Under the pieces are notes generated by a model. That model was not told where the DNA came from, did not search any database, and worked only from the letters and a program-made list of their open reading frames with translations. Below are positions 1 to 40,309 of a stretch of DNA of 40,309 bases, in pieces. Position 1 is the stretch's first letter; each line of letters begins with the position of its first letter. Source of the stretch: Pseudomonadota bacterium (GTDB taxonomy: Bacteria; SAR324; XYD2-FULL-50-16; JAHJRI01); the NCBI GenBank assembly GCA_022360105.1, contig JAKSDL010000266.1, forward strand, positions 1-40,309, in the 5' to 3' direction. The translations under genes and the position numbers were made by a program.

Positions 1-773
1 CTTTGAGTCAGACATTGTTCCTTTTTGACAACGCCAACAGGGAGGATAGGCAGCTATTAGTCACAGATGACTATTCAACCGGCCATATAGCCATCCGCTT
101 GAAGAACTACGGATCTATTGAATATTTGGAGTTTTTTGAAGATGTGCAAAAGAAAACCAATGAGATATTCAATCCGTTAAAACGGGACTATCCGCAGATG
201 GAAACGAAAGTTACCGGGTCAATGGCATTGATGATGAAATTGATCGATTACATGAGCTGGTCACAAATCCAGAGTTTCGGTCTGGCTTTGCTTGTAATCA
301 CCCTGATGCTGCTCTTTGTTTTCGGATCTCCGAAAGTTGGTTTGATGGGCATGATCCCCAACCTGTTCCCGGTGATGATCACCTTTGGTTCCATGGGATT
401 CTTTAATATTCCTTTGGATGCAGACACCTTGATCATCGCACCTATTGTCATTGGAATTGCCGTAGATGACACGATTCACTTTCTCACACATTTTAGAACG
501 GGAATGCTGGAAACGGGAAAAGTTTATGATTCCATTACCAAAAGCGTCAGGGAGGTGGGACAAGCCATCAGCTTCACCACTATTATACTAGTTTTAGGGT
601 TTTCAACACAGCTGGTGAGTGTGCACAAAGGAATTGCCCATTTTGGTTTTTTAACAGCCATCGCTTTCAGCTCGGCCTGGCTGGCTGATCTATTTCTGCT
701 ACCTGCCCTGTGCCGTTTTATGAAAGACAAATCGGCTGTGGCAAATTCTGTCAAAACAGCAGGAGTCGTTTGA
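1..773 (+). CDS. MMPL/RND-family exporter, C-terminal part (5' end outside window)
   Basis: The reading frame is open from the first bases, so this is the last ~256 residues of a longer gene that begins upstream. It has the layout of the second half of an MMPL/RND protein: a soluble periplasmic stretch (about residues 1-90 of the visible part), then a block of hydrophobic helices containing GIAVDDTIHFLTHFR. The Asp-Asp followed by His in a membrane helix is typical of the proton-relay helix of MMPL/HpnN-like RND transporters. The family exports lipids or other hydrophobic compounds across the inner membrane using the proton gradient; the substrate here cannot be told. The gene ends in a short soluble tail and is followed by a strong bidirectional hairpin terminator. 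Family assignment is secure, substrate unknown. Confidence 0.85.
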   Translation, partial: LSQTLFLFDNANREDRQLLVTDDYSTGHIAIRLKNYGSIEYLEFFEDVQKKTNEIFNPLKRDYPQMETKVTGSMALMMKLIDYMSWSQIQSFGLALLVITLMLLFVFGSPKVGLMGMIPNLFPVMITFGSMGFFNIPLDADTLIIAPIVIGIAVDDTIHFLTHFRTGMLETGKVYDSITKSVREVGQAISFTTIILVLGFSTQLVSVHKGIAHFGFLTAIAFSSAWLADLFLLPALCRFMKDKSAVANSVKTAGVV

Positions 774-830
774 ATATTTTAGATTTCAGGCTTTCTAATT
801 TGTGACAGCTTCGTTGCCCATTTAACATTA

Positions 831-868
831 TTTAAATAACGGGTGAACTCTATTTACCCGTTATTTAA
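831..868. terminator. Bidirectional rho-independent terminator
   Basis: The arms 834-847 (AAATAACGGGTGAA) and 853-866 (TTTACCCGTTATTT) pair over 14 positions with one G-U wobble around a 5-base loop. A/T-rich flanks on both sides supply U-tracts in either direction. It lies between two convergent genes and fits as the shared terminator of the exporter on the left and the leftward transporter gene on the right. Confidence 0.8.
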
Positions 869-873
869 TCTTC

Positions 874-2010
874 TCAGTGGTTCCTTCTCCTTTCTATTTC
901 CTTAAACTCTTCCAAAAGTCTCTCAATAATTGGATCTAACAATTCATTGAATTCTCTGCTTTTGACCTTTTGCAGCAACTCCTTGCCCATTGCGATACTT
1001 AGCCCGAAAATTGCCGGAAGTACGGGTAGCGCAAAACCGGTTCCTTCTAAAAACCTATTGGTCTTGATACTTTTGAGCAAGGCCGGAACATAGCGGGCAA
1101 ACCACTGGCCGCAGACGATTATATTAGTTGTGCGAAAAGCGTAATATAAGAAAGAGTCCAAACCCTCGGCAGTGATCCATTCTCTAAAAACATATACGCC
1201 TTCGGTTCGAAAAAGGTGAAGCCAGGCTATATAGAAATAAAAAGGCCAGGAATGCTTTAGTAGTCTGATATTTTTAAAACGAGTGACAACAACCAATACG
1301 ACCAAATAGATCGCCTGTATTTTCCAGTTGTTAAAGAAAAACAGTGAGCAAAAAACAATCATTGAAACCGCAGCCGACAGTTTTTCGCTACTTTTAAGTG
1401 AGGCCTCATTCAACTCAGCCACGGACTTCGATAACGAGTAGCTTTTCGAAAACAATCGATCCAAAACATGCCGGCTTTTATAGACCAGAGCTGCGATCAG
1501 ACTGCCCGAAACAGCTGACCAGAAAAGAATCGGTGCCAGTTGAAAATAAAAATCACGATGCCTGATTAGCAGAAAATCAACTATCACAAGTTGGTTGATA
1601 TTAAAGGAACAAGCCAACAGCACGCTGAGACCTATCAGACCAATTTTGTTGCGAATTAAAAAAAGCCTTCCAACTGTTCCAAAAACGCTAAGTGATAGTA
1701 GCCCTGCAGACGTGCTGATTAAAAAAGAGCTAAAAATCTGGCCACCATAAATTAAGGTAATCAGGTTTCTGAAAAGAAATAGAAGAAGCGCCTGTCTGAC
1801 TCCAAACCGGATCAGAAATGGTAGTAAAACCCAATATGCCAATCCAAGTCGTAACCAGGGAAAGATTGGGATTTTTGGCAACAGGTTTTCCATGATCTGC
1901 AAACTGCAAGTCAGCACCAGACAAACGGCAAAGGTCTCCGGTCTCACAGCAGCTGGCTCTTTCCGGTTAATAGGAAATGGCATCGATGGTATCAAAGGGG
2001 TTGTGCGCAT
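874..2010 (-). CDS. Gx transporter / heptaprenyl diphosphate synthase component I-like membrane protein, with C-terminal membrane extension
   Basis: This is a 378-residue integral membrane protein. About residues 25-200 resemble the Gx transporter family (also called heptaprenyl diphosphate synthase component I), seen in the PWLRLGLAYWVLLPFLIRFG segment and the following helix-rich region (RNLITLIYGGQ, LACSFNINQLVIVDFLL). Members of that family are usually about 170-230 residues, so the extra ~170 residues are notable. The extension has several more hydrophobic helices and an amphipathic charged tail (residues ~345-378) that ends in Arg-Arg-Arg-Asn-His. The start overlaps the end of the NusG-II-like gene by 44 bp, so the two are an operon and probably translationally coupled. 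In other bacteria this pair often occurs near flavin or Rnf genes, which I do not see here. The role is unproven; S-component-like transport is an inference. Confidence 0.7.
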   Translation of the reverse strand: MRTTPLIPSMPFPINRKEPAAVRPETFAVCLVLTCSLQIMENLLPKIPIFPWLRLGLAYWVLLPFLIRFGVRQALLLFLFRNLITLIYGGQIFSSFLISTSAGLLSLSVFGTVGRLFLIRNKIGLIGLSVLLACSFNINQLVIVDFLLIRHRDFYFQLAPILFWSAVSGSLIAALVYKSRHVLDRLFSKSYSLSKSVAELNEASLKSSEKLSAAVSMIVFCSLFFFNNWKIQAIYLVVLVVVTRFKNIRLLKHSWPFYFYIAWLHLFRTEGVYVFREWITAEGLDSFLYYAFRTTNIIVCGQWFARYVPALLKSIKTNRFLEGTGFALPVLPAIFGLSIAMGKELLQKVKSREFNELLDPIIERLLEEFKEIERRRNH

Positions 2011-2350
2011 TCTCGTTAGTTACAACCGAAATATACATTTGTGCGGGAAGACAGATAATATGTTCATGGGTATTTTGGATAGCACCTTGAAGAATACAGA
2101 TTTTCTGATCACAGGGTGATGACAGCACTTGAATGGATCCATTTCCAACCCTGATGCGAATCTTGCCTATGCGGGTATCAATTTGTTTGATTCTCTCATC
2201 GCCCTGTAAATCAAAACGTGCGATGCGTTTGCTTCCAAGATGAATCTCAGCTTTGTTTCCCACGTCTCCCTTGAAATAATAAAACCCCAGACCTGTTGCT
2301 ACCAGGATAATGAATATAAGCAGGAAATCGAGAGGACGATGTAGGACCAT
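1967..2350 (-). CDS. NusG domain II-like membrane-anchored protein
   Basis: This 127-residue protein has one N-terminal hydrophobic anchor (residues 6-26, LDFLLIFIILVATGLGFYYF). A small beta-rich domain follows, holding the pattern SSPCDQKICILQGAI and HEHIICLPAQMYI, which is typical of the stand-alone NusG-II family (PCPDKxCxxxG then IxCxPxxL). The conserved cysteines (C-x4-C and a later C) are present. The domain would sit outside the cytoplasmic membrane. It is the first gene of a two-gene unit with the Gx-type transporter, a pairing recurrent in bacteria, so it may be an accessory of that transporter. No strong ribosome-binding site precedes the ATG at 2350, so the exact start is moderately uncertain. 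Confidence 0.7.
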   Translation of the reverse strand: MVLHRPLDFLLIFIILVATGLGFYYFKGDVGNKAEIHLGSKRIARFDLQGDERIKQIDTRIGKIRIRVGNGSIQVLSSPCDQKICILQGAIQNTHEHIICLPAQMYISVVTNENAHNPFDTIDAISY

Positions 2351-2747
2351 TGTTTGGGAGTATTAATAAAACAACATTTGCCTGATATAAACAAGGCCGA
2401 TAATTGATGTTATACCTGAGTTGTATGAATTCAAAGAATGTAAAATACCAGCTTAAATGGTGTCAGCCAACTTCAGCCTTTATTTTATAACATCGCCGGT
2501 TGGTCTGAAGTTTTCAGATCCAAACGACTTTCAAACTCATCACTTTGTTTCCTTTCATCTTAATGGTGGCATTGTCAAATTGAGCAAATGCACCCATGAA
2601 TTCCTGTTTTTGAGATTCTACATTGCGCTTGCGCAAACACCTGCTGATAATCGACACCTGAAAATCTATCCAGGCCCCTTGTGAAGCCTGTGCTTACAGA
2701 CTAAACGAGGCAAAACCAAATCCTAAAATGTGTATTATGATTGTAAA

Positions 2748-2789
2748 ACAAGAGGTAACTGTTCAGCATAATTACCTCTTGTCTGTTTT
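2748..2789 (-). terminator. Hairpin terminator, mainly leftward
   Basis: The arms ACAAGAGGTAA (2748-2758) and TTACCTCTTGT (2772-2782) are perfectly complementary over 11 bp with a 13-base loop. Read leftward, the stem is followed by TTTTAC; read rightward it is followed by a weaker T run. It lies about 290 bp beyond the stop of the TerB-repeat gene and could end that transcript. Confidence 0.55.
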
Positions 2790-2973
2790 CACCACGAAAA
2801 CACGAAGCTTTATTCATTGAAGTGACTTCAAACCTAAAAAATTGGTAAAGATTAACCAGGTTTTTTTACTCACTGGGTTTGGCGAAGTCAGTAGCGGTGG
2901 CGATAATCCTACATATGTCTGTTATTTCACTATTTTAAGTCTTTTCTCCGTGACCTCTGTGTCTCTGTGGTGA
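2786..2973. repeat. Inverted pair of ACCACGAA / CTCTGTGTCTCTGTGGTGAA motifs
   Basis: At 2786-2807 the sequence reads TTTTCACCACGAAAACACGA and at 2945-2973 CTCTGTGTCTCTGTGGTGA on the same strand. The second, read on the other strand, begins TCACCACAGAGACACAGAG, so the two are diverged inverted copies about 140 bp apart. Motifs of this form are scattered through intergenic DNA of many environmental bacteria. They look like remnants of a non-coding mobile palindromic repeat. Confidence 0.5.
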
Positions 2974-3074
2974 ATCGCTACAACAAGAGAAAGAAAATGA
3001 AGTCCGGGAAACATGATTAGTTAATCCAAATGTCAGGACACAGCAACATGAAAGGTGAGGTGTTTTAATATCAT

Positions 3075-4883
3075 TCAGGGGATCAGAAAACCTTTAAGGG
3101 AAAGTTTCTCGTAAGCCTTTGGAGTTTCCATAATTCGTCGTAATTCTCCAAAAACCCGCTGAAACAGCACCTGGTCTTCTTTGCGCAAATTGTCGAACTT
3201 TTTATCTCTGAATTTGGTAAAAAAGTTATAGTAATTTTCAGCCACATCCCTCTCACCGAAATAAAGGGATATAATCACAATCAGTCTGCCACTGCGAAAG
3301 GTTATAAAACGATTCTTCACCGTTTTAAACAGTTCAATGCACCGAAGTTGAATCTGTCTTAAAAGATTGTCTGCCTCATCCGGTCTTTCGTTTTCCATTA
3401 ACACCTGTGCAAGCGTCAGCATTAGGGTTGTTGTATGCCAGGAAATTTCATGACTATGGTTTATCTCCGCCAACATTGTTGAAGCACTGATTGCCATTTC
3501 ATAGCTGGAAACAACAGCCGGGATCGACCTCTTAATGGTGCTTAATTCAGCGATGTGATTATTCAAGGCGGCTTTGTTCTGATCTTTTATAGACAGCCAT
3601 TTTTCGCGAAATTGATCCGAATCCAGTACTTTGGGAGGTTGATCACCAGAATCCAGCTTGAACATTTCTTTTTGAGGGCTGGAGAAATAGCAGGAGTGGC
3701 AAACAGCAACTTTGCATGAATTGTAATCCACCGGGTCAAACCCCTCCGCAGCGAATTGATAGATCGGTATCCCAAAAATATTATGTTTGGGTTTTTGAGT
3801 CTTTTCTTTGAGCTGAAAAAACTTAACGCTCAGTTTGCTATCACACACATAACAATCCATGTTGAAATCTGTGATGGAATTATTGTCCGTGTTGTCTTCG
3901 ACCTTAGGTACCTCATTGTCACTTGGACTTTCGGTGTTATCTTCACCTGCGGAAACGTCAAAGTCTTTTTCCTCTTCTTTTTTAGGTCCTTTGATGACTT
4001 GAAATCCCTGTTTTGGGATTTCAATTTTACAGCGGTTTATAAGTGGGATTTTAGCCCGCTTCCATTTGATACCTTGCACACACCAGCTAATCAACCTGTT
4101 AAAAAGGTTGTCGGAAAAATCGCAATTCATTGCGAGATGTCGCAAAAACGTGTGTTCTTTTTTGTCGAGACTTTCATCCGCAGAGATAATCAACATAACC
4201 TCGATAAATATCCGAACCAAATAATTCTTAGGAATACCCTGGGGTTTTGACAATACGGGTTTACGCTTCTGCCGGACTATGGCTGTGACCTCTTTGCGCT
4301 GGCTGTCATCTTTGATGAGATTTATGGCCATTTTAAGAAACCGAACTTCCGCCTGATCAAGCTGTTGATCACTCATAATGCTCGAAATCAACGTCTCTGC
4401 GTACCATCTTTGCTGTAATGGATTTAGCTTGTTAACAGGAACCTGCAATAGTTCAGAACTCCCGGTTGATGACACGAATTCAAGTTGTCTGTTTTTCCAA
4501 TCCAGCCCTTCTTCACACCAGACTAAAAGTTCCTTGTAGTACCCATTAGTAAATTTGAAAACATCTGCCACATTTTCCAGGAATTCACGTTCTTTCTCGG
4601 CAAACTCTACATCGGATATCATAACCAATGCCAGTTCAATAAAAACAGCAGCGAGAACTTTAGGATGGACACCGGGTGGTCTGAATACGGCGGGTGGATT
4701 CTTGGCAGCAATTCGGTTAACCAGTTCCTGTCGATCTTCCGGCTTTTTAACTATCGGCAGGATCTGCTTGATAAAATCGGTTTCCGGTTTGGTAATTTCT
4801 TCATCAGCCAGTATAGCTGCAATAACCATCTGGGCATACCAGAATCGTTGAGATTGGGTTAGAATGTTTAGGGGTACACCCAT
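3075..4883 (-). CDS. TerB-like tandem-repeat protein with C-terminal DUF2225-like zinc-binding domain
   Basis: This 602-residue soluble protein has no signal peptide. Two related helical repeats are visible, about residues 5-130 and 150-280. Each begins with L-x-x-x-Q-R-x-W-Y-A-x-x, has an acidic TerB-like segment (ADEEITKPETDF; SDQQLDQAEVRF), a Pro-rich linker, a second acidic helix (SDVEFAEKEREFL; ADESLDKKEHTFL) and ends in L-x-x-W-C. After an acidic linker (residues ~300-340) come two cysteine pairs, C344-x2-C347 and C395-x2-C398, followed by a helical region. That resembles DUF2225, whose members have paired CxxC motifs and a helical tail. TerB domains are linked to metal and stress responses in tellurite-resistance systems, but no ter genes are near. 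The start has AGGAA upstream. Function unknown; the architecture is the main information. Confidence 0.65.
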   Translation of the reverse strand: MGVPLNILTQSQRFWYAQMVIAAILADEEITKPETDFIKQILPIVKKPEDRQELVNRIAAKNPPAVFRPPGVHPKVLAAVFIELALVMISDVEFAEKEREFLENVADVFKFTNGYYKELLVWCEEGLDWKNRQLEFVSSTGSSELLQVPVNKLNPLQQRWYAETLISSIMSDQQLDQAEVRFLKMAINLIKDDSQRKEVTAIVRQKRKPVLSKPQGIPKNYLVRIFIEVMLIISADESLDKKEHTFLRHLAMNCDFSDNLFNRLISWCVQGIKWKRAKIPLINRCKIEIPKQGFQVIKGPKKEEEKDFDVSAGEDNTESPSDNEVPKVEDNTDNNSITDFNMDCYVCDSKLSVKFFQLKEKTQKPKHNIFGIPIYQFAAEGFDPVDYNSCKVAVCHSCYFSSPQKEMFKLDSGDQPPKVLDSDQFREKWLSIKDQNKAALNNHIAELSTIKRSIPAVVSSYEMAISASTMLAEINHSHEISWHTTTLMLTLAQVLMENERPDEADNLLRQIQLRCIELFKTVKNRFITFRSGRLIVIISLYFGERDVAENYYNFFTKFRDKKFDNLRKEDQVLFQRVFGELRRIMETPKAYEKLSLKGFLIP

Positions 4884-5387
4884 GAATTTCCTAAAAAAAA
4901 TACCTGTCCGGCATGATGAAGTTGTCTCAAAGTCCGTTTGTTATCACCGGCTTATGAATAGACAGTTTAAAGTAAATGGAAAAAATAACAAGTCTTTCCT
5001 TGGTTTTCCAAGTGTTTACACGACGCTTCATTTTCACTTTATCCAGTAGTTTTGGAAACTCCGCGTCTCAGATTCCAGTTTGCGAACAATCACAGTAAAT
5101 TTATTGAAATTTTTGCTTAATTGACAATCAACGACACCTTATTCATAATGTTTGACAAAGATTTTCTTCGATTCAAGATATCCTCCTTATCAAATTATAA
5201 ATCTGAAAAAGGCGGTTTTTCCAGCATTTACAGACTTAACCTTATATCATCGTGTTAAAGGATATCAACAGACTTCCGGCTTTGCTTGAAAAAGATAGAA
5301 ACATCAAATTCACCGGTCCACAATTGCCGCTCTATCCTAAGCGTATCAATCATTGGTTAACTTTCTACCAAACCAACGAGGAAAACC
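4884..5387. other. Divergent intergenic region
   Basis: This 504-base gap separates the leftward TerB-repeat gene from the rightward hybrid kinase. It holds a good sigma-70-type promoter toward the kinase (5121-5149) and a candidate 50-codon ORF that runs into the kinase start (5252-5404). On the other strand there is a strong Shine-Dalgarno (AAGGAGG, 5181-5187) in front of a 19-codon TTG-started frame (5117-5176). No other gene is seen. Confidence 0.5.
5121..5149 (+). promoter_or_regulatory. Sigma-70-type promoter for the hybrid kinase
   Basis: TTGACA (5121-5126), a 17-bp spacer and CATAAT (5144-5149) match the -35/-10 consensus at 11 of 12 positions with ideal spacing. It would give an untranslated leader of about 230 bases before the kinase ATG, long enough to contain the small ORF at 5252-5404. 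Confidence 0.65.
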
Positions 5388-5404
5388 ATGCATTGGCTAA
5401 ATAA
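5252..5404 (+). CDS. Possible 50-aa upstream ORF overlapping the kinase start
   Basis: A GTG-started frame reads LKDINRLPALLEKDRNIKF and on to a TAA at 5402-5404, overlapping the first 17 bases of the kinase gene. The composition (mixed polar and charged residues, few rare codons) looks protein-like. No Shine-Dalgarno is visible before the GTG and I recognise no family. It may be a leader peptide, the remnant of an older gene, or chance. The overlap would allow translational coupling to the kinase, which also has its own GAGGAA site. Confidence 0.25.
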   Translation: MLKDINRLPALLEKDRNIKFTGPQLPLYPKRINHWLTFYQTNEENHALAK

Positions 5405-8400
5405 TATCAGTATAAAATGGCGTATTTTGATGTCTTTTTTCTTTTTTCTGTTTTTGTTTATTGCATTTGGAACATTTTCACTTTTTCAGATGAAAACATT
5501 GTTTAATTTAACTCAAAACCTGTATGACCATCCATTTACTGTTTCCAATGCGGCTCAGAGGGCAAATACCGGTGTTATTCGGATTCATCGCACAATGAAA
5601 GATGTATCCACTTCAACTAATGCTTTCGAGTTGCAGCAAGCCATCATCGAAGTCCAGTATCAGGAACGATTGGTTTATCAAAACCTTGATATTGTGAAAA
5701 ATAATATTCTCGGTGTTGAAGGAAAGGAGCTTGTTCAGGAAACCATCGATATGTTCGCCGGATGGAAACCGATCCGAAAGATGGTTATCGATCTGGTTGC
5801 AGCTGAAAACTATGAGGAAGCTCGAGACATTACCAAAAACAAGGGTGCCAACTATGTCGACAAGCTGGAACGGCAAATGGCAGAGCTCTCCGGTTATGCC
5901 CATTCAAAAGCCAAAGGATTTTTAATGGATGCTTCATCTGTTTGGCAGGGAATCGCGGTCCTGATCATTTTGTTAATTATTATCGTTACCTTGATTTTTG
6001 TCTTTATTTTAACTGTGGTTTTAAGAAGTATTAATCGAAACATAAGCCATTTGGTTGATACCATGTCACTGTTTCATACAACCGGAAATCTGAAAAAAGC
6101 GGACATCATCGGTACCAACGAAATATCGGATCTTTCATCTCATTTTAATAACCTGATTGAAAGGCTTGAAATCCAAATTTGGCAAAGGGACGGTCTTAAT
6201 TTATTTAATGAAGAATTATCCGGAGAGCCGGATTATTCGAATCTGCTTCAGAAAGGAATCAATTTCATTTGTCGTTTTGTGGAAGCTTGTGTTGGAGCAG
6301 TTTACAGTTATTCCGAACAAGAGCAGTGTTCTCAACTGGTATCGTCCTATGCCTTTGTGGAAAGGCAATATATTGCCAATAAGTTCAGGAATGGCGAAGG
6401 GATAGTAGGACAGGTTGCCCTCGAAAAAACACCCATATTGCTTAACAACATTCAGCGAAATGAAGCGGAAGGTATTAGCGGAACAGCAGCAGAAGTGCCA
6501 AAACACATTTATGCCCTGCCCTTGATATATGAAGGAAGATTACTTGGAGTATTGGAAATCGCCTCGTTTACTGAAATCAACGAAAATAAACGTGAGGTTT
6601 TGGATGAATGCGGGAAAATCATGTCCACATTCTCCAACGCAGCCAGACAAAATCAAAGAGTTCAGGAGCTTTATTCCATCACCCAGCAGGCAAATAAAGA
6701 TCTGGAAAGCAAAACCAAAGAACTAAACGCTTCCAACGAACAGCTGTCGGCGCTCAATCAGGAGCTACAATTTCAGGCCGATGAGTTGAAGGTTCAGAAA
6801 GCAGAATTGGAAAGGCAACGTCAACAAGTGCAGGAGGCTGACCGGCTGAAATCCGAGTTTCTTTCAAACATGAGTCACGAATTAAGAACTCCGCTTAACA
6901 GTGTTCTGGCACTATCACAACTCATGATTCAGCAGGGAACGGGTAAGGATACAGAAAAAGAACATGAGTATCTGAATATTATTGAAAGAAACGGCAGGCG
7001 TTTATTATCGCTGATCAATGATATACTGGATCTATCAAAAATTGAAGCTGGTCGTGTTGAACTGGAAACGAGTAAATTCAGCTCTTCAGAATTGATGAAG
7101 CGGGTTGTTGAAACAGTTACTCCGCTGGTGAATACTGATAAGGTGACGCTTGACCTCAACGTGGAAGAAAATCTGCAGATTCAATCTGATGAACGAAAAA
7201 TCCAGCAAATCATGCTGAACCTGGTTTCCAATGCCGTAAAATTTACAGAATCCGGAAGCATCAAGCTGAAAGTGTGTAAGGACAACAATGAAGTCCATTG
7301 GTCTGTTGAAGACACAGGAATCGGCATCGAACCTGGGGAAATGGATAATATCTTTAGCGAATTCCGACAAGTGGATGGTTCCATATCAAGAAAACATGAA
7401 GGTACGGGACTAGGTTTGGCAATCAGTCAGAAACTGGCAGAAAAACTTGGGGGTACTATCAACGTTGAATCTACCTTGGGAAAAGGCAGCACTTTCACCC
7501 TTCAATTGCCGGAGAAAACCCAAACAGATCTCTATTATGAACCATCAAATCCGGAAGGCTATACAAGTGCTCAGCATTCGCTAGAAGCGAATCCAAAGGA
7601 GTTTATCAGCGAAAAGAAACCCGTTCTGCTCATAGTAGAAGATAATGAAGTCACGGCTCTTCAGATTCACTCGATATTAAAAGAGGAAAACTATAGTTTT
7701 TTAGTGGCCTCTAGTGGTTTAGAGGCCGTAAAAATTCTGAAACACAACGTTCCGGATGCAGTGATACTTGACTTAATGATGCCGGAGATGGATAGCTTCC
7801 AGGTTTTAGAGTATCTGCAGTTATCCGACGCGACCATGAAAACACCGGTCCTTATATTAACTGCTAAAGATTTGACCGAGCAACATAGGGAGAAGCTGGT
7901 TTACAACAATGTTCAGGAGTTAACCCATCAAGGTTCGATTAATAAAGATCAGTTGCTGAGCGCCATCGACGGTCTTTTTGCGTTCAAGACGGATTTGCAT
8001 ACAATAAAAAGGAATCCGGTCAGCCAGGAACTTCTCAATGGAGGAAAACCTTTTTCCAAGGAACCAAGGGATTGCAAAATACTGATAGTGGAAGACAATC
8101 CTGACAATCTTGTAACTATCGGGGCCATCCTGGATACGCTAAGTTATAACCATATCTCAGTTGCGCATGGAGAAAAGGCTTTGGATATAATGAAACTGGA
8201 AAACCCGGATTTGGTTTTGATGGACATACAACTGCCTGGCCTGAGTGGTATTGATGCGATTAAAAAGGTTAGAAAAGATCCTGAGCTTTCAAAAATTCCT
8301 GTCGTTTGTCTGACAGCAAAAGCAATGAAAGGAGATAAAGAAAGCCTGCTCAAAGAAGGATTTGATGATTATGTTTCAAAACCTATAGATCCTGATGAAG

Positions 8401-8435
8401 TTCGCGTTGTTCTGAAGAAATGGATTAAAACGTAA
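5388..8435 (+). CDS. Hybrid sensor histidine kinase (4HB-HAMP-GAF-HisKA-HATPase-REC-REC)
   Basis: A 1015-residue inner-membrane kinase. TM1 spans ~13-33, a helical periplasmic domain ~35-180 resembles four-helix-bundle sensors, and TM2 is ~189-213. HAMP (~213-265), a GAF domain (~283-425), a coiled coil (~430-485) and HisKA with phospho-acceptor His497 in MSHELRTPLN follow. The ATPase domain has its N box at LVSNAVKFTE, G1 at EDTGIG and G2 at GTGLGLAIS. Two receivers follow: REC1 with Asp795 (ILDLMMPEM) and REC2 with Asp946 (LMDIQLPG). REC2 has the conserved SKPI lysine. In REC1 the usual QKG position reads HQG, so its lysine seems lost and its phosphotransfer chemistry may be altered. The ATG at 5388 has GAGGAA in front. 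It ends 5 bp from the stop of the convergent hybrid kinase. The signal sensed is unknown. Confidence 0.9.
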   Translation: MHWLNNISIKWRILMSFFFFLFLFIAFGTFSLFQMKTLFNLTQNLYDHPFTVSNAAQRANTGVIRIHRTMKDVSTSTNAFELQQAIIEVQYQERLVYQNLDIVKNNILGVEGKELVQETIDMFAGWKPIRKMVIDLVAAENYEEARDITKNKGANYVDKLERQMAELSGYAHSKAKGFLMDASSVWQGIAVLIILLIIIVTLIFVFILTVVLRSINRNISHLVDTMSLFHTTGNLKKADIIGTNEISDLSSHFNNLIERLEIQIWQRDGLNLFNEELSGEPDYSNLLQKGINFICRFVEACVGAVYSYSEQEQCSQLVSSYAFVERQYIANKFRNGEGIVGQVALEKTPILLNNIQRNEAEGISGTAAEVPKHIYALPLIYEGRLLGVLEIASFTEINENKREVLDECGKIMSTFSNAARQNQRVQELYSITQQANKDLESKTKELNASNEQLSALNQELQFQADELKVQKAELERQRQQVQEADRLKSEFLSNMSHELRTPLNSVLALSQLMIQQGTGKDTEKEHEYLNIIERNGRRLLSLINDILDLSKIEAGRVELETSKFSSSELMKRVVETVTPLVNTDKVTLDLNVEENLQIQSDERKIQQIMLNLVSNAVKFTESGSIKLKVCKDNNEVHWSVEDTGIGIEPGEMDNIFSEFRQVDGSISRKHEGTGLGLAISQKLAEKLGGTINVESTLGKGSTFTLQLPEKTQTDLYYEPSNPEGYTSAQHSLEANPKEFISEKKPVLLIVEDNEVTALQIHSILKEENYSFLVASSGLEAVKILKHNVPDAVILDLMMPEMDSFQVLEYLQLSDATMKTPVLILTAKDLTEQHREKLVYNNVQELTHQGSINKDQLLSAIDGLFAFKTDLHTIKRNPVSQELLNGGKPFSKEPRDCKILIVEDNPDNLVTIGAILDTLSYNHISVAHGEKALDIMKLENPDLVLMDIQLPGLSGIDAIKKVRKDPELSKIPVVCLTAKAMKGDKESLLKEGFDDYVSKPIDPDEVRVVLKKWIKT

Positions 8436-8440
8436 TCCGT

Positions 8441-10855
8441 TTATGCGTTTGAAAGCACTTTTTTCATTGTAATCGCCAAATCATTGAACGAAACAGGTTT
8501 CAAAATGAACTCCCTGATACCCATTTTCTTTGCCCTACTTTCGTCAATGGTATCATTGTAACCAGTGCATAAAACCACTGGAAAATTTGGCTTGATAGAT
8601 AATATTCGGGAAGCCAGGACAGCTCCTGTCATTTTCGGCATGGTCATATCTGTTACTAATGCATCCCAATGATTGGAATCTTGTTCAAATACCTGTAACA
8701 ATGTTTCGCTGCAGGTATATGCTTCAACATGATATCCCAATTCCTCCAACATACTTTTTAATACTTCTGATACTTGGTCGTCATCATCTACAACTAGAAT
8801 GTTACCGCTTCCCTGCAATTTCTGATCGGTTAAAGGAATTTCTTTTATTTCGTTCACTTTAGAGGTGTCGATTTCAGGAATCAATACTTTGAATGTCGTA
8901 CCTTTTCCTTTTTCGCTTTCAACCATGATTCTTCCATTATAGGCAGACACAATACCATGGATAATTGACAATCCCATACCTGTTCCTTCCCCTTGCTCCT
9001 TGGTGGAAAAATAAGGTTCAAAAATGCGGTCCAGGGTAGCCTGCTCCATACCGTGACCAGTATCTGATACAATCAATTCTGCATAATTCCCAGGGGCCAA
9101 TTCTTGGTAACCATTATCAGATTCGGGATCAACAACAATTGTGTTCAAACTGACAGTAAGAAGCCCCCCTGTTTCTTTCATGGCCTGGTAAGCATTTGTA
9201 GCAAGATTGATGATAATCTGGTGAACATGAGTGACATTGCCTAGAATCAAGGCACCGTTAGGGTTGATGCTTTGTTCTACCTCAATGGTTGTCGGTATGG
9301 TTGCTCTCAACAGGTTCATAGCCTCTTTGACCACCGGCTGCATCATGATGGGTTTTAGTTTTTGATCGGTTTGACGACTAAAAGTAAGAATTTGTGCAAC
9401 AAGGTCCTTAGCCCGATCAGCGGCCTGCCCCAATTTTTGCAAATGACCGCACACAGGGTGACTTTCGTTTAACAGCTTTAAAGACAGGCTGTTATAACCT
9501 TGAATGGCGAAAAGCAGATTATTAAAGTCATGGGCGATCCCTCCTGCCAGTGTGCCAATTGCCTCCATCTTCTGAGCCTGGCGAAGTTGTTGTTCCATCT
9601 TCACCTGTTTGGTCACATCCCTTTGAACCGCAATATAATTGTAAATTTCTCCCTGTCTGTTTTTGATCGGTGTTATGGTTGATTCTATGTTGATAAAAGA
9701 TTGGTCTTTTTTCTTATTGATAAATTTTCCACTCCATGTTTCGCCTGATGTCAGCGTCTGCCACATTTTTTCGTACAGAGAATCTTCATGTGCTCCACTT
9801 TGCAGAATCCTTGGATTCTCGCCTATTACATCTTCACACTGAAAGCCTGTCACTTTTTCAAAAGACGGATTTACATATTGAATCTCGGCTTCAGGGTTTG
9901 TAATAATGATAACATCCTCCACCTGTTCGATAGCTTTGACCAGTTTTTGGTAAGCTTCTTCAGCTTTGCGTCTTTCAGTAATATCACGTTGGGTACCGAT
10001 CATGCGCAGTGGCATATTATCTTTATCAAAAGCTACACAAACTCCCCTGGCCCGGACCCAGATCCATTCCCCTTGCTTAGTTTTTATTCGATACTCGGTT
10101 TCAAGATATTTTTCATTACCAGCAAGATAGTCCTTAGCCGCGTTAAAGATTTTTACCAGGTATTTTTCCGAAATATGTTCGCTCCACCAATCACGACCAA
10201 AGCGCCTGTTTGTGCCGTCATACCCAAGCACTTTTGTCCAGTTTTCATCGAATGTCACAAAACCACTAGAAAGATCAGCGTCCCACATACCTTCATCAGT
10301 TCCCTCCATAGCTGTCAGTATCAGTTGATTGGTTTCCCTAAGAGCTTTTGCAATCGTTTCTTTCTCATCAATTTCTTTCTCTAGTTGTTGATTGATTGCC
10401 TCCAGGTCAGCTGTTCTGTCCAGTACTTTTTGTTCCAGACGATCGTGGGCATTTTGCAATTCTACCTCTGCTGCCTTTATTCTCAAAGCAGCATTGATCC
10501 GTGCAGTAATCTCAAGGTTATCAACCGGCTTGGAGATAAAGTCAAACGCCCCGGCATCCAAACCTTCAGCCACCAGCTCCGGTTTCGGTTTGTGGGCTGT
10601 AAGCAGCAACACAATTGCATCTGCAGTTTCTGGCAGGGATTTTAGCCTCCTGCAGAATTCGATGCCGCTCATTCCGGGCATTTGCACATCAGTGATGACA
10701 ACATCCAAACTGCTTTCCCTGGCAATCTCCATCCCCTTTTCACCACTGTTTGCCGTAAAAAGAATGCACTTGGAGAAATTATCCGCGATCAGTTGCTTCA
10801 GGATAAACAAATTGTCTTGTCTATCGTCTACCGCAAGTATAACGGGAGGTTTCAT
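8441..10855 (-). CDS. Hybrid sensor histidine kinase (REC-PAS-PAS-HisKA-HATPase-REC)
   Basis: An 804-residue cytoplasmic kinase without membrane segments. An N-terminal receiver (residues ~4-125; Asp56 in VITDVQMPG, Lys in SKPVD) is followed by a coiled coil (~130-175). Two PAS/PAC modules (~178-305 and ~305-425) follow, each ending in the usual D(I/V)T motif. HisKA carries His442 in GGIAHDFNNLLFAIQG, the NtrB/hybrid-type box. The ATPase domain shows NLATNAYQAM, DTGHGM and GTGMGLSI. A C-terminal receiver has Asp736 (VTDMTMPKM) and Lys in LKPVS. The N-terminal receiver suggests control by another kinase. With the neighbouring hybrid kinase facing it, signalling between the two is possible, but this is only positional inference. 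No clear Shine-Dalgarno precedes the ATG. Confidence 0.9.
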   Translation of the reverse strand: MKPPVILAVDDRQDNLFILKQLIADNFSKCILFTANSGEKGMEIARESSLDVVITDVQMPGMSGIEFCRRLKSLPETADAIVLLLTAHKPKPELVAEGLDAGAFDFISKPVDNLEITARINAALRIKAAEVELQNAHDRLEQKVLDRTADLEAINQQLEKEIDEKETIAKALRETNQLILTAMEGTDEGMWDADLSSGFVTFDENWTKVLGYDGTNRRFGRDWWSEHISEKYLVKIFNAAKDYLAGNEKYLETEYRIKTKQGEWIWVRARGVCVAFDKDNMPLRMIGTQRDITERRKAEEAYQKLVKAIEQVEDVIIITNPEAEIQYVNPSFEKVTGFQCEDVIGENPRILQSGAHEDSLYEKMWQTLTSGETWSGKFINKKKDQSFINIESTITPIKNRQGEIYNYIAVQRDVTKQVKMEQQLRQAQKMEAIGTLAGGIAHDFNNLLFAIQGYNSLSLKLLNESHPVCGHLQKLGQAADRAKDLVAQILTFSRQTDQKLKPIMMQPVVKEAMNLLRATIPTTIEVEQSINPNGALILGNVTHVHQIIINLATNAYQAMKETGGLLTVSLNTIVVDPESDNGYQELAPGNYAELIVSDTGHGMEQATLDRIFEPYFSTKEQGEGTGMGLSIIHGIVSAYNGRIMVESEKGKGTTFKVLIPEIDTSKVNEIKEIPLTDQKLQGSGNILVVDDDDQVSEVLKSMLEELGYHVEAYTCSETLLQVFEQDSNHWDALVTDMTMPKMTGAVLASRILSIKPNFPVVLCTGYNDTIDESRAKKMGIREFILKPVSFNDLAITMKKVLSNA

Positions 10856-11020
10856 AAACCATATTAGTATTCATTGAAGGAAGCAGGCGAAGAAAGGTAT
10901 TGGTCACCATTTTACGCGATTGGAACGCTCACTTCAATGAAAATAATATCAATTAGGCAGGATCTTAATATTTTAGCGGAAACGAAATTCGTGGATTTAA
11001 AAGCGTATGAAACCGATCAA

Positions 11021-11452
11021 TCAGCGAACACAGCGGACTGCATATTCGTTGGATTTGTTGAAAAAGTGGGTATCACCGTATCCGAAATTAACCAGCCAGG
11101 CAGCGCTACCGACTGAAACAGTGCCCTGTGATGTGGTCCAATAGTCTATTGGTTGGGCATCCGGAAAAAACCGGCGATCGATGCAGGGATTGAACATGTT
11201 TCTTTCAACCAATGTCATCAACTCTTTTTTGGAGGGCATTCGCCAATCATTATATCCAGCCAGCTTCATCATATCACAATATTTTCGTGCAACCTCCCAT
11301 CTCATCTTACCTTGTTCACCTTTTTGCCATGTTAAATCGGTTTTTTTATCTGTGACAGTACCATTTCCATTGTCCACATAATCTCCGGCCATCACCATGT
11401 CTGTTACCAATAGCATTCCGACGGCAAGGCAAAATTGCTTTATGTAATTCAT
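11021..11452 (-). CDS. Secreted DUF1566 (Lcl C-terminal-like) protein
   Basis: About 143 residues from the ATG at 11452, chosen because AGAGGA lies just upstream and because the first residues form a signal peptide (MNYIKQFCLAVGMLLVTDMV, then likely cleavage after Met-Ala at residue 22). A longer frame starting at 11482 would place extra residues before this signal. The mature part has the DUF1566 pattern: DNGNGTVTDKKTDLTWQK, then GYNDWRMPSKKEL, then YWTTSQ and a C-terminal AVRCVR. This lectin-like fold domain is common in exported proteins of deltaproteobacteria, often in multi-copy families, and its function is mostly unknown. It appears monocistronic. Assignment is good, role unknown. Confidence 0.75.
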   Translation of the reverse strand: MNYIKQFCLAVGMLLVTDMVMAGDYVDNGNGTVTDKKTDLTWQKGEQGKMRWEVARKYCDMMKLAGYNDWRMPSKKELMTLVERNMFNPCIDRRFFPDAQPIDYWTTSQGTVSVGSAAWLVNFGYGDTHFFNKSNEYAVRCVR

Positions 11453-11974
11453 ATTCCTCTGTTGTTTTAGGGTACGGCACAATCAGAAACGAAATTCGAG
11501 TCCATCTTAGTCTACATATTCAAAAAGTCAACTGCTCCCTACGATTTTGGGGATTGTTGGAGCTGTAATCGGCACAATTGTCAGCCAACAGATTGAAGTT
11601 GTTACCGCAACCAAAATCAGAGATAATGCCGGTGCTGCACATCAAGCGATCAAACAATTCCGGACATTTACAGCCCTTCCGGATTTTGATGGGGGTTATT
11701 GCAGGATTCATCAGGGTGTGGCCGGCTATCGGAAACAGTCAATCAAAGGTGAAACAGACTGCTTGATTGAGGGATTTAGTTTGAATCGGTCGATTCGCAA
11801 ACAATGTCGTCAACTGAAAGACAGGTGGCCAAGATGCCATTTTGAACGAAAGTGAAGAATCTCTCGGTGGCTCCTACAGATCCTTCACTTTCGTTCAGGA
11901 TGACAAACAGTCACAATCTCTTTAAGTCGATGACATTGGATCCACAAAAAAACTAACAGGCCGACCTCCCCGTT
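11453..11974. other. Intergenic region with long palindrome
   Basis: No secure gene was found in this stretch. One rightward frame (from about 11547) contains a hydrophobic segment (GIVGAVIGTIVSQQ) but its remainder is not protein-like and it runs into a palindromic repeat. The notable element is the 27-bp imperfect inverted repeat at 11836-11904. Confidence 0.45.
11836..11904. repeat. 27-bp imperfect inverted repeat (dispersed palindromic element)
   Basis: The left arm 11836-11862 contains TTTTGAACGAAAGTGAAGAA and the right arm 11878-11904 contains CCTTCACTTTCGTTCAGGAT. They are complementary except at four positions (three tolerate G-U pairing), with a 15-base loop. The wording GAACGAAAGTGAAG...CTTCACTTTCGTTC belongs to a type of short palindrome scattered in intergenic DNA of many bacteria. 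It could also fold as the end of the leftward or rightward transcripts, though no U-tract follows. Confidence 0.6.
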
Positions 11975-14900
11975 TTAGTTTTTAACTTCCGGGACCCTTT
12001 TAAATCTCAGTTTAATTTTTTGTTTTAGGCTGCTGAAATCTATAGTCGGCAGCGATATTTTGGAAGAAAGTCCGGATATTTTTGTCTTTCCGGAATCCAC
12101 TACCGAATACAACACGGGCACCAAAAATAAAGTCAGAAAGGTTGCCACTGCGAGTCCGTAGATAATGGAAAGGTTCATGGGTTTCCAGAATGTTCCCCCT
12201 TCGGAACCAAAAAGTACGACATTTGGCCAACGATAGAAATCGATATCCATTCCCATGGTAATAGGTAACAAACCAAGAATGGTGGTCACTGCTGTTAAGA
12301 CGACGGGTCTCAATCTTGTCATACCTGCCAGAACCACAGCTTCTCGGCTTGAATATCCTCTCCTTCTTAACTGCCCAATATAATCGATTAGCACAATAGC
12401 ATTGTTGACGACAATTCCCGCCAAAGAAATCGCCCCAATGCCTCCCATCAGTACACTTATCGGCGTTGCATGAACGCTCATCCCCAGGAAAACTCCAGCC
12501 ATAGAGGCAAATACGGAAGCAAGGATAATAAACGGAAGCACAAATGAATTAAACTGGGTTACCAGAAGAACAAAAATTAAGAACACAGCGATACCGAAAC
12601 TTCGCATCAGAAATTCTTGGGTCTCTTTTTGGGTTTCGTCGGCACCGGAATAGTTAATTGTAATTCCGTCCGGAATATTAAAATTCTCTAAACGAGATTT
12701 CACGTCTTTCAGGACCTCCGCGCCGGATCGATCCCTTGATGAATCCGCTTCTACAGAGATAATCCGCTTCAGGTCCTTGTGAAAAATTGTTCCTCCGGCT
12801 TTCTCTCGATTAATGGTTGCAAGTTCACTTAACGGTACAATATGACCTTTGGAAGATTTAATATAAAGAGATTCCACATCCGTATCATATCTTCGAAAAC
12901 GTTCATCGAGTCTGACCACAATATCATAATCGTCCTGATCAACACGATACGTAGAGACATCCTTTCCGTTAAATGCAGTCCGGATGATGGATGCCACTTG
13001 CGTAGTGCTCAGTCCGTGTCTTGCTATTCTTTCCCTGTCGATCGCAATATTGATTTGTGCACGATTTGAATCAGCACTGGTTTCCAGATTCACTAACCCG
13101 GGAACATCCTTAATCAGGGCTTTAACATCGTCGGATGCTTTTTTGAGTTCCTGTAAATTTTCACCCATGAGTTCAATATTTACATCCCTGCCAACCGGAG
13201 GACCATCGGTTCTCTCATCAAGTCTTACCTCCGCTCCGGTAAAAGAATTCATCAAGCCGCGCACTTGTTCTAAAATTCCCGACGGTCTGAATCCATCCCA
13301 CTCTTTCCAATCAGGAAATGCCAAAGTGATTTCGCTGCTGTCTTGTTTTACATTGGAAACAATTGAATCAGTATATTTGGTATAAGAAAGGACTTCATTT
13401 TCAACATCTTTCACAAACAAATCAGACACATCAAGTACTGTTCCCTGAGGAGGCGTAATACGAATGATTGCCTCTCGAGGTTCTTGTTTTGGAAAAAACT
13501 CTGTTTCACCCTTTGGATTCACCAAACCAAAATAGATGGCGATCATTAATATCCAGAAACCAGCCATGATGCCGAGGCTTTTTACCGGATGATCTATCGC
13601 CCAGGTTAAAGCACGACTGTAGCGATTTAAGAACTTTGATTGTTTAACCAGCTCCACTTCATCTGCCGTTTGCACCTCTTTTGGCTTTTTCATCAAACGA
13701 GAGCAGACCACCGGATTAAAAATCAAGCCCACAATCAAAGAGCAGGTCAGTGTGACTATCAGGGTTTTCGGCAGATAGTTCATAAATTCACCCATAATTC
13801 CGGGCATAAAAATCATCGGAAAAAACACCAGCAGGGTTGTCATTGTGGAGGCGATGACAGGCGTTGCCACCTCGCTGACACCGGTAATAGCAGCCTCTAT
13901 TCTTCCCTTTCCGGCCTGAACATGACGGTAGATGTTTTCAACTATGACAATAGCGTTATCCACCAGCATTCCCAATGAAATGATCAGACTAAACAGCACA
14001 ATGAAGTTTAGTGTAATTCCAATAGCGCTCAATACCATGAAACTCATCAGCATGGAAAACGGTATAGCAATCCCTACAAATACGGCATTTCTTTGACCAA
14101 GGAACAAGAACAACACCAGAAAAACAAACAACATACCCGTATAAATGTTGTTTTCCAGATCCCTTACAAACTTGGAAACTTCTATTGAATTGTCATTAAG
14201 AATTGAAAAGGTAATGCGGGATTCGTAGCGTTTTTCGTACTCTGCAACAATTTCCTTAATTTTATCCGCTATTTCTATGAGATTCTCTCCCTTTCTCTTC
14301 GATACTTGCAAGGAAACAGATTCCAATCCCTCATAGCGTGACTTGCTTTCGACTTCTTTAAAGGTAAATTCGACATCTGCAACATCTTTTATTTTTACCT
14401 GTGCACCTTCATAATCGGCAATGATCAACTCTTTCAATTCATGAAACGAGGTTATTTCACCCGGTACACTGATAAATAGTTCGCGCGGTCCGACTTTCAT
14501 TGTTCCGCCCGGAATCGTTCTGTTTTCGTCTTGAATGGTATCTGTAATATCGTTAAGATCCAGTTGGTAGTACATTAGTTTTTCCGGATCAACACGAATC
14601 TGCACTTCCTTTTCCAATCCACCAAACCTGGTCACTTCAAGGATTCCCGGAATTGCTTTGATGCGATCCTTCATATCTTCAGCCACATCCTTGAGTAGGA
14701 GCAAACCAACATCAGATGAAAGATTGATGGTAATAATCGGTTCCTCTGAGAGATTGAATTCTTGGATAGTCCAGTCTTCCGCCTCCTCCGGCAAATCAGG
14801 TTTTACTTTATCCAGAGCTTCACGGACATCAATTCTGGCATCATCCAGATCGACTCCAAAATCGAATTTCAGATCCACAGTGACGTATCCGTTGGCAGAG

Positions 14901-15154
14901 CGTGACTTCATCTCCTCCATATGCTCAATGTTCTGAAGTTCCTGCTCCAGTTTATTTGTTATCTGGGCTTCGACCGCACTGGGAGTTGCTCCTGGAAATG
15001 GGACGGTTACATAAAGATGCGGCCAGGTGATATCAGGGGCAGTTTCCCTGGGAAGATCCCTGTACGACACCCAACCGACAACGGCAATTAATACCATAAA
15101 AAGAAATATAGTTGACGGCTTTTTAACCGCAAACTTGCTGACTGAGAATTCCAT
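11975..15154 (-). CDS. RND efflux permease (HAE/AcrB-CzcA superfamily)
   Basis: At 1059 residues this is the full length of an RND pump. It has an N-terminal TM helix (VKKPSTIFLFMVLIAVVGW), a first large periplasmic domain (~35-330), TM2-6, a second helix set, a second periplasmic domain (~560-860) and TM8-12. The TM4 motif is GMLVDNAIVIVENI with Asp399-Asn400, so one of the two relay aspartates of AcrB is replaced. The TM10 counterpart is GIVVNNAIVLIDYI. It forms the inner-membrane trimer of a tripartite exporter with the adaptor encoded 38 bp upstream. No outer-membrane channel gene is present, so a shared TolC is likely. The pump type (multidrug or lipid-like HAE rather than heavy metal) is inferred from the sequence; the substrate is unknown. 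Confidence 0.9.
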   Translation of the reverse strand: MEFSVSKFAVKKPSTIFLFMVLIAVVGWVSYRDLPRETAPDITWPHLYVTVPFPGATPSAVEAQITNKLEQELQNIEHMEEMKSRSANGYVTVDLKFDFGVDLDDARIDVREALDKVKPDLPEEAEDWTIQEFNLSEEPIITINLSSDVGLLLLKDVAEDMKDRIKAIPGILEVTRFGGLEKEVQIRVDPEKLMYYQLDLNDITDTIQDENRTIPGGTMKVGPRELFISVPGEITSFHELKELIIADYEGAQVKIKDVADVEFTFKEVESKSRYEGLESVSLQVSKRKGENLIEIADKIKEIVAEYEKRYESRITFSILNDNSIEVSKFVRDLENNIYTGMLFVFLVLFLFLGQRNAVFVGIAIPFSMLMSFMVLSAIGITLNFIVLFSLIISLGMLVDNAIVIVENIYRHVQAGKGRIEAAITGVSEVATPVIASTMTTLLVFFPMIFMPGIMGEFMNYLPKTLIVTLTCSLIVGLIFNPVVCSRLMKKPKEVQTADEVELVKQSKFLNRYSRALTWAIDHPVKSLGIMAGFWILMIAIYFGLVNPKGETEFFPKQEPREAIIRITPPQGTVLDVSDLFVKDVENEVLSYTKYTDSIVSNVKQDSSEITLAFPDWKEWDGFRPSGILEQVRGLMNSFTGAEVRLDERTDGPPVGRDVNIELMGENLQELKKASDDVKALIKDVPGLVNLETSADSNRAQINIAIDRERIARHGLSTTQVASIIRTAFNGKDVSTYRVDQDDYDIVVRLDERFRRYDTDVESLYIKSSKGHIVPLSELATINREKAGGTIFHKDLKRIISVEADSSRDRSGAEVLKDVKSRLENFNIPDGITINYSGADETQKETQEFLMRSFGIAVFLIFVLLVTQFNSFVLPFIILASVFASMAGVFLGMSVHATPISVLMGGIGAISLAGIVVNNAIVLIDYIGQLRRRGYSSREAVVLAGMTRLRPVVLTAVTTILGLLPITMGMDIDFYRWPNVVLFGSEGGTFWKPMNLSIIYGLAVATFLTLFLVPVLYSVVDSGKTKISGLSSKISLPTIDFSSLKQKIKLRFKRVPEVKN

Positions 15155-15192
15155 GATGAGTTAAGGGTTAAATATTTTTATTTGCCGTTGCC

Positions 15193-16455
15193 TTATTTTC
15201 TGGCCAGTTTTTGGTTTGCATTGACAACAGTCACAGGCTCGTTGTTAGCCAGCAAATCCTGACCAACCACTATCAGTTGGTCGCCAAAACTCAAGCCACT
15301 TACGATCTGAACGTTTTCTTCGATCATAGCTCCGGGAACAACCGGAATTTGGACAGCCTTGCCGTCACGGACTATGAAAACGACTGAGCCGTTTAGCTTC
15401 TCTATTACTGAATGTCTGGGTACAATAATCTGATTGGCTTCTTCAAAAGCCAGCATCTTTACTTTTGCCATCATTCCCGGTAGCAGACGTTGCTCTTCGT
15501 TATCGATAACAACGTCAGCCGGAAAACATCGACATTTGATATCTGCCTCTAATCCCAGTGTTTTGATTTTGCCTCGGAATTCTTCACCGGGCATGGCATC
15601 CAGTCTAATTGATACAGCTTTGCCGACTGATGCGAACCTCATCTCCTTTTCAGGAATATTGATTCTGACATGCACCTTTGAAATATCCATTAATTCAAAC
15701 AAATCACTTCCGTTCTGGATAAAACCACCCATTTGCACAATTTTTTCCTTAACGATTCCATTAAATGGTGCCTTTACTTTTGATTTTTCCAGCTCCAAGG
15801 CAGCTAGTTTCAAATTTGCTCTATTGATCTCTATGGCATTCTGATAATTTTCCAGACGTGTCTTGTCTTTAATTTTTGCCTGTTCCCATTCCAACACGGC
15901 TTGCTGCCAGGTGATTCTCTTGATCTCCATGGCAGTCCGATAATTGTCAAAAGAAGTGGCACTGGTCATATCCTTATTAAACAATCGTTTTTGCACCTCA
16001 TATTCATTTAATGCGTTTTCATAATCCGCTTTTGCCAGATCAGCCTGCAAACGTAATTGTTTCAAACTGACATGAACCGACTGATCGGAATCTTTCAAAT
16101 ACAGATTTTTTTCCACTCTATAGTCGGAAACGGCCTGGTTATAGTTGGTTCTGGCAATGGTTTTCTTTAGTTCCAATTCGTTTGTTGACACATGAACCAG
16201 TACTTGACCGGATTTTACTTTAATACCTTCATCCACATTGATTCTTTCCACTGTGCCTGAAGTTTCCGATCGCACCACAACCCGATCCTGCGGCTTCAAA
16301 TACCCTACGTAAGTCTTGTGAATATTGAGCTTTTTAGGAGAGATCTTTGTAATTTTAACATTGGTAGGATTCAATCCATCTGCAGCAATAGCAGCATTCA
16401 TGAAAAATAAGGATGCGATTACCAAGAAAATCGCTGTTGTTTGTATTCGTTTCAT
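15193..16455 (-). CDS. RND periplasmic adaptor (membrane fusion protein)
   Basis: A 420-residue exported protein with a Sec signal (MKRIQTTAIFLVIASLFFM, cleavage near Ala-Ile-Ala-Ala) and no lipobox cysteine. The order is the usual one for HlyD/AcrA adaptors: beta strand and first half of the lipoyl domain (VVRSETSGTVERINVDEGIK), a long alpha-hairpin (~85-215, rich in Leu/Lys/Gln heptads), the second half of the lipoyl domain (KVKAPFNGIVKEKIVQMG), a beta-barrel (VHVRINIPEKE) and a membrane-proximal domain. The hairpin is longer than in minimal adaptors and includes a repeated A-x-x-D-Y-x-x-A pattern. It is the first gene of the two-gene operon; the ATG is preceded by GAGGAA. It links the permease to an outer-membrane channel. 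Confidence 0.9.
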   Translation of the reverse strand: MKRIQTTAIFLVIASLFFMNAAIAADGLNPTNVKITKISPKKLNIHKTYVGYLKPQDRVVVRSETSGTVERINVDEGIKVKSGQVLVHVSTNELELKKTIARTNYNQAVSDYRVEKNLYLKDSDQSVHVSLKQLRLQADLAKADYENALNEYEVQKRLFNKDMTSATSFDNYRTAMEIKRITWQQAVLEWEQAKIKDKTRLENYQNAIEINRANLKLAALELEKSKVKAPFNGIVKEKIVQMGGFIQNGSDLFELMDISKVHVRINIPEKEMRFASVGKAVSIRLDAMPGEEFRGKIKTLGLEADIKCRCFPADVVIDNEEQRLLPGMMAKVKMLAFEEANQIIVPRHSVIEKLNGSVVFIVRDGKAVQIPVVPGAMIEENVQIVSGLSFGDQLIVVGQDLLANNEPVTVVNANQKLARK

Positions 16456-16954
16456 TTTTCCTCAATGGTCAATAATAATTTCAAACCAAATTGAAAACAG
16501 GACAATATGTTTTGAGTTGAATTCTATTCTTGCCCGACGGATCGAAAAATGAACGATGGGGTTACAAACGGTAGGTTTTTGTATACAAACGACACTGAAG
16601 GGGCTGATTTTTCAATAGCTGCGCACCCCGTATTTGTTCCCCGGAAAATTCGTTCGTTGATTTGATCCGATTCTCCAGCGCGTTTAAAACCATAATTATA
16701 AGCTAGGTGAGAAATGTTAAAAGAATATGAACCAACTTCGCGAATTTGTTAAGAATGTTTAAGAATTCACCGGTAAATGTAAGGAAGGAAATTCAGACAG
16801 AAAATAAATCATGAAGTCATATGTACTCTTTATTTCAACCAAAAAATAACTCTGCCATTAAAATCAAATAGACAAATTTGAAATAAGAAATGAGAGTTGT
16901 GGGTTGTTAAAAGATTTAACAGCCTGAATGATAAAATAGAGCTATGAGGTATTG
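16456..16954. other. Intergenic region upstream of the RND operon
   Basis: No gene is seen. Two possible regulator sites stand out: a perfect 12-bp palindrome TTTGTATACAAA at 16578-16589, about 125 bp upstream of the adaptor start, and a direct repeat TTAAGAAT-N2-TTAAGAAT at 16749-16766 with a 10-bp period. Confidence 0.45.
16578..16589. promoter_or_regulatory. Perfect 12-bp palindrome, possible operator for the RND operon
   Basis: TTTGTATACAAA is self-complementary and sits in the leader region of the adaptor-permease operon. Repressors of RND pumps often bind such short palindromes, but no repressor gene adjoins the operon, so the function is a guess. Confidence 0.3.
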
Positions 16955-19900
16955 TTATCGAACTACAGCGGATTGAGTGGATCTCAGTTTTCTAATTCTG
17001 ATTTTGGCAAATTCATATTCCCACCAACCATCAAGATAGGTACTGAGTGCTTCTTTATAATGATTTATGGCGTCTTCGATCCGGCCACTTCCTTCTGCCC
17101 AAAAACCAAGGGCAAAATGAGATATCAGCAGATATTCAGGGCTTTCTGCGACACTTCCTGTCAGGCGGATAGTTGGTTGTTTCTGGGACAGTCCATTCAG
17201 CAGGGATCGATACCAAGGGTTTTTAATCTGTTTCAGGGTTTCAATGCGTTTTCTTTCGATAACGGCATTTTCCGAATTAATTATTTTAAGCACACCAAGC
17301 TCGAGGACACGTATACTCAGATATGCTTTGTTTTCCCTTGTACCTTTGCTCATATATTCATCAATGTATTGAAGAGTAGATTGCCAATCTCCTTCCATTG
17401 CATTGAAAAACGCCAGTGAGATTAGTGTGTCTTTATTCCCCGGATCCAGTTCGATCAATCGTTTAAGAACCATGATTTTGTCATCCACTCTTATGGACGG
17501 AACCAACAACCTAGAATACAAAGGTGTGACTTGTTCCCGACGAACGACGTTTTTCGCATGTGAACTGATCATAGACTCATAAAACGCTTTGATTTCTCTT
17601 TGCAATTTTCGTTTTTGGAAATTACCTCTCGATAACAGCAACTGCTGATCCTGCATTTGCTTCAATTCTGCGAGAATCAGATACAAAACCCAATCATCTT
17701 TTTTGGCAACTTTTGCTGCTTGCCGCAGTAACCTGTGAGCTGTTTCAGTCTGTTTATATTTATAATGAACCAGGGCAGCGATATAATAGATCCAGCTTTT
17801 TTCGCTTTGCGTATGCCACCCTTGCAAGGCCGATTGCAAATCGATATTTTCCTCAAGTATTCGAGTCAAATACCCATAAAACTCTGCGGAGGATCGCCAA
17901 TCAATATCCAACAATCGCTTTCTGTAGGGGCTGTCTGCCAGATCAGCATTGAGCCAGTCGATCAAATAAACCATCAGACTGGCCTCGTAGTATTGGGGAT
18001 CCATTGATACCACCCGTTCAAACAATTGTTTGGAAAGTGGATAGTCTCCCTGGCAGAAATGCATGAAACCGGCAGCGGTGATCAATTTGGGATCCAGACT
18101 GAATTTTAGCTCATTGTCCACTATGCCGCTAGCTGTTTTCCATTTCCCTTTCATGGCCAGTTCTTTAATTTTCTCCACTTTTTGATCGATGGATATATCA
18201 AGAACACCATTCCATTTGTGTTGACCTGATTTTAATTCTTCAAGGAAAGTTACGGTCTTTCTGATGGGCAACACCATTCCAATATCGGATAATGGCGTAA
18301 TAACAGGAATCATCCCCATGGTTGTGTCAAACATGATTCCTGTCGCAATTCCGATCGCCTTTCCTTCTGCATCGATAATTGGACCACCGCTATTTCCTTT
18401 GTATATGGAAGTATCTACCTGAATCATGTCTTCAAATATCCGTCTAACATTTCCCTTTGTCACACTGACATTGACACTGTTGGCCTGTGCCCTGCTGCCA
18501 AGGGGAAATCCAATAGTGATAACCGGTGAAAGCTTTTTGATATGTCTATGATCCGGAGAGTCGTCCAAGGGGATTGGTTTTAAACCAGGAGGAACTGCAT
18601 CAATTTTCAGAACCGCAAAGTCATCCCTTAACGGCGAACGGCTAAGAAATCCGGGATATATAACAGATCGTTCGATACCTGCAATTTCAACACGCGGTTT
18701 GCCATAAGATCGATAAGCAGACTTAAGGTAATAGATATCGGCCAGTTCCTGGCTGTTTTCGAGGGTCGGTATTCGTTGGTAGGCTTTTTGCCCCTCAAAC
18801 CAGAGGTACATGCGGTAGTCAAAGGAGATAGGGACTTGTTGCCTATTCATTTGGCCAATCAATAAATGAAGATCCCGGTCCAACAGCCAGGGAGCAGCGA
18901 CATGTCTGTTGGTTACCAAGTACCCCTCGTTATCAACCAGAAATGCAGTGCCTTCCGTTCGTTTTCGATAAATGATGTTTTGTTCTTGTTTGACAACATA
19001 TTCAACTAAAACGAAAGCAACGGAATTTGAATATCTGTTTGCATGTTCCTGGAATACGACTTCCATGTCCGGTTTAAAAAAGCCGAAATAAGTAAAGCCG
19101 CCCACAGCCATTATCATCAAAATAATAAAAAGAGCTGCCACGTTCCAAATCCGTTTCCGTAGTTTCTGCACTTCCGGAAATTGCTTGGTTTGCTTATCTA
19201 ATTTGGGTCTGGGGGGTTTTTCCGGTTTTTGGATTAGAATCCTGGCAAGTGAATCGGCCACTTCTTTCATTGATTGCGGCCTTAAGGAAGGATCCTGGGC
19301 CAGCATCGTCTTAAGCAGGGTTTTTGCATTGCGAGGAATTTTTAAGGCTTCCACTTGTCCAACCACCGGGCACCCACCAAGATCTGTGGTCAACAATTCA
19401 ATAAAAATCTTTCCTAGCGACCAGATATCACTTCTAAAATCCAGCGGCTTTTTATTGACAATATCCGGGTGGCAATTTAGCAAATCGTTGAGCATCGTCC
19501 CCGGCAAATGAGGGTTGTGATTTAAAAACCGGGATAGTTTAAAATCGATCTTTCCTTTCAGTTTTTTGGTCCCATCCCTGATCGCGATAATATCACTTAA
19601 AACGAGATGGGGCATAAAATGCCCCGAAGAATGCAACACGCTCATGCTGGATGCAAGCTGGTGAAAAAAATCAAAAGCTATGCGGTAGTTTTTAAAAATG
19701 CCAGATGAAAAAACCGAACTCCATTCTTCCCCATCAACCCATTCGCTAACCCTGTACCATAAACCTTCGGAAGATTTCTTTAATTCATAGTGTTTGACAA
19801 ATCCCTCATCGGACAATTGATTTAATTGTTGCAGCCGCGCTCTCAAACGATCGGCTACTTGCTCATTCACACCGGATTGGTCCTTGAACAGGCGAATCAA

Positions 19901-20083
19901 CACCGGTGTCTTGTACCCTTCTTTTTCTGCCTTGCAAAGAATGCTGGCAAACCCGTCCTGTAACACACTGACAATTGCGTAATCGTCTATAGCATTTCTA
20001 CCTTGAACAACTTCATCTCCACAAGAAGGACAAATTGCCATCGCTTCGGCAAGCAATTGGTCACATGTCTGACAGATTTTCAC
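16955..20083 (-). CDS. Zinc ribbon - pseudokinase - TM - trypsin-like protease - TPR fusion protein
   Basis: A 1042-residue protein. The start is GTG at 20083 with GAGGAA six bases upstream. An N-terminal zinc ribbon (C4, C7, C18, C21) precedes a Ser/Thr-kinase-like domain (~32-290). Its key residues are lost: the ATP lysine is Arg64 (VLIRLF), the HRD-x-K-x2-N loop reads Met-Pro-His159-Leu-Val-Leu-Ser-Asp, and DFG reads Asp180-Phe-Lys. The later FRSDIWSLGKIFIELLT and RPQSMKEV segments are well kept, so it is a folded pseudokinase. A TM helix (~315-337) follows, then a trypsin/HtrA-like protease with the intact triad His394 (VTNRHVAAP), Asp488 (DDFAVLKID) and Ser565 (GNSGGPIID), without a PDZ domain. 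About residues 620-1040 are TPR-like helical repeats. The protease and TPR parts should lie in the periplasm. No operon partner is visible. The role is unknown; a regulated protease or scaffold is an inference. Confidence 0.85.
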   Translation of the reverse strand: MKICQTCDQLLAEAMAICPSCGDEVVQGRNAIDDYAIVSVLQDGFASILCKAEKEGYKTPVLIRLFKDQSGVNEQVADRLRARLQQLNQLSDEGFVKHYELKKSSEGLWYRVSEWVDGEEWSSVFSSGIFKNYRIAFDFFHQLASSMSVLHSSGHFMPHLVLSDIIAIRDGTKKLKGKIDFKLSRFLNHNPHLPGTMLNDLLNCHPDIVNKKPLDFRSDIWSLGKIFIELLTTDLGGCPVVGQVEALKIPRNAKTLLKTMLAQDPSLRPQSMKEVADSLARILIQKPEKPPRPKLDKQTKQFPEVQKLRKRIWNVAALFIILMIMAVGGFTYFGFFKPDMEVVFQEHANRYSNSVAFVLVEYVVKQEQNIIYRKRTEGTAFLVDNEGYLVTNRHVAAPWLLDRDLHLLIGQMNRQQVPISFDYRMYLWFEGQKAYQRIPTLENSQELADIYYLKSAYRSYGKPRVEIAGIERSVIYPGFLSRSPLRDDFAVLKIDAVPPGLKPIPLDDSPDHRHIKKLSPVITIGFPLGSRAQANSVNVSVTKGNVRRIFEDMIQVDTSIYKGNSGGPIIDAEGKAIGIATGIMFDTTMGMIPVITPLSDIGMVLPIRKTVTFLEELKSGQHKWNGVLDISIDQKVEKIKELAMKGKWKTASGIVDNELKFSLDPKLITAAGFMHFCQGDYPLSKQLFERVVSMDPQYYEASLMVYLIDWLNADLADSPYRKRLLDIDWRSSAEFYGYLTRILEENIDLQSALQGWHTQSEKSWIYYIAALVHYKYKQTETAHRLLRQAAKVAKKDDWVLYLILAELKQMQDQQLLLSRGNFQKRKLQREIKAFYESMISSHAKNVVRREQVTPLYSRLLVPSIRVDDKIMVLKRLIELDPGNKDTLISLAFFNAMEGDWQSTLQYIDEYMSKGTRENKAYLSIRVLELGVLKIINSENAVIERKRIETLKQIKNPWYRSLLNGLSQKQPTIRLTGSVAESPEYLLISHFALGFWAEGSGRIEDAINHYKEALSTYLDGWWEYEFAKIRIRKLRSTQSAVVR

Positions 20084-20477
20084 GGGAAATTCCTCAAAAA
20101 GAGCAAATAATTCAGATAAAAGGAAAGAAGTCTTTTTAATAAAGCTTACTACAACTTTATCAGAAATTGCTCAGCAAAAGCAAATTTTTGGTCATTAACT
20201 TTGATTGAAAGATCGTAACTTTCGGTGGGAAATAGTCGCCGAAAAGGAGGAATAAAAATGGAAAGCGATCTTATGAACCTGCTGCAGAAAGTTAAAGTCA
20301 AATGGCAAGAGCTAAACTGGAAGAAGGGAGAATTACGACTTGACCGATAGTACCTAGTTTGAGATCCGGGGTATGATGAGGATTTTATTGGAAGCAGAAT
20401 ACATTATTGGGAGAACTTCATCTGTTCAGTATTCTGCTTATAAACTGAAAAGAGCGGGAGTGGACAGTATTCATGTG
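20084..20477. other. Short intergenic region with a small ORF
   Basis: Apart from the 30-codon ORF at 20258-20350, nothing gene-like is seen. A small inverted repeat GAAAG-N7-CTTTC lies at 20207-20223, just before the ribosome-binding site of that ORF. Confidence 0.4.
20258..20350 (+). CDS. 30-aa small protein candidate with an ideal Shine-Dalgarno
   Basis: The frame starts MESDLMNLLQKVKVKWQELN and ends LRLDR. It is preceded by AAAAGGAGG (20243-20251) with a 6-base gap to the ATG, a complete match to the 16S anti-Shine-Dalgarno and the best site in the window. The product would be a single amphipathic, basic helix with regularly spaced Leu/Val and two Trp residues. I know no family for it. 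It stands between the leftward fusion protein and the leftward HTH gene, so it would need its own rightward promoter, which I cannot place. It may also be a truncated remnant. Confidence 0.45.
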   Translation: MESDLMNLLQKVKVKWQELNWKKGELRLDR

Positions 20478-20744
20478 CTATTCCCACCGTGCTGTTTCAC
20501 AGCGTTGTTCGAATTCTGCAAGGATGGCAAGCTGCTCTTCTGTGCATCCCCGGAAAGCTTCTTCAGCGGTTGCAATTTCAAAAGTATCCTGACTGTACTT
20601 TGGCTCTTCAACAGCTCTACTGATTGACCAACCGGATTCCAGCCTCTTTTGAATAGTTCTTTTACCTACAGGAGAAATCTGTTCTAGTTCTTTCAACGTC
20701 CAGCTCTTTTCTTTGTAGACGTAAACTTTGGGTTTCCTTGGCAT
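20478..20744 (-). CDS. Small HTH-domain protein (phage/plasmid type)
   Basis: This 88-residue protein has a basic N-terminus (MPRKPKVYVYKEKSW) followed by a helix-turn-helix-like region: TLKELEQISPVGKRTIQKRL, then ESGWSISRAVEEPK. The pattern of ISxxGxRTIxKRLxxGWSxxxAVxxP is frequent in small DNA-binding proteins of phages and integrative elements. The C-terminal half is acidic (TAEEAFRGCTEEQLAILAEF). Low complexity and isolation fit an accessory gene. A palindrome lies about 30-60 bp upstream of the start (20776-20803), which might be its operator. Family identity is moderate, function unknown. Confidence 0.55.
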   Translation of the reverse strand: MPRKPKVYVYKEKSWTLKELEQISPVGKRTIQKRLESGWSISRAVEEPKYSQDTFEIATAEEAFRGCTEEQLAILAEFEQRCETARWE

Positions 20745-20775
20745 AGTTCCGTTATTGATTTTGTTATCAAATTAC

Positions 20776-20803
20776 ATCCGAACATGTTGTTCTGCTGTCG
20801 GAT
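20776..20803. promoter_or_regulatory. Nested palindromes upstream of the HTH gene
   Basis: The outer arms ATCCGA (20776-20781) and TCGGAT (20798-20803) enclose GAACA-TGT-TGTTC (20780-20792). The inner part resembles the GAAC-N4-GTTC shape of Gram-positive-type SOS boxes but with N5, so a LexA site is not claimed. An operator for the small HTH protein is possible. Confidence 0.3.
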
Positions 20804-21400
20804 CTCCTTGTTAATATTTGTATAGATAGTTCAGGAAATGTGCCAAAGCTAAAAAGTTAACGATTTCCTTACCGGGCAACAAAAATCAGTTATCTAAATT
20901 TTGAATCAACAACTATTCTATTTCTCCTTTTTAATCAGGTAGGTAAATCATAACTATCTCTCTTTTTTTATCTTTATTTCTAGACGAGAACGGTTTCTGA
21001 TCGTTGTCATGTTTTTGCAAAATACTCAAAAAAGAATAGCTGAAAAAACTGAATATATGGCGAAAAAGTAAAAAATTGAATTTAAAAGTTGGCTATTTGG
21101 CAAAATTCGTACAGGATAAACACAATCATGTTTAGCATTGCCTTGGCTTACAAATCCGTTTTCACATTACATTTATTAGCCACGAAGCCATGCGCGCATT
21201 TAAATATCTGAAGTTAAATAGCAAACCTTGATCGTCTTGGATTGTTTTTGACTTATCTGCGAAGGGAACGAGTCACACAAACATTATTCAATACCTAAGT
21301 ATTTTCTGTAAGAACCTGGTAAAATAGCTGATTTTTTTGCCGGGCCGCAATCTACGTTTACATTGAATAACTATGACATCTGTTGCCTTATCAAATAAAA

Positions 21401-21436
21401 AAAGAGTTATCACAAATTTATCATCAAAAACTCTTT
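21401..21436 (+). promoter_or_regulatory. Hairpin at the kinase translation start
   Basis: AAAGAGTT (21401-21408) and AACTCTTT (21429-21436) can form a perfect 8-bp stem with a 20-base loop, ending two bases before the ATG at 21439. No Shine-Dalgarno is visible. The structure could limit translation of the kinase-regulator operon or mark the 5' end of the message. Confidence 0.35.
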
Positions 21437-21438
21437 AA

Positions 21439-22548
21439 ATGAACAAATTCATGAATGACCGGAAAGAAAACTCTGATAAGCAGATACAGGAATTAACTGA
21501 AAGCTCACTGATGGGTATCAGTATCATCCGGGGAGAGAACTTCATTTACATGAATTCAGAGCAGAAGCGGATATTCAGTCCCAATGAAAACCTGCTCCGA
21601 TTTCGAGATTTAATGATCCACGAAAATGATCACCAAAGATTTGAACAAATCTGCAATGCTATTAAACAAAAAAAGCCATTAAACACCGATGTAGAAATTC
21701 GCTTCTACCCGGGGAATGATGCGATGCAAAGGCATGAATTTAGGCATGTGGTCGTGCGCACCGGGATGATTCGTTATCATTCCGAAATCATGACCCTGGT
21801 GAATATGGTTGATATCACCCATAGCAAACGCATGGAGCATCTGGCATTGCTAAGGAGCAAAATGGTATCCTTGGGCCATATCTCTGTTGGCATTGCCCAT
21901 GAAATCCGCAGTCCTCTGACAGGTATCAATTTCCTAATTCAGGGAATTCGGGAGAGCCTCGAATCTTCTGAGCCAAAAGAGGAAGTCCTGGACCTTTTAG
22001 ACCAGGTTGAAAAAGCCACAGATAAAATAGAGACTGTAGTGAAACGAGTGTTGGACTATGCAAAACCCTCAGAACCCCAAGTCAAGCTCGGTAACATTAA
22101 TCAACCAATTCTTTCCGCAGTCCGGCTTTGCCAAGCTGCAGTTCGCAACGCAGGAATTACCCTTGAAACACGTTTGAACGAAGAATTATCTGATCTTTTC
22201 ATCGATTTTCACTTAATGGAGCAGGTGTTCATCAACCTGATCAACAATGCGGTCGCAGCATTGAATGACATTGAAAAATTGAAAGTGATCGATATAGCTT
22301 CCCGACAACTTGAAAATGATATTTTGATCACTGTCTCCGATTCTGGCAAAGGTATTCCCAAACAGATGAGAGACAAGATTTTTGACCCGTTTTTTTCCAC
22401 TCGAAAAACGGGCACAGGAATCGGATTAAGTATCTGCCAAAGGATCATTACCGATCATGGCGGAGTGATGACCATTAGCGAATCAACTTATAATGGAGCT
22501 CAATTCAATATTAGGCTTCCCATAGAAAAAAGGCAGTTTACACGATGA
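21439..22548 (+). CDS. PAS-domain sensor histidine kinase (NtrB-like)
   Basis: A 369-residue cytoplasmic kinase with no TM segment. A PAS-like sensor fills residues ~14-130 (ESSLMGISIIRGENFIYMN start, MTLVNMVDITHSK end). HisKA has His154 in GIAHEIRSPLTG. The ATPase domain shows the N box FINLINNAVAAL, G1 DSGKGIP, F box FDPFFSTRKTG and G2 GTGIGLSI. The stop overlaps the start of the sigma-54 regulator by 4 bp (ATGA at 22545-22548), so the two are translationally coupled and almost certainly a cognate pair. The ATG at 21439 lacks a Shine-Dalgarno; an in-frame ATG four codons later (21451) is an alternative. The signal is unknown. Confidence 0.9.
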   Translation: MNKFMNDRKENSDKQIQELTESSLMGISIIRGENFIYMNSEQKRIFSPNENLLRFRDLMIHENDHQRFEQICNAIKQKKPLNTDVEIRFYPGNDAMQRHEFRHVVVRTGMIRYHSEIMTLVNMVDITHSKRMEHLALLRSKMVSLGHISVGIAHEIRSPLTGINFLIQGIRESLESSEPKEEVLDLLDQVEKATDKIETVVKRVLDYAKPSEPQVKLGNINQPILSAVRLCQAAVRNAGITLETRLNEELSDLFIDFHLMEQVFINLINNAVAALNDIEKLKVIDIASRQLENDILITVSDSGKGIPKQMRDKIFDPFFSTRKTGTGIGLSICQRIITDHGGVMTISESTYNGAQFNIRLPIEKRQFTR

Positions 22549-23936
22549 GTCGTTATTCTATTTTTTTAATTGATGATGAAGAAAGCATTCGAAAGGGCAT
22601 TGGTGTCAGCTTAAAAAAAGAATATGAAATTGAAACGTTTGCTGATGCAGAAAGCGCCCTGCAAAAATTTACCAAAAAAATCCCCGATCTGATTCTCCTG
22701 GATATTGGCTTACCGGGGATGAACGGTATTGAAGCCTTAAAAGAAATAAAAAAGATTGACCCACGGATTATTGTCATCATGATCACCGGCTTTGAAGAGA
22801 TCGATACCGTGATTTCCTCCATGAAAGCAGGTGCTTATGATTACATCGTAAAGCCTGTCCGTCTCAAGGTGCTTAAGCATTGTCTAAACAAGGCTTTGGA
22901 AACCATCAGACTGCAAAAGGAAGTAAGGGAGTTGCAGGAAAAAGCAGTCAGTGAAAACATGCCGTGCATTATCGGAGAAAGCAACGTTATACAACACATC
23001 ATTCAATTTATCCGCAAGGCCGCATCCAGTCCTGATACGCCGATACTTATCACCGGAGAATCCGGGACCGGTAAGGATCTGATTGCCAAGGCCATTCATT
23101 ATCAAAGTCCCAATTTTGCAGGACCGTATGTTACACTGAATTGTGCAGCGATTCCAAATGAACTGATCGAAAGCGAACTGTTTGGCTATGAGAAAGGAGC
23201 CTTTAGCGGCGCACAACCTTCAGGAAAAAAAGGACTACTGGAAGAAGCCGACGGCGGAACCTTGTTCTTGGATGAAATAGGGGATCTCAGTCTGAACGCC
23301 CAGGCAAAATTGCTTAGATGGCTGGAAGATGGTACCTACTATAGGGTTGGTGGGACTGCGGAATGGCGTTCAACTGTTCGGGTAGTATCAGCAACAAACA
23401 AAAATATTGAACAGTTAATTGAGGAAAGACGTTTTCGTCTGGATCTATACTACCGCATTGGCGTGATCAGCATCGAAATTCCCTCTCTGAACGATAGAAA
23501 CGAAGATGTGATTCCTATTGCAGAGTATTATTTGAATGAATTCAGCAAAAAGCTTAACAAGTCATTTGCCGGATTCACACCGGAGACTGAAATTTTTTTA
23601 AAAAACCACCACTGGAATGGGAATATCCGCGAGCTTAAAAACATGATTGAACGAGGGGCAATAATTGGTTCCGGCGATTTCCTGGCTCCCGAAGATCTTG
23701 GTTTTTCAGGTGCTCCCCTTCAAGACAGCAAATCAAGTGGAAACATTGAGCTCAGCAATGAATTCCCGGGTCTGCCGCCGGGAGGCATTAATCTGGAAAA
23801 ACTGGAAAGACATCTGATACTGGAAGCACTAAAGCAGGCAGAAGGTAATGATACCAAAGCGGCTAAACTCCTTGGGTTAAATTATTATGCATTTCGTTAT
23901 CGACGTAAAAAAGCTGACCAGGCAGATGAGTCATAA
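22545..23936 (+). CDS. Sigma-54-dependent response regulator (NtrC family) with GAFSGA loop
   Basis: A 463-residue enhancer-binding protein. The receiver (~3-120) has Asp53 in LLDIGLPGMNG and Lys in VKPVR. The AAA+ domain (~145-370) has Walker A GESGTGKD, Walker B GTLFLDEIG and a complete arginine-finger region (RFRLDLYYRI). The sigma-54-contacting loop reads GAFSGA at residues 218-223, with Ser221 in place of the usual Thr. The C-terminus is a Fis-type helix-turn-helix (NDTKAAKLLGLNYYAFRYRR). It is coupled to the PAS kinase upstream. It would activate sigma-54 promoters; candidate sites are the tandem palindromes just downstream at 23961-23999, but this is not established. Confidence 0.9.
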   Translation: MSRYSIFLIDDEESIRKGIGVSLKKEYEIETFADAESALQKFTKKIPDLILLDIGLPGMNGIEALKEIKKIDPRIIVIMITGFEEIDTVISSMKAGAYDYIVKPVRLKVLKHCLNKALETIRLQKEVRELQEKAVSENMPCIIGESNVIQHIIQFIRKAASSPDTPILITGESGTGKDLIAKAIHYQSPNFAGPYVTLNCAAIPNELIESELFGYEKGAFSGAQPSGKKGLLEEADGGTLFLDEIGDLSLNAQAKLLRWLEDGTYYRVGGTAEWRSTVRVVSATNKNIEQLIEERRFRLDLYYRIGVISIEIPSLNDRNEDVIPIAEYYLNEFSKKLNKSFAGFTPETEIFLKNHHWNGNIRELKNMIERGAIIGSGDFLAPEDLGFSGAPLQDSKSSGNIELSNEFPGLPPGGINLEKLERHLILEALKQAEGNDTKAAKLLGLNYYAFRYRRKKADQADES

Positions 23937-23960
23937 CTCTCACACCCTCTCACACGTTTG

Positions 23961-23999
23961 TTGGTCAAATAACCAAAATTCGTTTGGTTTTATCACCAA
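23961..23999 (+). promoter_or_regulatory. Two tandem TTGGT-N6-ACCAA palindromes
   Basis: Site 1 is 23961-23976 and site 2 is 23984-23999. Both have exactly TTGGT, six variable bases, then ACCAA, and their centres are 23 bp apart, close to two helical turns, so both would face the same side of the DNA. They lie 180-220 bp before the kinase at 24179 and just after the sigma-54 regulator. This is the arrangement expected of a dimeric activator or repressor binding cooperatively. I found no clear -24/-12 element between them and the kinase. Confidence 0.5.
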
Positions 24000-24178
24000 A
24001 TCCCCGTTTATTTTGTACTGGTGAGTCAATTTATAGATCGTATTAGTTTGTTATGATGCACGATTGTACTATGTCGGGTTTTTGGTATTGTTTATGAAAC
24101 TTGACTTTAGCTTGATGGAATATCGCAGATATACGATAATTTTAGATTCCGCAGGCTAACCCCCATTTGTTAAACGGT

Positions 24179-25939
24179 ATGATTTCGACGTTTGAGTCCC
24201 CATCGGAGGAGCCCTATAAAGTATTTATAGTTGGAAACGATAGAAGCGTTTTGGAACGTCTGGATTTATTGCTTAAAGATGAGTATTCTCTGAGAATCGT
24301 TCCCTTTGATGAAGATGCATTTACAAAGATTAAAACTGTCAATCCTGATATAGTCCTTTTAGAGATCGGAAGTTGTGGAACAGATGCATTGGATATCTCA
24401 CATCGCATCCGGTCAACCCCCAGCCTGCAATTTACATCAATATTATTCATTTCTTCCCGGCAAGTACCAAACGAACCCGACCTAGCTTATGATGCAGGTG
24501 CTGATGATGTTATTACCCCTCCGTTTCACAGCCTGGAATTGAAAACAAAAATCAGGCACTTTATTTTAGTCAGAGAAGAAAAAGAAAGGCGAAATCTGTT
24601 GCAACTGAGCACAAAAGAGTGTCCGTCTGACCTGGAATTAGAATTGTCTATCAAAAAGCAGGAAGTTGAAACACTTAATTTAAGGCTCAAAAATGAAATG
24701 GAGCGCCGTTCTGCTCTCGAAACCAAATTGAAAAACAGCGAAGACAAATTCCGCAATGTGGTCAATCAAGCCAGGGATGGAATTTTTGTCGCTCAGGATT
24801 ACAATTTCCGTTACATCAATCCTAAAATGATTGATTTAACAGGGTTCAACTACCGGGAACTGATGAACAATCCCTTTACCATGCCGATTCACCCTGAGGA
24901 CCGGGGAAAAGTAATTGAAAGACATCGCCGAAGGCTTAAGGGGGAGAACGTTATGAATCGCTACCAATTCAGACTGGTTACCGCACAAAAAGAAACAAAA
25001 TGGGTTGAACTCAGGGTCACCTCAACAATCTGGTGGGAAGGAAAACCCGCTATTCTTGGATTTGTATCTGATTTAACAGAACAATTGAAAAAGCAGGAAG
25101 CGGCCATACAAACGGAAAAAATGATATCAGTCAGTGGGATGGCAGCAGGGATTGCTCATGAAATCAATAATCCGTTGGCGGCAATCATGCAAAGCACTCA
25201 AAACATTATACGCCGTCTTGATCCCATGATGCAGGCAAATATGAAAGCTGCTCGCAACAACACGGTGGATCTGGAAAAATTGCACAGCTATCTCAAAGAA
25301 CGGAATATTTTAACAATGCTTAAAGGAATCTGGCATTGTGGAGAACGGGCTTCCGCAGTAATCAAGAATATGCTTCTGTTTGCGAATAAAAACGATTCCC
25401 AGATGAAACACGCTAATCTAAACCAAGTGATTGATCATTCACTGGATCTGCTGATCAACAATGAAGAGCTGCAGCAGAGGTACCAGGTAAATTACGTTGA
25501 ATTCCAGAAAGATCTGGATGAAAACCTTTTGGAAGTTCCTTGTTTGAAATCTGAAATTCAAAAAGTACTGATTAACGTATTGATAAATGCTGTGCAGTCA
25601 GTCAATGAAAATAGACTGGTACGGCTCCCCAAAATAGTCGTCAGATCGAAAAATGAGAACAACAAAATACGAATTGAAATTGAGGACAATGGCTCCGGCA
25701 TCAATTTGATGACACAAAGACGCATATTCGAACCTTTTTTCTCGACACGGCCTGTTGGTGAAGGTCAGGGTATAGGTCTTTCCATTTCTTACATGGTTAT
25801 TACCCACAATCATGATGGCAGCATGGAAGTAGAATCTGATCCCGAATGGGGCACGAGGATCATTATTCAACTGCCAAGCAAAAGACCTTCTTATAAAAAG
25901 AGAGATAAAAATCTAATCAACGTATTAACCGACCTTTAA
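24179..25939 (+). CDS. Sensor histidine kinase with degenerate N-terminal receiver (pseudoREC-PAS-HisKA-HATPase)
   Basis: I start at ATG 24179; a TTG in frame at 24167 would add four residues. From that ATG the protein is 586 residues. Residues ~13-130 have a receiver fold but the phosphorylated Asp is Glu62 (IVLLEIGSCG) and the conserved Lys is Pro (VITPPFHSLE), so it cannot be phosphorylated in the normal way. A coiled coil (~150-185) leads to a PAS/PAC module (~190-310, RDGIFVAQDYNFRYINPKMI). HisKA has His327 in [15 protein letters not shown]. The ATPase domain has LINVLINAVQSV, DNGSGI and GQGIGLSI. A long helical insert (residues ~335-400) separates parts of the dimerisation domain. It is an orphan with no regulator of its own directly downstream. 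Confidence 0.85.
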   Translation: MISTFESPSEEPYKVFIVGNDRSVLERLDLLLKDEYSLRIVPFDEDAFTKIKTVNPDIVLLEIGSCGTDALDISHRIRSTPSLQFTSILFISSRQVPNEPDLAYDAGADDVITPPFHSLELKTKIRHFILVREEKERRNLLQLSTKECPSDLELELSIKKQEVETLNLRLKNEMERRSALETKLKNSEDKFRNVVNQARDGIFVAQDYNFRYINPKMIDLTGFNYRELMNNPFTMPIHPEDRGKVIERHRRRLKGENVMNRYQFRLVTAQKETKWVELRVTSTIWWEGKPAILGFVSDLTEQLKKQEAAIQTEKMISVSGMAAGIAHEINNPLAAIMQSTQNIIRRLDPMMQANMKAARNNTVDLEKLHSYLKERNILTMLKGIWHCGERASAVIKNMLLFANKNDSQMKHANLNQVIDHSLDLLINNEELQQRYQVNYVEFQKDLDENLLEVPCLKSEIQKVLINVLINAVQSVNENRLVRLPKIVVRSKNENNKIRIEIEDNGSGINLMTQRRIFEPFFSTRPVGEGQGIGLSISYMVITHNHDGSMEVESDPEWGTRIIIQLPSKRPSYKKRDKNLINVLTDL

Positions 25940-25990
25940 TATCCCTTCAGATCTGACTGCAATTCCATCAACCGGACACCACCAATAATT

Positions 25991-26042
25991 CAGGCGGCAC
26001 TCTCCATAATTATCGCGGTACCCGATTACTTAAATCCGCCTG
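25991..26042. other. Weak inverted repeat between convergent genes
   Basis: CAGGCGG (25991-25997) and CCGCCTG (26036-26042) are complementary with a 38-base loop. It lies between the convergent kinase and reductase genes. There is no clear U-tract, so a terminator role is uncertain. Confidence 0.25.
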
Positions 26043-26124
26043 TACAATGAATAAAAAGTAAAATATCAAAGCACCTACTTACAATTTTTAGGTTCAAATT
26101 ATTCCAAAACTGTTTTCGGGTTTG

Positions 26125-27282
26125 TTACAAACTTAGCTCCAGATCCTCCAAAGGATAAGCCATACAGGGATGAATGTAATTATACTTTAGATCCGACTTT
26201 CTCATTTTCACCGTTGCCGGTTGATACACCCTCCCTGAAATTAACCTCGTACGGCACAGACTACATTCACCTGATCGACATGAAGCAGGAAGCGATTTCC
26301 CCATGCGTTCCATGGAATTCATCAACGGTTCTCCCGCAACAGCTTCGATTTTGGAATTCTTGTTAATGCGAACTTGAAAACGATCTTTAGCTTTGACATG
26401 TTCCGGCCAGCCTGGTTGTTGCTCAATATGGGCCGGCGGTCCAAATACTTCAACCCTTACTTTTCTTTTTGGGATGCTCATTGCTTCAAGTTCCTTTAAA
26501 ACGAACGAATACATTGCTTCAGGCCCGCAAACATAAAACATTTTATCCGAAAAATCGTTTATAGCATTTCTAATAACATCAGATGTTATGAATCCTTTTG
26601 CACCTGTGTAACCTGCTCCCGGCTCTGATATGACATGGGTTACAGTGAGACGTTTATGGGTTTTCATACGTTCTTCCAGCTCTTGCTTAAAAACAATATC
26701 AGACTCAATACGACTTCCGTAAATCAGGTGAATGTTCCTCTCCAAGCCTCTATCAGTCACTTCCCTGATCATGCTCATAAATGGGGTAATGCCGCTTCCA
26801 CCCGCAATATACACCAGGTTATTTCCATGAAACAGGGGGTTGTAATAAAAATTCCCCGTGGGTGCTGTTGATGACAAGACATCACCAACCGAAACATCTC
26901 CCAGCAAGTGATCGGAAACAAAACCTTCCTGCAGGCCTCTGACAGTTAAATCGTAATACCCCACCTGGTTAGGGGCTGAGGATATGCTGTAGGGTCTGCT
27001 TGTCCTGATCCCATTAACTTCGACAAATAAATTAATGTATTGTCCTGCTTGAAAAGGAGGGAGATACCCCGAGGTTGAAATCAATCTCAATGTTGAGCTC
27101 GATTCCGTTTCCCGAATAATTTCGGACACCTTTAGTTCAAGCGTGGATGGGTGATACCGATTAATGACCTTTGCAACCTCACCTCTTTCATTTGTAGGTC
27201 TGTCAGCGTGCTTTCTCAGGATTTCGTTTTCCTTAACAATGTCGCGATATCCTTCTATTTGCGATTTGATATTCGATTTCAT
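26125..27282 (-). CDS. Ferredoxin-NADP reductase-like flavoprotein with C-terminal [2Fe-2S] domain
   Basis: A 385-residue soluble electron-transfer protein. About residues 1-45 are an extra charged helical segment. The FAD domain (~48-150) has the flavin-binding motif RPYSISSAP. The NAD(P) domain (~155-290) has IAGGSGITPFMSMI and YVCGPEAMYSFV. A plant-type ferredoxin domain (~300-385) supplies Cys335, Cys340, Cys343 and Cys373, the C-x4-C-x2-C-x29-C arrangement. It should move electrons from NAD(P)H through flavin to the iron-sulfur cluster. It is the last gene of the MerR operon, 12 bp after the CrtI/RetSat-like flavoprotein gene, and has a GGGGA site before the ATG. A partner that feeds a desaturase or reductase is the best inference. 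Confidence 0.85.
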   Translation of the reverse strand: MKSNIKSQIEGYRDIVKENEILRKHADRPTNERGEVAKVINRYHPSTLELKVSEIIRETESSSTLRLISTSGYLPPFQAGQYINLFVEVNGIRTSRPYSISSAPNQVGYYDLTVRGLQEGFVSDHLLGDVSVGDVLSSTAPTGNFYYNPLFHGNNLVYIAGGSGITPFMSMIREVTDRGLERNIHLIYGSRIESDIVFKQELEERMKTHKRLTVTHVISEPGAGYTGAKGFITSDVIRNAINDFSDKMFYVCGPEAMYSFVLKELEAMSIPKRKVRVEVFGPPAHIEQQPGWPEHVKAKDRFQVRINKNSKIEAVAGEPLMNSMERMGKSLPASCRSGECSLCRTRLISGRVYQPATVKMRKSDLKYNYIHPCMAYPLEDLELSL

Positions 27283-27294
27283 CTTTCCCCTTTA

Positions 27295-28782
27295 TTATTT
27301 AAGTGATCGAATAACGGCTCTGGCTGCAGAAGCACCAGACATTAACGTTGGTTGAAAGCCACCTGAACCGATCCATGCCCCGGCATGATACAATCCCTTG
27401 ATTGGGGATTTTTTATCCAAAAAAAGTTCGGTATCTTTAGCCCATTGATCAAATCCGTATATCGCTCCACCCGGATGTCCGAGATACCGCATGTGTGTCA
27501 AAGGCGTTCCCACGTCAATTTCCTCAATATGATTTCGGCAATTGGGGAACACCTGGTAGAGAACATTGAGCATGTTTTCTGCGTATTTATATTTTTCTTC
27601 AAAATAGTGAGTAGGGGGAATTTTCAACCAGGGATCGGAATATGCGAGACTGATCAACGCTCCCTGGCAAGTTCCTTTTGGGGAAAATTCAGGATCATCC
27701 ACATCGTAGCAGGTGAAAAGCATACTTTTGGGTGGATTCAGAGTTTTGCAATCTTCCCAGACCTGGTTATTGTCTGTGCTGGTTGTCACAAAATTGGTTG
27801 TTTCATGAATACCAAGCTCATGGGGTTCTGCATCAAAACCGACAAATAATGACACCGCAGAAACACCAACAGACCTTGCTCCCAGTTCCTTAAATCGGGA
27901 TTCAGGAACGACCGTTTCATCCAATAAATCCACATAGGTTGTATAGGTTCCTGCATTTGAAATGACGCGATCGGTGGTAAATTCGTCACCATGATCTGTT
28001 ACAACAGAAACGATGGTTCCGTTTTCCGTTTTTATTTGCTTTGCCCCGCAATTGAATTTGACCTCGCCACCATGCACCAGAAACGAATTCAAAATTGTAT
28101 TCGACAAAGCCTGAGAACCACCTTTCAAATGCCAGGGTTTGAATTCCGTATACGCCCACAGGATAACTGCAAATTCACCAAACGGCAGTTTTGCCGGTGG
28201 AATGCCTAAATAAGACCAGTACATACCGATGATCGTTTGAAGTTTTCGATCGTTCAAAAACTCATCCAATACATCTTGCATAGGTCTCAGGGCGTATTTG
28301 AAGTAGAGAGGATATTTTGCAGGAGAGGCCTCCTGATCTCTCATGAACATCACGTGAACCCACTGGTTACAATAATCCCAAACCAGATTAAAGAATCTAT
28401 CAATGTTTTCCGACTCTTGTGGAAAAGTCTCTTTTAAAGCCTCGATTGACTTGATTCTATCTGCTTTCAGCGTGACATCAAAATTCCCGGGAGAAACAGC
28501 CCTGTATAAGTTCTCCATTTGAATCAGCTCAATATCATCACTAATTCCCATGTCATTAAAGGAATTTCGCAACGGACCGGGAAATTCTTCCGTGCCTACA
28601 CCACTTAATTGATGTAAGGCCACTTCAAATTCAAATCGTCCCCGAATAAAACTGGTGGCACATCCACCGGGTATATTGTGCCGTTCCAGTAATAATGTTT
28701 TGACCCCGGATTTTGCCAGGGTTAACGATGCCGCCAATCCACCGTTGCCGGCTCCAATAACGATTGCTTGATAATCTGTCAT
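27295..28782 (-). CDS. Phytoene-desaturase/retinol-saturase-like FAD oxidoreductase
   Basis: A 495-residue protein with an N-terminal Rossmann dinucleotide site (VIGAGNGGLAASLTLAKSG, then LLLERHNIPGGCATSF) and a C-terminal flavin-binding block (GLYHAGAWIGSGGFQPTLMS). Length and motifs fit the CrtI / all-trans-retinol 13,14-reductase superfamily, whose members reduce, desaturate or isomerise long unsaturated lipids. The exact substrate is unknown; no carotenoid biosynthesis gene is nearby, which favours a lipid or quinone-like substrate over carotenoids. It lies between the MerR regulator gene and the ferredoxin reductase gene in a leftward operon with gaps of 29 and 12 bp. The ATG has GGGGA upstream. 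Confidence 0.8.
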   Translation of the reverse strand: MTDYQAIVIGAGNGGLAASLTLAKSGVKTLLLERHNIPGGCATSFIRGRFEFEVALHQLSGVGTEEFPGPLRNSFNDMGISDDIELIQMENLYRAVSPGNFDVTLKADRIKSIEALKETFPQESENIDRFFNLVWDYCNQWVHVMFMRDQEASPAKYPLYFKYALRPMQDVLDEFLNDRKLQTIIGMYWSYLGIPPAKLPFGEFAVILWAYTEFKPWHLKGGSQALSNTILNSFLVHGGEVKFNCGAKQIKTENGTIVSVVTDHGDEFTTDRVISNAGTYTTYVDLLDETVVPESRFKELGARSVGVSAVSLFVGFDAEPHELGIHETTNFVTTSTDNNQVWEDCKTLNPPKSMLFTCYDVDDPEFSPKGTCQGALISLAYSDPWLKIPPTHYFEEKYKYAENMLNVLYQVFPNCRNHIEEIDVGTPLTHMRYLGHPGGAIYGFDQWAKDTELFLDKKSPIKGLYHAGAWIGSGGFQPTLMSGASAARAVIRSLK

Positions 28783-28811
28783 GGTATTTCCCCTTTTTAA
28801 GGCTGAATCAA

Positions 28812-29531
28812 TTAATCAGAATCTTCTCCATTAAGCTTTTGCTTTCCGACACGTTCCTGAAATATCCTGTCGATTACATATCCACGAAAAGACCGGGCTA
28901 TTCCTGTCATCTCCATAGTCAGTGCCAGCATCTCGTCAAAAGACTTTTCCTTGATAACTTTCCTGCGAATGGCTAATTCCTGCTCAACAATCTGCTGTGC
29001 TAACCTGGGATAATATTCAAGTTCCTTAAAACTTAACCCCAAATCAAGACTTCTTTTCAACATACGTCCGACAGCTACATCTTCGGAATCAAAACGTTTT
29101 TGATTTTTGGGATTAAGCAATTTCAAGCGAACAGCTTCAGTCACTCGTTTATTGGATAAACCAGTGTTTTTGCAGAATTGCTCCCGGTTCAAGGTATTGT
29201 CCTCTTTTTGCCCGAAAACTACATCGTTCAATTCAATAAGAGGCGTGACTTCCCTGCCTTTCTCTTTCTCTTTGATGATCGATTTGATTTGAGCCAGACT
29301 TAACCGGTTGCGAGACTGCAACTGTTTGATGAATTCAAGTTTTTCAACAAACGACGATGGGTAAAATGCCACATTCGTGTTTGTTTTTACAGGCTTCGGC
29401 AAAAGTCCTTCATTTATATAATACAAAATTGTGGCTTTACTGATACCTGTTGCTTCCACCAGTTCCTTCATCTTGAACAATGGACTGTCGTCAATTGGGT
29501 TGTCGGGCCGGCTTTGAGTCAGTTGTTTCAT
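28812..29531 (-). CDS. MerR-family transcriptional regulator
   Basis: A 239-residue regulator. The N-terminal winged helix (~18-90) has FKMKELVEATGISKATILYY, then INEGLLPKPVK and YPSSFVEKLEFIKQL, the MerR DNA-binding signature. The rest is a long effector part (~95-239) with a second HTH-like helix pair (LNREQFCKNTGLSNKRVTEA). No cysteine cluster typical of metal sensors and no B12-binding domain is seen. It is the first gene of the operon and the promoter upstream carries a palindrome inside an 18-bp spacer, so it probably controls its own operon. The inducer is unknown. The ATG at 29531 lacks a strong Shine-Dalgarno. Confidence 0.85.
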   Translation of the reverse strand: MKQLTQSRPDNPIDDSPLFKMKELVEATGISKATILYYINEGLLPKPVKTNTNVAFYPSSFVEKLEFIKQLQSRNRLSLAQIKSIIKEKEKGREVTPLIELNDVVFGQKEDNTLNREQFCKNTGLSNKRVTEAVRLKLLNPKNQKRFDSEDVAVGRMLKRSLDLGLSFKELEYYPRLAQQIVEQELAIRRKVIKEKSFDEMLALTMEMTGIARSFRGYVIDRIFQERVGKQKLNGEDSD

Positions 29532-29570
29532 AGAAGAATTTTTTGCAAGTAAACAAAAACGTCAAGTGAA

Positions 29571-29600
29571 ACTTTACACTTTTCAAAAAAGTAATGTCAA
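29571..29600 (-). promoter_or_regulatory. MerR-type promoter with operator palindrome
   Basis: On the minus strand TTGACA (29600-29595), an 18-bp spacer and TAAAGT (29576-29571) form a promoter. The spacer holds the 15-bp palindrome ACTTTT-TTG-AAAAGT (29592-29578). A palindrome inside a lengthened spacer is the hallmark of MerR-activated promoters (normally 19-20 bp spacer). A second weaker dyad AAGTG-N8-CACTT covers the -10 region (29564-29581). The start codon is 40 bp downstream. Confidence 0.65.
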
Positions 29601-29712
29601 ATATTTTATGATGATTAGACAATAAACAATACGAATTTAAATAAGTGGCAGTAACGAGGAACTAGAGAGGGGGGAGTAAAGCTTATTTATCAAGCTGCGA
29701 AAATCAGAGAAG

Positions 29713-31269
29713 TCAAGCAGGTCTCAATTCAATTCGGAAGGTTGTTCCATCTTTTTCTGAGGATTGAACCAGTTGGATTTTTCCTCCCATTTCACCAATG
29801 TAGTTGGCACAATTATGCAGGCCAAATCCGTAACGATTCTCTCGGGTGGTAAATCCATGGTTGAAAATTGCTCTGAAATTATCCTGGTGAATTCCTTCAC
29901 CATTGTCGTTAATTTCGATCACCACCATGTTTTTATCACGAAGCAGTGTTACTATAAGCATACGGTTGCCAGCGTGATTTGAGGACATAGCTTCCACACT
30001 GTTTTTGAAAAGTTCCAGCAACACGCTGATCAATTTTGACTGGTGGCCATTGACAGATAAAATATCATGCTCTTTAAATAATTTTACAACCTGAATGCTG
30101 AATTGCTCCAGAAAGCTCGCCTGCAATCTTAAAGCACCTTCAATTGTGGTCACGACATTGAAGTCTTCCATAACGTTATCTGTTTCCAGATAAATTCGTT
30201 GGGCATGAAGGATCTTTTCAATCTTAAATCCGCTGTCACGAATATGCTTTATCTCATTTTGGCAGGAGAACAGATCATCCACTAAGGATGAGCCTAAAAT
30301 CCTCATGTATTCGATAATTTTGGATCCTTTGCCGTCTTGTGCTAGATATTCGATCAGATTATCGGAGTTTGCTTCCAAAAGATCGTTTATGCGGATCAGT
30401 TCTTCTATTTTTGAATGTTGGAGAATGCGACCGATTAAATCAGCTGAAGTTAATACGCTGTTAATGCTGTTACCAATGTTGTGTATTACATCCACTGTTG
30501 CATCAGCCATTCCCGCCTTATAAAAAATCTGCCCGACTTCACTACTCTGCTTGTCCAGCTTTTCGTAAGCTTGCAGCAAATTGCTGTTTGTTGCTTCCCA
30601 GAAGTTGACGGCTCTTTCCCACTTGTTTTTTAACCCCCGGTATTTCCACCACAAATCTTTGATATCGGCATCATCCAGGGAATTCACACCAATCTCCCCT
30701 TTGGAAGATAGAAGCTTATCAGACTCAAATGCTGAAGATTTGCCAATCACAAACTCGATCTCATACAGATTAGGATCTTTTGAATTGTCAACGTTGACAT
30801 AGGATATGTCACCGGGAGCAAGCATTCCTCCTATAATGATGCCCCTCTCCATGTTTTTCTCAAAAGGCGTTGTGCTGTGTATCACAGCAGTACCTGCTTC
30901 CAGATTAAGGTCGGTCAACTCAAAACTACCGATTGTTTCCCGGGGTCCTTTTACTACGCTGACATATCCGTCTGATCCACTTTGAAAATGCAGAAATCCA
31001 ATACCATCACTAATAAGGTTTTTCCCCGGACCAAATTCATACCATCCCTGCATCATTGCTGCTCCGACAGTCTCAAGTATAACTGCGGAGTCGGTATAGG
31101 ATTGTAGCACACGTTGCTGAAGCTGCTGAAAACGATTAAGCGGGTACCAACCAGTTGGATCGATGTTATGGACTAATTCTGTGGACTGAATCCCGGCTAT
31201 TATTTTTAGATTTATGCAGGATTCAGCAAATCCTTTCAGTAAACTGCCATGTACTTCTAGTCGTTTCAT
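29713..31269 (-). CDS. Orphan sensor histidine kinase with HNIGN-type phospho-acceptor box
   Basis: A 518-residue protein without TM segments. Residues ~1-185 form a domain I do not recognise with confidence; it resembles, only by general pattern (an alpha-helical start ending in a beta-rich ERGIIIGGMLAPGDISYV stretch), small-molecule sensing domains of the V4R/heme-NO type. A coiled coil (~210-250) leads to a dimerisation box with His263 in VDVIHNIGNSINSV, the variant H-N-x-G-N form found in many deltaproteobacterial kinases. The ATPase domain has LLELFKNSVEAM, DNGEGI and GFGLHNC. No regulator is adjacent, so the partner is elsewhere. Kinase identity is good, sensor identity unknown. Confidence 0.75.
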   Translation of the reverse strand: MKRLEVHGSLLKGFAESCINLKIIAGIQSTELVHNIDPTGWYPLNRFQQLQQRVLQSYTDSAVILETVGAAMMQGWYEFGPGKNLISDGIGFLHFQSGSDGYVSVVKGPRETIGSFELTDLNLEAGTAVIHSTTPFEKNMERGIIIGGMLAPGDISYVNVDNSKDPNLYEIEFVIGKSSAFESDKLLSSKGEIGVNSLDDADIKDLWWKYRGLKNKWERAVNFWEATNSNLLQAYEKLDKQSSEVGQIFYKAGMADATVDVIHNIGNSINSVLTSADLIGRILQHSKIEELIRINDLLEANSDNLIEYLAQDGKGSKIIEYMRILGSSLVDDLFSCQNEIKHIRDSGFKIEKILHAQRIYLETDNVMEDFNVVTTIEGALRLQASFLEQFSIQVVKLFKEHDILSVNGHQSKLISVLLELFKNSVEAMSSNHAGNRMLIVTLLRDKNMVVIEINDNGEGIHQDNFRAIFNHGFTTRENRYGFGLHNCANYIGEMGGKIQLVQSSEKDGTTFRIELRPA

Positions 31270-31360
31270 TTAAGAAGTTAAGCCTTGAAGAAGGATGAAA
31301 AGGACATTGATGGTTGGTGTTCAATTTCTGTGGAACTATGTGTTTTCGTGATATTGTATG

Positions 31361-31375
31361 AATTGAAATTCAATT
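31361..31375. promoter_or_regulatory. 15-bp palindrome upstream of the orphan kinase
   Basis: AATTGAA-A-TTCAATT is a perfect inverted repeat about 92 bp before the kinase start. On the minus strand it lies in the 18-bp spacer between a poor -35 (TTGGTG) and a good -10 (TACAAT). It could be an operator, but the promoter is weak and this remains tentative. Confidence 0.3.
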
Positions 31376-31420
31376 ACACCAACAGTGAGTTTACAGTGTT
31401 TTTCGAGTAATTCATAGTAT

Positions 31421-31463
31421 TAAAAAGATCTCCCGGGCTGGAGATTTCAGATGCCCGGGATCT
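31421..31463 (-). terminator. Rho-independent terminator of the exporter operon
   Basis: On the minus strand the arms GCCCGGGATCT (31453-31463) and AGAT-CT-CCCGGGC (31426-31438, with a two-base bulge) form a GC-rich stem with a 14-base loop, followed by TTTTTA. It lies downstream of the small membrane protein gene and the coding remnant. Confidence 0.65.
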
Positions 31464-31506
31464 GGGGAGGGATTTGTTATGATACTAACCTGTTTTGCCT
31501 GATATT

Positions 31507-31716
31507 CTAGGGAAATACCAACCGCACCTCCTCTCTTTGCAAGGGGATCAGTGCTTTTTCGATCTTTGTGAAAAAATTTATTTCATACTCAGCAGAACCT
31601 GGGATCTGTTTGCGTAACACCTTATAAAATTGACCTTCAGACTCACCAATCTGATTCTGAATCAGGAGAAAGCGCCCTTCGTTTAGGTTTGTTAAGGATC
31701 CCGTTAACCAGCTTAT
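31507..31716 (-). pseudogene. Coding-like remnant without start codon
   Basis: On the minus strand 69 codons between stops read SWLTGSLTNLNEGRFLLIQN, then QIGESEGQFYKVLRKQIPGS, ending in QREEVRLVFP and TAG. The composition is that of a real protein and it has no usable ATG, GTG or TTG at its beginning. It lies just downstream of the 108-residue membrane protein in the exporter operon, and before the terminator. It may be the 3' end of a decayed or frameshifted gene of that operon. I recognise no family. Confidence 0.4.
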
Positions 31717-31747
31717 TTACTTCCAACTCGGCCTTGATTCAACCAAG

Positions 31748-32074
31748 TCAGTGCTTTGTGTGTATTTCGGATGAAACAGTTTTCGCGTTGCCAACGGGAT
31801 ATGTCATTAACTGCCTCAACATATGGTCCGCTTCTGCAAATTCTTCAATATCGGTGTAATAGATTGCCGTGGCCTTTATGTCATTTTCCTTTATAAAACT
31901 GATCAGCGGTTTCATAAAGGCAAGGTTGCCCAACCAGGGAGTAACATATACGGCAAAAATCCAGATAAAAGCAATACCCATGACTAAGCCGGCGTATCTT
32001 TTGAGCCTCCCTTGTTGGGAAAGATTATTATCTATTTCACCTTTACAAGATGTTTCCAAGGGTCCGATTTTCAT
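31748..32074 (-). CDS. Small membrane protein in the exporter operon
   Basis: A 108-residue hypothetical protein with one hydrophobic segment (~28-53, YAGLVMGIAFIWIFAVYV) and a soluble C-terminal part (~55-108) rich in acidic residues (YYTDIEEFAEADHMLRQ). The gene starts 2 bp after the stop of the YeiH-like exporter gene, so it is co-transcribed and probably coupled. An accessory or regulatory subunit of the exporter is a reasonable inference. I recognise no family. Confidence 0.6.
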   Translation of the reverse strand: MKIGPLETSCKGEIDNNLSQQGRLKRYAGLVMGIAFIWIFAVYVTPWLGNLAFMKPLISFIKENDIKATAIYYTDIEEFAEADHMLRQLMTYPVGNAKTVSSEIHTKH

Positions 32075-32076
32075 TT

Positions 32077-33816
32077 TTAGATTTGTGCCGTGATTTCAGG
32101 GAATACCAGGAAGAACATGATATATGCCATTAGCAGCGTCAGCATCAGATTAAACGATTGACCGCAGACATAAAGAATCAGCGGTTTTCCCCCTTTAAAG
32201 TAAGATTTTAGCTCACGAAAATTGGTAGCCAGACCAATACTGGAGAAAGCCAAACAGAAGAACCATCCCCTAAAAATTCGAGAACCCCCGCGGATTGCAC
32301 CATGCTCAAGTAACGTGTAGCCTGCATCCTTTCCAAATGAGCCGTATAATAATGAGAAGAAAATGGACGCTGCAATAAAGCCCAGTACAAATTTGGGAAA
32401 TCTGAACCAAATTTCTATCATTCCCACATCCTGACCGGCCTGTTTGTCGATTTTCGTCGTCCAGATCAAAGCAACAACGAAAGCCACCAAACCAATTAGC
32501 ACATTTTGGATCATTTTAATCGTCGCCGCAACATACATCGCTGTGTCGCTTAGAAAAGCCCCCGCCGCAGCTACTGCTCCTGTAGCATCAATCGTCCCAC
32601 CCATCCAGGCTCCACCCAGCACATGGTGCATACCTGTTGCTGTGATAAAAGCCGGCATGGCAATCATCATTATCGAGGTGAATACCATGGAAAGTCCCAC
32701 AGCAAGGGTCAATTCCTCTTTTTTCGCCCTACAGGCAGCCGCTGTGGCAATAGCTGCGGATACACCACAAACGGACATATCTGAGGAAATAGTCACATTT
32801 AAGGTTTTGGAAGGCATTTTGACGATTTTTTGCCCAAAAAAATAGGTGGTTGTCAATACAATCGGTGTCACAATCCAGGCTACAAATATACCTGGAACTC
32901 CGATTGATAAAATTTTTCCGAAAAGGATCTCGGCTCCCAGCAGGACCAGACCTGTTTTTATGTAATATTCAGTCTGCACTGCCGGTTCAATCCATTTGGG
33001 AGTGCCTATGGTGTTGCTGATGAGCATACCTATTGCAATTGCCCAAAGTGGATAACCAAATCCAATACTCTTGATACCGCTTTGAGCAGTCAAAGTATAA
33101 GCCAACACTGCAACCAGAAATACACCAACAAAACCGATCAGGAATTTGCTGATGTTTTCCCCCATCACCAGCCTGCCTATACTAAAGAAGACTCCCGTAA
33201 TCACCATCAATGCTATCAGATAAAAAATCTGATTATAGCCTTTTACATTGGCTTTCTTCTTTGCGCTGGAAGTTTTGTTTATGGCAAATCGCCAATCACC
33301 AATGGCTTTGATAGCCTTTTGGTTTAATGCATTGTTTTTAAAGGATTCACCTGACGCGGCGTTTTCTGCAGCCATGGCTGCGGCAAGCAGTGAAGCTTCC
33401 CTTTCTTTTGCAGCTTCAAATTTGTCCACTGCTTTTTGAGCCTTAGCACTGGCTTTGGAATCACTCATGAAAAATGCATCCAAGGGATTACTGCTCCAAC
33501 CATGAGGCTTGCCAGTGAATTTCTTTATGGTTTTACCTGCTCCTGAACTTGTTGCTTTCAGTTTGCCCTTTGCATCACTGGCTTTAAACCAGGCGATGGT
33601 TCGAAAAGGTGCTTTTTCCGACTCAGCTTTGAGAATTTTATTGGCTGATGCAATCTTGCTTTCCATGCTTACAGGTCCCCTGGGGACATATATAAGCAGA
33701 CCAATTATCAAAATAGCAAAACCTAGCCAGATGGCCCACCAGTCCTCCTTTTTCCACAATTCGGACCATTCCCATTTGCCGACATCACGTACAATATCAT
33801 CATTGCCCTGTGCCAT
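32077..33816 (-). CDS. YeiH-like putative sulfate/sulfite exporter with long N-terminal extension
   Basis: A 579-residue membrane protein. Residues ~195-579 match the Cons_hypoth698/YeiH family (putative sulfate export), with about ten helices and family-like segments such as GYPLWAIAIGMLISNTIGTP, KTGLVLLGAEILFGKIL, SSDMSVCGVSAAIATAAAC and the later FCLAFSSIGLATNF. The family core is usually ~330-350 residues, so the first ~195 residues are extra: one helix (~28-46) and a soluble Ala/Lys-rich domain. Upstream are a very good ribosome-binding site (AAAGGAGG), a candidate sigma-54 promoter (33949-33962) and a perfect enhancer-like palindrome (34015-34038). The heme-motif kinase and NtrC-type regulator encoded just beyond are the probable controllers. 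Actual substrate unproven. Confidence 0.8.
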   Translation of the reverse strand: MAQGNDDIVRDVGKWEWSELWKKEDWWAIWLGFAILIIGLLIYVPRGPVSMESKIASANKILKAESEKAPFRTIAWFKASDAKGKLKATSSGAGKTIKKFTGKPHGWSSNPLDAFFMSDSKASAKAQKAVDKFEAAKEREASLLAAAMAAENAASGESFKNNALNQKAIKAIGDWRFAINKTSSAKKKANVKGYNQIFYLIALMVITGVFFSIGRLVMGENISKFLIGFVGVFLVAVLAYTLTAQSGIKSIGFGYPLWAIAIGMLISNTIGTPKWIEPAVQTEYYIKTGLVLLGAEILFGKILSIGVPGIFVAWIVTPIVLTTTYFFGQKIVKMPSKTLNVTISSDMSVCGVSAAIATAAACRAKKEELTLAVGLSMVFTSIMMIAMPAFITATGMHHVLGGAWMGGTIDATGAVAAAGAFLSDTAMYVAATIKMIQNVLIGLVAFVVALIWTTKIDKQAGQDVGMIEIWFRFPKFVLGFIAASIFFSLLYGSFGKDAGYTLLEHGAIRGGSRIFRGWFFCLAFSSIGLATNFRELKSYFKGGKPLILYVCGQSFNLMLTLLMAYIMFFLVFPEITAQI

Positions 33817-33948
33817 ACATTGCCTCCTTTTTTGTCACTTCATTTTGCATCCATTCAAACCCTTCAGGCGTCTTCCCTAATCCCAACTCGACACCGGATG
33901 AGTGTGAATGTACGAAAAATACAAAGATCGAACTTCAGGTCTGCTTCA

Positions 33949-33962
33949 GCAAGGAGCATACC
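33949..33962 (-). promoter_or_regulatory. Candidate sigma-54 (-24/-12) promoter
   Basis: On the minus strand the sequence GGGTATGCTCCTTGCT has GG and GC exactly ten bases apart and keeps TTGCT at -12, with the -24 box diverged from TGGCACG to GGGTATG. It would start transcription about 120 bases before the exporter ATG. The perfect palindrome about 90 bp upstream of that start supports it. Confidence 0.5.
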
Positions 33963-34014
33963 CTCTCACTAAAAACCACTTAATCTATTGTTTTAATGGA
34001 CTTTTACATTCAGA

Positions 34015-34038
34015 TCTCTTGATGTTGTGCTCAAGAGA
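34015..34038. promoter_or_regulatory. Enhancer-like palindrome TCTCTTGA-N8-TCAAGAGA
   Basis: Two perfect 8-base arms (34015-34022 and 34031-34038) with an 8-base spacer are centred about 90 bp upstream of the predicted sigma-54 start. Such sites are bound by NtrC-family dimers, and the neighbouring gene encodes one. Confidence 0.6.
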
Positions 34039-34215
34039 CTGCCATCAGCAAGAGGCACCTTTGCTTTTATTTTAATTCAATTAGTCGCTAATATATTAAC
34101 ATCTTTGAACTTAACATGAGGTGCAACAGTTTGCTGCAAGTGGAAACTCCGGGAGGCACCAAAGGGGAAAAAGGGTTGTGTTAAATAAAAGGGAAATGAA
34201 GGAACCAACAAAAGG

Positions 34216-35601
34216 CTAACGATAGTCACGGACATTAATCTCGTATCGATTAATTATCTTTTGCAGGGATTGTCTTTTGATACCGCTTATTTTGGCTGAG
34301 ATGGACACATTGCCTTCGGTTTGTTTTAACAAACGGCAAACATACTCTTTGGTAAAACGTTCAATTATTTTTTCTTTTAGTTGTTTGTAAGGTCCGTTCA
34401 GATCCAGATCGATATCTGCTCCGAATCCTTCGGCCTCTTCAACGTCAATGTGTTCAAGCCGGACTGTGTCCGTGGGAATAGTCGCTGTCCAGGCTCGAAT
34501 CGCATTTTCAAGCTCCCTGGCATTCCCCGGCCAGTCTGTTGTTTGCAAGCGTTCCAAAACTTCTGCTGAAATCATTTTAGCTTCAGTTTTTAATTCAAAA
34601 GCCGCTTTGGCCAAAAAGTGATTTGCCAACAAGGGAATATCTTCTTTAATTTTGTTCAAATCGGGCATAACAAGATTCGCAACATTGAGCCGGTAAAAAA
34701 GATCTGCCCGAAATTCTCCCGATTCAATTTTTGCCGGCAGATTTTGGTTGGTTGCAGCAATGATCCGTACATCAATTTTGTGACTTTGTCCGGCACCAAC
34801 AGGTTTTAGCTCCTGGTTTTGCAACACCCTTAATAGTTTCGTTTGCAGGGACAAAGGCAGATCCCCGATTTCATCCAGAAAGATTGTGCTGCCTTCAGCG
34901 CTGTCGAACAAACCCTTTTTTTCTGAATCTGCGCCTGTAAAAGCCCCCTTCACATGCCCAAACAGTTCACTTTCGAGCAAACCCTCGGGTAAAGCGGGGC
35001 AATTGACCGTCACCATTTGCTTCTTACCACGTGCACTCATCGCATGGATCAACCTGGCAGCAACATCTTTACCGGTTCCTGTTTCACCTGTAATCAAAAC
35101 CGTTACATCAGTCTTGGACAGTGTTTTAATTTGGTTTCTTGTCTGTTGTATTCGGCTGCTTTTCCCTATCAAAGAATCCAAAGAAATCTGTTGGTTTTTT
35201 CCGAGTTGCATTCGATCGTTTTCGTGTTGCAACCTGCTTTTTGCCAAGCCTTTATTCAAGAGGCTTACCAGTTTTTCAAATTCAAACGGTTTTTGGATAA
35301 AATCATAGGCACCATGTTTGAGGGCTTTTACAGCAATCTCAATGGTGCCGTATCCGGACATCATGATGACGGTCAGTGAGGGGTTCAGTGACATGATTTT
35401 GTTTAGTAAGGTCATTCCATCCATTTCAGGCATGCTGACATCTGTTAAAACCAAGCTAACCGGTTTATCAGACAGAAGATTCAGTGCTTCTTCACCACTG
35501 GTTGCTGTAAAAACGGCACACTCCATCTCCCGGCTGATGGATCTTTTTAAGCCTGCAACAAGATCAATTTCATCGTCGACTATCAATATTGTATCTTTCA
35601 T
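34216..35601 (-). CDS. Sigma-54-dependent response regulator (NtrC family)
   Basis: A 461-residue enhancer-binding protein. The receiver (~3-120) has Asp54 in VLTDVSMPEMDG and Lys in IQKPFEF. The AAA+ domain (~140-370) has Walker A GETGTGKD, Walker B STIFLDEIG and the standard GAFTGA loop at 219-224. The C-terminal Fis-type HTH reads NVSISAKISGIKRQSLQK. Its start overlaps the stop of the heme-motif kinase by 4 bp, so they are coupled. The exporter operon downstream carries a matching promoter and palindrome, so it is the likely target. The gene is followed by the 399-base regulatory region without a clear terminator. Confidence 0.9.
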   Translation of the reverse strand: MKDTILIVDDEIDLVAGLKRSISREMECAVFTATSGEEALNLLSDKPVSLVLTDVSMPEMDGMTLLNKIMSLNPSLTVIMMSGYGTIEIAVKALKHGAYDFIQKPFEFEKLVSLLNKGLAKSRLQHENDRMQLGKNQQISLDSLIGKSSRIQQTRNQIKTLSKTDVTVLITGETGTGKDVAARLIHAMSARGKKQMVTVNCPALPEGLLESELFGHVKGAFTGADSEKKGLFDSAEGSTIFLDEIGDLPLSLQTKLLRVLQNQELKPVGAGQSHKIDVRIIAATNQNLPAKIESGEFRADLFYRLNVANLVMPDLNKIKEDIPLLANHFLAKAAFELKTEAKMISAEVLERLQTTDWPGNARELENAIRAWTATIPTDTVRLEHIDVEEAEGFGADIDLDLNGPYKQLKEKIIERFTKEYVCRLLKQTEGNVSISAKISGIKRQSLQKIINRYEINVRDYR

Positions 35602-37568
35602 ACCCGCATGTTGGATGGCTCTGATATTCCGTTTCCATTCAAAGGTAGTGCTATTGAAAATGTGGTTCCGCTTCCGGGTTGGCTTATGACAGAGATCTCA
35701 CCACTATGTTGCTGAATGATGCCATAGCTGACCGAAAGACCCAAACCTGTTCCTTTTCCCCGTTCTTTGGTCGTAAAAAACGGCTCAAAAATTTTATCCA
35801 ATTTGTCATCGGGAATTCCACATCCCGAATCAGATATATCAATTAACACCTGTTCCCGTTCTTCGCATAAACGAGTCATCAACTCCAGATTTCCTCCTTC
35901 AGGCATGGCCTGCATACTGTTTATCAGCAAATTCATAAACACCTGCTTCATCTTATCTTCATCGATGACAACATTTTTGATTTTTTGATCCAATTCCCGA
36001 GAAACCTGGATGTTCTGATTTCTCATCTGGTTTTGCAGAACAGATAGGATCTCATTAAGACATTCATGAATATCCGCCTTCTTCATCATGGTATCGGAGG
36101 CTCGCGCAAAATTAAGAAGAGATTCAACAATTGTTTTACAGCTGTGGGCATGTTTGGTGATGATATCGGTGTCTTCCTTTATCTGTTCTGTCGAATCACC
36201 GCTTTTAAGAATCAAGTCGCCGTAACACAGGATCACGCCAAGAGGATTGTTTATTTCATGAGCGACGCCGGCAGCCAGTTGCCCGATGGAAGCCAATCGT
36301 TCGGTTTCGGCCAAATGTTTGTTCAATTTTTTTTCCTCAGTAATATCTCGAATGACGCCCTCCACTCCGATCAGCTTATTTTCATCACTCATTAAACAAT
36401 TGGCTGAAATCAGACAAATGATTCTTCTATCTGTTTTCGTTTTCAAAATACACTCGGCATTTACAACAGAGGACTTATTCTCGATGACACCAAGTAAGCT
36501 CTTACCTTCCTCCGGATTCTCAAATAACCCGGTGAAATGAGAAGTGATTAAAAACTCGAAAAGATCCTCGACCTCAAATAATTTCTTTCCGGCATGGTTC
36601 AAATCAGTCAGTTTACCGTTTACATCTGTGACAAAAATAGCATCCGGAGAAGCTTCAAATAATGTTCGATATTTTGCTTCAGATTCTTTAACTTCGTCAT
36701 GGGCCGTCTTTAGGTTCGCTGCAACATTCTCAAACGCACTTCTTATCTGGTTTATTTCGTCTTTTGAGCTTGTGCCTATCAGATGCTGTACTTGCGGGTC
36801 ATCGGAATAGATGATTTTGAAGGTATTCAGCAGTCTTTTCAATTGGTGCACCACCGTCCTGTTAAACAACAGGGCGAAAAGAGCAAACAGGGAAAATAAG
36901 GAGACAAATCCAAACAAGAACACCCAGGCGGTTTTTTCCTTTATGAGCAAATTTGTGGCATCCATGGGAATATAAATGGTATCGGCACCAACAATATCGC
37001 CCACTTTATAACCATAACTCCGGGTGGTACCATACATTTCCTTTAATTCCCTGGGAGCATCCAGTGGATTTCCATGACAGGTTAAACATGTCTGTTCGGC
37101 TCGTATCGGCATCATCCTGGCGTAAAAGGTTTTGCCTTGTTTTTTAATCATTCCTGCCCATTGTTTTTCATCAGGATTTTCGGTGAACCACTGTAACATG
37201 CCGCTTTCGAATTCATCTGCCAGATTTCCGAGATTTCTCGGGTTTAATGCGGTGCGTCTATAATTAAATTCAGGATAACTCTGCTTCAGATTATTCATTA
37301 TCTGCCGGGAGATGTAGGAAGTAGACATTGCTTCCAGAATAAACTGATCGGAAGGCAACGTTTTGGTAATCTTTGGCCGCAAAGTGTCTTTAACATAAGA
37401 CCTAATTGACGATGCAGCTGTAAGATAAATCTGCGTTTTGTTATAAACCGAAGTCAATGCCTGGTGCTGGAGATTTCGATATTGGTGTATCGAAGCACCT
37501 ACGCAGCAAAAAATGAGGATCATCGCTGCTCCCAGGTAAAACTGGTTTTTTATGCTCAGATTTTTCAT
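35598..37568 (-). CDS. Sensor histidine kinase with Tll0287-like c-type heme domain
   Basis: A 656-residue membrane kinase. TM1 is ~8-26. The periplasmic domain (~28-205) resembles the DUF3365/Tll0287 family and carries a heme c attachment site Cys161-Leu-Thr-Cys164-His165 ([15 protein letters not shown]), so it probably senses redox state, gas or a small molecule through heme. TM2 (~212-233), a HAMP-like linker (~235-290) and PAS (~292-410) follow. HisKA has His437 in [12 protein letters not shown]. The ATPase domain has [19 protein letters not shown] and GTGLGLSV. Heme attachment in the periplasm would require a cytochrome c maturation system encoded elsewhere. It is co-transcribed with the NtrC-type regulator, the likely partner. 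Confidence 0.9.
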
Positions 37569-37805
37569 GATGCAGTTTCCAATAGCTCAATTAGTAATAA
37601 GTGGTTACAGCGTTGACTAATTTGATTATAATTGTTGAGACAGAGCGACTAACCTTGTCTACATTCTTAACTCCACTCAACACAGATTGCAAACCTTGAG
37701 ATACATTTCATCGTTAAAAGTTTATGTAATTCAAACAGCTGATCTAAAAGACTGAAATCGTTTGGTTATCTTAGAATGGCTGCTTTAAAGGCTAATCCAC
37801 TTTGA

Positions 37806-38828
37806 ATGCTAAAAATGAAACAGCCTCGTTATACACTTTTGCAAGAGTTTATAACCCAATTTGAAGTCTGGCAGGAAGCGCTTCCGGTTTTGGATAAAAT
37901 TATCAGCCGTCAGGAAATGGAACTGGTGGTCGTTATGAAAGGAAAAAGCCTGACTTTAAAATCTCTTGCCCAGCTGACCGGCATGACAGAAAATGATTTG
38001 CAGCCCGTTCTGGAAAACGCCTTCCGCAGAAACATTCTCGACAAATCACTGATTAACGACATTTGGTACTATACTCAAACATCTTTTCTAGACAGGTTGG
38101 ATCACTTCGTAAAATTTGAAAACTGGAATGGAATTCCAGCCAACACAAGACGATCTTTGGATCAAAAATGCCTTGAAGACTATGCAGCAAAACAAAAGAC
38201 AGCATTGGAACAACAAGCCCTCGACTCAGGTCAGCATAGAAACGAGTTAAATGACACTTTGTTGCTCTTACCTGAAGTTGAAGACATGCTGAAACACGCT
38301 GAGACTATTGTAATTCAGCCGTGTAATTGCAGGTTGTTTGGTCAGCGTTGTAAAAAAGAGATTGATATTTGTATTTTTCTGGATCTGGAAGCGAAAAAAC
38401 TATTGCAACGGGGTGTGGGAAACCAGGTTACCACTGACAAGGCAATCCAGCTGCTCCATGAGGCTGACCAGAAAGGATTGATGCATACCGGTGACAGCAA
38501 TTGGAAAAAAAACGGATTAAAGTCGATCTGTAATTGCTGTTCTTGTGATTGTTATCTTTTTCTGACTTCATCCCTCTTGAACAGCAAAGGTATATGGCCG
38601 AAAAGCCGGCACCTTGCTGTTGTGGATTCAGAAATATGTGATGCTTGTGCAATTTGTGTCAAACGTTGTCCCTTTGACGCATTTACGAAAGAAGATGAGA
38701 CTATTGTCATTAAAGGGAAACAAAAACATAAAATTACTTACGATAAACAGAAATGCTGGGGATGCGGGCTGTGTGCCAACACATGCAGGCCTGGAGCAAT
38801 CAAAATGGAACGGCTAAATACCGATTGA
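37806..38828 (+). CDS. Multi-cluster ferredoxin-like protein with winged-helix-like N-terminus
   Basis: A 340-residue soluble protein. Residues ~40-100 look like a small winged helix (LKSLAQLTGMTENDLQPVLE then RRNILDKS). The middle has cysteine groups CNCRLFGQRCKKEIDIC and ICNCCSCDCY that suggest a further iron-sulfur site. The C-terminus has two classic [4Fe-4S] motifs: CDACAICVKRCPF and CWGCGLCANTCRPG. It probably carries electrons and may sense or regulate. It is divergent from the heme-motif kinase (237 bp apart) and convergent with the M20 gene. The ATG at 37806 lacks a Shine-Dalgarno; an ATG three codons later is an alternative. Confidence 0.7.
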   Translation: MLKMKQPRYTLLQEFITQFEVWQEALPVLDKIISRQEMELVVVMKGKSLTLKSLAQLTGMTENDLQPVLENAFRRNILDKSLINDIWYYTQTSFLDRLDHFVKFENWNGIPANTRRSLDQKCLEDYAAKQKTALEQQALDSGQHRNELNDTLLLLPEVEDMLKHAETIVIQPCNCRLFGQRCKKEIDICIFLDLEAKKLLQRGVGNQVTTDKAIQLLHEADQKGLMHTGDSNWKKNGLKSICNCCSCDCYLFLTSSLLNSKGIWPKSRHLAVVDSEICDACAICVKRCPFDAFTKEDETIVIKGKQKHKITYDKQKCWGCGLCANTCRPGAIKMERLNTD

Positions 38829-38850
38829 CTGGTATTTAGCGATCAATCGG
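38814..38850. terminator. Overlapping hairpins / possible pseudoknot between convergent genes
   Basis: Stem A pairs CTAAATACC (38814-38822) with GGTATTTAG (38831-38839), 9 bp perfect. Stem B pairs CCGATTGA (38821-38828) with TCAATCGG (38843-38850), 8 bp perfect. Arm B lies almost wholly in the loop of A, so the two stems alternate or form an H-type pseudoknot. They cover the stop of the ferredoxin gene and the short gap before the M20 gene end. A termination role is likely; no U-tract is present. Confidence 0.45.
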
Positions 38851-38862
38851 AAATCCGGAAAA

Positions 38863-40056
38863 TCAACAAGGCAGCAGTTTTTCTGCCAAGGCAACCCAAT
38901 ATGACGCACCAAGCGGCAGAATTTCATCATTAAAATCATAAGTTGCTTGATGAATACTCGCAGAATGTGTTTCTGAACCGCTTCCTATCCCCATGTATGC
39001 ACCTGGACGTTTTTGAAGCATGAATGCAAAGTCCTCCGAACCCATAATCGGTCTTAAATCAGGTATGACTTTACTTTCTCCAACCAGTGAAGACGCGACT
39101 TCAAGTGCCTGTTTGGTCTCTAACTCTGTATTCACCAAGGCTGGGTAGCGCTTTTCATAAATCAATTCCGCTTTGGTTCCTGTTGCTTTTGCAACTCCGG
39201 TTATCGTTTCCTCCATGCCGGTTTGAATCAACTTCTGGACATTTGGATTAAAATGTCTCGTCGTCCCCCTGATAATGACGTTATCCGGAATAATATTATA
39301 AGCTGTTCCCCCATGGATTTCCGTTACACTTAACACAGCCGAATCCAAAGGATGAGTGTTTCTGCTGACAAGGGTCTGCAACTGAGAAATGATGGTTGAG
39401 GCCGTGATAACAGGATCCCTGGTTAAGTGGGGCATGGCAGCATGTCCACCAACCCCGGTTATATTGATATCAAACACATCATAGGCTGCCATCATGGGTC
39501 CCACACACATACCAAACATACCTGCGGGAACCGCAGGAAAATTATGCATGCCAAAGATTCTTTCGGCGGGGAATTGCTCGAACAGACCTTCTTTAACCAT
39601 TACGCCACCACCACCCTCGTTTTCTTCGGCAGGTTGAAAAATAAAATGAATCGTTCCCTTAAAAGCGTTTGATTCCGATAGTACCTTGGCTGCTCCCAGC
39701 AACATTGTCATATGGCCATCATGACCACAAGCATGCATTTTCCCCTTATTTTTTGAACGATAGGAGATTTTGTTTTTCTCCTCCATGTCCAGAGCGTCCA
39801 TATCTGCCCTAAAGGCGATCGCTTGATTGCTTTTTGGGACACCTTTGGATAAAGTCGCAACAACACCGGTTTTAGCCATCCCACGGCTTACCTCCAAACC
39901 AAATGATTTCAGCTTTTCAGCAACAAAATCTGAAGTATGGTGTTCTTCAAAGGCTGTTTCAGGGTGTTCATGCAGGTAGTGCCGCCATTCGGTCATCTCG
40001 GAAGTTAGCTCTTCCACTTCTTTGCAGATTTTAATGTCGTTCATTTGATTTGCCAT
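38863..40056 (-). CDS. M20 family amidohydrolase (hippurate/N-acyl-amino-acid hydrolase-like)
   Basis: A 397-residue soluble zinc peptidase-like enzyme. The metal-binding motif MHACGHDGH (Cys110, His112) and the PAEENEGGG acidic pair (Glu144-Glu145) are present, as are MHNFP (His171), a dimerisation domain (~185-300) and the C-terminal GSEDFAFML. All match the amidohydrolase (hippurate hydrolase / IAA-amino acid hydrolase) branch, which hydrolyses N-acyl amino acids. The physiological substrate is not known. It is monocistronic and convergent with the ferredoxin-like gene. The ATG at 40056 lacks a clear Shine-Dalgarno; an ATG at residue 5 is an alternative. Confidence 0.85.
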   Translation of the reverse strand: MANQMNDIKICKEVEELTSEMTEWRHYLHEHPETAFEEHHTSDFVAEKLKSFGLEVSRGMAKTGVVATLSKGVPKSNQAIAFRADMDALDMEEKNKISYRSKNKGKMHACGHDGHMTMLLGAAKVLSESNAFKGTIHFIFQPAEENEGGGGVMVKEGLFEQFPAERIFGMHNFPAVPAGMFGMCVGPMMAAYDVFDINITGVGGHAAMPHLTRDPVITASTIISQLQTLVSRNTHPLDSAVLSVTEIHGGTAYNIIPDNVIIRGTTRHFNPNVQKLIQTGMEETITGVAKATGTKAELIYEKRYPALVNTELETKQALEVASSLVGESKVIPDLRPIMGSEDFAFMLQKRPGAYMGIGSGSETHSASIHQATYDFNDEILPLGASYWVALAEKLLPC

Positions 40057-40309
40057 AATCAGGAATTCTCAATTTTTTATTGTGCAATGCATTAATTCTG
40101 ATAGATTAATGGTAAAAAACTGTTTTGTTAAGCAAGTCGAAAACTTTATGGAGGTTTTTAAAAAGTTATCTGATTATAAATGGTTCGCAGTCAATTCTAT
40201 AGATCGAATTGGAAGAGCTGTTATTTGATTTTGGATAAACCACCGGGGGATTTATCCAGCATGATTAGCCACTCGCAATTATCATTTGATTATTGATTAT
40301 TAAAATGAA
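40057..40309. other. Region upstream of the M20 gene
   Basis: No gene is supported in these 253 bases. A 26-codon ATG frame at 40148-40228 has no ribosome-binding site. A small inverted repeat GGATAAA (40233-40239) / TTTATCC (40251-40257) with a GC-rich loop lies near the window end. Confidence 0.35.

Follow-up and report, generated by a model that had tools for sequence, protein, structure and literature searches.

What governs the expression of a putative sulfate exporter that lies beside a heme-motif sensor kinase in a SAR324-type bacterium, and through which DNA sites would the signal reach its promoter? The locus is found in the window, by which we mean the whole 40,309-nucleotide stretch of contig JAKSDL010000266.1. 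An earlier, sequence-only reading, made from the letters alone, had proposed that the kinase, a sigma-54 regulator and the exporter promoter form one local circuit. Here we added homologous loci, profiles, shuffled sequences and the literature, and this view of a single circuit is upheld: a Tll0287-type sensor kinase is present at 30 of 62 full-length exporter loci, and the elements described below recur with it. These 62 loci, window included, come from a collection of 100, of which 64 were within the length and identity filter and two were removed as duplicates; loci L080-L117 (short re-fetches and more distant proteins) lie outside the set. We call linked the 30 upstream regions whose locus carries such a kinase and unlinked the other 32, and compare both with 337 control upstreams.

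All genes of the window circuit are on the minus strand, running from the kinase through an overlapping regulator and the exporter to a small membrane protein. The sensor histidine kinase (35598..37568, 656 aa) has PAS, HisKA and HATPase_c domains (Pfam) together with a Tll0287/DUF3365-like domain (PF11845, 2.2e-38), and the CLTCH already recognized by the sequence-only reading, a motif of the CxxCH type, falls inside the latter, which places the protein in this family; against the solved Tll0287 structure 5b82 the sequence match is weak. This heme Cache domain is probably periplasmic, judging by eye from the two hydrophobic stretches that flank it, and its heme would be covalently attached. 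CxxCH is present in all 30 linked sensors, a count favoured by a search query that carried the motif itself. The response regulator (34216..35601, 461 aa) is of the NtrC family, as had been claimed, with a receiver (Response_reg, 6.3e-29), a sigma-54 AAA+ domain (Sigma54_activat, 5.9e-69) and GAFTGA, and its gene shares four overlapping bases with that of the kinase. Of 23 linked regulators inspected, 22 carry GAFTGA, and the genomes of all three relatives contain a sigma-54 gene. HTH_8 gave no match in the window regulator at 1e-3. By eye, the C-terminus of the regulator looks like a Fis-type HTH.

The exporter (32077..33816, minus strand, 579 aa) is a long member of the putative sulfate exporter family PF03601 (9.8e-44), with some 150 aa between its first two predicted membrane helices. 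It had been described as YeiH-like, which is true at the level of PF03601 but not of YeiH itself: it is 25% identical to E. coli YeiH over 307 columns and, because it scores 68.6 bits on the NCBIfam YeiH model TIGR00698, far under the cut-off of 232.6, we regard it as a divergent PF03601 protein. Compared by sequence with solved structures, it gave chance-level matches to citrate synthase only. A structure model (mean pLDDT 71.9, pTM 0.60) had no Foldseek match at E <= 0.001, with CitS and Na+/H+ antiporters at the top of the list. Two 99%-identical exporters, P0002 and P0003, also exist. The gene is preceded by the expected ribosome-binding site (GGAGG, 33823..33827, minus strand, 7-11 bases before the ATG) and followed, as had also been seen, by an ORF for a protein of 108 aa with one hydrophobic stretch (31748..32074, minus strand), which has no match in Pfam or NCBIfam; homologous ORFs stand just after the exporter at 23 of the 62 loci, window included. 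The sequence-only reading overlooked what is left of a third gene of the operon, a C-terminal remnant (31510..31683, minus strand) 42-46% identical by tblastn over 56-57 aa to proteins of L012, L015 and L033; its N-terminal part is missing, no complete ORF was found in the region, and its name, the NF038143 'HYxxLL' family, is borrowed from a single protein in its cluster. The proposed terminator (31418..31470, minus strand) is a terminator-like hairpin with a U tract (-16.8 kcal/mol, z -1.9), equalled in folding energy by 7 of 200 shuffles; in a simple scan terminator-like sites were no commoner than in shuffles.

NtrC-type sigma-54 systems join a receiver-AAA+ activator to palindromic sites some 100-200 bp upstream of a -24/-12 promoter, and the window resembles such enhancer-promoters in both respects. 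The GG-N10-GC element singled out by the sequence-only reading, GGGTATGCTCCTTGCT (33948..33963, minus strand), has the TGGCAC/TTGC context of a sigma-54-dependent promoter. It is weak (5/8 consensus positions beyond GG/GC), but its GG and TTGC are invariant across the four aligned SAR324-type loci (the window, L033, L015 and L012), and the element recurs elsewhere: promoter scores of at least 6 are reached by 20 of 30 linked upstreams, against 4 of 32 unlinked and 39 of 1240 shuffled ones. The promoter also goes together with an operator, since a promoter score of at least 5 is reached by 30 of the 33 upstreams whose operator has at least 10 bits, versus 4 of the 29 others.

This operator is a palindrome that the sequence-only reading had missed, TGCC(AACT-N2-AGTT)GGCA, which differs from the palindrome put forward there. 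We scored it with a leave-one-out PWM and an unbiased dyad count, which superseded a first regex guess (17 of 53 upstreams, against a shuffle mean of 4.3 and maximum of 10). Among the dyads of the 30 linked upstreams, GGCA-N6-TTGC occurs 16 times and AACT-N2-AGTT nine times, where the tops of 10 shuffled sets range from 5 to 7; TGCC-N10-GGCA, at 7, equals the highest of these tops. Operators of at least 14 bits (leave-one-out) are found in 24/30 linked, 5/32 unlinked and 2/337 control upstreams, and in the remaining six linked loci the operator lies further upstream, above the shuffle p95 in all six. Genome-wide, a strict operator+promoter pattern had two matches in 395 Desulfobacterota genomes, one immediately in front of an exporter and the other, within a different exporter locus, in front of a split-Soret cytochrome; of the 21 near-full-length exporters in the same sample it recovered just one. 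In eight genomes the exact operator pattern occurred at four places, two of them at exporters (backward control: three places in two genomes). With one mismatch allowed, the operator occurred at 17 places, 12 of them away from exporters (backward control: five places).

In the window, the distal copy of the operator, GGTGCCTCCCGGAGTTTCCACT (34139..34160, minus strand), scores 14.5 bits on a PWM trained without SAR324-type loci, a value reached by 2 of 1000 shuffles. The proximal copy, GGTGCCTCTTGCTGATGGCAGT (34038..34059, minus strand), is weak on its own and not beyond chance (7.8 bits, reached by 83/1000 shuffles), but is supported by its position. The two begin 197 and 96 bp (start-to-start) before the -24 element, and both, like the promoter, align with sites in L033, L015 and L012, although at the distal site of L015 45 of 1000 shuffles are as good. 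We infer that the regulator pairs with these sites.

The palindrome chosen by the sequence-only reading, TCTCTTGA-N8-TCAAGAGA (34015..34038, minus strand), is an exact repeat, as stated, but not one beyond chance: an equally perfect inverted repeat with 8-base arms (spacer 3-14) arises in 52 of 500 shuffles of the window intergenic region, and 13 of 60 real exporter upstreams, that of the window among them, contain one. It could be a functional operator all the same, either an additional site particular to this lineage or the site of another regulator, and its centre does lie two helical turns (22 bp) away from the proximal conserved copy, a spacing echoed by tandem operator-like pairs 22-24 bp apart in L050, L124, L126 and L135. 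We nevertheless hold this to be very unlikely. The palindrome does not recur within 3 mismatches in any of the 61 remaining exporter upstreams, those of the relatives L033 and L015 among them (the best match has 4, as in shuffles); in the alignment with L033, L015 and L012 it is unconserved and adjoins a 3-base gap; and against the PWM of the conserved operator it scores -20 bits. Conservation in orthologous loci had been named as the check on both elements, and the -24/-12 promoter passes it where the palindrome fails. The latter is thus probably not the enhancer, which would make it the wrong choice of switch site.

The arrangement as a whole resembles a known one, the DVU0540-DVU0539/DVU0542-DVU0545 and DVU0943-DVU0946 loci of Desulfovibrio vulgaris Hildenborough (PMC3333781, PMC4641369, PMC10102598), in which a PSE-family transporter and a one-TM protein are neighbours of a sigma-54 two-component system. 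According to PMC10102598, DVU0540:DVU0539 is divergent from a series UspA - PSE transporter - one-TM protein - UspA, and DVU0539 has been shown in E. coli to activate the DVU0542 promoter; Rajeev 2011 places the DVU0539/DVU0946 motif also before DVU0943 orthologs and a split-Soret cytochrome. The window likewise has a PSE (PF03601) transporter whose neighbours are an NtrC-type regulator with its adjacent kinase and, after it, a small one-TM protein; in relatives the split-Soret cytochrome reappears as an extra target, and loci such as L034 and L036 show the UspA-first layout, both of which would favour the operator described here being the DVU0539/DVU0946 motif. It differs in that no UspA gene is among the ORFs of the window locus, that kinase and regulator precede the exporter and share its strand (elsewhere they are divergent or downstream), and that hosts now include SAR324-type bacteria. 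The named D. vulgaris kinases were not among the best 120 of the 282 matches to the window kinase.

The explanation that we favour, with reasonable though far from complete confidence, is that the window circuit is the counterpart of this regulon. The Tll0287 domain of the kinase would sense NO or the redox state in the periplasm through its c-type heme, and the kinase would set the phosphorylation of the sigma-54 response regulator, dimers of which would bind the two palindromes, some 100 and 200 bp ahead of the -24 element, and make sigma-54 RNA polymerase form open complexes at the -24/-12 promoter. Expression of the exporter and of the small membrane protein that accompanies it would thereby be turned on, most likely to rid the cell of sulfite, or of a different sulfur oxyanion, at times when its dissimilatory sulfur metabolism is overloaded or blocked.

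Redox or NO control is suggested by the domain family, in which CxxCH Cache domains are likewise fused to histidine kinases. The preprint on these sensors (PMC12889525) uses none of the words sulfate, exporter or NtrC in its main text. An alternative in which the heme does not sense NO but serves as a redox or electron-transfer sensor, or responds to a different ligand, is one we place only somewhat below even. The stand-alone Tll0287 member examined in that preprint looks redox-like and the proteins tested react with oxygen, whereas the member that represents signal-transduction fusions, from another species, binds NO and releases it slowly, like known NO sensors. The split-Soret transcript of D. 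desulfuricans falls in response to NO, so simple NO activation fits badly if that gene belongs to the regulon. As to substrate and direction of transport, export of a sulfur oxyanion is plausible on indirect support, with sulfite the best guess. A PF03601 transporter beside its own regulator is also found in the YeiE-YeiH pair of Enterobacteriaceae, and Salmonella depends on YeiH to withstand sulfite; in that system (PMC12880088) YeiE is LysR-type and binds sulfite itself, unlike the sigma-54 regulator here, and YeiH is 349 aa long. Besides the low identity to YeiH and the lack of a confident structural match, D. vulgaris genetics speaks for the same regulation acting on a transporter that moves another anion (an organic acid, for instance) or imports: published work ties the paralogous circuit to lactate genes and the response to molybdate rather than to sulfite, and reports disruption of the transporter to be beneficial under molybdate (PMC10102598). 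We hold this to be somewhat less likely than not, given that YeiH, a PF03601 member, protects Salmonella from sulfite, that 19 of the 22 genomes examined with a kinase-linked exporter also have dsrA over cut-off, and that in the SAR324-type phylum all three genomes with an exporter are dsrA-positive, versus 14 of 52 overall. In these dsrA-bearing SAR324-type bacteria dsrD was not detected, by a search positive in three other control genomes.

As judged from sequence, the circuit is widely conserved in its gene set, linkage, operator, promoter and CxxCH, and it carries a known arrangement beyond the sulfate reducers named in the 2011 survey into SAR324-type bacteria with dsrA in which dsrD was not detected. 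One published account states the conditions activating DVU0539 to be unknown, and another that data on the substrates of sigma-54-controlled PSE transporters are absent. As a tentative and rather unlikely proposal, the trigger of DVU0539/DVU0946-type systems may be NO (or an oxidative shift) perceived by a periplasmic c-heme Cache kinase, and sulfite may be what they discharge, as an emergency measure, while dissimilatory sulfite reductase is under inhibition. Such a reflex would be common to sulfate reducers and Dsr-bearing SAR324. With CxxCH Tll0287 sensors at every kinase-linked locus and a precise operator, the questions of the DVU0539 trigger and of the PSE substrate become directly testable.

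The circuit lies on the minus strand in the order that the sequence-only reading had proposed, as borne out by Pfam domains and coordinates: a sensor kinase gene (35598-37568; Tll0287-like (PF11845), PAS, HisKA and HATPase_c), a regulator gene (34216-35601; Response_reg and Sigma54_activat) overlapping it by four bases, and, across a 399-bp intergenic region, the exporter gene (32077-33816; PF03601), followed by a 108-aa ORF (31748-32074). The exporter matches the NCBIfam YeiH model far under its cut-off, shares 25% identity with E. coli YeiH over 307 columns, and has about 150 residues between predicted membrane helices 1 and 2. Elsewhere in the window we observed a second pair of kinase and sigma-54 response regulator (21439-23936, plus strand), a 1042-aa protein in which protein-kinase-like, trypsin-like and TPR regions are fused (16955-20083, minus strand) and, divergent from the kinase gene, a 340-aa protein with 4Fe-4S motifs (37806-38828, plus strand), of which tblastn found no relative among 79 exporter loci.

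Exporter loci came from three sources: the best 80 of 102 relatives, amounting to 79 distinct loci; 395 Desulfobacterota genomes, 58 of them with a match at 1e-60 (21 matches near full length); and 52 genomes of the phylum of G002, the genome of locus L033, three of them with an exporter match. With 20 wider regions added, 100 loci were filtered to 62 distinct full-length exporters, the window counted. The 39 relatives in the exporter alignment are 65-84% identical to the window's protein, that of L033 reaching 84%; the genomes of L033, L015 and L012 (G002, G004 and G012), which with the window make up the SAR324-type loci, belong to one order, and the window is probably placed near SAR324. 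A Tll0287-type sensor kinase lies within at least 30 of the 62 loci, a lower bound because several contigs are short.

Gapped word pairs were counted with no prior motif in the upstream regions of these 30 linked loci, with ten shuffled sets as a control. The top pair was the sigma-54 promoter GGCA-N6-TTGC (16/30). AACT-N2-AGTT appeared in nine upstreams and TGCC-N10-GGCA in seven, the latter not above chance by count alone since the top counts of the shuffled sets reach 5-7; both palindromic pairs are centred alike, as TGCC-AACT-N2-AGTT-GGCA. Scored leave-one-out with a palindromic PWM (training span 500 bp), this operator exceeded the 95th percentile of the locus's own shuffles in 24/30 linked upstreams (2/30 in reversed sequence) and 10/32 unlinked ones (4/32 reversed). 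Scores of 14 bits or more were reached in 24/30 linked and 5/32 unlinked upstreams, and in 2/337 control upstreams, taken from other genes of the same loci and scored with a PWM whose training set left out the SAR324-type loci; by arithmetic, one of the two control matches is the split-Soret site discussed below. Operator and promoter co-occur in exporter upstreams: of the 33 that hold an operator of at least 10 bits, 30 have a promoter score of at least 5, versus 4 of the 29 that lack such an operator.

Six of the linked loci (L006, L032, L034, L036, L046 and L133) have no operator immediately 5' of the exporter, and in four of them (L032, L034, L036 and L046) a universal-stress-protein ORF precedes it on its strand. 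In all six, an operator of 11.6-25.6 bits was found between the sensor part of the kinase and the exporter, outside the 500-bp training span. It is followed 146-181 bp later by GG-N10-GC (6-8 of 8), and, in a comparison covering the operator alone, exceeds the shuffle 95th percentile in 6/6 cases and the best of 40 shuffles in 5/6. A strict operator-spacer-promoter pattern, so strict that it missed the sample's other near-full-length exporters, had two exact matches in the 395 Desulfobacterota genomes and none in the backward control. One lies immediately 5' of the exporter in G202; the other, in G057, lies about 6 kb from the exporter, 5' of the gene for a split-Soret cytochrome c of 271 aa (416 bits against NF047622, with a cut-off of 400); this gene (L139:1644-2459) has its own operator and sigma-54 promoter near the kinase-regulator-exporter locus. 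The operator alone, searched in 19 genomes, matched exactly at seven places, six immediately 5' of exporters and one at this split-Soret cytochrome; one mismatch gave 17 places, five before exporters and 12 elsewhere, and the backward control five.

The window holds two copies, scored with the PWM trained without SAR324-type loci: a distal site (34139-34160, minus strand; 14.5 bits, reached by 2/1000 shuffles) and a proximal one (34038-34059, minus strand; 7.8 bits, 83/1000). L033, L015 and L012 each have two sites at corresponding places, each reached by at most 2/1000 shuffles except the distal site of L015 (8.6 bits, 45/1000). When the four upstreams are aligned, both sites and the promoter stand out as conserved islands, with start-to-start distances to the promoter (distal/proximal) of 197/96 bp in the window, 195/93 in L033, 188/91 in L015 and 188/90 in L012. 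The window promoter is weak (5 of 8); its GG and TTGC are invariant in all four, confirming the proposed -24/-12 element as conserved, and a sigma-54 gene is present in the genomes of 3/3 relatives. The enhancer had been placed at another palindrome, TCTCTTGA-N8-TCAAGAGA, an exact repeat at 34015-34038. In that role it did not hold up: perfect repeats with 8-base arms and spacers of 3-14 occur in 52/500 shuffles of the intergenic region and 13/60 real exporter upstreams (window counted), so that the palindrome alone is no evidence of function. Nothing in the remaining 61 exporter upstreams comes closer to the palindrome than four mismatches, equal to shuffles; it scores -20 bits against the operator PWM and sits where the relatives require a gap in the four-upstream alignment. 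Its centre and the proximal site are 22 bp apart, so that it may nonetheless, with low probability, be an extra operator site specific to the window's lineage, beside the two conserved ones.

Behind the exporter, a small membrane protein ORF is found in 23/62 loci. The protein of a second cluster occurs in 25, in 20 of them directly behind the exporter on the same strand; one member matches NF038143, on which a literature search with most subscription journals outside its scope found no paper. As about 56 C-terminal residues are all that is recognisable in the window (31510-31683, minus strand), most of this third operon gene seems to have been lost in its lineage.

The circuit and its targets recall Desulfovibrio vulgaris, in which the sigma-54 regulators DVU0539 and DVU0946 are reported to share one EMSA-tested motif, found in two relatives 5' of DVU0943 orthologs and a split-Soret cytochrome gene (Rajeev et al. 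2011, PMC3333781). There, DVU0540:DVU0539 is described as facing away from a run of genes for UspA, a PSE transporter, a one-TM protein and a further UspA, and fitness effects under molybdate are reported for the locus (PMC10102598); the four loci with a stress-protein ORF are like DVU0542 in this respect. Given the layout, the split-Soret target and the UspA-first loci, the window circuit is most likely a member of the DVU0539/DVU0946 kind, a comparison based on published descriptions of D. vulgaris. PMC6456213 gives the activating conditions of DVU0539 as unknown, and PMC4641369 lists PSE transporters controlled by sigma-54, for which it offers no data on substrates.

As to the signal, CxxCH is present in 30/30 linked sensors; Tll0287 is defined as a c-heme Cache domain, a member of which, from a signalling fusion, is described as NO-sensor-like (PMC12889525). 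Our literature search, with most subscription journals outside its scope, found no paper for DUF3365 with 'sulfate exporter' and no link between a Tll0287 kinase and a PSE exporter. YeiH reportedly drives sulfite resistance in Salmonella (PMC12880088). Among 28 genomes checked, DsrA was over the cut-off in 19/22 kinase-linked ones; of the other three, G456, a 1.5-Mb assembly, shows no match, and G452 and G458 show partial ones. DsrA was also over the cut-off in both genomes where a strong operator but no kinase was seen (G012 and G457), and in 0/4 titled Bacteroidetes, Saprospiraceae, Cytophagales or Planctomycetota where no kinase was seen; locus L031, from one of these four, contains a weak operator-like site of 10.5 bits. 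Within the SAR324-type phylum, 3/52 genomes have the exporter, all three among the 14 with DsrA over the cut-off (chance probability 0.016, kinship uncorrected). Two published observations run counter to a simple sulfite story: in D. vulgaris the paralogous circuit is tied to lactate genes and to molybdate, and in D. desulfuricans NO is said to lower split-Soret expression (PMC5701242). A DsrD match is present in three other exporter genomes and absent from the three SAR324-type ones; because of this absence, sulfite may be produced oxidatively in the latter, and SAR324 lacking dsrD have been described as oxidative (PMC11406059).
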